Assembly: GCA_030248295.1 (NCBI GenBank)
Contig: JASANH010000863.1
Location: 372,001 to 436,000, forward strand
DNA length: 64,000 nucleotides
Direction of reading: 5' to 3'
DNA from: Mesodorylaimus sp. YZB2_4
Taxonomy: Eukaryota; Nematoda; Enoplea; Dorylaimida; Dorylaimidae
Positions 1 to 64,000 of this stretch are shown piece after piece. Made by a program: the position numbers and the translations under genes. The notes under the pieces were generated by a model that worked only from the letters and a program-made list of their open reading frames with translations, had not been told where the DNA came from and searched no databases. Numbering within the stretch: the stretch's first letter is position 1; each line of letters starts with the position of its first letter.

Positions 1-1442
1 ACGACTGTAGCTGGAGATACCTCGCACCACTGACAGGTCTCGGAGTTCAGAATTTTCCTGATAAACAAAAAGTCGACCCATTAGTATAATTCGATGTTTC
101 CATTGGAAGCTTTTGAGTTGCGTGGTGGTCTGCATGTGCTGCAACAGTTGAAAGAATGGCGTGATCTCTGGAGTAGAAAAATCTCTATCCCAGGCTCCCT
201 GGGCGGTTGGTGGGACGTGCTGATTTGAGACCATCTCAGAATAAAATGTTTTAGATCTAGCACCACGAAGCTGAATATAAGACCTAGACTTGAAACTGAA
301 AAAATTTGGGGAATTCGATTTGGGGGAACTTTGGGAAAATTTGGATAATCGAGGGGTAACTGAATGAGTAGTTACGATATGTATGTTCCATGGTCTGCCA
401 TAGAGCAATCTCCATCGCCATCAATGGCCCTTGCGCCTAGTGTTTTTTGACCGAAGTGTGTTTCCGTGGTGTAGCGGTTCAGGGGCGTACGCAGGATTTG
501 GGGGTCGTGGGGTGCGGGGCAGGGGATGTGCCCCCGCCCCGCCGGAGGCGAAATTTTTAAAAACTTAGCTTCTCGCAGACACAATTTTTCACGATTCTTC
601 AAATAAATTTGCGGGAAATAACCTGCTTCAGGTCAAGAAAAACTTTCTTTAACCCCGCCAAAAACTCAAGCCACCCCCTGTCAAAAAGCTGAAGGCTTCT
701 GCGTGGATTCTGACCTTCCAAAATCTGGGCACAATTGTGGTAAGCTAGCGAGTCAAGCTAGGTGCTGTGCGATAGCAAACGTGAGACGAATCAACGAGAC
801 TTTACTTCGACAACCGCACGGGACACTCACACAATGCAGACTGACTGACGAAAGCTCGACAGACAACAAGGCACCAACGGGCAAGGCACAGCAACCAATC
901 AGCGGGCACGCAGGGCGCGGCGAACAAAGAGCGGGCAGGGAGGAAGTGTCTGACTTACCGGCAAGGCCGTCTGGGTCACCAGATCGAAAAAGAGAGGGGG
1001 CTAACCAAATTCGAATAGCCACACCCTTACACAATCTTTCTGATCGTACAGAAGCAATGAGTGCCATCTTTGTCAGCATTGTGTGCATTTTTGGTAAAAA
1101 AAGCTTCACCAGTTACTCCCTTCAGAACCCGGACCCAGTCGTATTACAACATACTATACCATGCGTGCTTGGGTCCTCATTTTGTGCAATGCATGGTCGC
1201 TAATGCACAATTACTGCGTGGTCTGTACGCTATGGACCACCCTCTCAACCAGACTCACGCAGAGATTCATTCAGGTATCACTTTACAGAATTCGGCTGCT
1301 TCTACCGCTAAAACGAACTTTTTCGAGAGTCTATGAAACTGCTTGCTTTTCCCCTGCGGGGCGGAGTAGGTAAGCCAGATCTCGATTATATAACTTTCAC
1401 TTTCAAATCTCCGCTCTTAAAATTTAAGCACTGAAACTTTTC
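1..1442. other. Gene-free left flank with repeat fragments
   Basis: No supported gene is seen. A tRNA-like 5' part (GTGGTGTAGCGGTT, near 464) runs into CAGGGGCGTACGCAGGATTT starting at 479, which resembles the terminal inverted repeats of hAT-type transposons in many animals. I did not find a matching right end. A CGGACCCAGTCGTATTA motif near 1131 recurs at about 26553, so it belongs to a dispersed repeat. The open frames here show no recognisable domain. Confidence 0.5.
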
Positions 1443-2880
1443 TCAAATGCCCCCAGGCAGTCCATAACAGACTCTGAAGCCGAATCCGTAGAGGAAGAGG
1501 CCGAACTTGTGGTTGCCGTCGTGGTTAATGGTGAAAAAGACAGGGCTGGCCGAGCAGTCGAACTGGTAATTCAATGCCTCGTAGTGTGCCGGGGACGGGG
1601 ATGGCCTGGTTGGGATCGAGGAAGGCGGCTCCGTTCAACTTCAGCTGCCCACTAGTGCCCTGTTTGAGGACCAGGTTGGCGTGGTGGACATCGAAGGTGA
1701 CTCCGCCGTACTTGTGCTTGTAGTGCTGCGTGTGAGGCACGAGGGCGAAGGAGGGGTCGTCCAGGGTGCTGTTCTCGCCATTGTAGAGCACGCTGCTGAA
1801 GTAGCGCGCGGCCAAAATGGGCTTTTTGCTGCTGAGCCTGGTCACGCCGCCCTTCGGAATGAGCACGTACTCGGACTGGCCCGACTGTAAGCTGACTGAT
1901 CCGCTGCTCTGCGAGCCAGTCCACTGGACCACGGTGCCGTCTTCGGCAGCCACTACTCGGAAGACCTCGGTGCACCGGGAGCAGAAGGCGGTGTCGTTGC
2001 AGCAGGACGGGGCCTCCACGCACGGCAAGTCGACTGGAACCAAAATCAGTCCGAATGACTGAACCGAATGACTGAACTGGTGGAATTTGTTCGACCACAA
2101 AGTCGCAGGTCATGCACGACGGGACAACCACGGCGCAGCGCTGGCCACTGAACACCGAGACCTGAAGGCACTATGGTCAGCTCAGCCTGGCCGGATTGCG
2201 CGGCTTACCTTATCGCTGCAGCTGATCTTGGTTTCTGTGAAGTCGAAATCGGTGGTCAAGCTGTCCACTTGCAGCGCGTTCAAGGCGGCCAGCCGTTGGG
2301 TTCCGTTCGGGAACGTGTAGGCGCACTGGGTGCCGTCGCTGACTGCAGCCACGCTCAGCTGGGGCGGGTAGTCGGGCAGGGGCACGAACGACTGCACGCC
2401 CAGCACCACGTACTCCTGGCCGAGCTCTGACACGGCCAAGGCTAGCCAGGCGTCAGCTGACCGCGTTGGTTGAGGCCGTAGACGACCAGGTCGCAGTCGG
2501 CTTCCAACTTGATGCCGCGATTGTGCCCGGCAGGGACAGTGTACAGCGTGGGCTGGCCGTTGCTCACGGTCACCTGGTATTGCGTGAGTGGCGGCGCGTC
2601 GACGGTGACGGTCGCCTGGCATTGGTCGGCGGGGGCTGTGAGCACCAAGATGTGGCTCACCCACAACATCGTGGTAATTAAACGACTGCACGTAGCTCCT
2701 CTTGCCGCTGCCACTTTCTGCGCAGTGACACAAGCTTTATGTCATCTCGGCGCCCGAAGTAGCTATCCACTTACCGCTCAGAGTCAGGTGCACGTCCAAG
2801 GACACATTGGCGAGCCCCAGATCGAGGCAGTCCACGCGTGCCAATTGAGACAAGGCAAACAGGAGCGCAAATTGAAGCAT
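1443..2880 (-). pseudogene. IgGFc-binding-protein-like gene, multiply frameshifted
   Basis: The remains encode a secreted protein with the IgGFc-binding N-terminal domain of FCGBP and many invertebrate extracellular proteins. The first exon (start 2880) encodes a hydrophobic signal peptide, MLQFALLFALSQLARVDC, and ends at a good donor near 2774. Later segments carry family-like strings (VVYGLNQR, QEYVVLG, FRVVAAEDGT, ending GFRVCYGLPGG) separated by an intron at about 2125-2214. The reading frame is broken several times. There is a 13-bp tandem duplication at 2053-2078 (removing one copy restores frame), a missing base near 2457-2465, an extra base near 1583-1590, and a probable shift near 2655-2668. 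Neighbouring genes of similar size are intact, so decay is more likely than poor sequence quality. An alternative is a recent allele that is broken only in this strain. Confidence 0.7.
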
Positions 2881-2948
2881 CGTCAGTTTCTCAGTGAGTG
2901 ATGGGATTTCTGAATGATCTGCTGTTCTGTCCTCATCCTTAAGCCCAA

Positions 2949-3068
2949 AGTATAGTTCGATGCGATGCGTCAAATATGCGTGCGATGCGACACTTTTGGG
3001 TCAACTGACAATGTAAAAAGGTGCCTAAAACGTCGCATCGCAAGCTTCGCATCGCATCGAACTATACT
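2949..3068. repeat. Fold-back (MITE-like) element, 120 bp
   Basis: Perfect 21-bp inverted arms lie at 2949-2969 and 3048-3068, rich in GATGCGATGCG/CGCATCGCATC, with further GCGATGCGAC/GTCGCATCGC pairing inside. The element sits about 70 bp upstream of the start codon of the IgGFc-like pseudogene. It could form a long hairpin in DNA or RNA. No clean target-site duplication is visible, so its class is open. Confidence 0.75.
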
Positions 3069-4487
3069 TCCAGCTTTATATGGCAATATTAACAGGCAGC
3101 TGCAGCTTGCTTATTTAGTCAGCCGTGTTTCAGAAGCCATTGTTTTAGGCCCAATCCGTCGCATAAAACCCACCGAAAAAGTGTATATCATACGAAGCCT
3201 GTTTACTGTAGAATGCAAAGCTGTGTTTTTGAGTTTGCAATGTGTGCAACTTCCAATCTTTTTTGTCTGAATAAGGACCCTGTACTCTTATCCTACCTGC
3301 GTAACAGCATTTTACAAGCATACGTTATGAATCCAGTGCCCAACTGCATTCTACAACACAGTGCAGTTTTATGCTTCTGTTGTCAGATGTGAATGTGCTC
3401 TGCAAACATACAGTGCCATGCAGAACTGGCATGAGACAGGCACGAAAGCCGCCCAATTTTTTCGCACTTGTTCAGCTGGCAGACTGATGAGCAATCATTT
3501 TGGTCATGTAACTTATCAGAATTATGTGCATATTCTTAGTTGTGCTATAAATAATTACGCTCTCCAAACGATATACTTCATCGAGGCGTGGGTAGTCACC
3601 GTTATTTTACACTGGCACCAATGGGTTCAGCATTCAGTTGGCGAAGCCCGTTTCTTTTTAGTTTCGTAGCAGATTGAACAAAAAAGCCTTGGAAGCTCAA
3701 AGGTGCTCGTAAAATCACGCATGATGCGGCTTTGAAACGAAAAATGAATTTGTTTTGTGGCGCACGCAATCATCGGTCAAAGGAAACGTGGTGTGCCAGC
3801 ATAGGTTTAACCCCTAGTTGGTCTCACTGTTTGCAGCATCAAGTAGCAACTGTACGATGCCTGTGCTAGAAGATAGTTCTTCCTTTCGTACGATTCATGT
3901 TTCAATTGAAGTTATTATTGTTTTTGGGCACTTTTTTGGGGCTTTCGGGCCGCCGTTTGAGAGCCGCTTGATCGATTTCGATAATTTTTGGTACTAGCAT
4001 GTCCTACCTATCAGCCTATGATACTACCGAACGGTTTTGCAAAATAATGGCTGGTTGTCGAGATATGCAGATAAAACCGTTTCGCCCTGTGTTATAACAT
4101 GCGTTGGGTCTGTGGACCCAAGAGTTCGATCAACTAAGGGAATAATGGTCAATTTTAGCAGTGCTTGTCTCGAATAACAATAACACCTCAGCAGCTTGCG
4201 AGTTGTAACTCTAATTGTGAGCAGAAAAAAAGAAGAGTAAATACAGAATATTTATCTCATCTCATTCATTACATTTACGGCGTAGAATTTCGGATCGGAT
4301 CGGAATTTGAAAATCGTGATTTTGTGGTGCTGATCCGTGCAGTATTTCCGACCTGCTTTTTATGATTCGAATCGAGCAAACTGATCAACACACATCAACA
4401 TAGAATTTATATCAATAAGCCACAGGTTTCGTCCAAACTATCAAGCCTGTTCTTCCTATCATGGGAGAAATTGATAAAACGTGAAAA
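3069..4487. other. Intergenic, no gene seen
   Basis: No supported gene. A stretch near 4255-4330 (TCTCATCTCATTCATTACA followed by TAGAATTTCGGATCGGATCGG-type sequence) matches pieces of a dispersed repeat also present near 29990 and 56145. The remainder has frequent TACTGTA/TACAGTA-like heptamers but no recognisable feature. Confidence 0.45.
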
Positions 4488-6323
4488 TCAAGGCGAATTC
4501 ATGTGCCAATCTTTGACCAATTCCTCCGGATTCACTCCGTTCATCGAGGCCGCTTCTTTCCACAAACTGTACAGCTCTGCACTGTTCAATTGCCTGGCAC
4601 TGTGGCTGCTGGTTTCCTCGTCCTGCGGCAGCGCCTGCACGATCAAATCTCCAAACGACGCTTCCGGTGGCGGAACCGCATTCGACGTTGTCTCCTGTTC
4701 TGCTTTTTCTCTCAATTTTTGCCATCTTTCCAACAATGATCGATCGTATTGACTCATTGAGCTTTCACTCAGCTCAAACTCCGCTGCAACGGGGAGCACA
4801 CCGCCTGGTTCTTGAAGACTGCTAGCCTTGCGTATCTTTTCCGCCGATTTCTCTGCTCTTTTTCGTCTTTTTTCTTCGCGTTCTTGATATCGACGCTGGG
4901 CGGTCACAAAAGTCGACGCGGGTTGGGCTGACTTGGCTTGCAATAATTTCTCTTTCAATCGTTGTTTAGGATCAATCGAACTCGCCGAACTGTTCGATTC
5001 GTCCATGGTGCTCTCTTTCAGTTTTGCACTCAACATTTCCACATCGGATGCCGATGATGACGACAATTCGATGACCATCTTTTCTGTAGTTGCCGATTTC
5101 GGAGCAGCCGTCGCCGTGGTATCTGATTGGGCACTAATCGATTGATCGGAAAAACCTTGATCAATCGATTGCTTAGAAACGGCTTGATCCCTCGCCTGAT
5201 CGATCAGTTCGATCGATCGAGATGTTGCGGTATTAATTGTCTCGCCCTGTTCATACTTGGCCGCCTCGCTCAGCATGGCAGCCCTCAACTGTTCGGCATT
5301 CAACGATTCTACGTCCATGCTCAAATCCACAACGCCCGATGCAGTGATCTCCATCGACGGATCGCTATAATCGGCCAAATAAGGATGTGCCAAGGCCTCG
5401 GTGGCACTCAGTCGCTCCCACGGGGCCACACGCAACAAACTGGCCACCATGCTCACGGCCGATGCACCCGCCTTGGGCAGTATGGACGACCAAGGCAGGG
5501 GTTGTTTGGGACCGAGACCATAAATTATCCTCTTGACAATATCCGAGCTGATAGCCCTCATAATTTGGTCTTGTGGTGTTCCTAAATAGCACACGATCAA
5601 TTTCAGTTGACTGATATGATCTTTTCCGGGGAATAGTTGCCTTCGATTCAACATTTCAGCCAGAATGCACCCCACTGACCACATGTCCACTTCCAAAGAA
5701 TAATCCAGCATGGAGAAAAGTAATTCCGGTGCCCTGTACCATCTGGTAGCTACGTACTGAGTCATGAATTGATCCTGTCCAATCGATTGATCACTGTGAT
5801 TATTCAATTTTATACTACGCGCCATACCGAAATCACCAATTTTTAAAAGACAATCGGCATTGACCATTAAATTTGATGGTTTTAAATCGCGATGTATAAT
5901 GCCCGCCGAATGAATATATTTAAGTCCGCGCAAGATTTGATACAGAAAATATTGAATATGCCTTTCGCTAAGTATTTGTTTCGAGTGAATAATATGATGT
6001 AAATCAGTCTGCATCAGATCGAATACAATGTACACATCGCCACTGGCTCGGAATATATCCACAACAGCAACGATATTTTCATGATGAAATTGCTGTAATA
6101 TTTTCACTTCTCGCAATGTCCTTTTTGTCAGTGTAACAGCACCCAAGGCATTAGGTACCTTCTTTATGGCCACTTTCCCTTCTTGCCCCTGTCGACTGTC
6201 CGAGGCTGAGCACACCACTCCGTAAGCACCGGTCCCGATATTCTCAATTGCCGTGTATGGAGTGCCAGATAAATCAAATTTCACATCCAAACTTTTCTTG
6301 TCCAACAATTGCATAGCTTCCAT
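4488..6323 (-). CDS. ERK5-like mitogen-activated protein kinase with TQY loop
   Basis: Intracellular Ser/Thr kinase of the MAPK family, closest by eye to ERK5/MAPK7. The protein is 611 residues from the ATG at 6323; open sequence upstream lacks another ATG. Visible kinase features are the glycine loop GTGAYGVV (30-37), VAIKK (catalytic Lys54), HRD (144-146), DFG (164-166), activation-loop T188-Q189-Y190, then VATRWYRAPE, and the MAPK insert with RRQLFPGK. The tail (about 330-611) is low-complexity and Ser/Gln-rich, with a strongly basic stretch EEKRRKRAEKSAEKIRK that could be a nuclear signal, as in ERK5 tails. ERK5 normally has TEY, so TQY is unusual. The gene has no introns although its neighbours have many, which suggests a retrocopy or intron loss. 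Family assignment is secure; exact orthology is less so. Confidence 0.9.
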   Translation of the reverse strand: MEAMQLLDKKSLDVKFDLSGTPYTAIENIGTGAYGVVCSASDSRQGQEGKVAIKKVPNALGAVTLTKRTLREVKILQQFHHENIVAVVDIFRASGDVYIVFDLMQTDLHHIIHSKQILSERHIQYFLYQILRGLKYIHSAGIIHRDLKPSNLMVNADCLLKIGDFGMARSIKLNNHSDQSIGQDQFMTQYVATRWYRAPELLFSMLDYSLEVDMWSVGCILAEMLNRRQLFPGKDHISQLKLIVCYLGTPQDQIMRAISSDIVKRIIYGLGPKQPLPWSSILPKAGASAVSMVASLLRVAPWERLSATEALAHPYLADYSDPSMEITASGVVDLSMDVESLNAEQLRAAMLSEAAKYEQGETINTATSRSIELIDQARDQAVSKQSIDQGFSDQSISAQSDTTATAAPKSATTEKMVIELSSSSASDVEMLSAKLKESTMDESNSSASSIDPKQRLKEKLLQAKSAQPASTFVTAQRRYQEREEKRRKRAEKSAEKIRKASSLQEPGGVLPVAAEFELSESSMSQYDRSLLERWQKLREKAEQETTSNAVPPPEASFGDLIVQALPQDEETSSHSARQLNSAELYSLWKEAASMNGVNPEELVKDWHMNSP

Positions 6324-7139
6324 TTTTTGATAGAAATGGAGGAAAATATAAACGTGCACGACTGTTTCAGGTTATCGACCTCTCCCAACATTGAAAGTCT
6401 ACATTTATGGTTGCGTAGCCAAAAACCAGATTGCGCAGGCAGGCACTAACGCGCCGAGTCTGGTACAACTTTGTGTACATACGATGGAGTGGTGGCGAGG
6501 GGCATGACCTGCATACAGTATGTGCAATATACATACGCAGTCAAAAAATGCGCATATGAATAAAGAGCGCAACAGGAAAATTTTTTGAATTTCCCGCCAT
6601 TAGGAAATTACCGCTTTACACTGCAAGCTACTTTAATAACCTGAAATTAAACGTTTTACGCAGCTCATTTGCGGTGGCACGTAGCTTGAATGATCTACAC
6701 ACCAACGTCATTGGAAAGCACTGAAGAAAACCAACATGATTTGAAACCTCAGATAGGTCAGAACCCGAGAGCGAGCCGCCAACCCACTCGACTACGATGG
6801 TACTACTTACGAAGGTACCAAGCTACGACTAATCAATGTGTGCGAGCAGTGTAAGGCGCTTTACACTGCACGCACTTGATTGTACTTTTTTATGCATTTT
6901 TTGAATTTCCCGCCTTTCAAATTTTGCCCACCTACCATTCCCAAAGGGTCACCAGTAAATCATCACACATGTCGCAGCCAACTTTACGATACCCTTACAA
7001 CAAAAAACTGAGATGATAGCCAAAGTCAACAAAGTCGATCCGTATCGAACACCAAACGCAAATAAACGAGTGTAATCAATGACGTCAAGGGATAAGACAT
7101 GCCAAGACAGCCTCGCCCATAAAGCAAGTATTCATCGAA
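6324..7139. other. Intergenic region upstream of MAP kinase gene
   Basis: This probably contains the MAP kinase promoter and the 3' UTR of MAGOH. TTGAATTTCCCGCC occurs twice (about 6586 and 6900); TTTCCCGC is an E2F-type core, but the same 14-mer also occurs in repeats near 60955 and 61375, so it may be repeat-derived. A short CTTTACACTGCA motif also occurs twice (about 6611 and 6860). No gene is seen. Confidence 0.4.
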
Positions 7140-9649
7140 TTAGATGGGCTTAATCTTGAAATGCAATCCGATCAACGAGAACACCAAACATTTCAAATCT
7201 TGAACCAAGTAATAAAACGTGCGCAGGCCTTCATGGTCCCTAAATAACAGAATTAAAATAATGACCGAAAAACTCAACTATCAAGTCGGGCACGTTAAAG
7301 CAAGGTCTGCACGCTGAATGGGGGGGGGGGGGGGGGTTGCAAAAATGCGTGTGAAGTTCTCGCACATCAATTTATTTAAATTGACTATTTTGGAGAAAAC
7401 GTGTATTTTTCGCTACTGTCCACAAAAAACATGATTCATCCCTTACTTGCACTACGCACTACAATCTCACGTTAGGCCTAGGGAGACTGTGTAAATATAC
7501 TTCATCAAACTTCAGGGATGGACAACTCTTTAGCCGATCGAGCGGAGGGGGTTGCCCTCCATTCCACATATTGCCCACACATGAAGATCGGCAGCGTATA
7601 CTCGTATAATAGCACGGGGCAAGAAGGGCACCCTGGTAAAGAAACGGGCGGAAACGAAACATGGATGAAGTAGGCTTCCTACAGACGTTCCTAGCGTGCA
7701 AGCCACGAATATGCCACAGCACCCCCAGCATCGACCGATCTGACCTCAGGCCTGGATCCCGATCCAGCCGAAAATAAAAGATTGTATGGCAATGAAGTCT
7801 TTCGCACATCGACCGCAGCCATGAGGGTTAACAAAAAGCGGTCGGCTGAGGTCGGGGGAGCGTAGGCGGACGATGATCGACCGCCGCAAGTTTTCAAATT
7901 TTCGGTGGCAAAAACACATTTTCATCTTCACCAGGAGTGCGCGCTAAAGCCTTCGAACCTTTTTGTCTTGTCTTCTCTCTTTGACTGTTCGTTCTCGAGA
8001 ATGGAATTCGGGCATTCGAAAGGGAGCAGCTGGGAGCCGCGGTGATCCGGTTGGTTAAAGCGTGGTCCTGACCTTCGTTGGGCCAGCAACCCTGACCGGG
8101 AGGCCGCGGCTCTGTTCGGGATAAGGACGGCAGTTTAGTAAGCCCATCCTCTGAGAGAGAACAGGTATTCGACGGCGATTTGTCAAGTCAGTCGCTTGTC
8201 TTGCACACCTGGCTCCGGTCGACTCACCCGGTGGCGGACGCCCAACGAGTAGAGAATCATGAAACTGGTCCTCGAACACCGTCGGGAAGGCCCCTCCCTT
8301 TTCGCCTAGTTTCGTCCTGATGCAGGCACACGATGCCCTCTTGTGGAGGTGTTCCTACTGGAGACACGCAGAGGGAAGCTGCCGTGAAAGCTGGTCACCT
8401 CACGGCCCTGCTTATCTAGCGTTCGTTCGGAATCAGGATTTTTGAAGAGTGCTTTTCTTTACTCCCTGTGGATGACCTACTGTACAATCAACCCTGACTA
8501 TCCAGCAAATGTAGAAAGAAAAACTCAATTTCCTCGGATAATTTTTCGTACAGTATTTATCATTGCAATAAAAATCAGGCGAGCAAAAAGGCGGAGAAGC
8601 AGTCACCGATTAGCAAGCAAGTCTCTTCCTCCCTCTTCATCCGCAAAAAGTAAGATTTGGTCCCCCCCAAACATTCAAAAGTTTGTCAAAGTAAGGAGGG
8701 GTCAGCAGCAAAATTCCGTGGTTTTGCGAAAGCGAGGGAGGGGTGGGGTTGGAAATTTTACCAAAATTCTCTGGGCGGACTACGTATTGGTTGTCACCCT
8801 ATTCTAGCTACCCTCCCTTCCGAAGGAGATAAAACGTACTTGCTGCTGTTCACGTCCACTAAAGACCCAATTTTCGAGGTCGTAAACGAAATGTGCTCAT
8901 CGCCCAATAATATTTCCAATTCCTGTGAAACCATGATTAACGAAAATTTTATTCAATCTAGATCTAAGACAAAACTTACTTGACGCCCAACGCGATCGGG
9001 TGCCGGCCATAATTCATCATCTTCGGCCATGATCTCGCTATCTTCAATAATCCGTTTCAGCTCTTGAAGCACGCTTTTATGTACGTAAGCCTGAAAAATG
9101 TTTTATGCTGACTACGAAAATTAAAACTACCAACTTAAAAAGGGTAAAAATCAGGATTTAAGTTTTTAGGCTGTTTTTTTTCAACTAGGCGCAGAAACCT
9201 TTTGTTCATAACGCAATTACAGCATTTCTGAAGCACGTTGCGCCAGAGTCAAGCCTAGAAGGATAAAACAAAAAGTCGAAAACTGAGTCTACACTATAAC
9301 GTTGCGTAAATTTAATTTTCAAGACTAGGTTATTTCTAAGCGCAAAGAAAAACCTGCCCAAATCCCTTCCGTTCTTCCTCCAAAACGACTGTCTCAAATC
9401 AAACCAAAGCCTACCTCCTTTCGGATCATGGTATCGTTTTTGTAATTTGAATTATTGGCGTAGCGTAATTTACCTGCAATGAACACAGGCATGCGTGAAA
9501 AAATTAAGAAAAACGCACAACATTAAAGTAAATGCTTCGACGAAACAGCGCTTACCATCCGGTCGAAATTCGAATTCCAAAAATTCATGTCCAAATTTTC
9601 CTTTATGCCCAACGTAATAACGCAAATAAAAATCTTGATTTTCTGCCAT
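7140..9649 (-). CDS. MAGOH: Mago nashi homolog, exon junction complex core
   Basis: MAGOH binds Y14/RBM8A and locks eIF4A3 onto spliced mRNA in the exon junction complex. The five exons are 9556-9649, 9415-9473, 8980-9090, 8840-8922 and 7140-7239. Together they give 447 nt (148 residues), matching the family's ~146. All splice sites are GT-AG and phases close. Diagnostic strings include [49 protein letters not shown] and, in the last exon, the hallmark end GLHFKIKPI. The last intron (7240-8839) is about 1.6 kb and holds a SINE and a poly-G run, so the final exon is easy to miss. The start is chosen at MAENQDFY because homologs begin MA-DFY; an open stretch upstream is probably 5' UTR. Confidence 0.95.
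7320..7336. repeat. Poly-G run, 17 bases
   Basis: Seventeen consecutive G on the + strand in the last MAGOH intron. Similar G/C homopolymers occur elsewhere in the window (about 24246-24258, 27127-27140, 27811-27828, 27867-27879, 39998-40010 and 63231-63246). Confidence 0.9.
8037..8415 (+). mobile_element. tRNA-headed SINE, family A, copy in MAGOH intron
   Basis: This copy matches the reverse complement of 31030-31355 along most of its length. Shared blocks include GCCAGCAACCCTGACCGGGA, GACGGCAGTTTAGTAAGCCC, GAAACTGGTCCTCGAACACC, AGAGGGAAGCTGCCGTGA and CTGGTCACCTCAC. The head (GGTTGGTTAAAGCGTGGTCC) resembles a polymerase III A box. Related sequence also occurs near 59285-59600 and as a short relic near 15970-16030. 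Copies lie in both orientations in introns and intergenic DNA, as expected for a SINE. Confidence 0.75.
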
Positions 9650-10022
9650 TCGATAAGAAGCTTTTACGATTTGACTCTTCAGTAATCGACTGATCAAACG
9701 ATCGATGACAGAACGAAAACTGACCCGAACTCGATGACGAACAAAGATTGGAATAATTACCACCACGCGGATTCGGTAAAATATGGTTTCAGCTCAAATA
9801 GCTTAAAAATAAAAAATCATAACTACATTTCTAGAAACCACAAAACGCCGAAAAAATGCTGCCAAAAATGAAAAATTTATTTTTTTTCGGTTTCTCTCAA
9901 GTTTATTAATGTAGCTGTCCTACCTGCAACTAACTTTTATAGAATTTGCCATATAGTATCTAGCGGACCTTTTTCTCCGCGAATTTTAAATTTTTGGCTT
10001 TTTACTCGCAAAGCTAATGCTT
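9650..10022. other. MAGOH upstream region
   Basis: A-T rich sequence upstream of the MAGOH start, probably 5' UTR and promoter. No gene or clear core promoter element is seen. Confidence 0.35.
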
Positions 10023-10030
10023 GCGCGTGC

Positions 10031-10994
10031 CAGCGTTGCCAGACGTGGCATAATTATGCCATTTTGGCAGAATTTTAAGGCTGTGGCAGTGGGTCATGGC
10101 ATAATCGGATCTTGGCACAATTTGTGGAATTTTAGAGAAATTTTGGCAGGTTTTGGCACCTTACCGTTGAACCCTTATAATTGCAATCTTGTGTTGCCGC
10201 TTGGCGCGGTGCGCCACGGATACACTATTATACCGCAATAGTGTATCCGGGCTTTGCGCCAATCAAAGTAATCCTTTTCTGATTATATCAAAGCGAATTC
10301 TTGTATGTGCGCGCGAAGCAATTACGAAACTTTGACCTTTTAAAACTTTAGATGCGTTTGGACAACTCTTAAAGCTGCAATCGGTGTTCGGCCGAGGGTG
10401 ATTTTTGTCGTGGTCGGGGTTGGGTCGAGGTCGAGGGTCGAGGGTCGAGGTTTATGCCAACAGTCCCTGGCTTATTTTGTAATGTGTCCCGCAAGTTCAA
10501 GTCTATTTTCATGCTTCTCCGCCTGTATTTTCAAGAGAAAAATCTCCCACTGGGATAAAAAGGCAAGAGATTTGGGCGGAGCAGGCCTAACACAATGATT
10601 TAATTACGCAAGAAGAGAAATTGCGCGGTTTTTTACGTGCAAGGAGGGCGCACTTGTGCGCTCGTCTCCAAACTCAGAAACACCTTTGGTTGCATTTTGC
10701 TTGTGAACCTCGACCCTCGGCCGTTTTTCCTCGAGGTCGAGGGTGTCCCTAAGCTGCGAGGAACTCACACCATGATTCGGAGGATAAAAAAGTACTTTGC
10801 ACATTTTCAGATTGGTAATAATTCATGGCAGTGAAATTTTTCATCTCTGTCAGCTCACATGTATGATAAAACGCTTTTTTAAAAAAGGTTTTATGTCAAA
10901 AATTTTTTGAAAGTACTGTGGCAGCATATGGCACAATTTTGGGTATTTTTTTCTGTAGCTGACAGATTTTCATTTTTGGCGTCTGGCAACGCTG
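10031..10994. mobile_element. hAT-like non-autonomous DNA transposon, 964 bp
   Basis: Perfect 15-bp terminal inverted repeats, CAGCGTTGCCAGACG at the left and its reverse complement at the right, bound the element. They are flanked by an 8-bp near-identical direct repeat (GCGCGTGC at 10023-10030, GTGCGTGC at 10995-11002). Eight-bp target duplications with CAG-type ends are typical of hAT elements. No transposase is encoded, so it must depend on an element elsewhere. Inside are GGTCGAGGGTCGAGG near 10430 with an inverted counterpart near 10708, and a strong hairpin at 10201-10262. Confidence 0.8.
10201..10262. repeat. Hairpin inside the hAT-like element
   Basis: Nested inverted repeats: TTGGCGC (10201-10207) with GCGCCAA (10256-10262), and a perfect 13-bp stem CGGATACACTATT (10217-10229) with AATAGTGTATCCG (10237-10249) around a 7-base loop. 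Confidence 0.75.
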
Positions 10995-11181
10995 GTGCGT
11001 GCAGTGGGCACAAAATTGTGTGTAATAATTTGCTTGGCTGGCAGGTAATAATTTGAGTACGCAATATTTACTGACAAATCACCAAGTCTTTATTTTCTAA
11101 GATTATTTCAAGGCGCATATTTTATAAAAACTGCGCATGCTGTATAAATTTCAGGCAGATTCTGTCTTTATGGCTTATCTT

Positions 11182-12108
11182 TTATAAAAACTTGGCAATA
11201 TACGAATCTCTAGAAATCACAGCATTTTTTTTCCAGTATTTCATGGCAAGAAAACGCCACAGGTGTACCGTATAAGAATCTTTGACCGCCCGCTCTACTT
11301 CCATTCTAAACTTCCCATCAAATGGTATTTCAACTAAAGTATAGTTCAAAGGAAAAAAATAAGAAGGATTAAGGATTGTATAAGTTGATTTATCCACTAA
11401 ATTCTCTCTATGCACTTTGGTTAACAGTTTTGGTCCGACAGCTCCCCATTTTGTGGAATCATAATTTTTCAAAAAATTGTCTAAAAGGGATTTTAGAAGT
11501 GGATGGCCCTTTTCAAGAATTAGCGCCGCTCCGTTCAACCATTCGTCATTTTCCCAACCAATAATATTTTTTAGCGAACTTAGGTCACGTAGAGTCAACA
11601 TGTCAGTGTCCAAATATTTTCCACCATATTTGTATAAATAAGCGTATCGTAAAGCATCGCTCATTTCCCAAGTAATGTTGCTATTTTCGTGATTAAGTTT
11701 CCCATCGATGACATAAGTCTGATACCATTCCATTAAAGGAGTATTCTCAAATAACCAAGTGATATTTAAGAGCTTAAATTCTAAGTTTGGCAATTCCATT
11801 AATTTTTTATGAGATAACATTTTCCTTTTTGTCAAAACACAAACCCCGCTGTGTTTATTCGTCGATGCGGCGCTTCGAAAAGCGGCCATTTCGATCGGTT
11901 TCCATTCATTGGTTTCATCTGTCAAATGAATAAAAATAATCGAATTTGTTACCGAATAACAATAAGGACCAGATGGAATTTTTTGACGTAAATGCGATGA
12001 AGTTTCGTGGAGAAAAATAACTGGAATATTTGAAAGTTTGAAAAAAATTAGAATTATCGAAATAAATAAAGTAATGAAAAATATTTTGTACAATTTCTGT
12101 TTTCGCAT
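11182..12108 (-). CDS. DXD glycosyltransferase, alpha-1,4-glycosyltransferase (A4GALT/A4GNT) type
   Basis: A type II Golgi membrane enzyme of 308 residues that would transfer a sugar from a nucleotide-sugar donor onto a glycolipid or glycoprotein. A short basic N-terminus (MRKQKLYK) precedes a membrane anchor at about residues 9-33. The catalytic core includes the family motif SDALRYAYLYKYGGKYLDTD (150-169/170) with the metal-binding D168-T-D170, and a C-terminal block WGAVGPKLLTKV (221-232) as in the alpha-1,4-glycosyltransferase C-terminal domain. It is intronless, slightly shorter than vertebrate A4GALT (about 350), and apparently complete. The donor and acceptor sugars cannot be told from sequence. 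Confidence 0.88.
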   Translation of the reverse strand: MRKQKLYKIFFITLFISIILIFFKLSNIPVIFLHETSSHLRQKIPSGPYCYSVTNSIIFIHLTDETNEWKPIEMAAFRSAASTNKHSGVCVLTKRKMLSHKKLMELPNLEFKLLNITWLFENTPLMEWYQTYVIDGKLNHENSNITWEMSDALRYAYLYKYGGKYLDTDMLTLRDLSSLKNIIGWENDEWLNGAALILEKGHPLLKSLLDNFLKNYDSTKWGAVGPKLLTKVHRENLVDKSTYTILNPSYFFPLNYTLVEIPFDGKFRMEVERAVKDSYTVHLWRFLAMKYWKKNAVISRDSYIAKFL

Positions 12109-12760
12109 GGTCTATAAATTGTTAGGAGGATCGCAGTCTTGGAATTGAAGATCCAGGTGGCCGATAACACGATCAACATGGCCTCACTACTACTGTTATA
12201 TGGCAGAACAAAGAAAAAAAAAAAGGGAAAAAAAAAAAAAAAAAAAAACCCCCAAAGACGATCAATATTTGTCATGTTTGTTGCCACGCCAAACATGGTT
12301 ACGTAAAAACCAGGTAGATGGATGGTTTTCATTGGTCAAACTCGTTTTCTCCTCTTGCAATCATCACTTCTTGTGTCTACAGAAACAAGTTTTTCGAAAA
12401 AGTCAAGTTTAAAAATGGCGGGAAAATTTCCGTAATTTGCGTATGAAAACAACATGCCTAAATTACAAATCAACGGATACAGTATTTCGAACACTATATC
12501 AGGCAAGGGGACTGTAAAATATGTTAAGTAAGATAAGATTTTAGTTCGCTGACGACTCGTGTTTTCCGTCCAAAACACTCAAGCCCTAAATTCGGTGTGG
12601 TTTCATAATTATTTGGTTAGCCGTGCGAATCTTGCGACCTACTGTATTCGCGTTTCTTCTTTTCCAGGAGAGATAAATTGACGATAACGATAAAAACTAC
12701 AAGTTTGAGGAAAAAATTTTCAGCGAGCTTCACGATTCTGTTTTTTCGAAAGATTTCATC
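12109..12760. other. Divergent intergenic region, glycosyltransferase to LSM4
   Basis: The two genes point away from each other, so this 652-bp stretch probably carries both promoters. It includes an A-rich run (about 12209-12248) with interspersed G, and ATGGCGGGAAAATTTCCG near 12414, related to the GGCGGGAAATTC motif seen elsewhere. No gene is seen. Confidence 0.45.
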
Positions 12761-14921
12761 ATGGTGGTAAGCATGAACTGATTGTATCGGCGTTTTTAAC
12801 TCGCCTACCGTATTTCCTCAAAATTCTCCCGGAGGGCGAGAAATTTTTCTAAATTGGTCCAAGATGGAGGAGGATTTCGAGGAAATACGGTGCGCGCAAA
12901 ATTTGAAATTCAGTTTTTATGGTTTTTCCCTTCTCTTTTGTCGCCGGGCAAAATCGACACTGGATTGTCTGTCATTAAATCTGGTTATACAGCTTTTCAG
13001 CTCGATCCGATTTCGATATAATTCTGCCAGGATCTTTCGAATATGACTGAATTTTCCTTACGTGGGCATTCTCTCAGATTTTCTGGTATTTCGCATCATG
13101 GAAGGCCTGTATCCTACATGAAACATGATTTTGAAATAGATTTGCGTCCCAAGGCGAGAAACCTACTGTATATGGGAAGCTAACAAGATGTGAGCAAAGC
13201 CAAAACTACAGAAACAATGGCCAAAAGAGGAAAGACATCATCATTTGGTCAGTTCTTCGAAAGTTCTGGTAGAATCCTTGGCTAAATCCTTTTCCGTTTT
13301 GAAACTGACTGACGGAATGATTTTACATTCATAATTATCGATATACTGTTTTTAAAATTAGTAAAAAAGCAGGTGTGGATGAGAGCATTGCCCCTGGTTA
13401 GGAAAGGGATCCTTCGAATGCAAGTAGAAGAAAAACCTCGTCGTTTTCTCCTTACGGGCCCATCTTATATCCCTAATTTTCTAATTCTACGATAAGTACC
13501 CTAATTTTGGTTTTCTACTCCAGGCATCTCCTACAGTATGTCGCGTAGGTAATCGATTTCTTATTTTTCAGTTACCACTCTCGTTATTGAGAACGGCGCA
13601 GGGTCATCCGATGGTAAGAGATTTATCTGCCTTGTTCTGCTTGCTGGGCTCGGTTTGTCAAGGGTGATTTGTGCGGCCTACTCCGCCCACCCCCACCCAC
13701 ACTGTAGCAATACGGCGTGGTAAAGTTGAGTGTCGCCGTCTCTCACATTTATGACTAACAGTAAGTGACCCACCAGTGGAAAAGCTAAAAAGACCAAGAG
13801 GACCCCTGAGCGAACTAGTGTAGTGTTATTTGAACTTGCGACAGATATTCTATGCTCACGTGGCGGCGGGATCGGGCTGATCTTGCAAGCGAGCGGTCCA
13901 AGGTCTTTTATGGCCCCTAGCCTGGTAGAAAGGCTTATCTCGCTGAGACCCCGACTCCTATAACAAGCCCTCTGGGTGCCTGCAACTGCTCTGTGCTATG
14001 ATACGCGCCTGGTCGAATGTACACGCTGGCGAACACTTCCACCGTCGATGGCGCCAAAGTCAACCAGAGGATCCTTCGCGACGATGTCTCAGCACAGCTG
14101 TCCTGGTCTTGCCACAGACAAACCAAGCATCTGCCCTGGAGTCAACCCTGGACTCATCTAGTATGAACCGAAGGGAACGACTGCATAGGCCCCTTCAGCG
14201 TATACTAATCCAAGTCCCGGGCCAGCACGGCCCACACCACAGGTCTGCCGAATGGGCTGGACAAATACAAGGGTAGCTCCCCGCCAATTCAGAACTAATC
14301 AGATGGAGTGGGCAAGGGAGAGCACGGATCTCACCCGGGGGTCTGCTCTCATACTCCCCTGCCGAGCCAACTGCCCTAGCCACACCCCCCCCCTCCCCAA
14401 AGCGTCACAACACTAATGAGTTCCACCACAGTGGGCCACCCGATTTTAGTCGACTTTTCTTTCCTAGCTTGTCGAATTGAAGAACGGGGAAACGTACAAT
14501 GGTCATTTGGCTTCGTGCGATAATTGGATGAATATTCACTTGCGCGAGGTCATTTGTACTTCCAGGGTAAGTGGCAGTGATAGCCGTCTCTCATCAGCAT
14601 ACAGCCTCCCCTGATTTTCCTTCCAGGATGGCGATCGTTTTTGGCGCATGCCCGAAGTGTACGTTCGTGGCTCGACCATCAAATACCTGCGTATTCCTGA
14701 CGAGGTCCTGGACATGGTCAAAGAAGAAGTGAAAGAAACGAGACGAATTCAGAAAGATCAGAACAAGGGAAAACGACGTAAATCTTTTCCATCTTTTTAT
14801 TATTCCTTTAAATACTAAGCTACTCCTTTCAGCTCCTCAGCAAAAAGGTGGCGCCGCGAATCGTGGCGGTTCAGCGGGTCGAGGCGGTGGCCCAAAGGGA
14901 AATATGCAAAAGAGAAAGTGA
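12761..14921 (+). CDS. LSM4: U6 snRNA-associated Sm-like protein LSm4
   Basis: A subunit of the Lsm2-8 ring (nuclear U6 snRNA) and the Lsm1-7 ring (cytoplasmic mRNA decapping). The exons are 12761-12766 (only Met-Val), 13572-13613, 14468-14566, 14627-14777 and 14833-14921. They join in frame to 387 nt, 128 residues. The Sm fold is clear: [34 protein letters not shown] (Sm1), then [20 protein letters not shown] and LRIPDEVLD (Sm2). A Gly/Arg-rich tail ([12 protein letters not shown]) ends in KRK, as in other LSm4 proteins. The two-codon first exon is inferred from ATGGTG followed directly by GTAAGC. The second intron (13614-14467) contains repeat-like sequence. The partner gene PAT1 lies just downstream on the other strand. 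Confidence 0.95.
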
Positions 14922-15630
14922 TCTGCACCACGTCTCGGCAATGTATTCGTTCGCAAGCGATGTAGTGCTTTATCTAATTTCTTGATTTATTACAGCCATT
15001 GCCCGTTTCACCTCTCCTTTGGTTAACTGACATCACCGTCCCTGCACTCTCCCTGCACGGAGAACCCCTTGCTCATTTGAATACACATGTCACTAGTGAA
15101 CACTTAATACCAGTGTGGCACAGACCAGACCTCACTAACGTCAATCTCGGTTCTATTAGCGACACACCCAGACCCATTCTAATTCACATCCAAGAACATG
15201 AAAAACGTCAACCTGCAACACACCAACACTTCCGAGAAAACGCCCTTGGGTTCTGTCACTGCCTAAGAAAATAGTCAACAGTCGAGGCGCATAATTCCAT
15301 GTTGGTGTTGGTAGGCGACAAGCAAATCCGCCAAGGCCAATTAGAGCAGATGTATGGCCCCACCAACAGTGATAACGGCCAGAACGAACCGAGACAGCAC
15401 AAAGAGCAAATATGCTAGTCAATAAATACAGGGACACCACTAGACGCACACCAGAGTAGGAAAGTAACCAAAACCACCCCTAGCACATTAGCAAATACTC
15501 CAATACTTGAAAGCTGTAAGCTTACCTGACAAAAATAATCTAATCTATCAGAAAAATGAAAAGCAAACAAATCAAAACTAAATTCATACCTTCATCCCCA
15601 AGCAACTCAAAATTAAGCATCCCAAAACAC
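14922..15630. other. Convergent intergenic region, LSM4 to PAT1
   Basis: A 709-bp stretch between two stop codons, presumably the two 3' UTRs. No gene is seen. Poly(A) signals were not resolved. Confidence 0.4.
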
Positions 15631-18600
15631 TTAGACAACCAACCACGATTCCAGGGCGTCAATGACCGAAGGCGGAACCGATGCACCGGCCACGTTGCTC
15701 AACCACGCTGACAACTGAGCCCATTCATCTTTCTCGAACACACCAACTCGACCTTCCTTATTGCTGGCTGCAAGATTCGAGTACATGACGCTCGCCCAAC
15801 GCTCAACCACTTTCGATGCCCTGCAAACCACAATTCATCAACAGGCTGGTCGACAAAACCTTAGTTTTGTGGGTTAATTCTGTGACCCCCAGTTTCAATA
15901 CTCGCATTCCAACCCGATTTGCCCAGCAGCCATGACAACCAACGCTCACGACGCTTCCCTCCGACGACACCAGAATCACTTCCGCCGAGGGCATCCTATG
16001 GAAGCGGCACCAGAAAGAGGCCTTCCCGACTGATCATACAAAAACCAGATGACCATGACAAATTGCCCCAACCAACCAGAACCCCAACTTACCCTTCCGA
16101 CAACTTCACGCCATCCGCAGCAGAGCGTTGTACCAACATCAACAACAACCCAATGCCGAGCTTGTACTTCAACGCATTCTCAACCGCATCGACCGTAATT
16201 GTATCCCACAACTGCGCCCACTCTGCTTCGTCCAACTTCGCCAACTTGGAATCCAGAATCGCCTTGATTGCGGCCAATATCTGAAAAATTATTGATTCAA
16301 TACAAAAAAACCCTGGACTAACATCATATCACTTACTTCCTGATTCGGCTCCTTCTTCGCAAGTACGGGTAGATTTTTTAGCATCACTTGCATAAGATTC
16401 ATGCAATCCGCCTGAAAATGACCACCATTTCAACACCGATCGACTAAGCAAGCACTTACTCAGAAAAGTGAGACAACTCTTTCCAAAAAAACACCTACCT
16501 TTTCACAATGATGCATTAATTGAAACAATAAGCGGCGTCCTTTTCGGACACCCAGCGCGCTTACGACACGTTCCTCTGTCAGCAGCGTCGATACGATCGT
16601 TTGAACCAGACTTTTGGCGCGCGCTTCCGCTTTCTCCCTAAAAATGCATACACTTATTGTGAGCTGGATATGCTTTCAAAGCAATTGCTGCACGCATGCT
16701 TCCTGGTTCATGCGGCAGGAAGCATCCTAGAGCTACACCTCACTGGCGCCTACTACAGTATGACCCACCAGTCGAGGTCCCCCTCGTCCAAGCGCCTTTT
16801 CATATCCCCTTCCCTCCCCAGGACCATCACATATGCGCCGCCATCAGGACCCCTTTCACCAAGCCTAAGGGCTTCCCCCATGGCTATCAGATTTACCCCC
16901 ACCAAGACCACTTACTTTTCTTCCGCCGTTCCAGCCGACGCACTATGTTCTTGCAATATTGTCAAATCGTTCACTTCCAATAGCATCAGGTACAAATTTT
17001 CGATTTCGATCAAGATATTTTTGAAACGTCTTCCAGCAGGCTGACCACTTTTTGTGACCGGTGGGGAATCGCGGGGCGAGCTTTCCTCAGCGCCTTGCTG
17101 TTTTCCATCACCGTTAGTCGATGCGACAGGCAAATCCAACACTTGACGTGGGAAATTGGCCGATAATACTTGGACTTTACCCAAAGAACCTTCGAAAGAT
17201 GCTAAAAAACAGGATCACATGTACATGCATACGCAAAGATCGATTCAACTTCAAGCACATACGTGGCACGTAGACACGATGTTCAAAATTGTCGTTCTGA
17301 TCAGCGTCCTTGTAAACCGTGCTGCCATCGTTCGTCATCTTGCGGCGTCGATACATCTATAATTTCAGACATCTATTAGCTCACGGCACTAGTATGTATT
17401 CCGAGGCAACTTTGTAGCATGTCTGAACATGAAGGCGGCACGGCAGCATGGGTTCTCCATCGCTTGATCGACTGAAAAGTTGCCAAGGGCTTGTATACCC
17501 ACTTCCCCTGAAGGCTGATAAAAAAGGCGCATTTACCTTAACCCCTTAGATATCAAATTTATAAAAAACGAGCGAACTACTGTATGGCCAGACTTTTGTT
17601 AAAAAACCCCAACTAAAAATAAAGTTGCTTTCAAAAAACGGCGGCAAAACCTGCACAGACGAATGCGGATCACCTCTTGGCCATCTAGCATATGGACCTT
17701 GCTCGTAGTGATTTGTAGCATGAGCCAACGACCAGACCAGGCCCCTCAGCCCGACAACCCACCCCGTTCCACTCACCATCCAATAATAATCATCGACGTA
17801 TGGATTCTCAGAGTGCAACTGCAATGTTTGTATTTTGATGAGCCACGATCGTTCTCTCCGACTCATCAAACCAGCGAATGGATCCCCGCGATGGTGATGA
17901 TAGTGATCTCGATCCCTGTCTCGTTCCCGATACCGTCCGTGCTCGTAATTGCCATCACCAAACCGACCAGGGCTATCAAATAAGCGTCGTTTTGGAAAAT
18001 TTGGTGGCATCGGTCGTCGAATATTGTTATGTTGCATCATCAACCCAATGGCACGTGGATCAACATTTTGGGGCGAGCGTACATTGTTGAAGTTCATCGG
18101 CGGCATATTCGCACCTGGACGAATCGTAATGGGCGGACGATAGCTGAAACAAACAATTAAGTCTGATCTGGTGCTTGTCACAACGCCTTTTTTCCACAAA
18201 ATTTAGCCACTGAAACTGACGAAAGCAAACTGATCCTGATGACCTAAACTGGTCTTATTCAGAACCAAAAGACATGTCTGCCTTATAGGACACCGACAGT
18301 CGTAAGTGAACCCGACATACCCGGGTCCATGCGGATGTGGCGGCGGTACCATCGGCGGTGGGGGCATACGAAACCACACGGGCGGTGGAACACCCGGATT
18401 TGCGGCCATCCAGCGAGCTAGAAAGACAGTCTTCGTTAAACATAAAAGGCGCAAGAAAAGATTACACATTGCTTACCCATTAATGCCGCCCTGAATTGGG
18501 GATTCGCCAACGGATGATTGGGAGGTGGTCGAATAAGCATATTCGGTATCTGCGGCATTGCGGGCATCATCGGCATCGCTTGCCCGTCCGCCCCCATGGC

Positions 18601-19745
18601 TGGATTTCCTTGCGGTGGCCTTATCAGTCCAGCATTACCGGCCGTACGACTTATTTCGATCAATTCTCGTTCCAGTTCTTGACAACTTTTGATTGCGGGA
18701 CCGACCGGTTGCGGTTGTGCCGGCATGGTCGATGGTGTACTCGTTGTCTTACCCATCAATTCCGCTTCCAATTCTTCCGCTGTCTTCGCGCCCTTAACCA
18801 GAACGGGTCCACGTTCTGGACGAGGCGCGCTGATTGTTTCACCGCCATTGATACGCATGCGTTCGAAGAGACCAGAAACGGCAGGACCCGTCGTCGTCGG
18901 AACTGCCTTTGGCGCCGACTGTAAAGAATCACTCCAAATATTTCTTTGATCTAATTGAAAAAATGGCGTTTGAGGAGAACCGGGCGCGAAAATGTCAGTC
19001 AGAGGCTTTTTCATTGAAATCTAAAAAGAAAAATCAAAGTATTAAACACCGCCTATTCAAACACACGGATTCTAAACTCACTGATGCTTTCTGTCCACGA
19101 CTGAAAGGCGCGTCGTCGTCATCTTCAACCAAGTGACTGATACTTTGCTCCAATAAATCCTGAAAAGTTTATGCTGGAAGTAATGGCTAGATGGAGTATA
19201 GTCACAAGTACCAATGGATCTTCGTTGCTTGCGTCACTGATAGGCAATCGAGACGCCGCAAAATCGAACAGGCTGCTTTCTGCTGCTGCAGCCGCTGCCG
19301 CTGCTTCGGCCGCTTCCAATTCATCCGCAATTTGATCACCTTCCCACTCATCATCTGAAAAACTTAATGGACAATGGAAGAAAAACTCGATGAAAAACGG
19401 ACGGCTGGAATGAAATCATCAGCTTATCCTTTTTTAAACTCCATTGCCACCTTAATCGAGTATCAAGATTTGAACAAACCCATTAAATCAATCTATGACC
19501 ACAGCATACTCCTGGGACAAAAAGGCACTTACTAGGAACTTCTCCGCCAAACGTTTCCTCGTTCAGAACATCGTACTCATCATCGATTTGATCAGTCAAC
19601 ATCGGTTCGTCCGGCCTGCCACCAAAAGCCTAAAGTAAGAGCATAAAATGCCTGAGCCCATATCAAGCGGTGACATACATAAATACCACACTTTCCGAAA
19701 AAAACGAACCCGGAACAAGAGGAAAAACCTTGGACTTACACTCAT
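15631..19745 (-). CDS. PATL1: PAT1 homolog, mRNA decapping activator
   Basis: Pat1 bridges deadenylated mRNA, the Lsm1-7 ring, DDX6 and the decapping enzyme in P-bodies. Thirteen coding exons were assembled: 19740-19745 (Met-Ser), 19533-19629, 19212-19354, 19082-19159, 18477-19020, 18321-18417, 17777-18143, 17263-17356, 16916-17201, 16499-16637, 16337-16411, 16093-16280 and 15631-15820. They total 2304 nt, 767 residues, in one frame. Landmarks are an acidic N-terminus (DDEYDVLNEETFGG, DDEWEGDQIADELEAAEAA), a Pro-rich middle (PPPPMVPPPHPHGPG), the signature GLMSRRERSWLIKIQTLQLH followed by SENPYVDDYYW, then FEGSLGKVQVLS and a C-terminal helical domain (RRFKNILIEIENLYLMLLEV, KYKLGIGLLLMLVQRS). 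Human PATL1 is about 770 residues. The last intron contains a SINE relic. The start rests on ATGAGT abutting GTAAGT and is the least certain part. Confidence 0.93.
15970..16030 (-). mobile_element. SINE family A relic in last PAT1 intron
   Basis: GAGGGCATCCTATGGAAGCG followed by GCACCAG and CCTTCCCGACTG resembles the 31 kb SINE copy (GAGGGCATCCTGTGCCAGCA, GCACCAGG, CCTTCCTGACTG). Only part of the element remains. Confidence 0.5.
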
Positions 19746-20337
19746 TTTTTATTCTTTCTTTTTACAGTATACCGCCTGATGTTCAACTTTGCCAGCCACA
19801 CCAACGAAGAAAAAGTTGTTGCATCCGATCCGTTAGATCATGCCGTTTTCCAAATCGGATGGAAAAAAGAATAAGAAAAATAACTTTCCCTTTTCGAACC
19901 CGAAAGTTTTAATTGCGTAAACTTTTGCGTTTTCGCGAAGTTTTGATTCCGCGAGGCAAAACGCACTCCACTTGGTCCATTACAGAACGGTAAAGATAAG
20001 GTTTAGATGAAAAACTACCGGCCGGCCATTAAAAATTTTTTCACAAGGCTACGTCATGTTATTAAAAAAAAGCAAGCAGCTTAATAAGTCTTTGCTCAGT
20101 CTGAGAACGATAACTTTTCAAAATACTCCCAAACAGTTAATTGCTGTAACTTAATTTTACCATTAAACTAACCCAACTAACCAAGCCACAACAAGTTCTA
20201 AAAATTTTTGTCATGCCTTTAGCAAAATTTTATTTGAGCTACTGTATCTTTTCTGCAAAACCTTTGTAATTTTTCTTTGTGGTTAGCATATTTTTTCACA
20301 AAACTTGCTTTCAGATATATTTGAATAATCTACCAGA
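19746..20337. promoter_or_regulatory. Bidirectional promoter region, PAT1 / MTCH2
   Basis: 592 bp separate the start codons of two genes transcribed away from each other, so both promoters should be here. TTTCAG at 20308-20313, 24 bases before the MTCH2 start, looks like a 3' splice acceptor. It could be a spliced-leader trans-splice site or the end of a 5' UTR intron; that is inference. Confidence 0.45.
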
Positions 20338-22236
20338 ATGCCTCGGGCGCGAGAGGACAGCGAGCTGAGTTCCGCCGTCGACGATGCCAAACGATCGAAA
20401 CGTTTGGTGAATACTGCGTTCGCCGTCGGTGTCGGATCGGTTTTTCAACCATTGCAAGTTTCAAAAGTGTTGATTCAAGTAAGCGGGCCCAGAGTTTTTG
20501 TTTTTTAAAGTGCATCTTTTGTACATTCATCCCCAGACTAGCTGCTTTTGCATGCTTCTAAAATTCTCATTGCCTTCTTCACTCATTCATCGTCAGCATT
20601 TTGTTTGATTTATTGCCTTTTTGCGAATTGAATCAATTGTCTGCATCTAAAACCTAAAGTACAATTGACTCTTTCGGACTGCGCCGAAACTTGTTTCAAT
20701 GCTCGTTTTACTTCAAATTTTTTTGCATTCTACTTTCCAGTTGGGCCACGAACCATTTCCGTTGGAGAAAGGACGAGCATGGGGTTTATTTGGTCGTGAG
20801 AAGCGTTTTTTGCCCAACGGGTTCGTGTATGGTAACTTGCTAGTCGATTTCGTCTTCGCTGTTTCTTTACGGCTAGTTTTTTCTTACAGCCAAGAGATTA
20901 TACCAAAATTTTGGCCTATCGGCTATCTATCGAGGAGCAACTGCGTCGATATGCGGCAATTTCGTCGGAGTAGTGACCACGATGGTCACAGAAGATGTAA
21001 GTGGGTCACGAAATTTGATTCACGCCTTTCTTTGCGATACGACCATGAGAATCCGTTCTAGCATTTGACGAAATATTACGGCATGGGTGATAATGATGAA
21101 AATACTGTTCGTAGTAATGAGCCCCACGCGGATGCGAAGAAGTTTGTCCGACGCGTAAGTCTGTTTTATTTTGCGGTAATCTTGAGAGGAATATTGATTA
21201 TTGAAGGTGGCACGGGGCACGTTGTCGAAGACCGCAGGAATCGTAGTTGCCAGACCGTTCCAAGGTGAGTGAACTTGATGCTCATATGCCTGCTGACTTA
21301 TATCCTAACGTTGCATCTCCCTTTTCAGTTGTCATGATTCGCATGATCGCGCAACACGTCGGCGGTGAGACAACGTATCAAAATGTGTTTGGTTCGTTGC
21401 GTCAAATTTACAAAGAAGAAGGTTTGCCTGGACTTTTCGCGTAAGTAATTTTCTAACACGTTCTTCTGATTCTCATTTCGTAAAAATTTCAAATCTTTTC
21501 TCTAGTGGCCTGGTTCCTCAAATCGCTTGCGAGTTGTGCATATATTGGACTGTGTCCAGTGCATCCTATGTGTTCGAGTATTTGTGGAAATCGTACGTCG
21601 AAGTAAGCAGTCGCATCCCTGTATTTGCTTTGCTTACTGGGTAAAATATGAATAAGAAGGCCATTGATTCGCATTGGTTTATTTCAGAAAGAGAGCAGAG
21701 ACGATGACGAATTGGATGAAGATCGATTGGATTCCACTTCTCCACCTAAAACTTTGAAGAGCATTATTCATTTTATGGTTCCAGTAAGTCGAGAGGCTTG
21801 CTCAATTTTTTGATAGCAAAGGCCATTTGCCTCCAGCCAGCCAATGATTTCTTGCGTTTGCATTCTGCAATAAAATCATTTTTCTTTCAGTACGTAGTCA
21901 ACAGCATTTTCTATCCGTTGCAATTAGTCTCGACTGTTATGGCTGTTAATGGCACCAGGTGGGTCACTGCCTGCCATTGCATTTTGATGCCTAAAACTAT
22001 CTTCATTCTAGTTTGGTCGCTGGCACTCAGCCGTTTATCCCAGTTTATCCAACGTGGCAGGATTGCTATTACGATTTGAAGACAAAAGTAAGAGAAGGTT
22101 TCTGTAAAACTCTTAAAAAAACTGGAATTTTCTTTTTCAGGATCAACTAAAACGTGGAGCGAAAATGTTTTTCCGCTTCTATGAGAAACCGCTTACGTAT
22201 AGTTTCGGGCACATGTATGCTTTGCCCAATGCGTGA
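20338..22236 (+). CDS. MTCH2: Mitochondrial carrier homolog 2 (MTCH family)
   Basis: An outer-mitochondrial-membrane member of the SLC25 carrier fold; MTCH2 is known as a tail-anchored protein insertase and tBID receptor. Eleven exons (20338-20478, 20741-20831, 20890-20996, 21062-21154, 21207-21264, 21329-21440, 21506-21602, 21688-21783, 21891-21958, 22012-22087, 22141-22236) give 1035 nt, 344 residues. Seen are AFAVGVGSVFQPLQVSKVLI in repeat 1, NFGLSAIYRGATASICGNFV, a degenerate carrier motif VARPFQVVMIRMIAQHVGGE, IYKEEGLPGLFAGLVPQIAC and a late PLQLVSTVMAVNG repeat. The C-terminal RGAKMFFRFYEK is typical of MTCH. It is somewhat longer than human MTCH2 (303) because of acidic inserts (SRDDDELDEDRLDS). 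Its stop lies 113 bp from the stop of RCL1. Confidence 0.93.
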
Positions 22237-22349
22237 AGTAGGCAATGAGAGGATTAGAAATATGTAGTGTTTTGGGTAGATGTGTTGGATCATCTTTTAT
22301 TCGATATCTTGATAAATTTAGTTTCAACAATGAATTCAGATTCTTCGAA

Positions 22350-24442
22350 TTAGAGTAGCGTTTTGTTGATGTTGCTAAATCCAATTCCGACGCATGTGAG
22401 TAAAAGCTTCGAAGCCGTCTCGTATTCATCTTCCCCCTGCGATTTGTGGAATTTGTCAATTTTGAACGTGAGTCCGAAGAAATCGCGGATATGACGAAGA
22501 AAATGGACGCTGAAAAAGGCAAGGTTCGGGGTTGGAGATGCGAGATGTGCTGTACAGATTCATGTACCTGTACTGCGACAAAGGTCCAACGACGAGTTTT
22601 GAAACGTCCTGCGGCGTCAGAGTCATGAAATACAGAGCTAAGGCTTGGGCAGGCCCAGAGTCCACGCAGCCACCCTAAACAGGAAGATCCATCGTCATAA
22701 CTTCGGATTTGACGGAAAGGAACATACCAAGTGGATCTGTTGAAATAAGGCGTGAGCTGCTTGCTGACCAACTTCTTCGGGCGTCAAAGGATCGTCTTCA
22801 GCACCGCGCGGCTTACTGGTCGATTCGGCGCTATAAATCACGCCAGTTGTCGTTTCCGCTGTCAGCACGATACCGAAGCCAGGCGATCTGAAAGTAGGAA
22901 AGTGGGCATTTATCACAAAGAGCACTAATCGCAAGTGTCTGAGTTCGATTCCCATTCAAGGCAATATTTTTTTGATATCTTTCTCTACTTTTAACAAATA
23001 AATAAGGCGACTCAGGGGCAAATAAATTGCTGCTCTGGTCTGCTGGGGCAATCAGAAACTAAACCACTACACGGCGGTGCTTCGCGACACAACTGTAGTC
23101 AACTCGTCGCTGTAACGCGAACTCATAAGATGGCAGAAATGGTGTAAAGATCAGAAATACAATATCTAGTTAAAATATTGATAAGAAAATTAGAGCTGAA
23201 CTCAGTCAAAAACAATGATTGCTTACTGTCCACTGGCCACTCCTTTCGTATGATGAGTATAAATGTAGATATCGCTCAGAAACTGTCTCAGCGTTCCCTT
23301 AGCCGATTCCATGGTTCGACTTGCCAAAAGTGGCGATACTTTGCAGGCGAACGCCACGCCTCGAATCTTCTTCACTTTTCCCTGATCGGTCAATTGAATT
23401 GGTCTGATTTGCCGACATATCGGGGCTGTGAACTCGACTTCTGCTCCTCCGTCAGGTGCTAACCCACGTTTGATGACCTGAAACAGATTCAATCGATTTT
23501 TAAATGAGGATCAACCAAAAAGTATGCTTACTTTTATATCTAATCCTTCCGTATCCAAAATAAATCGATTCATAACCGAAATGAGACTGGACTTGATTGC
23601 ATCCACGGAAACGTCATCTCGACAATTGCTCACACCGAAAAATTTTGCAGATATTGGTTTCTTAGCGAATGGAGCTAAATAAACAACAGCTTCTAGATAA
23701 TAACTGATCGGACGACCGGTACCGCAATCCAGTTCAAATGAACCACCCGTCAGAAGACCCGGTCGGAAAAGAAGACGAGTTCCAGTTTCGTTGATTTCAA
23801 TCCGCGTGCCATTCGTGACAGAATCAAATAATTTCAGAAGGGTGAGTTCGTATTCTAAAAGAATTAGGATTTATATAATGTAATAAATATTTTGTGTTTT
23901 CCAAGAGACGAATTAAACGAAAATAGGCACTTTTTTGGAAAAGTCAAGTCACAATTGGAGCCAACGGAATAACAAGTATTGTCAGAGATCAAAAAAATTT
24001 GTAGCGAATTAAGATTTTCTAACTACTAGATATTTGTTGATTTTTACGTAACAAAATGCGAGGTATATTTTCTCATTTCCACGCTAGAGTGTTGTCTGGA
24101 AGTGTTGGGTGGGGGGGGGTTTTTTTTCCGGGTTGATCGAAACCCTACGTTCCGGCCCCGAAGGGTTTTTTTTTGAAGGGGTTCCGCCTGCTTTTTTTTT
24201 CGGTAAGTTAATTTTTTTTTTGATTTTTTCTTTGTTTTCCTTTCGCCCCCCCCCCCCGCTCCCCGAAAATGCACATGAACCAAGTCAGGTTTGATTCTTA
24301 CTGCACCTCGGATCCCTGGATCGTCGTCTTTATTTCGGATATTGACAATTCGAACTGGCCGACCCGAAATGGTCGATAAAATCAAACGCTGACGTAAAAA
24401 ATTGCTTCCTTCGTATTCTAGGTTTGTTGTAGATGCTGGCAT
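22350..24442 (-). CDS. RCL1: RNA 3'-terminal phosphate cyclase-like protein, 18S rRNA processing
   Basis: A nucleolar protein of the U3 processome; RCL1 binds Bms1 and supports cleavage at site A2 in pre-18S rRNA. It has the cyclase fold but family members lack cyclase activity. Exons are 24307-24442, 23532-23854, 23227-23477, 22728-22887, 22568-22674 and 22350-22509; all phases agree. Diagnostic strings are SNFLRQRLILSTISGRPVRI, RPGLLTGGSFELDCG, LAPDGGAEVEFTAP, IQLTDQGKVKKIRGVAF, SDIYIYTHHTKGV, SPGFGIVLTAETTTG, GGCVDSGPAQAL, PQDVSKLVVGPLSQY and the end LLTCVGIGFSNINKTLL. The RCL1-type HHTKGV and C-terminus separate it from true RTCA cyclases. The exon 1 donor (GTGCAG) is weak, but it restores homology (GIREYELTLL); the stronger GTAAG six bases downstream would break frame. 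Confidence 0.93.
24112..24258. repeat. G/T/C homopolymer-rich tract in RCL1 intron 1
   Basis: Consecutive poly-G, poly-T and poly-C runs (for example GGGGGGGGGG then TTTTTTTT at about 24112-24128, and 13 C at 24246-24258). This is simple sequence with no coding potential. Confidence 0.8.
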
Positions 24443-24776
24443 TTTGCCGTTTCCATCAAAAGGGGGGACAAACGAAAAGGAACGGAAATATTCCGTCGGA
24501 ATCTTTTATTGGGCGCTTCCCGCTTTTAGCAGACGAAATAAGAAAATGCATCAGTCGGGTACAAAACGCGGGAGATTTAAAACTCCTGTGTGTAAATAAG
24601 TTTTTGAAGTATCGGAATGCCGCTAAAACTGATAACAATTCGTTTTATTCACCACAAAAAACTTAAAATTAGCAAGGAATAAACTATTTACTGAATTTAT
24701 TTCCAAAATTTCACTACATTCTTCATTCTACGTATGATTTTATATCAGCTAAACTACGGTATTAAGTTTTGATTGA

Positions 24777-27700
24777 TCACAATTTTGATTCAAGGACAGA
24801 GAGAGCAGCAGACATCCAACGATAGCAGGCCATTGCTCCGGGGTCGGGTGCATGTAAGTGGGAGCTGGCCACGTAACTAGCTCGACCAGCACGAGCTTTC
24901 ATCGACGTGGTAGATTCCACGGCCGAACGAAGTGTCTGCAAAAATGGAGAAGCCGGTGGCTCTCATGTCACTCTAGCATCGGGTCCAATCTCGCATACCT
25001 CCTTGAAATCTTCGAGTTTCTTCTTGTCCACAGCTTCACGAGCCTGCAAGATTTTGCGGGCCTTTTCTGTCATGGCATGCAAAGTATCGACCTGCAAAGT
25101 CATTATTGATTATGCTTGCACCTGCGTCGACTGTCTGCTTACAATAGTCCTATCGCCAGGTTTCGCTCCACCATAGCGCATGACAGCCTCTGTGCCACTG
25201 ATTAAAGCATTGAGCCAGGAATAAGCGTCTGCATTTTTCGTCAGTGCGCTTGCAGCTGCCATGAAGAATAAGGAGTAGATCTGGAAGAAATTCAAAATTT
25301 TTAAGTCACGCGCTACATATTCGTTCATCAGTGCTTACTGCCCCTGAAGTGCCGCCAGTGTTTTGCTGCCATGTGGTTGCTATTTGCTGCAACAGAATGT
25401 GCGGATGGATTGTGTCGAAGGAAGGCATGGCTTTCATGATGGCTAAAATTAAAAACTTGGAGCTTAATCAAGGATCTGTGAAAAAAAAGGTAACTCTGCC
25501 GTCGATCGGGAAGATTTTCGGAAGCAATGCAAGCAAGTCACCGAGTACAGTAACTGGACTGATGTGTGTAATCCTCAATCCTGTCGGGTTATGGCGAGTG
25601 GAAGGTAAATATCGATCTCCCCTCGGGTTGCTGTTTCAGCCGCACGAGTAGTCGTCAGACGCGCCTTCCTCCAGTAGGAGGAATTTTTGGTCAGCCACAT
25701 TCTTTTCTAGGCCTGCCAGGCTCGGATAAATGCGTATCTCAAATTCTGGACGCTACTATTGTGCACAAATCTTGCAGTAGCTACCATCATCAGGGCCCGC
25801 TGATCGTGCCTCTCGACCACTGAGATTTTGGAGCCTGGTCAGACTTTGAATGCAGATGCATATCGATGACACAAATCCTGGCTCTTCTAAATTCGTTTCA
25901 AGCATACCTTCTGAACCACGTTTCATGGTGGCACCGCAATCACCATCGCCACATTTACTGTCCAAATCATCCAGCTCCTCAGCCTTCTGAATCAATGCTT
26001 CGCAAGATGCACGAATGGCCGACTCCAACAAAGTGGCAGTGTCTGAAAAATTCGCCTAAATTTGTGCGCTTGGAATGAAGTGCACTCCCTCACCTTTACT
26101 AACACTAGCTACGTCGCGGCTGTCGTTATCCACCACCCGAGTGTCCTGACTTTGAGCCGGGCGAATGACCATGTTAGGCGAATAAGCGCACGTATGATCT
26201 GAGTAATTCTGGCGCCAGGCACTGGAAGGCCACGATAAGGATTCGACGTCGGAGTCTACAGCAAAGCCAGAAATACAGTATGTATTGTTTATTTACTGAA
26301 AGGTCCCCTTCGATTACGTCCCCCTCTGGACCCTTTTCTTGAAGGAAAGGCCCCTCGAATATGCTACCAGGGGGGTTTCAGTTGAAACATAGGCCCAGGT
26401 CTTGGCTCAGGCTCGACTGGCAATCGATACTCTGCACAGAGCCGGCAGCTGGGTCACGTTTCAGCCATGAACTGGGTCGAAAGATTTTCTTGGCTGCCCT
26501 AGGTTTTTGGCTTGGTGCAAAACTCCACTGGTCACTCCCTCCAGTAATACGGACCCAGTCGTATTACTGATGTACGGTGTGGTTTCGCTTTGTGAGGCTG
26601 AATTGATCATTAAAGTAGCTGACTCTGGTCTGATTGTGATACCCTACTTAAGCAATCCAGCAAATTTATTCAGGATTTAGTTTGGTGGCTTTCAAACACT
26701 GCTCAACTCCAATCTCCCCAAGTCCCACTTGAGTGTGTCCCTGGCCACCAAATTTAAATTTCATTCTCCTGGACACTTTTGAGTATGCCCGAGTAGTACC
26801 TAAATGTTCAATCCATTTCGGATCCACCAATTTGAGCACGCTTATCGATACTCCACGCATTTCCAGCGAGGTCATCAATGGCCCACTGAAGCATCGACGA
26901 ACTTTTACTTTTTTTGCCGCTAAAAAGGAAAGTGACCATAATTCTGGAAAATTACACAAATGGCTTTTCCAGTACCCAGCCATTCTAGAGCTTCCTTTGC
27001 CAGAATGTTCATTTCAATTTGAGACATACCGCCGAGGTTATTCAGCAATACGACCAACTCTTCCCCTGAAATGGGCGCACATGATAAAAATAAAAATAGG
27101 CGCATAATGTAGTCTACACTCGACTGTATAGTCCCCCCCCCCTGTGGTCATTAGCCTTCCGAATCTCAAATCCCCAGGGGAATTACTATTTCAAATGGGT
27201 CTGACTTGTGCGACAAGGAAATTATTCGGAGGGAACGAATTTCGGTGTCGAAGTGGTCCAAAATAAGTGACAATCAGCGTGGGCACATGGAATCTACTAA
27301 AGGAGCATAGTTTCCTCCCTTCTCTACCCTCTTCTCCATCCGAAGTGACACAACAGAATGTCCACCGGCCAAGTCATAGCATGCACTCTAGCAGTACATG
27401 CATAGGCACTGTACCCTACACTGCAACGGAAACTATTTGAGGGAGATCATTACCGAATGGACTCCAGGAGGGAAACTGAATGAGTATTTACGGAGGATAT
27501 AGGCTGCCATCTCCACAGGTGTCTCCTCATCCTAGCACGCCTACCTTCACCCAAGCCGAAAGATGTGGCCGAGTTGGGGTCAGTCATATGCTTCAACATT
27601 CTGTCGACAACTTGAGAGGCCGTTACTGTCTTCATTCGAGCCACACCAGGCTCTCCATGGACGCCAAGTCCCAACTCCATTTCGTCCTGAGGCAATGAAA

Positions 27701-29440
27701 AAATAGGTCCGTGGCCAGGAAGGGAACACGATGACAAGCTAACACCAATGGTTCCTACAAAAATAACAGTGTTTCGAAGCAAGTATGAGCAAGGGGGTAG
27801 GTGGGGTGACCCCCCCCCCCCCCCCCCCGTTAGGCCAGTCAAGACACTGAACCCTTCCTCTCAAACCCCCCCCCCCCCCACCTCAGGGTCCAGCAGGAAG
27901 AAAGAAAAGGAAGCGAAAGCGATCAAATTGTATCTGGGCTGGACCAAGTCCTGGCCTCGTAACTTCATCTGGCCTCTAAGCACAGGCCTATTGTCCGGCG
28001 AACATACATTACTGTACGTAAACAGTCATACAACTCGCTCACTCGACTCGACCCGAACCTAACCTGGCCTGACCTATCTTACACGCGATCAGATCAGACT
28101 TATGCGATCTGATCTGATCTGATCTCTACTCCGCTTCCCCCTCCAAAACCCCCACCCCCACCCCCACCTAACCCAGCCGCCCTTGCCCATACTACTATCG
28201 AAGAGGCGGGGAAACAAGTAGCAAAGAACTTACGCATGGAATCAACAACATCCTGAGCTAGTTTGGTGACTTCGTCCAATTTCATTCCTAACTCGGCAGC
28301 CCCAGACGCGATCTAAAATCATTTCCTTCAGAAATTCCAAGAAATAAATCTGCTCTGACCTCTTTTAGAGTTGTTTCCTTTTAACAGCGCGGCGATTCGT
28401 CTCGCACCCTGTGTCTACATTACTGATGAGGTGGTACCCCAACTCACCTTCAATACCATAATACCGCCAGCCAACCCGCGTCGTCCAGCCGATCGATCTC
28501 GCAGATCAGTCAAAGCACAATCGTCATGCACGTAAATAGTGTTCACAGGGCACGTATTTTTCTGACTTTTGAACTTTTCGACAGCAATTGCAAAGTTCAG
28601 CCGATCACCAGTATAATTAAACACGCAGACCAAAACACCAGCTGCAAAATGATTGTGATCACAAAGAAAACGCATCGGCAGCCTGGCTTACCTGGACGAC
28701 GACACATATTCAAGGCGATGCCTATTTGATTCGGATTCGGTGAAGTAAACACATCGCCACAAATGGCTGCCGACAGAAATCCGCGCCCGACATAACCTAG
28801 GATAGATATAAGATTCGGAAGTCGGTTTTATAAATTTGACAGGTGCTTGTTTCTGTGAATTCTCTGCGAAATGATGGTTTTCTTTTAAAATTTTGATTGC
28901 TGAATGCCATGCACCGTTATTTTGAAAATGGGGCACTTTTGCTGTTTGCTCCCCAATATGGGTTAGCTTAGGCTGGTATTAGGCTTAGGCTTAGTCTGGT
29001 ATAAAACTTAAGCTTAGGCTAATATCAGGCTTCAGCCAGCCTTATACTAGCCTTTGCCTGGGGAGCAAACAGCAAAAGTGCCGAAAAATGCATTTTGCAT
29101 TGCTTTCGAATAAGACGATGAAGATCGACTAGATTAATGCCTACCTGCGAAGGCGGGCTCGTGCCCTGATCCACCACCGCAGATAACCGCTACCTTCCCA
29201 GATTCGCATTGGCCCACAATATCCGACCGAACGACAACGCGCGAATTCTGAAAATTCAAAATTTGTCTGTTTTCCATAAAATATTTTTTGCAGCCTCGCA
29301 ATTGAGTTGGATGGATTGACAACAGGTGCAAATCAAGTACTATCTACCTCGACTAGTCGTAGATTAGGACTGATTGAGAGCAAACCTCGAATGCTGTCAT
29401 CCACACAATATTCGACGGAATTTATCAATTTCTGCGACAT
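24777..29440 (-). CDS. TKFC: Dihydroxyacetone kinase (triokinase/FMN cyclase)
   Basis: A cytosolic enzyme that phosphorylates dihydroxyacetone and glyceraldehyde with ATP; animal homologs also release cyclic FMN from FAD. The 14 exons run 29348-29440, 29145-29247, 28692-28796, 28448-28641, 28234-28312, 27545-27754, 26976-27065, 26800-26919, 26094-26255, 25908-26042, 25339-25442, 25143-25280, 24999-25091 and 24777-24935. They sum to 1785 nt, 594 residues, in frame. The K domain has CGGGSGHEPAFAGYVGRG, ICGDVFTSPN, VFNYTGDRLNFAIA, AGRRGLAGG and EMELGLGVHGEPGV (substrate His in HGEPG). The L domain has SKCGDGDCGATMKRG (metal/ATP site), NTGGTSGAIYSLFFMAAA, ARAGRASYV and PDPGAMA. It is about the length of the human enzyme (575). 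Introns carry several repeats, including a MITE and poly-C runs. Confidence 0.94.
25575..25670 (+). repeat. Dispersed repeat family B, partial copy
   Basis: Contains GTTATGGCGAGTGGAAG, ATCTCCCCTCGGG and GTTTCAGCCGCACGAGTAGTCG, resembling parts of 32105-32290. It lies in a DAK intron. Confidence 0.5.
27811..27879. repeat. Two poly-C runs in a DAK intron
   Basis: About 18 C at 27811-27828 and 13 C at 27867-27879, followed near 28140-28168 by a CCCCCA-rich stretch. These are simple repeats of the kind that can form i-motif/G-quadruplex structures on opposite strands. Confidence 0.85.
28086..28127. repeat. GATCTGATC imperfect palindrome
   Basis: GATCAGATCAG is followed, after a short spacer, by GATCTGATCTGATCTGATC; the arms are inverted copies of a GATCT-type short repeat. 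It lies in the DAK intron between exons 5 and 6. Confidence 0.7.
28932..29082. mobile_element. 151-bp MITE with perfect 24-bp TIRs and TTAGGC-rich core
   Basis: The inverted arms at 28932-28955 and 29059-29082 are perfect (the left begins GGCACTTTTGCTGTTTGCTC). The centre is made of TTAGGCTTAGGCTTAG and degenerate units such as TTAGGCTGGTAT and TTAAGCTTAGGC. TTAGGC is the usual nematode telomere repeat. It sits inside the DAK intron between exons 2 and 3. A clean target duplication is not obvious. Confidence 0.8.
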
Positions 29441-29934
29441 TCTTCAGTGAAGCAGCGAAGGTGCAGCGTTTGCATACTTCCAAGGAGCAGTGGTAAGTTT
29501 CGCTTCTGTTTATTTTCTTCGCTTGATAAACTTGCCCGGACAACTTGTTTGCCAGTAGCGCGAGCTGGCAGTGAGACAGCAGCAGCAGATCCAGGCATGC
29601 TGCGGATCAGCCAGTCCCCTTTGCTGCGAGGAGTGCAAGAGGAGACTCTTGCTTACAGCAACGTGTCACGGTAGTGCTTTTGGAAAAGCCGCTGGTCCAT
29701 GTTTGCGCAAACTATTGTTGGAGAGTGTGCCGGACTCTCTTTAATCAAATGCAAAGGGTATTTATGTTAGCCCTGAAGAAAAGCTTACAAATCACATTAT
29801 TGACGCTGATTGGAAACGACTTTGAAAGGCAGTATTTTTGAACAATCATAACGCATCATCTTTTTTCGAGAGGCCGCTCCCCATGGTAAACACATTCATT
29901 CATGCACTACGTTCATTACACTACTGTATAGAGG

Positions 29935-30085
29935 GGTTGGAGGAAAATTGCAATTGTAGTTGTTTGCCAGCGGTTATTGCAAACACCATTGGCTAGAATT
30001 TCGGATCGGATACTTCAGATAGGATGACCCGATCCGAATTTCCGCATGCTGATTTTTTGATCGGATCGGATATCCGACCGTGACT
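29935..30085 (+). repeat. Dispersed repeat family C
   Basis: GCAATTGTAGTTGTTTGCCAG, GCAAACACCATTGGC and TAGAATTTCGGATCGGAT match, with changes, 56089-56180 (GCAATAGTAGTTTTTTGCCA, GCAAACACCATCAGA, TAGAATTTCGTATCGGAT). Part of it is also found near 4285-4310. The copies are diverged and encode nothing. Confidence 0.65.
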
Positions 30086-30314
30086 TACAAAGTTGGTATG
30101 GACGTCTGATCGTGAGTTCTTAGATATGCACATCAATCTGACTTGCACGCAGGCCCCTGATGAAAAGTCGTCTCACAAAGACAAAACAGCATGTTGCTCA
30201 GAATAAAAGTGAAAGAGAGAAAGTGTGCATCTGTCATACTTGTTTTTTTCTTGGGTGGGAGTCACCCATGGACCTGACACTGAACTTAAGGGCCTATAAA
30301 TTGCAACCTCACTC

Positions 30315-30500
30315 CCTGGCGGGCCATGGCAGGGAAGAGAATAATCTCCCCTGGAAGGTTGACACCTCTTGGGTTGATGCTTGATGTTTCCGCGAGTATA
30401 GTGGTCGCAAGACTTGCCTGCTCCAGTTCGTAGGTTTCGTCCCACCGGCCACATTTTCTCCTTCGCCTGCCAGGCATGGTTGCAAAATGAAGGGGCTTCC
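30315..30500 (+). repeat. Dispersed repeat family B copy
   Basis: Shared blocks with 32105-32290 include TAATCTCCCCTGG, TGATGTTTCCGC, AGTATAGTGGTCGCAAGACTTGCCT and TTCGCCTGCCAGGCATGGT. The family resembles a SINE body, but no clear A/B boxes were found. Confidence 0.65.
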
Positions 30501-31029
30501 ACAATTTCGGTTTGCCATATGCGCAATGAACCCATGAATGGGATTCATTACATCCTCCTCACTCTGTGCTTTCACCTCTGGTGGTGTATAATAAAAGATT
30601 GTTTGGCCCTTTGCAGACAGCCTTTGAAGTAACCATTTTAAGAAAACAAATCGGCCCTGCGGCGTGTTGTACATGGTACAGTTCGTGCAGCAGCAAGGTG
30701 ATGGCCGCTAGAAGGTACAGTACAGAACTGATGGGCGAACTGACTCGTGAATTCAAGCTGTAAGTCGGAAGATGAAGTTTGAGCGCACAGTATGTACCTC
30801 GCACAGTAAGAAGATGCAAATGACTGACTCACTGTGAGATCACAGAATACTCTGTCACCGATTGCTGGTGCGGTGGAAGTCGGTTCGGTTTGTCGCCGAC
30901 GTAAGCAGAATTTGAGTTTTTACTGTGCTTTATTTCAAGGCTTTATTCAAGGGGCACAGTTGAATGCAGTGCCGCCCCAGTTCCCCGCGGGACTTCCAAC
31001 CCATTTTGCCTATAGCCGGCCAGCAGTCA

Positions 31030-31355
31030 TGTTATGATAAGCGAGGGCGTGAGGTGACCAGCTCTCACGGCAGCTTCCCTCTGTGTGTCTCGACTAGGAG
31101 CACCTCCACACGAGGGCATCCTGTGCCAGCAGCACCAGGGGTCCAGGATGATGCTGGGCGAGAAGGACCTTCCTGACTGGTGTTCGAGGACCAGTTTCCT
31201 AATTCTCTACTCGTTCGGCGTCCGCCATGACGGTACCGGGTGAGCGGGCTTACTAAACTGCCGTCCTCAGCCAGGGCCCCCGGCCTCCCGGTCAGGGTTG
31301 CTGGCCCAAGCAATGCGGGACCAACGCCTTAACCAAGTCAGCCACCGCGGCTCCT
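31030..31355 (-). mobile_element. tRNA-headed SINE, family A
   Basis: Read on the minus strand it starts GCCGCGGTGGCTGACTTGG, followed by TTAAGGCGTTGGTCC, a tRNA-like A-box region. It then follows the 8037-8415 copy closely to its end, with an internal difference around the middle. It lies in intergenic DNA upstream of the six-hairpin gene. Confidence 0.75.
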
Positions 31356-31712
31356 CGAATGTAGAGGTGACAATGGGGCCGAATGCTTCCCGTTAGGCCC
31401 ACCTTTAAGCTCTCAACTTTACACTCCTTCCAGCCAAGACGATCTCGTGGAGCTCCGTTTCTGGTTGGCAGCAGTTTCGTTTCTTCGCCCTGCACTTCAG
31501 CAGACAACTCAAATTGCCGCTTTCGATCGTGCACAATTGGAATGAGTCTGCAGCCTTCGGGGAAAATCTAGCGCCGCTGCTTGGAGACATGCTTCTTGAC
31601 TAAACAGGCCAGCATGTTGATGTTGATGGTTTCGTTGTCTGTGTTCGTATTTGATGCGCTGTCTTGAACTTCCATGCTAAATGCTGCGATTTTTTATATG
31701 TTTCTGAGCGCA

Positions 31713-33402
31713 ATGGCCGATAAAAAGGTAAAGCAATCGCTCCTAACTTTAAAGCAACAAAATTTCAAAAATCCAATTTTATTCTAGGTAATTGTAAGTC
31801 GTTTCATCGAAGTGACGAACAAAGTTTACGGTGAGTACGTACCGAATGGTTGGCGACCTAAACCATTTCAAGACAACAAATCGCGTTATTTATGGACGGA
31901 TGCGTACGGTGTGGTCAATTATTTGACTTTGTACGTCGAGACGAAAGAGAAGCATTATTTGGAACAAGCAGAGACCTTGGTCAATGTCGTGCACGATGTA
32001 CTGGGCAAAACTCGAGATGGAAAACGACGATTGGATGGAGCGAGCGACCAGCATCCAACCATTGGAGGACTGAGGTGAGTGGAAAATGGATGGCTTGTGT
32101 GAACCTAGTGCCCGGTGGTAGGCCATAGCGAGTGGCAGAGAGTAATCTCCCCTGGCTGGGAGATTGATTACTCAGGATGCTGATGTTTCAGCCGCAGGTA
32201 TAGTCTCGCAAGACTTGCCTACAGTCTGAGTTTCTGTCCCCTAGGCCGCACTGTCTTCCGCGCCTGCCATGGTCGTAAGCGCACCCCTGCCAGCGCACCC
32301 AGACGGCGGGAGATAGTCGAGATCAACTCCGACTGGAGGTAGGCAAGTCTCGCGACTATACCTGCCCTAGAAACATCAACCGAAGAGGTTGACGTCCCAG
32401 CCAGGGGAGCGTATCGATTACTCCCAATCGCCAGGGGTGCTGGCTGCCAGTTGGTGTCCTTTATACTGAATTCTAGCAAATCGCAAATCACTATAATATG
32501 GCGGCTGGTGACAGACCGCTACAGCTTTGACTAAATTACTTGGAAAAGCAAAGTTTCTGATCGACTAACTGAAACCGTCTCTTCACATTCCTTCTTTTGG
32601 TAATCGCGAGCTGATGTTGCAAGATATCGGCCTTTCAGGATCGGCAAACCGCACGATGAAGGCGGTGGTATGGACCAAGACGGTCAGTACTACCACTACC
32701 TAACCAAGTGGATGTTCGCTTTGAATCGTATGACTGTGGTTACGGGCAAACCATTCTATAACGTATGGGCCATGGAATTAGCCAAAACAGCGCATAAGGG
32801 TTTCGTCAATAATGGGCGAATGTGTTGGAAAATGTCCATCGATTTGAAGAAACCACTGACGTCATCTGAAGGCGGTCTTGATCCTTACGATGGACTGACC
32901 ATGTACAAGGTTCTCGAGGTAAGAAGACAGGAAGTGGTTTTTTTCTGTTTTGAAGCGCTGAAAATTGTAATTTCAGGCCACTGGTGGCGGTCCATCATTA
33001 TCTCATGAAATCTCGGACATGCAAGCCATGGTCAATCATCGAATGGATCGATATCGAACTTCTGATCCGTTGGATGCCGGCGAGGCTTTATGGCTTGCGC
33101 ACTTTTCCCCCAACGAAACGTATTCGAAGAAATTATTCGAACGCGCTTCAAAATGTGTCGACGAACTGTGGAAATCTGGTGAATTTTCGGGCCATTCGCG
33201 TGCTCGATTGGCGTTTCGCGAATTCGGCACGACTATTGGTGTTCAAATGCATCCGTCCTTGACATCGATTTGGACGAATCGTGTGAATCAATTACACGAA
33301 TTTTGGGCTGGGCATTTGTACAGTAGGGATAACGATATTACGCCAGTCATGTACTGCACATCCCTGCTTCCTACTTTGTTCCACGCTTCGTTCGTGGGCT
33401 GA
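31713..33402 (+). CDS. Six-hairpin glycosidase-like protein
   Basis: Exons are 31713-31727 (MADKK), 31788-32074, 32639-32918 and 32977-33402. They join in frame to about 335 residues. The Trp/Tyr-rich helical repeats (SRYLWTDAYGVVNYLTLY, GGGMDQDGQYYHYLTKWMFA, GEALWLAHFSPNETY, MHPSLTSIWTNRVNQLHEFW) are typical of (alpha/alpha)6-barrel sugar-binding proteins. I do not recognise a named enzyme. Acidic residues in DQDGQYYHYLTKW and the conserved-looking GGLDPYDGLTMY could line an active site. No signal peptide is seen, so it is probably cytosolic. The second intron holds an inverted pair of family B repeats, and a reversed partial copy of the last exon lies just downstream. Function is open. Confidence 0.75.
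32105..32470. repeat. Inverted pair of family B repeats in an intron
   Basis: A forward copy (about 32105-32290) and a reverse partial copy (about 32330-32470) face each other. GCAAGACTTGCCTAC forward is answered by GGTAGGCAAGTCTCGCGAC in reverse. Both lie within the second intron of the six-hairpin gene, so the pre-mRNA could fold into a long hairpin. Confidence 0.65.
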
Positions 33403-33513
33403 AGTTAGTTTGTGTGGAATAGTGCTGTAGTAGTCGAAGATGTCAAGAGTTATGTGCCTGTTTGTGCTGATTGTGAGTAAAGGGTTCTAAGGCTGTTAGT
33501 TTCTCCTGAGCTG

Positions 33514-33578
33514 AGCCCAAAATTCGTGTAATTGATTCACACGATCCGTCCAAATCGATGTCAAGGACGGATACATTT
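33514..33578 (-). repeat. Inverted partial copy of upstream coding sequence
   Basis: These 65 bases are the reverse complement of 33245-33309, in the last exon of the six-hairpin gene, with about two mismatches. The copy lies about 110 bp after the stop codon, probably in the 3' UTR or just beyond. Confidence 0.85.
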
Positions 33579-33722
33579 GTAGCTGCAAGACCTTCAGTTC
33601 AATTATTTAAATGCAAATTTCCAAGGATTCCGAATCGATAATTTATTTGCCGACGTAATTATCAGCCTACAAATTAATAAACACGGGATTCAAAAAACGT
33701 TTGAGATATTTTTAAACAAAAT

Positions 33723-34050
33723 TTATTTGGCTGGTTCTCGAATGGGACAAGTGTGAACTTCGGTCACCACAGCAATTGGAACACGGGAATTATTGACACG
33801 AATTTCAGGTATTCGGCGTCTAAAAATGGCGTGGCTTATTTCTAAGCATAAGATTTTAAGCAGTATTTTCACCTTTTACGTAATTTTAATGCAAGCCAAG
33901 TCCCAAAGATTACAATGGCAATTGCCGCCATGACTGATACAGTTATGACAATAGCCTAAAACATCGATTTAATCAACCTGAAGCAATCCTTTAATCACAG
34001 TTGCACAGACTACCCACCTCCCATTCAGGAATATTCTGCCTGGCAGTCAT
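33723..34050 (-). CDS. Small single-pass membrane protein
   Basis: Three exons (34018-34050, 33873-33955, 33723-33819) join in frame to 213 nt, 70 residues. The product has a short N-terminus (MTARQNIPEWE), one clear membrane segment (AIVITVSVMAAIAIVIFGTW), a basic stop-transfer KLRKRRR and a short tail ending EPAK. The charge pattern suggests the tail faces the cytosol. Splice sites are GT-AG with matching phases, which supports a real gene despite its size. I do not recognise the family. It converges on the six-hairpin gene. Confidence 0.6.
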
Positions 34051-35940
34051 CGTTCCAAAAATATGAACTTTCGAGCTGGACTTTACGAAATATCGGCTCT
34101 TGAGACCACTGCGCAAACAACAAACGCATCGAGGCTACTTTCGTATTAGGCATTACGTTTTAAATGGCGGGGTGATAAGATAAGAAATGACGTCTGTATT
34201 ACGGGCTTAGTGAACGCTAGGCTGGGTGGAATGCGTGCTTTCATGAGCGCCATAAAGTACTTGAGAAAGTGTTGGAGGATTTGTGCTCAGTTGTCAATAC
34301 AATGCAAGACAACATTAGTGTACGGAATTAGTGCTTGCTTGCTGCCTGCCTGCTGTCACTGGAGCATGGAGATGCGGACAGAAACTTCCAGCTTCCAAGA
34401 TGCACTGCCATATACTAGATGCACTAGATAGTTTAGAACGCTGGTTTTATCAAATGAAATCTATATATTCTAGTCAGGCTAATATTAAAGCTTTTCGAAA
34501 GCTGGGCTTTTTTAAACTCTTCTTTCTTAGGTCTGTTTTCATTCTCTGATAAGCACTGTTCCACGAAAGCGAAACCGAAAAAACCTACAGAAATTCGGTT
34601 TCTTGCCATTTCTGATTCAGAAAATAATGCTTAACGGTTTAGCAATAGTCTTGATTATTCTTTCTGCCAACGTCAGACAGGTGTGGCTGGGCTGCTGGTC
34701 TAATGCTCATGGCCAATATGTTGATGTGGGATGCACGTGGTGCACTGACTTCGCCACAGTGTTCAAATGCGAGGACGAAGGTAAAATTGTTCAATGGCGA
34801 TGCTTTATTAGGTGCATCAGCAACGATTGCGGCAGTCACTGCTTGGGCAGTACATGACTTAAAAACCCCTTCATTATTTTACAAAGCCTCGTCCGCACTC
34901 CAGTAAAATAGTTTTACAAACTTTGTTTTCGTAAGCGCAGCACTGAAAAAAATAAAATACTTTTTGGTGTTGTATTGTATGGTGTTTTTGGTGACTTGTT
35001 TCTATGAAAATCCGTAATGTATTCTTTTAGAAGCTAGCCGACTAAGCGCCTTTCTGAAAGCATTATCTCTGCTTAAAGCAACATCCCAATAATGTATCCG
35101 TACTGTACATGATACTGAAAGCACCTGAATAGAAATTCCCGTGAAAAAAACCATGGTTTGCCTCTTACCCAGTGACTGCCACGATAAAGCATTCTGTACC
35201 ATGGTTTATCACTTGTCGATCGCATTGTAGAGGCTTGCTGCTCTGGCGGGCAATGAACACAATGTTTTAACTGGTATCGATACAGTGGTATGCAGGAATA
35301 TCAGTTCATATAAAACATATGTTTATTACAACCGTGGCGGTATTGCCTAGTGCATACTGTACCAATAAGTGCTGAGAGTAAGGAGCAGTAGATTTCCTTC
35401 TGGGTATAAGCGCTCGATCATGGACCACCGAGGTTGACCGTAATTCCAGAACTCAAGCACGCCAAATCATTCATTCAATCGGGTCATGAACCATTCTTTA
35501 AAACGCGCAGGTGGATAAATCAATGCAAATACAGGATTTTAACTGGACGTAGTGCTTCAGTCTGGGAAGGCGGGGGCGAAAATTAATTGTCGGTGTAAAC
35601 AGTAAAGTTCCTATTCCGGCACCAAGCGCATGCATTGCCATACAGCACGTCACAGCACACGCCTACGTTTCTAACAAACAGCACTAACCTCTGACCTAAA
35701 GTCAATTAAAAACATTTTCTCGCTTTACATAATTTATAATTCGTAGTTCATAATTAATAATTCACTTACAAGGAACCTGCTTGGCTTGCCAGAATTTTTC
35801 CCACTTTTCTGACTCGCTGCATCATTTGCAGCCAAGAGCGTGTAGCGGTGAAAGGCGTGCGTTAGCTTGGCAGAGCTGGAAACCGATCGGCCCTGAGTTC
35901 AACTCTGGCCGTCTGAGAACTTCCCACTTTTCTGACTCGC

Positions 35941-36007
35941 GGCGTGAGAGGCAGACGCCTAGCCCACCGACCGTGGCCCGGTGGGTTAGGCGTCTGCCTC
36001 TCACGCC
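35941..36007. repeat. 28-bp inverted repeat within SINE-like DNA
   Basis: Arms 35941-35968 and 35980-36007 are reverse complements with one mismatch. The right arm contains GTGGGTTAGGCGTCTGCCTC, the tRNA-like A-box region also seen at 56810-56830. The palindrome looks like two opposed tRNA-like heads, from nested insertion or inverted duplication. Confidence 0.8.
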
Positions 36008-36350
36008 AGGTGCGCAGTTACGGGCGAGTGTTCGACTCGCGGGCCGGTTAATCATTTCGTGTAAAATGTGTCCCTTCACCCTCGAGTGCGCATTAGCGTT
36101 TGGTTACGCGGTAAAACTTAAACATGAACATGAACTTGGTGAAGTTCTCTCTCCGCCTTGCACGACTGGTGGCTGGCAACCCCCTTCATCCCTTCAGGGT
36201 CGATAAACGAGGGGAGGCCTCATGGTGCGGGAGGCTCTCGACTCTGTTTCCTTTCACTAACAGGGCAAGGGCTGGGTGTGGTTGCACCACGGGGTATTCG
36301 CCGACATCGCGGGGTAGGGGCTAAGTCGAGCTCTTGCCAAGCATGCATCC
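35969..36350 (+). mobile_element. tRNA-derived SINE, family D
   Basis: The head GTGGCCCGGTGGGTTAGGCG and a following GTGTTCGACTCGC resemble polymerase III A and B boxes. The head is shared with 56800-56877. The body runs on through CTCATGGTGCGGGAGGCTCT to about 36350. The right end is uncertain. Confidence 0.55.
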
Positions 36351-36843
36351 CGGATTGACCTTAGGCGATAGCAAGTTAGGGTCAAATAACAAGCCCCCCA
36401 GCCCACGGGTAAAGGGCCAAAAATCAACCCTCCCCCGGACAGACCAGGACGAATAAAAACTTATTTTGGTCAAGACTATTCTTGTACACATATAAGGCAG
36501 CCCTTCACTATAATCGTAAGATCTGCGATCTGTTAGCTACTTGTCTGCAGGCTATGAGCCCTGGCTGAGATGAGGAGAAGACGGTCTGTGCTGCAGATTG
36601 CGCGTTTTTTTGAGTTCATGTTCTTCTGCGAAGAGGTACGAGCACAATATTTCATGATATAATGCACATGAAAGGCATACAAGTGAACAGGCATATTACG
36701 TGCAGTCGACCAGATATTGCTGCTGTATATGGTGTTTCCGATGTGCCTGTGTGCATGAGATGATGAGTGACATAGGTCTAAGAATAAGGGAAGAGCACAG
36801 CAGTAATTTGTACCGGTGTATGTGGGTACATGTAGAGCATATT

Positions 36844-37905
36844 TCATCTTGTCTCTTTCAGCAATGCCTCGATCTTTGGCTGTATAGTATCTAATTTGCT
36901 GATACTATATTTCCTATTCTCTTTAAGCTTGAGAATTTCGCTTGTAATTATCCCATATTCGCCCTCCTCTGCGTTTTGTTGTCGATTTTGAATTGTCGTT
37001 TTCTTTGCCGCCTTCCATTTTTCATATGCATTGAAAGCCGCCATGAACAGTTCGAGGATTGTCATCGTGCTGAAGCCGGTATAAAAACCCAAATCGCCAC
37101 CAATCTGTGATATCAGCTGCTTCATTGTAAACAACTCCTTTTCACGAAAGAGAACATAAGATAGCATGTTGCAGCGGAATTTGGCCGTTGGATTAGCTTT
37201 GATCATGCCCGGCAATCCTTGTACGTTAGCTGGTAGTTATTCCTGTGTGTGACACGCGGCTCGCAAATTTTCTGGCGCACAATGTCCTTGATTCGACTGT
37301 CTGCTTCTTGTTTGGCTCGTTCCCAGCATTGATCATAAATGGCAGCATTGCAGATGGTCCGGTTGCTTATCACTGGCCAATTTATGTTTTTGGTGAAAAC
37401 TGATTTTATGATCTGGCTAAATTGATCGCATTGGCAAATTTCGGATATTGTTCTCATTCGCACGTTATCTAAACAGGCTTCCTTTGTAGCGTATTCATTG
37501 GTGCATGGCGAAACTTGAGAAATGTCGAAAGTACCATAACTTGAGATGACAACGGTTGTGGTTCGCTTGATAAATTTGTCGGCTGGAAAACCTTCAGGCA
37601 CTTGCACGTTTTCACCATTGATTTGTAGGCTGAAAATACCATACTCGTATATTAAAGGCGATGTGCCATTTTCCAAGTTCAATGTGGCACTTGTTCGATC
37701 GTTTTTATATTCTGCCCTGGGCGTGTTTACACTTAGGTCTTGATCCATTGGAAAAGAAGCGCAGAATGTAGTACCATTACTATCCACACTGAAATGATCA
37801 AGGTAAATTTTGTTGTCACTCGGAACGTTTATCGAGTCATTGGAAGTGATCCTCATGGCAAGCATGGGCTTTATGACATTTTGTACGATTGCCAACAGTT
37901 TTACA
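36844..37905 (-). pseudogene. Truncated, frameshifted DEG/ENaC channel paralog
   Basis: A degenerate tandem copy of the adjacent channel gene. It retains MRTISEICQCDQFSQI, RVTHRNNYQLTYKD and the pore-helix signature QLISQIGGDLGFYTGFSTM, followed by the second membrane segment. The N-terminal ~170 residues, including the first membrane segment, are missing: in-frame stops lie immediately upstream of about 37905. One base is missing at about 37205-37212 relative to the paralog (KDLSG versus KDCRA-stop), which separates the pore part from the extracellular part. It is most likely non-functional. An unseen upstream exon and a sequencing error could both be excluded by read evidence. Confidence 0.78.
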
Positions 37906-38111
37906 GTGTGATGGCTTTACTGACCATGCTTTACTCTTGACCCTATTCATTTTTTATTCAACATATATTTCGACAGGGCGAATTCCTGTGCATTAGGAAC
38001 ACAAACAGCTCAGAGAATTGTTTCCCAGTTATTTTTTTTCATCATGCTTTACTTCCACACACATTCTTCACATAAAACACAGAGGGACACACAGATGAGC
38101 TACTGTCCAGA

Positions 38112-39909
38112 CTAGAGTAGCGTCGTCAGTGGCCCACACACACACAATGCAACATAGAAAACGCTAGTGTCTGGACACTTGTCGTTTAATATAAAATTTT
38201 CTAAAGCAGCGTTTAATTTTTGTTCTGAACTTTCTACCCTGTCACAAATATGTTTCTCATTTTCTTTCATGTGCTCGATCTCAGTTAAAGCTAATTGGTA
38301 TTCGTTTGTGCGCAGCTTGTTTTTATCTGCCATAACCTTTGGTGCCTGAGTTATCACAGAGATGATGGTGCCACTTGTATCAATACGTGGAATTTGCTGG
38401 TTTGAATGTCGACGCTGCTTGTAAAAAGTGCAAACGAATAACAAAACTTGCACGATCCACAACATGCTAAAGCCTGTGAATAAACCCAAATCCCCACCCA
38501 CCTGAGATATTAACTGAGACACACTAAACTGCTGCTTTTCTTGAAAGTAGACATAACTTTGCTCAAGGCAACTAAATTTAATAGATGTGTGAGATTTGGA
38601 AAAAAAATGTGTGCCTGAAAGATCTTTATAGGTGACTTGAAAATTGATTCTGTGCGTTACGCACAGGTCGCATGTGCTGTCGTGCAGATATTGCTCGAGC
38701 CGACGTTTTGTATCTTCACGCTTCAAGCATTGATCATACAGTCTGGCAGTGCATCTTGGCCAGTTGTTGTCCGGTGTCCCACTTGTGATCGACGTGTTTG
38801 CCAGAGCTGCCTTGGCGAGCTCCGAATATCGCCTGCATTGACATATTTGGGCCAAGGCTCGTGCTTTCACGTCGCCCATGCACTCTTCTACACTGACATA
38901 TTCTGTGCTGCAGGGAGGGAAGTCGGACTTGTCGAAGGTGCCGTAAGAGGAAATAAGGATGGAGATCGATCGTTTGAAAAATATATTTGCGGATATTGAT
39001 TCAGGCAGCTGGACGTGATCTCCATTAATCTGTACCCTGATCAAGGCAGGGCGCGGCTTAGGTGGGCTTATTGGAGCTGGACCGAGATCCACAGAGGACT
39101 CGACGGTGATATCAAATTCGTATTCAACTTGGCGCGTGCTCACGTCCAGATCTTGGTCGAGCGGAATGAAGAAACACGGCAGGACTCCTTCAAGATTGAT
39201 ATCCACATAATCTAAGACAGTTTTACTGTTACTGTACTTGGCTATAGCGTCATTGAGGGAATTGACTCTTTGGGAGAACATCGGCCGCATTGCTGACCAC
39301 ATGATTTTCAAGAGATCGACGGTACGATCGCTTTGGATGAATGAATCGAGCAAGGCCATAGCAGCTGCTTCGCTATTGTTAATATGCAGAGATTGCATCA
39401 GGACGCGGTCAAAAAGTCGATTGTTGCTTGCCTTTTCCAACGTGAGAGCGTACTTGTATAAAATAAATACATCAAAGATGTCTTGGGGTGTTATCGATTG
39501 ATAAATATGTGGATCGCTTCTAGTCCAGATGTGATCATTTTTCAGAAGCGTCTCCGGAATGGCTGTGACCGCGCTTGAAATTGAAGATTCATAAGAAAAG
39601 TCAGTACCAGTGACTAGCCAACCAGGAAGTAAGCTGTCACCATAGGAAAGACAGATACGGGTCGAGCTGAGGAATGGAAACTTATCAGTGATAATAATAA
39701 CTTTGACTGATGTGTATTGATTATCCTTGATATAATCAAGTATGATGTGCATGACATCCCAAATCGCCACGCCAGTCAAGATGAACCCAACGACGGCATA
39801 CAGAACTATTGCCAGTTTGACCATGCTGGCAGCTTGCAAGAAAAGCCACGTACGAGTATCACGGAACTCAAAAACATGTGCTTCGGAGTGACCCGCCTGA
39901 TTTGATATA
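38112..39909 (-). CDS. DEG/ENaC-type sodium channel subunit
   Basis: A plasma-membrane, amiloride-sensitive-type cation channel subunit with two membrane segments and a large Cys-rich extracellular domain. The single large exon encodes HVFEFRDTRTWLFLQAAS, the first membrane segment (VKLAIVLYAVVGFILTGVAI) and the extracellular Cys motifs (ICQCRRYSEL, STCDLCVTHRINFQVTYKD). It then gives the selectivity-filter region QLISQVGGDLGLFTGFSMLW, equivalent to the family GxS motif (GFS here), the second membrane segment and a cytosolic tail. Open sequence continues upstream of MVKL to an acceptor (CTACAG) at about 39910, so a short first coding exon with the true start remains to be found further up. 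The gating stimulus cannot be told. It forms a tandem pair with the broken paralog 3'. Confidence 0.85.
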
Positions 39910-42900
39910 CTGTAGAAAATGATTCATTTATTATCCCTCCCATGACAACACGACATCAGAGAAAGGCATTAATCTTCAAGAATTTATACGCGCCCCCCCC
40001 CCCCTCAAAACCCAGACCACTCGTACATCATGTCTCTGCTCAATTTATTAAGACCAACTGCGACACGCTCGTAGATCGATCACCACCGGAAGTTGGAAGA
40101 GGATTTAACGAATTGCTGCTATCGAGTGAGTTTGGAGTTATCTTTTGAGAAATAAGTGTATCCAGTAAAAAGCCTGAAATGGTGAACTCGGCGCATCCGT
40201 CGTCTTCCTTAACTTTAACCCAGTTGTATCAAACTTGCTTCTCTATTACTTTGAGCCACATATTAGCTGACCATAATATATAAGCCTCTATAAGAGCTAG
40301 AATGGCTTTTACGATCCGTTATGCTCATTGTCCAAATGTGGATTGTGATTAGTGCGAATGTGGATTAATGTTCAAATGTGGATTAGTTGTGTGCTCATCT
40401 GTACAGTAGATTCAAAAAATTTCCTGCCTTTTCACATATATTTATAAAGCTTGGATGAAGCGTTATAATGACTGTTTATAGCGTTGCAATAGCCCCTCTT
40501 AAAATAGCCCGTGCGTACCTAATAACAGTTTAGTTAAAAGGCTGGTTCCCAAAATTAATCTGGCGCCAAATCTGGTTCAGATTCGAAAAATCCATTTCAA
40601 AATCGATAGTCTTGACCTTTTTGCAGTCTTTCATGATTCCACTTTATGGTATCTTATGACCGAATTGTTGTTGTGGTGGTGTGGTGGTTGTTGTTGCACA
40701 GTGGCCCCGAGTGGCGGTGGTTTTCTCAATGAATAATCGCATTATTGGGAAACAAGTTTGTCACGTTTTTGGTCTATTCAAGGCATAATTATTATGCCTC
40801 GAAACAAGCTCGAAGCAAGAAAGCAAATGGACAGACAGATACTGTACCAAATGAATGTACCTCATGGAGAGCTAACTGTACACAAAATACGGTTGATAAC
40901 AATACTTGATTTGAATGCATATGCGGAAAGTCTCCTCAATGTGTATGCGTTTTGCGTGATACGCAAATTGCGTACTCCAAAAAGTAAGCGTACAAGTTTG
41001 CGTATTGCGCATATGTCGTGTAGCAACTAATTATGTGACCTTGCCACCAAATACTGTAAATAATTATTCCGGAGACCATAAAAGCGTCCTAGACTGAGAG
41101 CATTGCTAGACTAGGACCTTAAGTTCCGACGTTGAGCAATTCCAAAATCGTGTTTCGCATGAAGACACTCCGCCAACTGCAATCAACCTGAGGCTTACAA
41201 TAAGAAAAGCAAATTCAAGTAGCTACGCGCGACTGATCTCAGCATTCGTGAAGAGAATAGCGATTCTAGCGAGTGGTAGAACAGAATTTGGCGAATTTTC
41301 ATGACATATTGGCGAAATAGACTCGATTTCAAAACAACGAACTGGCTGGTAACTGGCGACTTGGGCGGGACGATGTAGCGGGCTTGATTTAATTCACAGT
41401 ATCAATTAGTCAAACAAAATCCGTGAAGCCCGCGACAGCAACGGCGCAAAAACCCCCAGCGTTCTCCCCCAATATTCTTTCAACACTTTCTGGCAATCCA
41501 CCTTTCCCCCCAGTTGGTTCTTTCGGCTGGTCAGGACGTACGTGCGATTGCACTCAGCCTTGGTCAGCATGTGAAGCAGTGTGCAGTGAGAGCAAGGGGA
41601 CGATCTTCCTTCCGGCAAGCATGAGCTGCACTTTACATTCAACCAAGTTTGAGCGAGCTGTTATTTTTTCTTATTTCGTGGCCCTGATAGCTCAGTGGTA
41701 CGACATCGGGATTCGAGTCCTGTGGGCGTGATGCATTTGCACTGAGCAGTGTCACTGAGCCTTCCGAGGTGGCTGGTTTGGGTTTAGCCTTAAAGCGATT
41801 CCTTACAGCTACGACTGGGCAAGCTGGTTAAATCTACCTGTTAAGCTTCGTGGGTTTCCTCCCACGTGTAAGTCTTTTGTTTATTTTTGATCGTTATGGA
41901 AAAAAATATTAGAAAACCTTGTGTTGACCGTAGACTTGGGTGAAAAACTGGCGGATTCACTTGTTGGAGAATTCTATCGCAGCAAATACCCGACTCCTGA
42001 TGGCTGTTCTCTCATTTTACATCTGGTCATAAATGGCGCCAGGCTTGCTATACCAAAATCAGGACACGCACAAAGTTCAAAATCCTGTGATGATGTGATG
42101 ATGACACTTCAACAAAGTCAGGCAAATATTGACTGGTAAGAAAGATTCTTCAGCTAATGTTTTTTAGATTTTTTGCCGAATTTCAAGGGAACAACTGCCG
42201 AGCTAAAACGCTTGTCAAATATTGGCTTTGTTGCGACTATTAAGGAAAAGATGTATAAAGTACGTGCTCGAGTTCTTGCAAGTACGGTATATTTGACCCC
42301 CTGCCCGCGTGCACCTGCTAATTTGGTTTGTGGAAAAAAATTCCCAATAATTTTTAATTGAGCTCAAGCTGCTTATACCAAAGTCCGCATTACAGGTATG
42401 CATTGCGTGAAAGCAAGTTTGCGTATGCGTACACCAGGTGGAATGCGCATGCGTGTGCGTATACGCATCCAAATTTCAATGCGTAATACGCAAGCTTAGC
42501 GTATGCTTATTTTGTACGCCACTAACTAACATAAAATAGGCTCAGCGCGGCACAGGGATGTCCTGTCATTGGAAGTTGTAAGTATCAGGCGGAAAATGAA
42601 AGGGCCTTTTCAAACGCGCGCCAGAAGTTCAGAAGATTGGTAGAATCACATAGTACGCTCGCCAAATAAAGTGAATCTGACTGACTGAAGAGTGGTATTT
42701 GTCAGGAAGGCTACCCTTGCCGCAAGTGGCGGTGTAGGACGCGGGTGGTCGGCTTCCAATCAATGGAATGTCTGTGGGAAATCTGACCCTTCTCGTATGT
42801 AGGACGAGACAGCGCCGCACAATTGCGACACACTTTATTTGACAAGCGTCCTGGGTCGATTCCACCAATCTTCTGAATTTTTGGCACGTGTTTGGGAAGA

Positions 42901-44221
42901 TCCTTTCCATCTTCGCGCCTGATACTGCCAACCTCTCCTCTTGAATTTGCAGTGTGTTGAAGCGCATTCCACACAATGCTGTAGTCTTGCCATGGGTGGG
43001 TGATCGAGATTCCCATCTGTGATTCAACTGGCTTTGAGACCCGATGAATGAATCATCTGCTACTTTCTCAGTCTAACTCACTGTAGTCTGGCTGAATGGA
43101 AACCAAAAGCCTGACGGTGAAGAGCAGTGTTTTTGGACTGATTGTCAGACATGCCCAGACACAGCCTGTGGTATGCGCACCGCCTGAAAATCTTGTGTTA
43201 TCGATCTCGCCAGGTATATCCGGTCACTCCTTGCGTTCAAAGGAGGATTTAATTTTACATTGAAGCTGTCCGAAACTGGCAGAAGACGCAGGGAGGGAAG
43301 CACGAGATCTTCGTCTGGGGTCTTCTTTATCTACTTTTGTGCATCGGAATCGCTAAATCACATGGTTTCTGATCAACGATTAATCACATGCTCTCATCGT
43401 CAGTAACCCTGTCAAATACACTATATCGAAAGCTACTGGGGTCACATCGCAACGACATTTCGCATAGTCAACAGTCAGGGCGATGCATGAAGGTAATCAA
43501 AATTGACAGCCCGATCACCTATTTGAACAGTGGTGGCGTCAAACGCATGAGGCAGCACCGGGGCAAGGCTTGATACAAGATACAAGAATGATACAAGAAT
43601 ACCTTTTGCAATAATAATGCTCATAAGCACTGGTCATGACATGCACTGCTACAAAATTCCTAATGCTGATGACGATTCATGTCAGCAGAAGTATGCAGGT
43701 AGCGGACACACCCTATCGTCTGTAGGTTCTTGACTGCTGTTTGGCTCTCTGATTAAGGGACAAAATTCAACGAGCCGTTTTAAAATTGTTTACTGTCAGT
43801 GCCTCCGCAATTTAATCCCTGGCGTGTTATTCTATTGGGCATCTCACTTGGCCTGAAACCCCTCAGGATTCGTCGTGTCCACTGAAGCAGGCTAGCAACC
43901 TTTGCATCCGCAGCGTGTAACTAGGACCTAGCATTTGCTTCATGTTAGTCGAAACACAGATTGACGCCAACATCTTACGGGCTCCCCTTATTATATGCCC
44001 CTTGCGTCCCCGCTTCAGCCTTCAAAATCGATAAATTTATTTTAAAGTTAAGCCCAAGGGCATTCTTTCCAAGGAAACGGTACGCTTGTCTTTCTTACCT
44101 GACCAAGTCATGCGCTCCTTCTCTCGAGGCTCTATCAGCACGTAAGGAGGGAGGCTGTGCGGATAGATGGTCGCATGGTTTGCAAAGAATATATTTTCCA
44201 ACCTCAAATATTCCAGACCAC
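39910..44221. other. Intergenic, repeat-rich
   Basis: 4.3 kb without a supported gene, though it should hold the first exon of the DEG/ENaC channel. It contains a poly-C run (39998-40010), a CAACAAC-type simple stretch near 40660-40695, TGCGTA-rich sequence at 40915-41030 and 42400-42530 ending alike in CAACTAATTA/CACTAACTAA, and a shortened tRNA-like sequence at 41679-41730. Nothing else is recognisable. Confidence 0.45.
41679..41730 (+). repeat. tRNA-like SINE head, shortened
   Basis: TAGCTCAGTGG (A box, 41688-41698) and GGATTCGAGTCC (B box, 41709-41720) are near-perfect polymerase III promoter boxes, but only about 10 bases separate them. A functional tRNA needs about 30 or more, so this is a deleted tRNA or SINE head. 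Confidence 0.6.
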
Positions 44222-44548
44222 ATGGGCGATAATAAATTTTATTTGGGGATAGGTATCCTTCTTATTTGGATGTTTATCATGTTCCTATTCGCCAGCCCTT
44301 GGTGCATTCGCCAGCTGCGTCGCATTTGTTTCTCGAGCCAACCTCCAGCAGTCCAAAGAAATGGCAATGTGAAAAATGGGAGCAGCAGAGCCAATGCTGA
44401 GAAAGACCTCCGGCCCTCTCTGGCGTCATCACCTGCAAAAGTGGCTTATTGCCGACGAAATTCGGACGCACTTTTGCCAGTCCTAAATCCATTAACCTCG
44501 CTTGAGCGAAAAGCATCGGCGGACCCAAGAGTACACTGGAAAGAGTAA
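44222..44548 (+). CDS. Small single-pass membrane protein
   Basis: An open frame of 108 residues starting MGDNKFYLGIGILLIWMFIM. It has one hydrophobic segment at about residues 6-27 followed by basic WCIRQLRR, which predicts a signal-anchor with the tail in the cytosol. The hydrophilic tail is Ser/Arg-rich (RNGNVKNGSSRANAEKD, VAYCRRNSDALLPVLNPL). There is no family match that I recognise and no intron to confirm it. The frame stays open upstream of the ATG through repeat-like DNA, so chance cannot be excluded. Confidence 0.45.
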   Translation: MGDNKFYLGIGILLIWMFIMFLFASPWCIRQLRRICFSSQPPAVQRNGNVKNGSSRANAEKDLRPSLASSPAKVAYCRRNSDALLPVLNPLTSLERKASADPRVHWKE

Positions 44549-45276
44549 ATTAAATAGCTGAAGTTATGTTTCTAAGAAATTTTTAAAAGCAGACACGGTT
44601 TGAGTAATAGGACCAACCATTATTTGTGAATGTAAAATTTTAGTGAATCTGAAATGCGATGTTTTTGTGTGAGAAAACGGTTTTGGTCCCAGGGACCTAC
44701 CTACAGTGATACTTATAATCTGCATTTGCGCCTGCGCTGCAGAAGATTGTAGTAAGCAGCCAAAACTTCATTGTTCTTGTTCGGTGAGGATCCAAATTTT
44801 TGGGAGCAGAAATGAACTAAGGAATCTCCTTTTTTTGCCAGCCGTGCATTTTAGAATGAAATTTGGATATCTGGCCAGGATTCGATCAGTGGCTAATGCG
44901 AAAACCATGTTTTCATAGCATTCGAACAAATGTGTACAGGAAGTAGTAAATATTTTCAGGAAATGTTCCAGCTGTACAGTATTCTCTCCTGTGCTGTACA
45001 TGTGCCGTTCGGCATACAGGCAGGCTGTATCCAAGAATTCTTGTACCTATGTATATCCTAATAAAATGCATGCTGAGTTTCATGAGATGACTATTTTCAA
45101 AACATTCACTTAACATCCTGCATGTGCGAGTAACACGCACATACAGTACAGGACGTTCGAGCAAGAATCCTCATGGCATCTTCGTCTTTGGCAAAGCACA
45201 CAACACTGGCATTCAGTGCAATGAAAACATGTAATCACAGATATGCAATAGGATTTCGTCTTGATCTCGGCGCCTT

Positions 45277-47164
45277 TTAAGCAAATGTCCGTAAGCTGTC
45301 CCAAGTGTATCCTTCCCGACCCCGTAGAATGCAAATGATATAAACGAAGTGATATGCTAAATGTTAGCTGTCAGAAGAAGAGCAGTTTTCAGAACTCAAG
45401 GAACTTACCTCCAGGAATCAAGCAAATGCATCCAACTACCAGAAATACCCATGCGTGGATACCAGCAGGATAAACAGTGACGAGTATGCCGACCAACATA
45501 CAAACTGCGAGAAAAACAAACCATTGTAAATCGTGAATTTGAAAAAAAGGACATCAATATGGACTCACTGCTGCCCAGAAGAGTTAAAGCAATTGAGGCA
45601 AGAAACGGTTTTATATGTTCTCTGAGTTCGTCATTTTTTATCCATCTGCAAAACCAGAAGCACGGTTAAAACACTTTCCATATAGGTACCTTAGTCAGCC
45701 TGTGCGTTTTGATGTGCTACAGTATCTTTTGGTCAACTGTCTGTACGCTAGGCAGAATTACACAGGAAGCAGTCTTCTATGCGGTACATAACGGGAGGTT
45801 CCTTAAAATCCACGCAGTGAACGAGGCTGCACAGCTCAGGGAGCCGAAGGGCCGAACTTTACATTGCATATACCAAACGATAGCCCTTGAAATTCTGCAT
45901 CGACTGTTGAAAGTATAGCTGCCGTCAGGTGCAGCCGTTTTTCGTAAAACGTCCACAACTAATTATAAGTTCAGCTTGAGATGACGTGTGTACAAACTAT
46001 ATTCTGAAAATCTCGATCATAAGGAATCATTTGCGATTCATCGCCCCCGAGCTTACTACTGCAAGTACAGCAAGAATTGCTCTGCATGTACAGTACAGGG
46101 CGTAAACATTAGGCAGCTTACATCCGAGACGTTGGGTAGGAATGAGGAATGTAGTGGTTGTGCAGAGCCTAAATTCAGGTAGAAATGTAAAACAAAGGAC
46201 CCCCTGAATAATCAGCACCTGGCGCGCAGGAAGTATGGAGCAGTGCGCTTTAGAGTCGGAATACCCCTATATCAAAAATACGTGCCCGAGAAATGGTGCA
46301 CCTGACCTGAAGCATGTGCTTATCGGTCAATACAAAGCATTGACGAATGCGAAGAATTATGCTACTTCTTCATCAGTGCCGAGCGTAAGAAATTCATGTG
46401 ATGAGTTCCCATGCACACTTTCACCAGTTTCATGCATCTGGTAGACAAAGGTGGCAAATTTCAAAACTGATTGGCCTACAGCTAAAAATCGCCTTGTTAT
46501 TCGCCCCTGCTACAAGGTGCATTTTTTCTCTGAAAGCACGTCTAAGCCTAAGATAAAGAAAAATACCTTTAAACCTTCCAGCAATTGACTACGCCATCAC
46601 CAATTGCTGATGCTGCGTATTCCTGTTGGCACATTCTTGGCGTACTATGGAAAATTTTTTGTTACACCTGCTGCCATCAATTCCTGCGTTGGATCGATCA
46701 CAAACATTTATCAGAAGCAGTTGGAGAAAACATGCTTCCTCCATTAAATTTTAAATGCCTATGACCCCATAAATAAGACGAGAAGGAGAGATGAATGATG
46801 ATAACAAACCTGTTATCAGAACGATTCATGCCGCCAGGAATCAGTAACTCGCTGTCATCGGCATCGTTTACTGGTCCTGCTGAACCGCCCTAAGAAAAAG
46901 CATAATTGTGCCAGCCCGCCTTCGATAAGTACTGCTCGCTCGATGAGCAAGATACAGCAGGTAGAGGGCAGTGGAAGGGTAGCTTGGTGAGGACACTAAT
47001 CATATTCGAAAGGGAAAGGGTGTAGCTGGAGAGTAGTTGAGGTGGTGGGATGTGGGCGCAGCTAATGTACCTAAGCCTACCTGATTCAACAACATGGAGT
47101 TCGACGACTGAATTTGACTACCATATGATCGAACAAGAATATCTTGATCTCTTGCACTCGCCAT
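45277..47164 (-). CDS. TMEM134/TMEM230-type transmembrane protein
   Basis: Five exons (47081-47164, 46810-46889, 45569-45645, 45409-45504, 45277-45356) total 417 nt, 138 residues, in one frame. The hydrophilic N-terminus (MASARDQDILVRSYGSQIQS, then NDADDSELLIPGG) is followed by two membrane segments (FLASIALTLLGSICMLVGIL and GIHAWVFLVVGCICLIPGAY) in a hairpin. The C-terminus CILRGREGYTWDSLRTFA fits the family pattern PGxYHxxY...KGxxGYxxDxxP. These proteins sit in endosomal/secretory membranes; TMEM230 is linked to vesicle traffic. The IPGAYHFVYI region looks closer to TMEM134, but I cannot separate the two by eye. The 1.2-kb third large intron region (45646-46809) holds nothing recognised. 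Confidence 0.8.
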
Positions 47165-48991
47165 TTAATCCCGAGCAGAGTAATATCATACAAATTCTAG
47201 GACGAAGAAGTACAAGACTAAATATTCCTCAATAAGAATCCTCTGCTTTAAAGCTGGACGGATTTCACACTTACATACACGAGATCCTACTTCCTTGCTA
47301 GACTAACTACCACCCACGAGCAGAGTTGTGTTTGCGGGAGCTACGACGGCCGAGCTCGCTCTTCGAAGCTAGAGACGATCGATATCGTAATGCCCATGCG
47401 TTTCAGAAGCCGATGGGCGCGTGGGGCTGGAAACGAGTTCCTCCTCTTCTATTATGGAAGCGAGCAGGTTGCTAGAAGGCTTCAGAGCTTTACCAAATAA
47501 AGCTATCTAAAGCGTCAAGGAGAGAGAAATATCGAGTTAGGTTCTCCGAATGTCCACTTCGGCAGGGTGCACGGGTGATGGCGTTTACTTGATTTATGAA
47601 TACGCCTTTTTACAGTTAAAAGGAGCGAGGACAAGGGCATAGCGATTTTCGAATAATACGAAAATATAGGACGAGGAATATACCTGAAAAAGCAATGGCA
47701 AAGAATTTTCTCAGAATAATTGGCAATGGCACAGTTTCTAGCTCCCTTCCTCAGGTCATTATTGAATCACAGCTCACTGTCTATGGTAATTTTCAAGTTT
47801 GCTTTCAGCTCATCTATCGCCCAGCAGCTGCGATGGTCCATAAGAGTCACTTTTCTCCTAAAACGTATGAAGCTTGCACCAACGTGCATTTTTTCTCTGA
47901 TACCGCAAAATTTCTGGCGGATTCGGTCGGTCCTGGTTCAAAAACTAGATCTCTTGTCAACAGGCTTGGTTTTTAAACCAGAAGGGGACAGACGCAAAGC
48001 AAATCTGTACAATCTGTAGCAAAGCATCGAAAGAGGAGGACTGAACAAAAACGACGTCGTGTTTTGTATTGCAGTGTTTAAAAATTCCCTATAGCTGTGC
48101 CAGGGAAGTCGTGCGTAGGATGCTGGGCAATGTATTGTGTGGAGGAATCCCATGTCTTTTGTTACGTTGGTTTTTGCCGCATGTATGTAGTTCGAGTACC
48201 ATAAATTCGCTTGGGGCTCATAAACACAGCAAATTTTTCAGTTTTTTATTAGGATGGCTTGCAAGCAGGTGTACAAGAGTCACATACTGTACAAAACACA
48301 GCCCCTAATGATAAGGCGCGCGCACACACAAATACACAAACATACTCCACAGAAAAAAGATGCGTCGCAATCAGCATACAAAATCGATCATCAAGAGATA
48401 ATAGCGCATAAAACAATTCAACATGGGTTTGGGGTTGAGGCACAGCAGATGCTGTACATGCTAGTACTTGCATGTACAACATCTGCTGTGCATACAGTAA
48501 GTTAATGACCAAGTGATCATTCAAATGTTTGGTGCACTGCGGATCGGCTGGTGCTTGTAAACTCGAGAATTGCAAATTTAGGGAGTTTTCCATAAGGTTC
48601 GACTCATATGCATTGGGGCGTGCCTCACAGGCAATAGTTTTGCCAGTCAAAGCTAATTGCATGCAATGTCGTTTTCTTATGAGAGCCTAAATAAAGTGAC
48701 GAAATACGACTGGAAGGGGGGATAAGACATGACTGACTCATTTGCTGTTTGGTCAAAGCATAAAATAGCAGTTTGCTTTTTCCAGGAGGGCATCAGCCAG
48801 TTTCACTGCTTTGTGCTGGTGCATACCATGCTGCAAATGAATATATGAAGTGATGCACCTCACGATAAGTTATAAAGTCACGTCATTCATGCACCCGACG
48901 AACGCTAGAAAGTATCGTATTTACTGCACACACCATCCATTCTTTATTGCAGCATCATACAATACAATACAACAAAGCAGCCAGGTCACGA
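47165..48991. other. Intergenic region
   Basis: It should contain the promoter of the TMEM134-like gene and the 3' UTR of the methyltransferase gene. A strong 22-bp hairpin lies at 48440-48491. No gene is supported. Confidence 0.45.
48440..48491. repeat. 22-bp hairpin with 8-base loop
   Basis: Arms 48440-48461 and 48470-48491 are reverse complements with one mismatch (left arm starts GCACAGCAGATGCTGTACAT). The stem length matches a small-RNA duplex, but the loop is shorter than in usual miRNA precursors. It could equally be a small fold-back element or a terminator-like structure. Confidence 0.75.
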
Positions 48992-50858
48992 TTACTTGCT
49001 GCTTTTCTCGAATAAAAGAAGTGATCGACGATAGTCTGAAAAAGGGACGTACATATAGCCCGCTACTGCAGGGGTGACTGACGTTTGCTTACCTTCCCGC
49101 ACATCGCTCTCAGATGCGACAACATGGCAAGATGCGAATCCAATTTCCTCGCTTAGTAAATAGCCCTTGAACATTTCTGGCTTCAAATCCAGCTTTGGTT
49201 GGGATGAGGAACTGACTTCCTAAAAATAGTGCCACATGGTGGGATTGATCATCACATGAAAAGAACATCGCAGTGACAGTGGGCCTTCCCGACAATTTCC
49301 GGCAAGAACGGACGCCGTCAGGTGACCATCACCCAACGGCCAGATGTTTCGCTAGCCCTCCCAAAGTCAAAGGTCAAGTTTTGTTGCGCGTGTCCTCCGC
49401 GTCCTCGCTCAGAACGCCGCGAGCTACATATGATGGTCAGAACGCCCTTCAAGGCAAAGTGCACTCTAGAATCGATGTCGGAATATTGAAAAAAGAATAT
49501 GATATGCAGACTCAGCACCCACGCATTATATGGGGGCAGCCAAAATTCTGGACCTCCAGCATGTCGAAATGTCGAAATTCTTGATTGCAAAGGGGAGACC
49601 ATTGAGAAATGAAAATTTCGACGATAATTGAGATAGCGGTCTAAAATTTTGGCAACCCCTTTAATACGTTGGTGCTGAATCTGAATATCATACTCTTTTG
49701 TCAATTTCCGACATCGATTCTAGAGTGTACTTCGTCTTACAATCTGTACGACACCATCGTTGTGGCGGTATGGTGAGGTACAGTACACATCAGACCTCCC
49801 TCGTTTGTCTCGAAACACTAACTTGCCAGGAAGGCTTCCTTGTTATCAGGTGTGTTTGGCCCATGGGAAAATCTGTGTTTGGTTGGCCGGATTTATACAC
49901 GGAGTTGCCTTCGTTTTCCATCCGATGAATATCTCCAGGCCAGGCGAGGCAGAAACCCACGATTTTAGCCCCTACAACTATACAGTAGGAGGCCTGCAGC
50001 TTTCAGACCCTGGGGTATCTTTCTCTATGAATACGACCACCCAGCCTGTTATTGTACATCCTGCCACTGGATGCAGCACCAAACCAGAAAACCTTCTCTT
50101 ACGCCAATGCTCTTCAAACTTCGTTTGTACAAGTTCCATGGCTGAGCATCCAAAACGAAATAGCCGCCTGGACGTAACTGAGCGTAAGCGCGTCTGAAAA
50201 AACGTTTCAGCCCATCGTCGCCATAATTCAAGTGCACCCATTTGCTGACATTCAATGCCATAATAGTGTCGAACTCTTCCACTTCCACCTTCTTATCCAC
50301 CTCGTCAATCGATACATAGTCTTCGCATATGAATCTGACAGACTGGCAGTTACCTAACCGATCATTAGAGGACTCCTCCAAGCTGGGGGCTGCGACTGGT
50401 CCGTAAAGGCGGATCATTGATACTGGAAATATTCCATTATCGCTGGGCGGTCCTCTTCCATGGCCTTGTCCCAATCTCTGCTCTTGCACCATTTGTTGAC
50501 AAATTGATAAATTCTTTTTCGCCACCTTGATCAAGTTCTTATCGACGTCCAATCCGATGATGGTCAGCGGACGGAAGACCAATGCCACAGCTAATGTCAT
50601 GAACCCAGCGTTGCAGCCGATGTCCAAAACGCGCCGATTTTCAAACCATTCTTTTCGGAAACAAGCTAATCGAGCATCGTGCGGCCATCGATCGATTTGG
50701 AAATTCCCCTTGGGAAAACGAGGACAAGCGGGAGCATTGGCCGATGGACCATCGCTTGAAATTGGATGGCCGCAATGAGTGTGACGACGAGTTCGTTTTG
50801 GAAGAGGCCCAACTGGAACAGACCTCGCTGCAGTGTCGTCGTGAAATTTGCGCTTCAT
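48992..50858 (-). CDS. MEPCE: Bin3/MePCE-type RNA 5'-phosphate methyltransferase
   Basis: It uses S-adenosylmethionine to methylate the gamma-phosphate at the 5' end of RNAs; MePCE caps 7SK. Three exons (50103-50858, 49093-49219, 48992-49035) join in frame to 927 nt, 308 residues. A short basic N-terminus (RRHTHCGHP) and GNFQ lead to the Bin3 core: FENRRVLDIGCNAGFMTLAV (SAM motif I), TIIGLDVDKNLI (motif II), FDTIMALNVSKWVHLNYGDD (the hallmark KWVHLNxGD), LKRFFRRAYAQLRPGGYFVL, then LKPEMFKGYLLSEEIGF and a final LLLFEK. The start is the first ATG of the frame. The N-terminus is short compared with vertebrate MePCE (about 689), as in many invertebrates; BCDIN3D is a less likely alternative because of its different core. 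The first intron contains a fold-back element. Confidence 0.9.
49455..49740. mobile_element. Near-palindromic MITE in MePCE intron
   Basis: About 87-bp imperfect inverted arms at 49466-49554 and 49637-49724. CTAGAATCGATGTCGG at the left is answered by CCGACATCGATTCTAG at the right; pairing continues with small differences almost to the centre, leaving a loop of about 85 bases. It lies inside the first intron (49220-50102). Confidence 0.8.
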
Positions 50859-52054
50859 TGTGCGGAAGAGCTGAATTACGCAAAAATAAACCCTTATTTG
50901 GAAGTGCCCTCGCTTTTCGTGCACTGCGAAACGGAATATTTGGCGCTTTTGCGCAGACAAGTATGAGTATGCTGCCTAGCGCACGTTCAAGTCGTGGACT
51001 CAAAATTTATGAATCGGCCAAGCATTTACGCGCAAAAGCTTTTTACAAGGTGGTATATCATTTGGAGGAAACGCTGGGAATGAGTTGCTTCTAAAGTGCA
51101 AAAGCATAAAGCCAGCAGGAAACTGAACTTGCGTTCGTGGTTTATCATTCAAATGACTATATCGAAACTGAATCCTCAAGGTCACGGCGGAATAAAATGC
51201 GGAAGAGAAACAGTGGCTATCAGAGCAGTGAGTCATCGAGCCAGCTTCGACCAAACCACTGAACCAGGACAAGCGTTTTGGAGCCGAACCAGACCAAACC
51301 GGCCAAACCAGGACCAGCCCGCGCGCCTTATATTATTACACAGCGACTGGCAGTGCAAAAATAGAAAAACTAGTAGAAATAGCTTCTGGTGAAGGGACAT
51401 TCCTAAACTAGGATTATACTACTAGGTGTACCTGATCTTCACCGCAATCGGACAAGCTGTTGAACCTTGCTACAACTTGTCTGGTCTAGCCTGACTAGCG
51501 GCAAGAAAGCTGTGGTTTATTTCGATCCTGGCTCGGCTGATTCAGTCCAGTTCGGTCTTGGTCTAGTAAAAAGCGCCACCTGGTCCGGTTTGAGTCCTGG
51601 TTTAGCTACGAAAGCCGGCTCGGTCGAGCCTGGTCATCAAGTTCAGTAACGTCGTTTTCATGAAGGTCACCGTATTCTCCAAGTCTTACATCATTATACC
51701 ACCACAGGCAGAAAAGCTATTATAATCAGCTCATGAAATTACAGGTGCTGGCAAAATGATACGGATGTCTTTCACAAGAAGAAGCCCTTTTGCACTTCTG
51801 TATCTCCAAGTTCCGTATTGCAGCTCTGTAACATATGGATAGTCGATGGTGAGTTAGGAACACACTTGCAGCTGTAGCTCGTCCTATCGATCCATGTCTA
51901 CGTAGCGTTGGCCCTTCCAAAATATGGGTGTGATCATACGTAGTTTTTATTCTTGATGCTCAGACTGCTGTTTCATGGCAGACTTCGACTGGTTTGTGCA
52001 GCTAATATACGGTATCTTCTGCTGCATTTTTTCCAGTTCATAAGCCCTTACCAA
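50859..52054. other. Divergent intergenic region
   Basis: It lies between the MePCE start and the Ly6-like gene, so it should include both promoters. The stretch 50850-51094 is open in the plus direction in two frames (one reads LNYAKINPYLEVPSLFVHCE, the next KIYESAKHLRAKAFYKVVYH) but a frame change separates them and no splice sites fit; I do not call a gene. Near 51245-51640 there are GACCAAACC/GGTTTGGTC-like short inverted motifs. Confidence 0.4.
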
Positions 52055-52674
52055 ATGCAAAGTTTTGTATTGATCGCTTTTGCTCTAGTGCTAGACTACG
52101 ACAAAGGTTCAGAGAAATCTCAATTTTGAGTAGGAAATCTCAGGAGAAATCTTTTTTACTTTTAGGAGTTTCGATAAAATGCTACAATTGCACGAGTATA
52201 AACGGCACCAACTGTTACACTGGCTTGTGTAAGGGTGCATCCTGCACAAAAACTGTTTGCACTTTATCGAAAGGAGGTAAGAGCTAATTTTTCCTTTAAG
52301 AAGGAAAGAGTGCCTGTCAGAGCAATGTCCGAGTATACGTGATCGTCATGCGATTTCCCAGCCATGATCCTCAATCTCGTCTCATCTCATCTACAAAAAG
52401 TCCACGTAGATCATAAGAAACAGCAATACTTTTTCTGGCAATTAACATCTTTATAGAGCCGAAGACAACCAGAAAATTTTGCAATATCGGAGAAAGAGGC
52501 AGCGGATGTGTTAAAGACGTCGAAAATTTTGAGGACGCGCGCAAATGCCATCACATATGCGTCTGTACAACTGACTTTTGCAACCATGCGGCGGAATCTG
52601 ACCTTTTTGGTACTTTATTTTTGATGTGTATTTGCTGTTGGTTGTGTTGGAGTATAGTGGCTTTACAAACATGA
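52055..52674 (+). CDS. Secreted Ly6/ET-module-like GPI-anchored protein
   Basis: Three exons (52055-52106, 52166-52276, 52457-52674) total 381 nt, 126 residues, in frame. Exon 1 encodes a signal peptide (MQSFVLIAFALVL). The mature part starts IKCYNCTSINGTNCYTGLC and has 14 cysteines or so with a closing CVCTTDFCNHA, the CxCxxxxCN ending of three-finger/ET-module proteins common in nematodes. The C-terminus is a hydrophobic, Cys-rich segment (LFLMCICCWLCWSIVAL) that would serve as a GPI-attachment signal or anchor. Such proteins modulate receptors or coat the cell surface; no partner can be inferred. The short introns (59 and 180 bases) have good sites. Confidence 0.8.
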
Positions 52675-52931
52675 AAACAAATATATATTCCGTGGTAAAA
52701 ACCTGAAAATCTGTAATAAAAAAATAGCGATCAGCAAAAACTGCCGCACGCATGTTGCGTTGCGGCGAGTTAAAAGGAATCCACGACTGATAAGAGTCAA
52801 AAAAAGGAAGGATTTGATGATTTTAGCCCAGACTACGCAGGGAGTCCAAAAAATTTGTACCCTAAGTACCTTCTCCATGAGCTGCAGCAGTAAAATTTGT
52901 ACTTTACACCGCCACACATCTCAGTAAAACC

Positions 52932-53195
52932 TTGCAAAAAATTACGCTGATCTATTCGCGCGCTCTTGAAATATGGTCGCTTATTTGGAAGTGGGTCAGA
53001 GAAATTACGAATTGGACAAATTTTGCGGATTGGTCTGTCATTAGTTTTGCAAAAGAAGACACAGAAATTTACGATCGAATGGTCGAAATATATGGCGATG
53101 ATAAACCTAAATTGGCGACAGTGAAAAAGTGGCCATCTTTCTTCAAACATGGGGGAGAATCGAGTGAAGATGACTCAAGATCGATTCATCAATAA
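52932..53195 (+). pseudogene. Mariner-type transposase N-terminal fragment
   Basis: The frame around 53070-53195 reads VEIYGDDKPKLATVKKWPSF then FKHGGESSEDDSRS. This fits the helix-turn-helix of mariner/SETMAR transposases, where VYGxxxxSxxTVxKWxxxFRxGxxSxEDxPRSGRP is usual. The PRSGRP end is altered (SRSIHQ) and a stop follows at once, with no catalytic DDD domain after it. It is a relic of a Tc1/mariner insertion. Confidence 0.65.
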
Positions 53196-53199
53196 TTCA

Positions 53200-54325
53200 T
53201 CGATGGGAGAGGGATGTGCTCTAGGAGTGTTTGTCAAGAATGCTTTGTGTCAAAGAGTTAGACCGAGAGAACTTGGCCTTTTGCATGTAACTCTCTCCGA
53301 AAAATCTCTGATTGACCGTCGATGACACACGTGCGATACATGGCCCCACCCCTTGCTGTGGTTTCGGCATAACTAATTTGCTTGCTATTATCAGCACATT
53401 CCTCGACAGATGCTGCATGACCGCGCCAGATGTGATAGGTATTTATGTGACTGCAAGAAGGTACATTGAACAGAGGTCAGGTTGCTCTTGAGCTTGGAGT
53501 CTTTCGTAGGACTTCCAGTCCGTTCCAGTGCTCTTCAAAAGTCGAGGCGAGTTTCAGAATTTCACCCCGAGGATTTCAGACTTGGGCGCACGCACTGCAC
53601 ACCATCTCTACTGTGGATGTTTCGCGTTGCTTTAGCTAGCTTGCACACCATGCTACCCACGACGCTAACCTCTGAATGTGGACCTTCTATCATTCACCAC
53701 CACCCCCCTCTAGTTAGGCGTGGTGAGAATCCAGGTCCGACAATGGGTTCACAGTTCGACCCAAGCCCAACCCAAACATTTTGAAGTCAAACCCCTAGTG
53801 TTAATATGAACTTAAAAAAGATATACAGTAAATATGATTTTAGATACTTATCTATGCAAGTCCCACAAAGATATAAATATACAGTAGATATGAATAGCCA
53901 AATCATATATATACATTTGAGACGTAGATTTCTGAAAGCCCACAAACTCCAATTATTTGATCTGAATCTGAAGAAATTTGAGCCTAAATCAAAAAGATTT
54001 TTCACTCCTCCAATACACGGCGGGTTCTCATTGGCTGCGGCCGCCGATCAAACCGAGCAAGCCGCATTGGCCACATATTTTACAGTACAATTTAGCTTCG
54101 TTCACATTAGAACTGCAGAAGCGGAGGAGGAATGCAGGGGACTGCTGCTTCAACGATTAAAAAAACGCGACAGAAAAACGCTTTTTCGTTTATACTGTAG
54201 ATCAGCTTGTCGTGAATCAAATTACGTTGCTGCGTCACAAAAAATAGCTAAGAATTCCGAAATGATATTTCATTTGCACGTAAACGCCTGTTTTGTAAGC
54301 GTGATTATGCCCCAGAAAAATTCAG
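53200..54325. other. Intergenic, no gene called
   Basis: A long open stretch at 53806-54423 has no recognisable domain, runs across the TATA box and signal-peptide start of the next gene, and looks like chance. Several TACAGTA heptamers are present. Nothing else is seen. Confidence 0.4.
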
Positions 54326-54333
54326 TATATAAG
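54326..54333 (+). promoter_or_regulatory. TATA box of poly-Cys copy 1
   Basis: TATATAAG, 88 bases before the start codon of copy 1. The same octamer stands 90 bases before the start of copy 2, so the core promoter is shared by position and sequence. Confidence 0.7.
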
Positions 54334-54413
54334 AATCTGTGTCAAAGGTCAACATCATTCCATTCGTCGGCCCTCGCTACTGTTTTGATCAAGTCAACCA
54401 TCGCTTTCTTCAA

Positions 54414-55192
54414 ATGGCTCTGACCAAGATTCTGATCACGTTTTTCTGCTTGGCAACTGCTGCTGTGGCATTAGTCAGTCCAAGTGAACGAGAAGATGAG
54501 CAGGTTTTGGTACAGAGTGAAGGTGAATATCACACAGACTGTATTCGTAGATTGAGCGTGAGAGGAAACGTTTAACGTCTAAACGTAAAGAAGGTACCTA
54601 CAAAAATGTAACTGAATCAGTGGCCGGGTGACTTTGTTAGGTGAACCCAAACTGGTCCAAACTAAGGACGTCTCGGTCAGTGAGCGATGCAGCTGAGGTG
54701 GAGGCGATGACCACATGATGGGCGGTGGTATGGGTGGCGGCTGGGGACGCATCCAACGCGAAGTGGAGCCGGCTCAACGCACCAAGCGATGCATGAATCG
54801 AAAACGGGAGCTGCAACTGGTTGGACGTGCCGACAGCGCCGACTTCGAGCCCAGCACCGACAAGCGCAAGTCCCGCACCAAGCGCGGATGCTGCTGCTGC
54901 TGCAAATGCTGTTGTTGCTGTTGCTGCTGTTGCTGCTGTTGCTGCTGCTGTTGTTGTTGTTGCTGCTGCTGTTGTTGCAAGTGCTGCTGCTGCTGCGGCA
55001 AGCGCGCCTTGGCTCAACGTGCCGCTCAAATCGCCAAGCAACAAATGTTCCTCCAACGCGACGCCGAGGTCAGCCGCCAACAACGCTGCATGCAAGGACG
55101 CAGTGCTGAGAAGAAAATGACCAAGCGGTGCGGCGGTATGGGCGGTGATATGGGAGGACATGGCATGGGCGGTGGATGCAAACGAGCCAAAA
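54414..55192 (+). pseudogene. Poly-cysteine secreted precursor, copy 1 (broken)
   Basis: Tandem paralog of the gene at 57619. Exon 1 (54414-54522) encodes a signal peptide, MALTKILITFFCLATAAVAL, then SPSERED. Exon 2 begins at 54641 after an AG acceptor. An in-frame TGA at 54694-54696 replaces the TGT (Cys) of copy 2, ending the protein 18 codons into exon 2. The normal stop (TAA in copy 2) is AAA here at about 55190, so the frame would run on. The rest of exon 2 is almost identical to copy 2, including 24 Cys between two Lys, flanked by C5 on each side. If TGA were read as selenocysteine the protein could still be made, but no evidence supports that. The TATA box and splice sites remain intact, so it may still be transcribed. 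Confidence 0.8.
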
Positions 55193-56088
55193 CATGGGGG
55201 TTTCTGTATTTATATTTTTGTGTTATCTTTCATTTCAGTTTATTCGAGATCCTAATATTGTGAAAGTTTATGAACAGTTCATGGTACAGTTTGCAAAATC
55301 AATATTTCAGGACCCCTATTGCTGGTCGATTCACGCATTTGCAGCTACTTCTCTTGTTAAAGATGCGCCTGCTTTATAAGCCTCTATAAAAAAGTAAAAA
55401 TTAGATCAGCAGAAAGGTGCATTTATGGACCAGTCGACTCGTGTTCATAAGGCAAAGTATGATACCCAGGTGCGTTGAGGAAAAAGTTTAACAGGCATGT
55501 TTTAGGCCGTATATTTATAGTGCCTGCGTACTATAAGTGCTCTTTGCCTGGGATCCTTTTCGCAAGAAGGATACCGATGAACTTGAGCGAGCTCAACTTT
55601 GTAGTTTAGCACATCACAGCCGAATCGGGTTGGATTGGATCGGGTAATGGGAAATACTCGTATATGTAACTTTGTTTGGCAATCAATAGCGAATCAACTT
55701 TTTTGCATCAACTTCCCATGATAAGCACACAAAATTTATTATCATGGTGCCATGGCACAAGCAGCTCCCTCTCACGTCTTTCCCACACGTCTCATCATGG
55801 ATCTACTGTACTTTACACGCTGATGAAGTATAGTAAGAAAGATCCACGCTGCTCATAAATGAGTGTAACATGACTTAAAATTTTTTATAAAAAGTGATAT
55901 TTCCACTTTGTTTCCATTCCACTGCCCGCTAATATTCTTGCGTCCGACTCCAAACTATGTGCTAAATCTGAGTCATCTATGTTTTCTCTAGTCTCATACA
56001 ACGATAACGACAAGATGCCTTAAACTCTGAGCAGAAAATGGAAGCATCATTGCAGAATATTGATCTCGTCTCATTGATTACACAAGAG

Positions 56089-56180
56089 CGGTTAGAAATT
56101 GCAATAGTAGTTTTTTGCCAGTAGTTTTGCAAACACCATCAGATTAGAATTTCGTATCGGATCCTCCGATCCGATCCAGC
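56089..56180 (+). repeat. Dispersed repeat family C copy
   Basis: A diverged match to 29935-30020 (TTGCCAG, TTTTGCAAACACCATCAG, TAGAATTTCGTATCGGATCC). Confidence 0.6.
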
Positions 56181-56799
56181 CGTCATTTGCACATGAATAA
56201 ACTGTGGATTGAAACAAAATGCGGAGCGTCACGCTCTCTTACGAACGCTTAGACGCCCACTACCCCTCGACCTCTGAAGCGCAAAACCGTTTAAAAAAGC
56301 TTGGAGCTCCCAAGGAGCCATGCGCGGGGTGGTTAAAAGAATTGGAGACTACTAGAGCGCACCGAGGAGTGCATGATTTAAAAATTGGCAGAACCTAATG
56401 ACCCCGCTCTGCTAGGCCCTTTTGGGCACATTCACTTTACACTGGCTTTCACTCCAGAGTGTGCGTGCTTGTTCCGACTGAATGTGGCTTCCTGAGCTGA
56501 TGTTGGGATGGTTTTACAAGCTACGATCTTTCCTCGTGGCAGAACCTCGATTTTATGCCCCAACAGGGCAATTCATTTGCAATATTCCAGAAATCCATGT
56601 AGTTACTGTAGCAAATATTTTAAGCATACGGTCTCAAATCAGTGTTCTAAAAACGAGGATGGAAGCCTAGAATGCATCAAGGCTTTGCCAAAGTGCCATA
56701 GAGCAAAGGGCACTAATGAGCTAAAAGAAGGCCGATCAGAACGTTGTACAACAGCTTGCTGTTCGATGAACCTAAAAAATCGCTCATGTTAAACGACAG

Positions 56800-56877
56800 C
56801 GGTGGCGCGTGGCCTAGTGGGCGTCTGCCTCTCACGCTAGTTGCGCACTTACGGCAAAGGGTTCGACTTCCACCTTG
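56800..56877 (+). mobile_element. tRNA-like SINE head, family D
   Basis: TGGCCTAGTGGGCGTCTGCC (A-box region) and GGGTTCGACTTCC (B box at 56859-56871) are spaced as in a tRNA. The 5' half equals the head of the 35969 element. The acceptor-stem ends do not pair well, so it is a SINE head rather than a working tRNA gene. Confidence 0.6.
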
Positions 56878-57528
56878 AGAGAAAATAATTGCCAATTTAT
56901 GAGTTCCTTAGCCCCGAGTGCGCTGCATAGTGCATAGTGCTTTGAAGATTTTAAAAATGCTTTTTACCAAGTTTCGATAAAGGATAAACAAATTTCGATA
57001 ACTGCTTTTTACAGATACGCTTGATGAACAGTGCGTGGATTGGTTTTGGGCCGTTTTCACTATACACCGCCACAACCATGCTGGGACAGGATATATGCCG
57101 CACCCTGTACTTTCTTAGCATATCTTTTTGGACAGTGGTAATGACTCTGCGACGTCTGCGCTAGTAGTGCAGAACAAAAACAGAGGAGGTCCCCTAATCA
57201 CTGGACACATATATGCGATAAACATGCCAGTAATGGCGTCGAAGACAAGTATTGTGTGGCAATGCCCTCTGTTTCAAAAATATCGAGTCACGACCCTGAG
57301 GATATTATTTTAGGCAGCCATTTAGTGATGTACGATTGTTTGTTTCATGTGCAGCGCCAAATTAATTTCCGAATACAGCTAAGCCCATACAAACGCTTCC
57401 ATAATCTGAAGCTATCGTGGAAAAACGCCTACTGGAAATAATAAATCATGAAAAATCGGTGACATGAGACATTATTTGCACAGCAAGGCGCATGCTTGCC
57501 AAGCGTGACCATTTCTGGCAAAAAATTG

Positions 57529-57536
57529 TATATAAG
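57529..57536 (+). promoter_or_regulatory. TATA box of poly-Cys copy 2
   Basis: TATATAAG, 90 bases before the start codon, matching the position of the box in copy 1. Confidence 0.75.
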
Positions 57537-57618
57537 GGCATGGATACCAATGACCAAATCATTCAATTGCAGCCAGCATTCAGTGTTTGCAGCACCCCAA
57601 CCATCGCCACAATCGGAA

Positions 57619-58076
57619 ATGGCCTCGAACAAGCTCTTGATCGTCCTCTTCTGCTTGTCGACGGCTGCTGTGACATTGGCCCGTCCAGCTGATGAGCACG
57701 AAAGGATGGACGGTAGGTGCCCGATTCTTGCATATGACTGGACGTTAGAGTCTTAAAAGTTCTTCTTTAGCCGAATCCAAACTGGTACAAGCGAAGGACG
57801 TGTCGGTCAGCAAGCGATGCAGCTGTGGTGGAGGCGATGACCACACTATGGGCGGTGGTATGGGTGGCGGCTGGGGACGCATCCAACGCGAAGTGGAGTC
57901 GGCTCAACGCCCCAAGCGATGCATGAATGGAAAACGGGAGCTGCAATTGGTTGGACGTGCCGACAGCGCCGACTTCGAGCCCAGCACCGACAAGCGCATG
58001 TCCCGCACCAAGCGCGGATGCTGCTGCTGCTGCAAATGCTGTTGTTGCTGTTGCTGTTGCTGCTGCTGCTGCTGCT

Positions 58077-58107
<31 letters not shown>

Positions 58108-58327
58108 TTGTTGCAAGTGCTGCTGCTGCTGCGGCAAGCGCGCCTTGGCTCAACGTGCCGCTCAAATCGCCAAGCAACAAATGTTCCTCCAACGCGACGC
58201 CGAGGTCAGCCGCCAACAACGCTGCATGCAAGGACGCAGTGCTGAAAAGAGAATGACCAAGCGGTGCGGCGGTATGGGCGGTGATATGGGAGGACATGGC
58301 ATGGGCGGTGGATGCAAACGAGCCTAA
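57619..58327 (+). CDS. Poly-cysteine secreted prepropeptide-like protein, copy 2
   Basis: Two exons (57619-57712 and 57771-58327, intron 58 bases) encode 216 residues. Exon 1 is a signal peptide (MASNKLLIVLFCLSTAAVTL) followed by ARPADEHERMD. Exon 2 begins AESKLVQAKDVSVSKRCSCG, then a Gly/Met-rich stretch (MGGGMGGGWGR), several dibasic sites (SKR, PKR, GKR, DKR, TKR) and a block of Cys: five Cys, Lys, 26 Cys, Lys, five Cys, then GKR. A Gln/Ala/Arg-rich helix (ALAQRAAQIAKQQ) follows, then MTKR and a Gly/Met/Cys tail ending CKRA. KR sites bracket the Cys block and GKR is a classic amidation signal, so processing as in a neuropeptide or defence-peptide precursor is possible; a metal-binding or structural cuticle/silk role is the alternative. 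No known family comes to mind. Confidence 0.8.
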
Positions 58328-58527
58328 ACAGTGATGCCTTCTAGGCCACAGGATTTTGATATGATTTTGACTGTGTAGTTTATGACCCCGTTTTGACTGC
58401 AAGTTTAATTAAACAGGTAGCAGCAAGATCTGGTTCATGCCTGAGTCAGTTGTTGACGTTGTTAAGGTGAGGTCGGAGGACATCGTCGTCATTGCCACCC
58501 CAATGCGTCGTCATGGAGAGCGTATAT

Positions 58528-58680
58528 AGCGTTAACGATATCGATAACGATAACGATATCATGTCGTTAACGACATCTTTTCAACGTCGTTAACGAAACG
58601 ATAACGATAACGATATTTTTTCAAATAACGGTAACGATAACGATATTCGTCCAAAAAACGATATGACATCGTTAATTATA
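58528..58680. repeat. AACGATAACGATATC repeat cluster, left
   Basis: Many overlapping units of GTTAACGATATC and AACGATAACGATAT, each partly palindromic. A related cluster lies at 59966-60075. The two may be the subterminal regions of one element about 1.5 kb long. Confidence 0.7.
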
Positions 58681-59074
58681 CCATTAGTTCTTACTTGCAA
58701 AGTTGCAAGTTCACGCGCTTCAAGGGATGGTATTGATCACAATCACCGGATGCAACTGTAGGTGAATGACCGCTGCATCACCCTCCTATAACATTCACAT
58801 TTTTCTCAACCTTAAAACTGTACCAGACGCGGCGTCAGAAAGTACCTGCACTACTGGAGTGTCTAGAATGTCAACAGTGTTCTCGAAGATGTCAAGCAGG
58901 ATTGAAAAATTGACAAGCAGAAAGTTAAAAATACTGACGGTAATCAAAAGGGGCATGTTGACAGAATTTTGAGGAGACTTGTGTTTGGAGAGCAGAAGTC
59001 CGATTTTGCGCGCGTCATTGTAAAATTAACGAAAGTATCCTATAAACACCACAAACAGATCACATCCTCAAGAA

Positions 59075-59111
59075 ATTAATACTTCAAAAATGTTTTTTTT
59101 GAAGTATTAAT
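59075..59111. repeat. 16-bp perfect hairpin
   Basis: ATTAATACTTCAAAAA (59075-59090) is answered by TTTTTGAAGTATTAAT (59096-59111) with a 5-base loop. It could terminate transcription or be a small fold-back. Confidence 0.75.
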
Positions 59112-59284
59112 ACTGGAAGCTTAGAGCGCCATGAATCTGGTAGTAATTCTCCTTGGTGTCGCTGTTGCTGATGCATTTTTTCCCATATTTTGTTTTTGCC
59201 TAAAGCCTACTACCTGCTACCTTGTAAGCAGGGCTGTGCGGAAACCAGAACACACACCAGCGTCCCTCAGCGTACTGTACTGTA

Positions 59285-59605
59285 TTTCCACTAGAAGCAC
59301 CTCCACGCGAGGCCATCCTGGACTGGACACTGACTTCCTCGGACGATGGCGGGTGGGCGTTGAACCCACTCGATGTTCGACAGCTGCGGCTGTCTACTCG
59401 TTTTGCTTCAGTCTCTCCACTCGAAGCACCTCTGGGCTACCTGATGAATCGCCCACGGCCTAGCGCGCAAGGTCAGAATGGGTTTAGTGTTCGCAAGCCG
59501 ATCTCCATCATTGGGGATCGAGCCTAGGACGAGCCCAGCCTCCCGCTCCCAAGAATATGGAAAGACGAATGCCAAACCACCTACACCACCGCGGCCGCGT
59601 TGTTG
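59285..59605 (-). mobile_element. tRNA-headed SINE related to family A
   Basis: On the minus strand it starts CGCGGTGGTGTAGGTGGTTT and carries GGCTCGATCCCC, good A and B boxes of a tRNA head. Its tail (plus strand CACTAGAAGCACCTCCACGC, GAGGCCATCCTGG) matches the tail of the 31 kb copy (GACTAGGAGCACCTCCACAC). The middle differs, so it may be a subfamily. Confidence 0.65.
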
Positions 59606-59965
59606 CTAGTGCAATGGTGGACAATGATGCAAGGTGATAGGCCATTAGGGCAAATAGCCAAAGCCAGCAAGCTAGATTCTATAAATGGGGGTCCTGGCCG
59701 CGATTTGGTTCAGGAAGCAGGACCCAATTTGTGCGGCTGCAATCTGAACAGGGGAGCATCATCTGGACAAGGCGGGGGCTGACCAAGTGGCACTAACGGG
59801 TGGTCCCCCAAATGGATACAGTTGACTGACAGACCTCCTTGGAGGCGGCCAGTCCACTGTTTCTCTCCAGTGCTAATTGTCAGAGTCCAGAGGAACTCGA
59901 CAGTACTCCCGCCAGACTCCCAGCTCTAACAAGTAAGCGGCAACATTGCGTCTTTACAGCGAAAA

Positions 59966-60075
59966 AATAACGATATTAACGCGTTAACGATATCTTTTGA
60001 GAAACCATTAACGATTAATGATATCGATATTTTTTGGGATATCGTTAACGAACGATAACGATATCGTTTTCCTGT
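59966..60075. repeat. AACGATAACGATATC repeat cluster, right
   Basis: GTTAACGATATC, AACGATTAATGATATCGATA and GTTAACGAACGATAACGATA follow one another. The motifs are the same as at 58528-58680. Confidence 0.7.
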
Positions 60076-61919
60076 AACAATCCATGGGGGCGCGGTAGCG
60101 TCCCCCAATGTAGTACATGTGCCACACCAACAACGATATCTCAACAGCCTGATGTCACGAAGCGATGAAATTTCGTTTCTTAGTGTAACTTTACACTAGA
60201 TTAAGTTCTACCGAAGGAATTTGCAAGATCTTTTTCCGTTCGGGCTCCACTCATACTAGGGGTGCGAGGGTGAAAATCCCGACCAGGTTTTTTATTTTTG
60301 CAATAACTCGCGAACCGAGTGGCCGAAACCGATGAAATTTGGTATAGATATGAGGGACTAGTTGGGGAAGGTGTGTACCAAAAATCTTTTGAAAATCTTT
60401 ACTGGTTATCCTTCTATGGGCGAAAACGTCCCACGTCATATATGTATGTATGTATGTAGGTATGTATGTATGGACCCGATAGATCACAACGCCGATCGGA
60501 AGCTGTGTGAGAGCGGGGATCCAGCTATAAGTTCAAACGACAGGGCAACATCACTGCTGGTGCCTTTTGGCATTGATTTTGACCACGTATTGCCTCAAAT
60601 TGTTGTAGGGTGCTCAGAAGGGGGTCTACTAAGGTGAAATTATCATTTTTCGCACTTTTAGACCTCATAAAAACCGTCTGGAGAGGCGCAGGGCAACTTT
60701 TTAAAGCTTAATCGAATCACGGAGGTGCGGGGAGCAATTCTTGACTGAAAAATGTTACTTATTACAAAAGTTTAAAGTTTCGGGTTTTGTTGGGGGTCAA
60801 TTTGAACAGAAAAACCTAAAAAATTTAAAAACGCGGACAAAGTCTGCAGGATATAACTTGATGGCTCATTGATTGATCGGAATTAAAGGATTCATGGAAA
60901 CGCTTATCAACTCAATACATACACACGAAAAAGCTATATAGTTTTAAAAAGGCGGGAAATTCAAAAAATGAGAATCAACATTTTTTGTCCATTTTGAAAG
61001 CTGTCCATGCACAACTATGATAATAATACTTGAAGGATCAGGTTATACAAAAAATTTCAAAAAAAGCGAGAAATTCAAATTGAAAAATTTACTTTTAAAA
61101 AAAGTGTTTATAGAGAAAAGGAGTGTTATGAAGACTGACTGACAATAACAGCGGATGACAGAAGAAATGGTTTGTGAGAGCTCGCATTTTCCCTCATACT
61201 TGCGCGTGTCAGAAGCAAAACGGGGTCGCTGCATGAGCCATGCAATGCGCCAACGTAATATTCATAGTTACACAGATCTGGGAAAGTGGATCTAAAATCC
61301 TAGCCCTTTCCTTCCTAATGTAGCACTAAGAGCATGGAACTTACAAGACAGCAGCAGAGAAGAACACTTTAACGGCGGGAAATTCAAATTCGAACTAAAA
61401 CTTAATTTGTTAAGGATACAAACGAGGTCAAATCAATAAGAGAAGAGTAACATGCAATAAAAAAGTGTTCTTCCTTCGCATTGGAATCAAAAACTTGGCG
61501 AGTAAACGGCAGAAAATTCAGGTTATAATTAAGGATGAAGGATGCGCCGGCAAAATTTTTTTAAATGTTATGCCGCCAATGACAGCGTGCAAATATTGTA
61601 AGCAAAAATGCTGCAAAATATTTGAAAAACTCAATGTTAATTTTTTACTGCCGCCTGTTTAAAGTACTGAATCATGTATTCTAAACGAACGCTTGTCACC
61701 CACCAAAACAAAATATTTATTTTCCATACACGGGTAAAGGACTAATCTTAGTCAAGCTAATGTCACACTGAGGACTTTAGAGGAAGATTGAGAGGAGGGC
61801 GGCAGATTTTGAAGAATGGTGCTGTTTGCACTCGAGATTGCATGTGCTCGAACGCGGCCAGTCCTCGAGGGGGTATCGTGGGCAGGTGGAGAAGAGTCAG
61901 GACTGAAAAAGTAGTGAAA
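60076..61919. other. Intergenic, no gene seen
   Basis: It holds a GTAT microsatellite (60437-60472) and CGAACCGAGTGGCCGAAACC near 60312, typical of invertebrate repeats. GGCGGGAAATTCAAA-like motifs occur near 60951 and 61373 (degenerate near 61069). No supported gene. Confidence 0.45.
60437..60472. repeat. (GTAT)n microsatellite
   Basis: About nine TATG units with one TAGG interruption. Confidence 0.9.
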
Positions 61920-63017
61920 TTAGCGAAAAATCCATGAAATGAAACTGGGAAAGGTAGTACATGTGGTTTGATGCGCCTTCGGAGCAGGCCAGTCCAGGCT
62001 GACAAAAGGTGATCAAGAAAGATCCTGCCTGGCTACTGGCTGGTGACATGTACTCGCGGTTTTAGGGTTGACCATAACAACTAGCCTCATTCATGTCACT
62101 GGGCGCCAGGTATCATAGAGATGGAGCTAACTTTCATGAGCAGTTCTGATAGTAATTCGTAATAAATTACGTATATTGGCTTTAAATTGCTGTCATTATA
62201 ATTTTACGCGCCCAGCCACGCATATCAGTGTTCTTAGGCAATAGGACAGACGACAGAACTGATAAACGCACTACAAAAATTATGACTCCAAGTGTAAGCC
62301 TAACCCTTACCAGCGCGACTGAGAAAAATGTTTTCCCGAGTTGTGTAACGTTAAAATGATGTCTTCTGGGATTCCTCCTGAGCGTTCACCATTTCAAGCG
62401 TGTGTTATATCCTAGCTCCTTGACCTACCTATTCAGCTTTGGATGGCCGCCAAATAAATTTTAAAGATGTGTAGAAAATCTGCATTAAAGGCTATTAAAA
62501 CTCATTCTTGCCATGATTTAGCAAATCCTTTTTTACTTTCAAAGAGGAGCTGCTAATATTCATCAGCATAAACTCCATGCATCGGCTCAAAAGTGACAGG
62601 CATGCAATACTGTACATCCCTGCGTTCGGAAACTCGATGCGCCCAATAGCTGCAAGAAAGTCCAGCGAAGATGCAGATTCCTCAAAATTCATTGCTTAAA
62701 GCAGGAGATGACGAAATTGAAAGCGCTGTCCTGAGTAATAGCATTTTGCATAACATAGTCTCTGAATATCCACTACACAAGAAGTGCAGATGTGAGCATT
62801 TTCTAGCAGCCACCTTCCCCAAGCTGGTGACATAAATGAGGCTAGTTGTTATGGTCTACTTGTCAACCCTAAAAACCCGCGAGTACATGTGACCAGCCAG
62901 TAGCCAGGCAGGATCTTTCTTGATCACCTTTTGTCAGCCTGGACCGGCTTGCTCCGAAGGCGCATCAAACCACATGTACTACCTTTCCTAGTTTCATTTC
63001 ATGAATTTTTTGCTAAT
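61920..63017. mobile_element. ~1.1-kb element with ~180-bp inverted repeats
   Basis: 61920-62101 and 62823-63017 are reverse complements with few changes (for example GGTAGTACATGTGGTTTGAT at the left, ATCAAACCACATGTACTACC at the right, and CCATAACAACTAGCCTCATT answered by AATGAGGCTAGTTGTTATGG). The spacer of about 720 bp codes for nothing recognised. Long inverted ends suggest a fold-back or long-TIR DNA transposon; an inverted duplication is the alternative. Confidence 0.8.
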
Positions 63018-64000
63018 ATATACGTTAGTCATGGCCAGCGGTTGGGCATACAGTTGCAGTGTACCTAGGCGATTGATGTGCCCAAGGCACACAATGTAAT
63101 GGTCAGCTCGTAATAGTTTGCACCCCTGTGATTCGCATTGCCAAGTAGTACACTTTCAGGCTGTCAGGAAAAATCAAAGTACAGTATGTCGATGCGACTG
63201 CTGGGACAAAAAAGTCGGTGCGACTTCGACCCCCCCCCCCCCCCCCGTGTTTTGTAGTGTTTTTCCCGCAGCAAACTTTTAATCTCTGCTAGGATGGTCT
63301 GTTATCACTTCACATTACGAAGTTATCTGAAGGGTGCTGCGAGGAGTTGATACAGACTAGACTATGAACAAACTGTAGGTCCTTACGACCATACATTACA
63401 GTACGTTTACAATGCGTGCAAACTAGACCTCCGAAATATTTTGCAGGGGCGGACATCGTTTGCATCCGTTTACGTTTACGTTTACTGTACAGTAAATTGC
63501 AGGAAAACTCAAATGACATCTGACTGCACCACAAAAGCACACCGATTTATCTCGTCGACGAAGCACACCTGGCTTAAATGGAGGAATGAGAATCTCACTA
63601 ACATTTAAAGCAGTGGGATCCAGTCCTCCACTTAATCCAAATGCTATTTTCCATCCAAAAACCAATCACTTTTTCAACACTCATCAATCGTTCCACGCTC
63701 TGCCTGAGTTGGAAGTCATAGATCTGGCAGTGTACTAAAATATCCCTGCGAAGATCTAGCCTCCAGCTGAGTCCGAGCATGTCTTAAGTCGAAACAATTC
63801 TCCACTTGAAATTGAACCGCTCCACCGACCGACTGACTGCACCTGCCGCATGATGCCTAGCAAACAGAAGACAATCTCGACCCGAGCGAGACATCGAGCA
63901 CGTGGGCCGAATACGGCACGGACAGACACACCCGATAACGCCATCCGTAGCGAGGTGGGTGTGCTAGGAAAACACGGGCGACGATTCAGTCGAAAAGCGA
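63018..64000. other. Right flank, no gene seen
   Basis: It includes a run of 16 C at 63231-63246 and several ACGTTTACGTTTAC units near 63465-63485. No supported gene. The last 250 bp have higher G+C, but no exon could be recognised. Confidence 0.4.

Follow-up and report, generated by a model that had tools for sequence, protein, structure and literature searches.

Metallothioneins are cytosolic proteins of very high cysteine content, in which spaced cysteines form CC and CXC patterns with Lys spacers. The Trichuris protein p43 is a relative of the Trichinella protein Ts-PCHTP. In silkmoths, (CG)n stretches are typical of the Hc chorion proteins, among which we know of none with a core framed by Lys-Arg (KR) sites or with pure poly-Cys runs. 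Silkmoth chorion genes are arranged in divergent pairs, and cross-linking of the eggshell is attributed to the high-cysteine proteins made late (PMC4639761, in part). The nematode literature on 'poly-cysteine', judged by titles and the starts of abstracts, mostly concerns Trichinella and Trichuris proteins. As described in part of PMC2954182, Ts-PCHTP has 8.8% Cys at spaced, conserved positions in two homologous domains, with no Cys homopolymer. Artificial poly-Cys in C. elegans forms aggregates, yet (Cys)37 is only weakly toxic (PMC7117740, in part); nematode cells can thus tolerate a tract of this kind.

We analyzed a predicted gene in a 64,000-nucleotide window (the whole stretch of DNA under study, G000:C49:372001-436000) of a 145 Mb nematode genome in 1067 contigs, and we are highly confident that it encodes a real, secreted, and selected poly-Cys protein. 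Its architecture, a predicted signal peptide and KR sites, is of a known kind; what would be new is the product. Neuropeptide precursors and other proproteins processed at dibasic residues likewise have a signal peptide, KR sites, and Gly-Lys-Arg (GKR), but here the core is a Cys homopolymer, and no family match was found. The family resembles metallothioneins in its richness in Cys, its CC/CXC patterns, and its Lys spacers, although there was no Pfam match. Poly-Cys from RAN translation of CAG/CTG repeats is of similar length, but stems from disease repeats or artificial constructs in the part of PMC7117740 consulted, whereas the product considered here is that of a conserved predicted gene with a signal peptide. 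Ts-PCHTP is likewise a secretory nematode protein, is named poly-cysteine, and is reported to bind metal (PMC2954182, in part). We rejected a relationship to it because its two spaced-Cys domains, compared by eye with the consensus in the same partial source, are not found in our precursors.

The gene is predicted to have two exons between 57619 and 58327 on the forward strand, with the ATG at 57619 read directly and a product of 216 aa. The promoter and 5'UTR (57470-57618, +) were assigned by reading the sequence and by comparison across the family, and contain a TTTGC element at 57475 (+) and a TATA box, TATATAAGG, at 57529 (+), 90 nt before the ATG. Exon 1 (57619-57712, +; 94 nt) would encode the signal peptide MASNKLLIVLFCLSTAAVTLA and the start of the propeptide. 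A splice-model script placed a 58 nt, phase-1 GT-AG intron (GTAGGT...TTCTTTAG) at 57713-57770 (+). Exon 2 (57771-58327, +) encodes KR-separated propeptides, the poly-Cys core, a C-terminal Gly/Met/His peptide, and the stop. Its segments run ..VSVSKR / CSCGGGDDHTMGGGMGGGWGRIQREVESAQRPKR / CMNGKR / ELQLVGRADSADFEPSTDKR / MSRTKR / G-C5-K-C26-K-C5-GKR / ALAQRAAQIAKQQMFLQRDAEVSRQQRCMQGRSAEKR / MTKR / CGGMGGDMGGHGMGGGCKR / A, and the KR sites of the whole protein are, in order, SKR, PKR, (N)GKR, DKR, (R)TKR, the GKR that closes G-C5-K-C26-K-C5, EKR, MTKR, and CKR. On the N side of the core, the Lys-Arg of RTKR is followed by Gly (58010-58018, +). The C5-K-C26-K-C5 tract (58019-58132, +) comprises 38 codons, 36 for Cys (TGC/TGT) and two for Lys (AAA/AAG), with a longest Cys run of 26; Tandem Repeats Finder returned the identical span. 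A Gly-Lys-Arg at 58133-58141 (+) is a likely cleavage site and possible amidation signal. A sequence-only reading of this DNA had described the layout of the core, the KR sites, and the 58 nt intron, and direct reading showed that description to be exact. Interspersed repeats in which GATAACGATATCGTTAAC-like words abound lie just downstream of the gene, at 58510-58670 and 59960-60060.

When the exon-2 protein was searched against its own genome, 27 rows were returned, 19 of which are close copies (L001-L019); 18 of these are intact, counting the window gene (L001) and dropping the disrupted copy L002. The latter lies 3 kb upstream of the window gene (54414-55263, +) and has a C5-K-C24-K-C5 tract; its exon 2 is interrupted by an in-frame TGA and lacks the stop where the homologous reading frame ends. 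The window gene is thus a member of a multigene family of predicted secreted precursors, about two dozen related genes with near-pure core runs of 22 to 41 Cys and flanks that include ELQLVGRADSADFEP... and ALAQRAAQIAK.... For all 18 intact copies, a script that applied a hydropathy filter to possible exons predicted a candidate signal-peptide exon upstream of exon 2, together with a TATA box and a phase-1 GT-AG intron, the introns ranging over 43-257 nt; splice sites were called from the sequence with a scoring that favors phase 1, and L007 has a second donor that looks equally good by eye. The signal peptide claimed earlier for the window gene therefore recurs, as a candidate exon, throughout the intact close copies. 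Tract layouts among the 18 were C5-K-C24-K-C5 (seven copies), C36 (three), C5-K-C27 (two), and, once each, C5-K-C26-K-C5, C6-K-C25-K-C5, C5-K-C22-K-C5, C5-K-C17-K-C5-K-C5, C41, and C26. Where they were compared, the exon-2 proteins of L015 and L016 are identical.

Beyond this genome, no relative was found at E 0.001 among 5.8 billion proteins, either in the protein search (79 candidates) or with an 11-sequence profile (7995 candidates sharing most words scored), and Pfam gave no match for the two ORFs of the window gene and none at E 0.1 for 11 members, the metallothionein profile included; such searches can miss low-complexity relatives. Homology to chorion proteins was likewise absent from Pfam and from protein matches at E 0.001. 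The profile produced seven weak hits (E 0.023 to 0.71), which were set aside as apparently fortuitous matches to Cys-rich segments of unrelated proteins (six inspected; P0126 excepted). Against solved structures, the best profile hit had E 0.9 and the best single-sequence hit E 0.18. One of the 11 members matched an IgA-binding model of NCBIfam (E 0.0014), which we took as compositional. In the literature searched, judged by titles and the starts of abstracts, no Cys homopolymer in a conserved gene came up as a counterpart, and no poly-Cys lengths are given in the consulted parts of the homorepeat papers PMC6219797 and PMC3374290. The locus had been proposed as an undescribed system, and no described relative emerged from the protein search at E 0.001, Pfam, or the literature searched.

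Ten more divergent members share a cysteine-dominated core in the same frame. Seven came from the exon-2 protein search (C164, C118, C9, three at C46, and C2:864830) and three from searches with divergent queries (C2:867477, C2:736931, and C2:1612803). Layouts close to that of the window gene occur at C118 (C5-K-C18-K-C5), C9 (C6-K-C11-K-C5), and C46 (C4-K-C31/32-K-C4), while other cores are impure, with CCD/CCK units, (CG)n, or CCSCC. The C164 core alternates CCD and CCK units and holds 60 Cys; C2:864830 has two Cys cores interrupted by Ser, Gly, and His; C2:867477 and C2:736931 have long (CG)n cores; and C2:1612803 has several RCCG peptides followed by a run of 31 Cys. Candidate signal peptides were found upstream of the C118, C9, C46, C2:864830, and C2:867477 members, and in frame for C164. 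The Cys share of a core ranges from roughly 57% to 100%. CCD/CCK, (CG)n, and CCSCC cores occupy the same frame; the family keeps Cys density between predicted cleavage sites rather than one DNA repeat or motif.

The sites at which the core would be released are also kept. The window protein has nine KR sites. Six of them are KR in every one of the 18 intact copies and three in 17 of 18, with the KR before the tract and the GKR after it both among the invariant ones. The sequence-only reading had named relatives lacking these flanking sites as evidence that would count against it, and none was seen among the 18 intact copies; divergent members vary. In these, KR precedes the tract and Gly with basic residues follows in variable form: GKR in L029, L030, both L034 tracts, L063, and L064; GRR in L031; GRKR in the three C46 copies; and GKKY in L053. 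These post-tract sites were established by reading each member directly, as the tract pattern search itself required Gly and basic residues. Sequence evidence thus supports well a secreted, excised poly-Cys peptide. Excision of the core, taken on its own, is probable, and C-terminal amidation of the predicted product is plausible. The genome has 25 exon rows matching PHM-type monooxygenases, several with stops since introns were ignored, and seven rows matching the convertase P-domain. As a separate observation, matches to PHM-type copper monooxygenases were clustered on contigs C57 and C341 (G000), which suggests an expanded family.

Promoter elements recur across the family. Twenty-two members have a TATA box 69-109 nt upstream of the ATG, and one more, L031, has one at -54 only; these 23 include the disrupted L002 and leave out L053 and L064 as well as four near duplicates (L016, L019, L033, and the second of the L032 copies at C46). 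Within 80 nt upstream of the TATA box, TTTGC was present in 13 of 22 members (300 shuffles: mean 1.4, maximum 5) and GCATGAC in six (shuffles: mean 0.06, maximum 1), although the shuffles preserve base composition only and the relatedness of the copies inflates both counts. Thirteen of the 15 TTTGC occurrences fall at -48 to -57, and all six GCATGAC at -26 to -28. From these elements we infer that the family genes are co-regulated, and the TATA boxes lead us to guess at strong expression. A transposable element was considered as the source of the copies and rejected: in 152 of 171 locus pairs, similarity is confined to locus positions 1000-2300, which span the gene and a short stretch around it, in loci extending about 1.5 kb to each side. 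The 19 pairs with wider similarity consist of 15 between members of head-to-head pairs and four that involve L014. Partner blocks align between the three head-to-head gene pairs (C109, C174, and C247); the paired genes at C41 and C46 lie tail to tail, and the remaining copies show no head-to-head pairing. The silkmoth HcA/HcB chorion genes are similar in being a secreted, Cys-rich multigene family with head-to-head pairs, although here only those three pairs have this arrangement and C41/C46 do not. Two members here have (CG)n cores. The chorion proteins differ in being from an insect, and the poly-Cys precursors gave no match to their family.

We propose that a subtilisin-like convertase would cut the precursor at (R)xKR and GKR, yielding, in equal numbers, the poly-Cys peptide and Cys-capped Gly/Met/His-rich peptides of the types CSCGGGDDHHMGMGGMGGGWGR and CGGMGGDMGGHGMGGGC; the Gly that remains from GKR could be converted to an amide. 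The poly-Cys peptide would act by its number of thiols and not by a fold, as a multivalent thiol that cross-links and hardens secreted extracellular material through disulfide exchange. Candidate materials are a gland secretion, the eggshell, or a cuticle layer, in which the Gly-rich, Cys-capped peptides could serve as matrix partners. We tentatively prefer this role as a multi-thiol cross-linker of a secreted matrix over a secreted metal-thiolate peptide, its close rival, because the family is large and shares promoter elements, the Gly-rich peptides offer partners, some genes are paired in a chorion-like manner, and Cys numbers tend to be even. Even numbers, found in 17 of 18 close copies, would fit paired thiols. 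Among 14 hand-picked tract types, 11 were even and three odd (P 0.03), and with four interrupted cores added, two of them odd, 13 of 18 were even (P about 0.05, calculated by hand). The pattern is a weak hint for cross-linking, since the types were hand-picked, paralogues do not count as independent observations, and odd numbers occur in three of the ten divergent tracts. Taken more broadly, we see an even chance that the family represents a new animal secretory product: an excised, possibly amidated, foldless Cys homopolymer of 26-41 residues, acting by its number of thiols, from a co-regulated nematode family that would be either an extracellular curing agent or a soft-metal sponge. This would offer a setting in which to test how the secretory pathway handles 36 adjacent thiols and whether disulfides or metal clusters are the end state, and whether nature has a poly-thiol cross-linker that materials chemists could copy.

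A possible, somewhat less probable reading is that the peptide is metallothionein-like but secreted, with a core that forms thiolate clusters around Cu(I), Zn(II), or another soft metal, Met/His/Gly peptides as secondary ligands, and secretion serving to sequester or deliver the metal. The Cys share of the cores is consistent with this, as are the CCD/CCK and CCSCC cores in related precursors and the HHM and MGMGGM elements that adjoin the core on its flanks; His, Met, and Lys/Asp spacers could all indicate metals. The secreted nematode protein Ts-PCHTP binds Fe, Ni, and Zn according to part of PMC2954182, though its Cys layout is different. The composition and length variation tolerated in the family fits metal binding as well as it fits cross-linking. 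Against metal binding, the main clade is without metallothionein-type spacing and Pfam gave no match. Free thiols are also hard to keep reduced within the secretory path.

It is rather improbable that the precursors instead serve amidated signaling or antimicrobial peptides, with the short C-G-rich GKR peptides as the active products and poly-Cys as one product of several. The signal peptide, the many KR sites, and Gly before KR would suit such precursors. Three C46 precursors (L032, L033) also look like those of signaling peptides, as their poly-Cys core is preceded by CGGGGGGCHRAARDAEYSRNAR repeats and repeated CxGGGxWGKR peptides, and C2:1612803 has its RCCG units. Several similar peptides between dibasic sites were seen in the C46 and C2:1612803 members only. 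In an alignment of 11 members, however, the short peptides differ or are absent while the Cys core stays.

We also weighed whether the tract could be a functionless mutational by-product, a CTG/CAG-type triplet repeat that expanded within a gene family and was tolerated. Tract length is indeed variable: the central run is 32 versus 31 Cys among the C46 copies, and L018 and L019, recent inverted duplicates lying head to head on C174, have nearly identical exon-2 flanks but 41 versus 26 Cys, a difference of 15 codons that may reflect a recent length change or an assembly error in the repeat. Substitutions tell against a by-product. Across all 18 copies, the tracts consist of 613 TGY and 25 Lys codons and no others, with a pooled pN/pS of 0.027. 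Pairwise differences in these tracts of unlike layout number 1987 at codon position 3, against 133 at position 1 and 133 at position 2; given this codon content, the differences at positions 1 and 2 come from columns in which Cys in one layout is aligned with Lys in another. Seven copies share the layout C5-K-C24-K-C5, and among them 15 of 36 codon columns vary, with 120 synonymous and 0 non-synonymous pairwise differences. Parsimony on the flank tree gave 22 third-position changes and 0 at positions 1-2, a result with probability 3e-11 if one third of random TGY changes were silent (a generous case), although independent silent events may be fewer because slippage shifts TGT/TGC blocks and gene conversion could occur. 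Alternating CCD/CCK and (CG)n cores, moreover, are not obtainable from a TGC repeat. In the flanks, median dN/dS (pairwise Nei-Gojobori) was 0.108 on the 5' side (142 of 153 pairs) and 0.110 on the 3' side (151 of 153), leaving out pairs with dS <=0.05 or saturated, and third positions accounted for 4099 of 6699 differences 5' and 2947 of 4637 differences 3', which indicates that the Cys frame is the coding frame. Purifying selection on the poly-Cys tract is well supported by these substitution patterns, and the by-product explanation is very unlikely. Chance occurrence of the tract was rejected as well, given the 18 intact copies and the variation confined to third positions in the seven of equal layout. 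The possibility, raised alongside the original claim of a protein-coding gene, that the tract is an unstable untranslated repeat is contradicted by the strong codon-position bias of flanks and tract, which bears out coding status; tract length proved labile in one recent pair, L018/L019. That another frame or strand is the coding one, an idea that arises because TGY wobble is also silent when read as YTG (Leu) or CAR (Gln) and because the poly-Leu and poly-Gln frames are open through the tract, is scarcely credible, since differences in both flanks cluster at third positions of the Cys frame and it is this frame that joins the predicted signal-peptide exon, albeit in an exon search made for the Cys frame.

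Other loci were noticed in passing. A short stretch at 53060-53200 (+) of the window presumably resembles the helix-turn-helix region of a mariner transposase. The window also contains a MAP kinase gene at 4488-6371 (-), open in one frame over 627 codons; its activation motif is TQY, and its C-terminal extension is long. Among the best 120 of its 7743 matches, a bird and several nematodes are near the top; nematodes give the highest identities over the kinase part in this set (58% to Onchocerca and Steinernema), and Plectus sambesii (42% identity) and two others (48% and 45%) cover 96% of the query. An 18S sequence from the genome looks like that of a chromadorean nematode, and the host may stand not far from Plectida. 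Two 18S rRNA loci, L069 and L070, differ from each other, with 94-98% identity over the aligned parts; both are truncated at the 5' end of the locus, which makes their Rfam scores no guide to the intact one.
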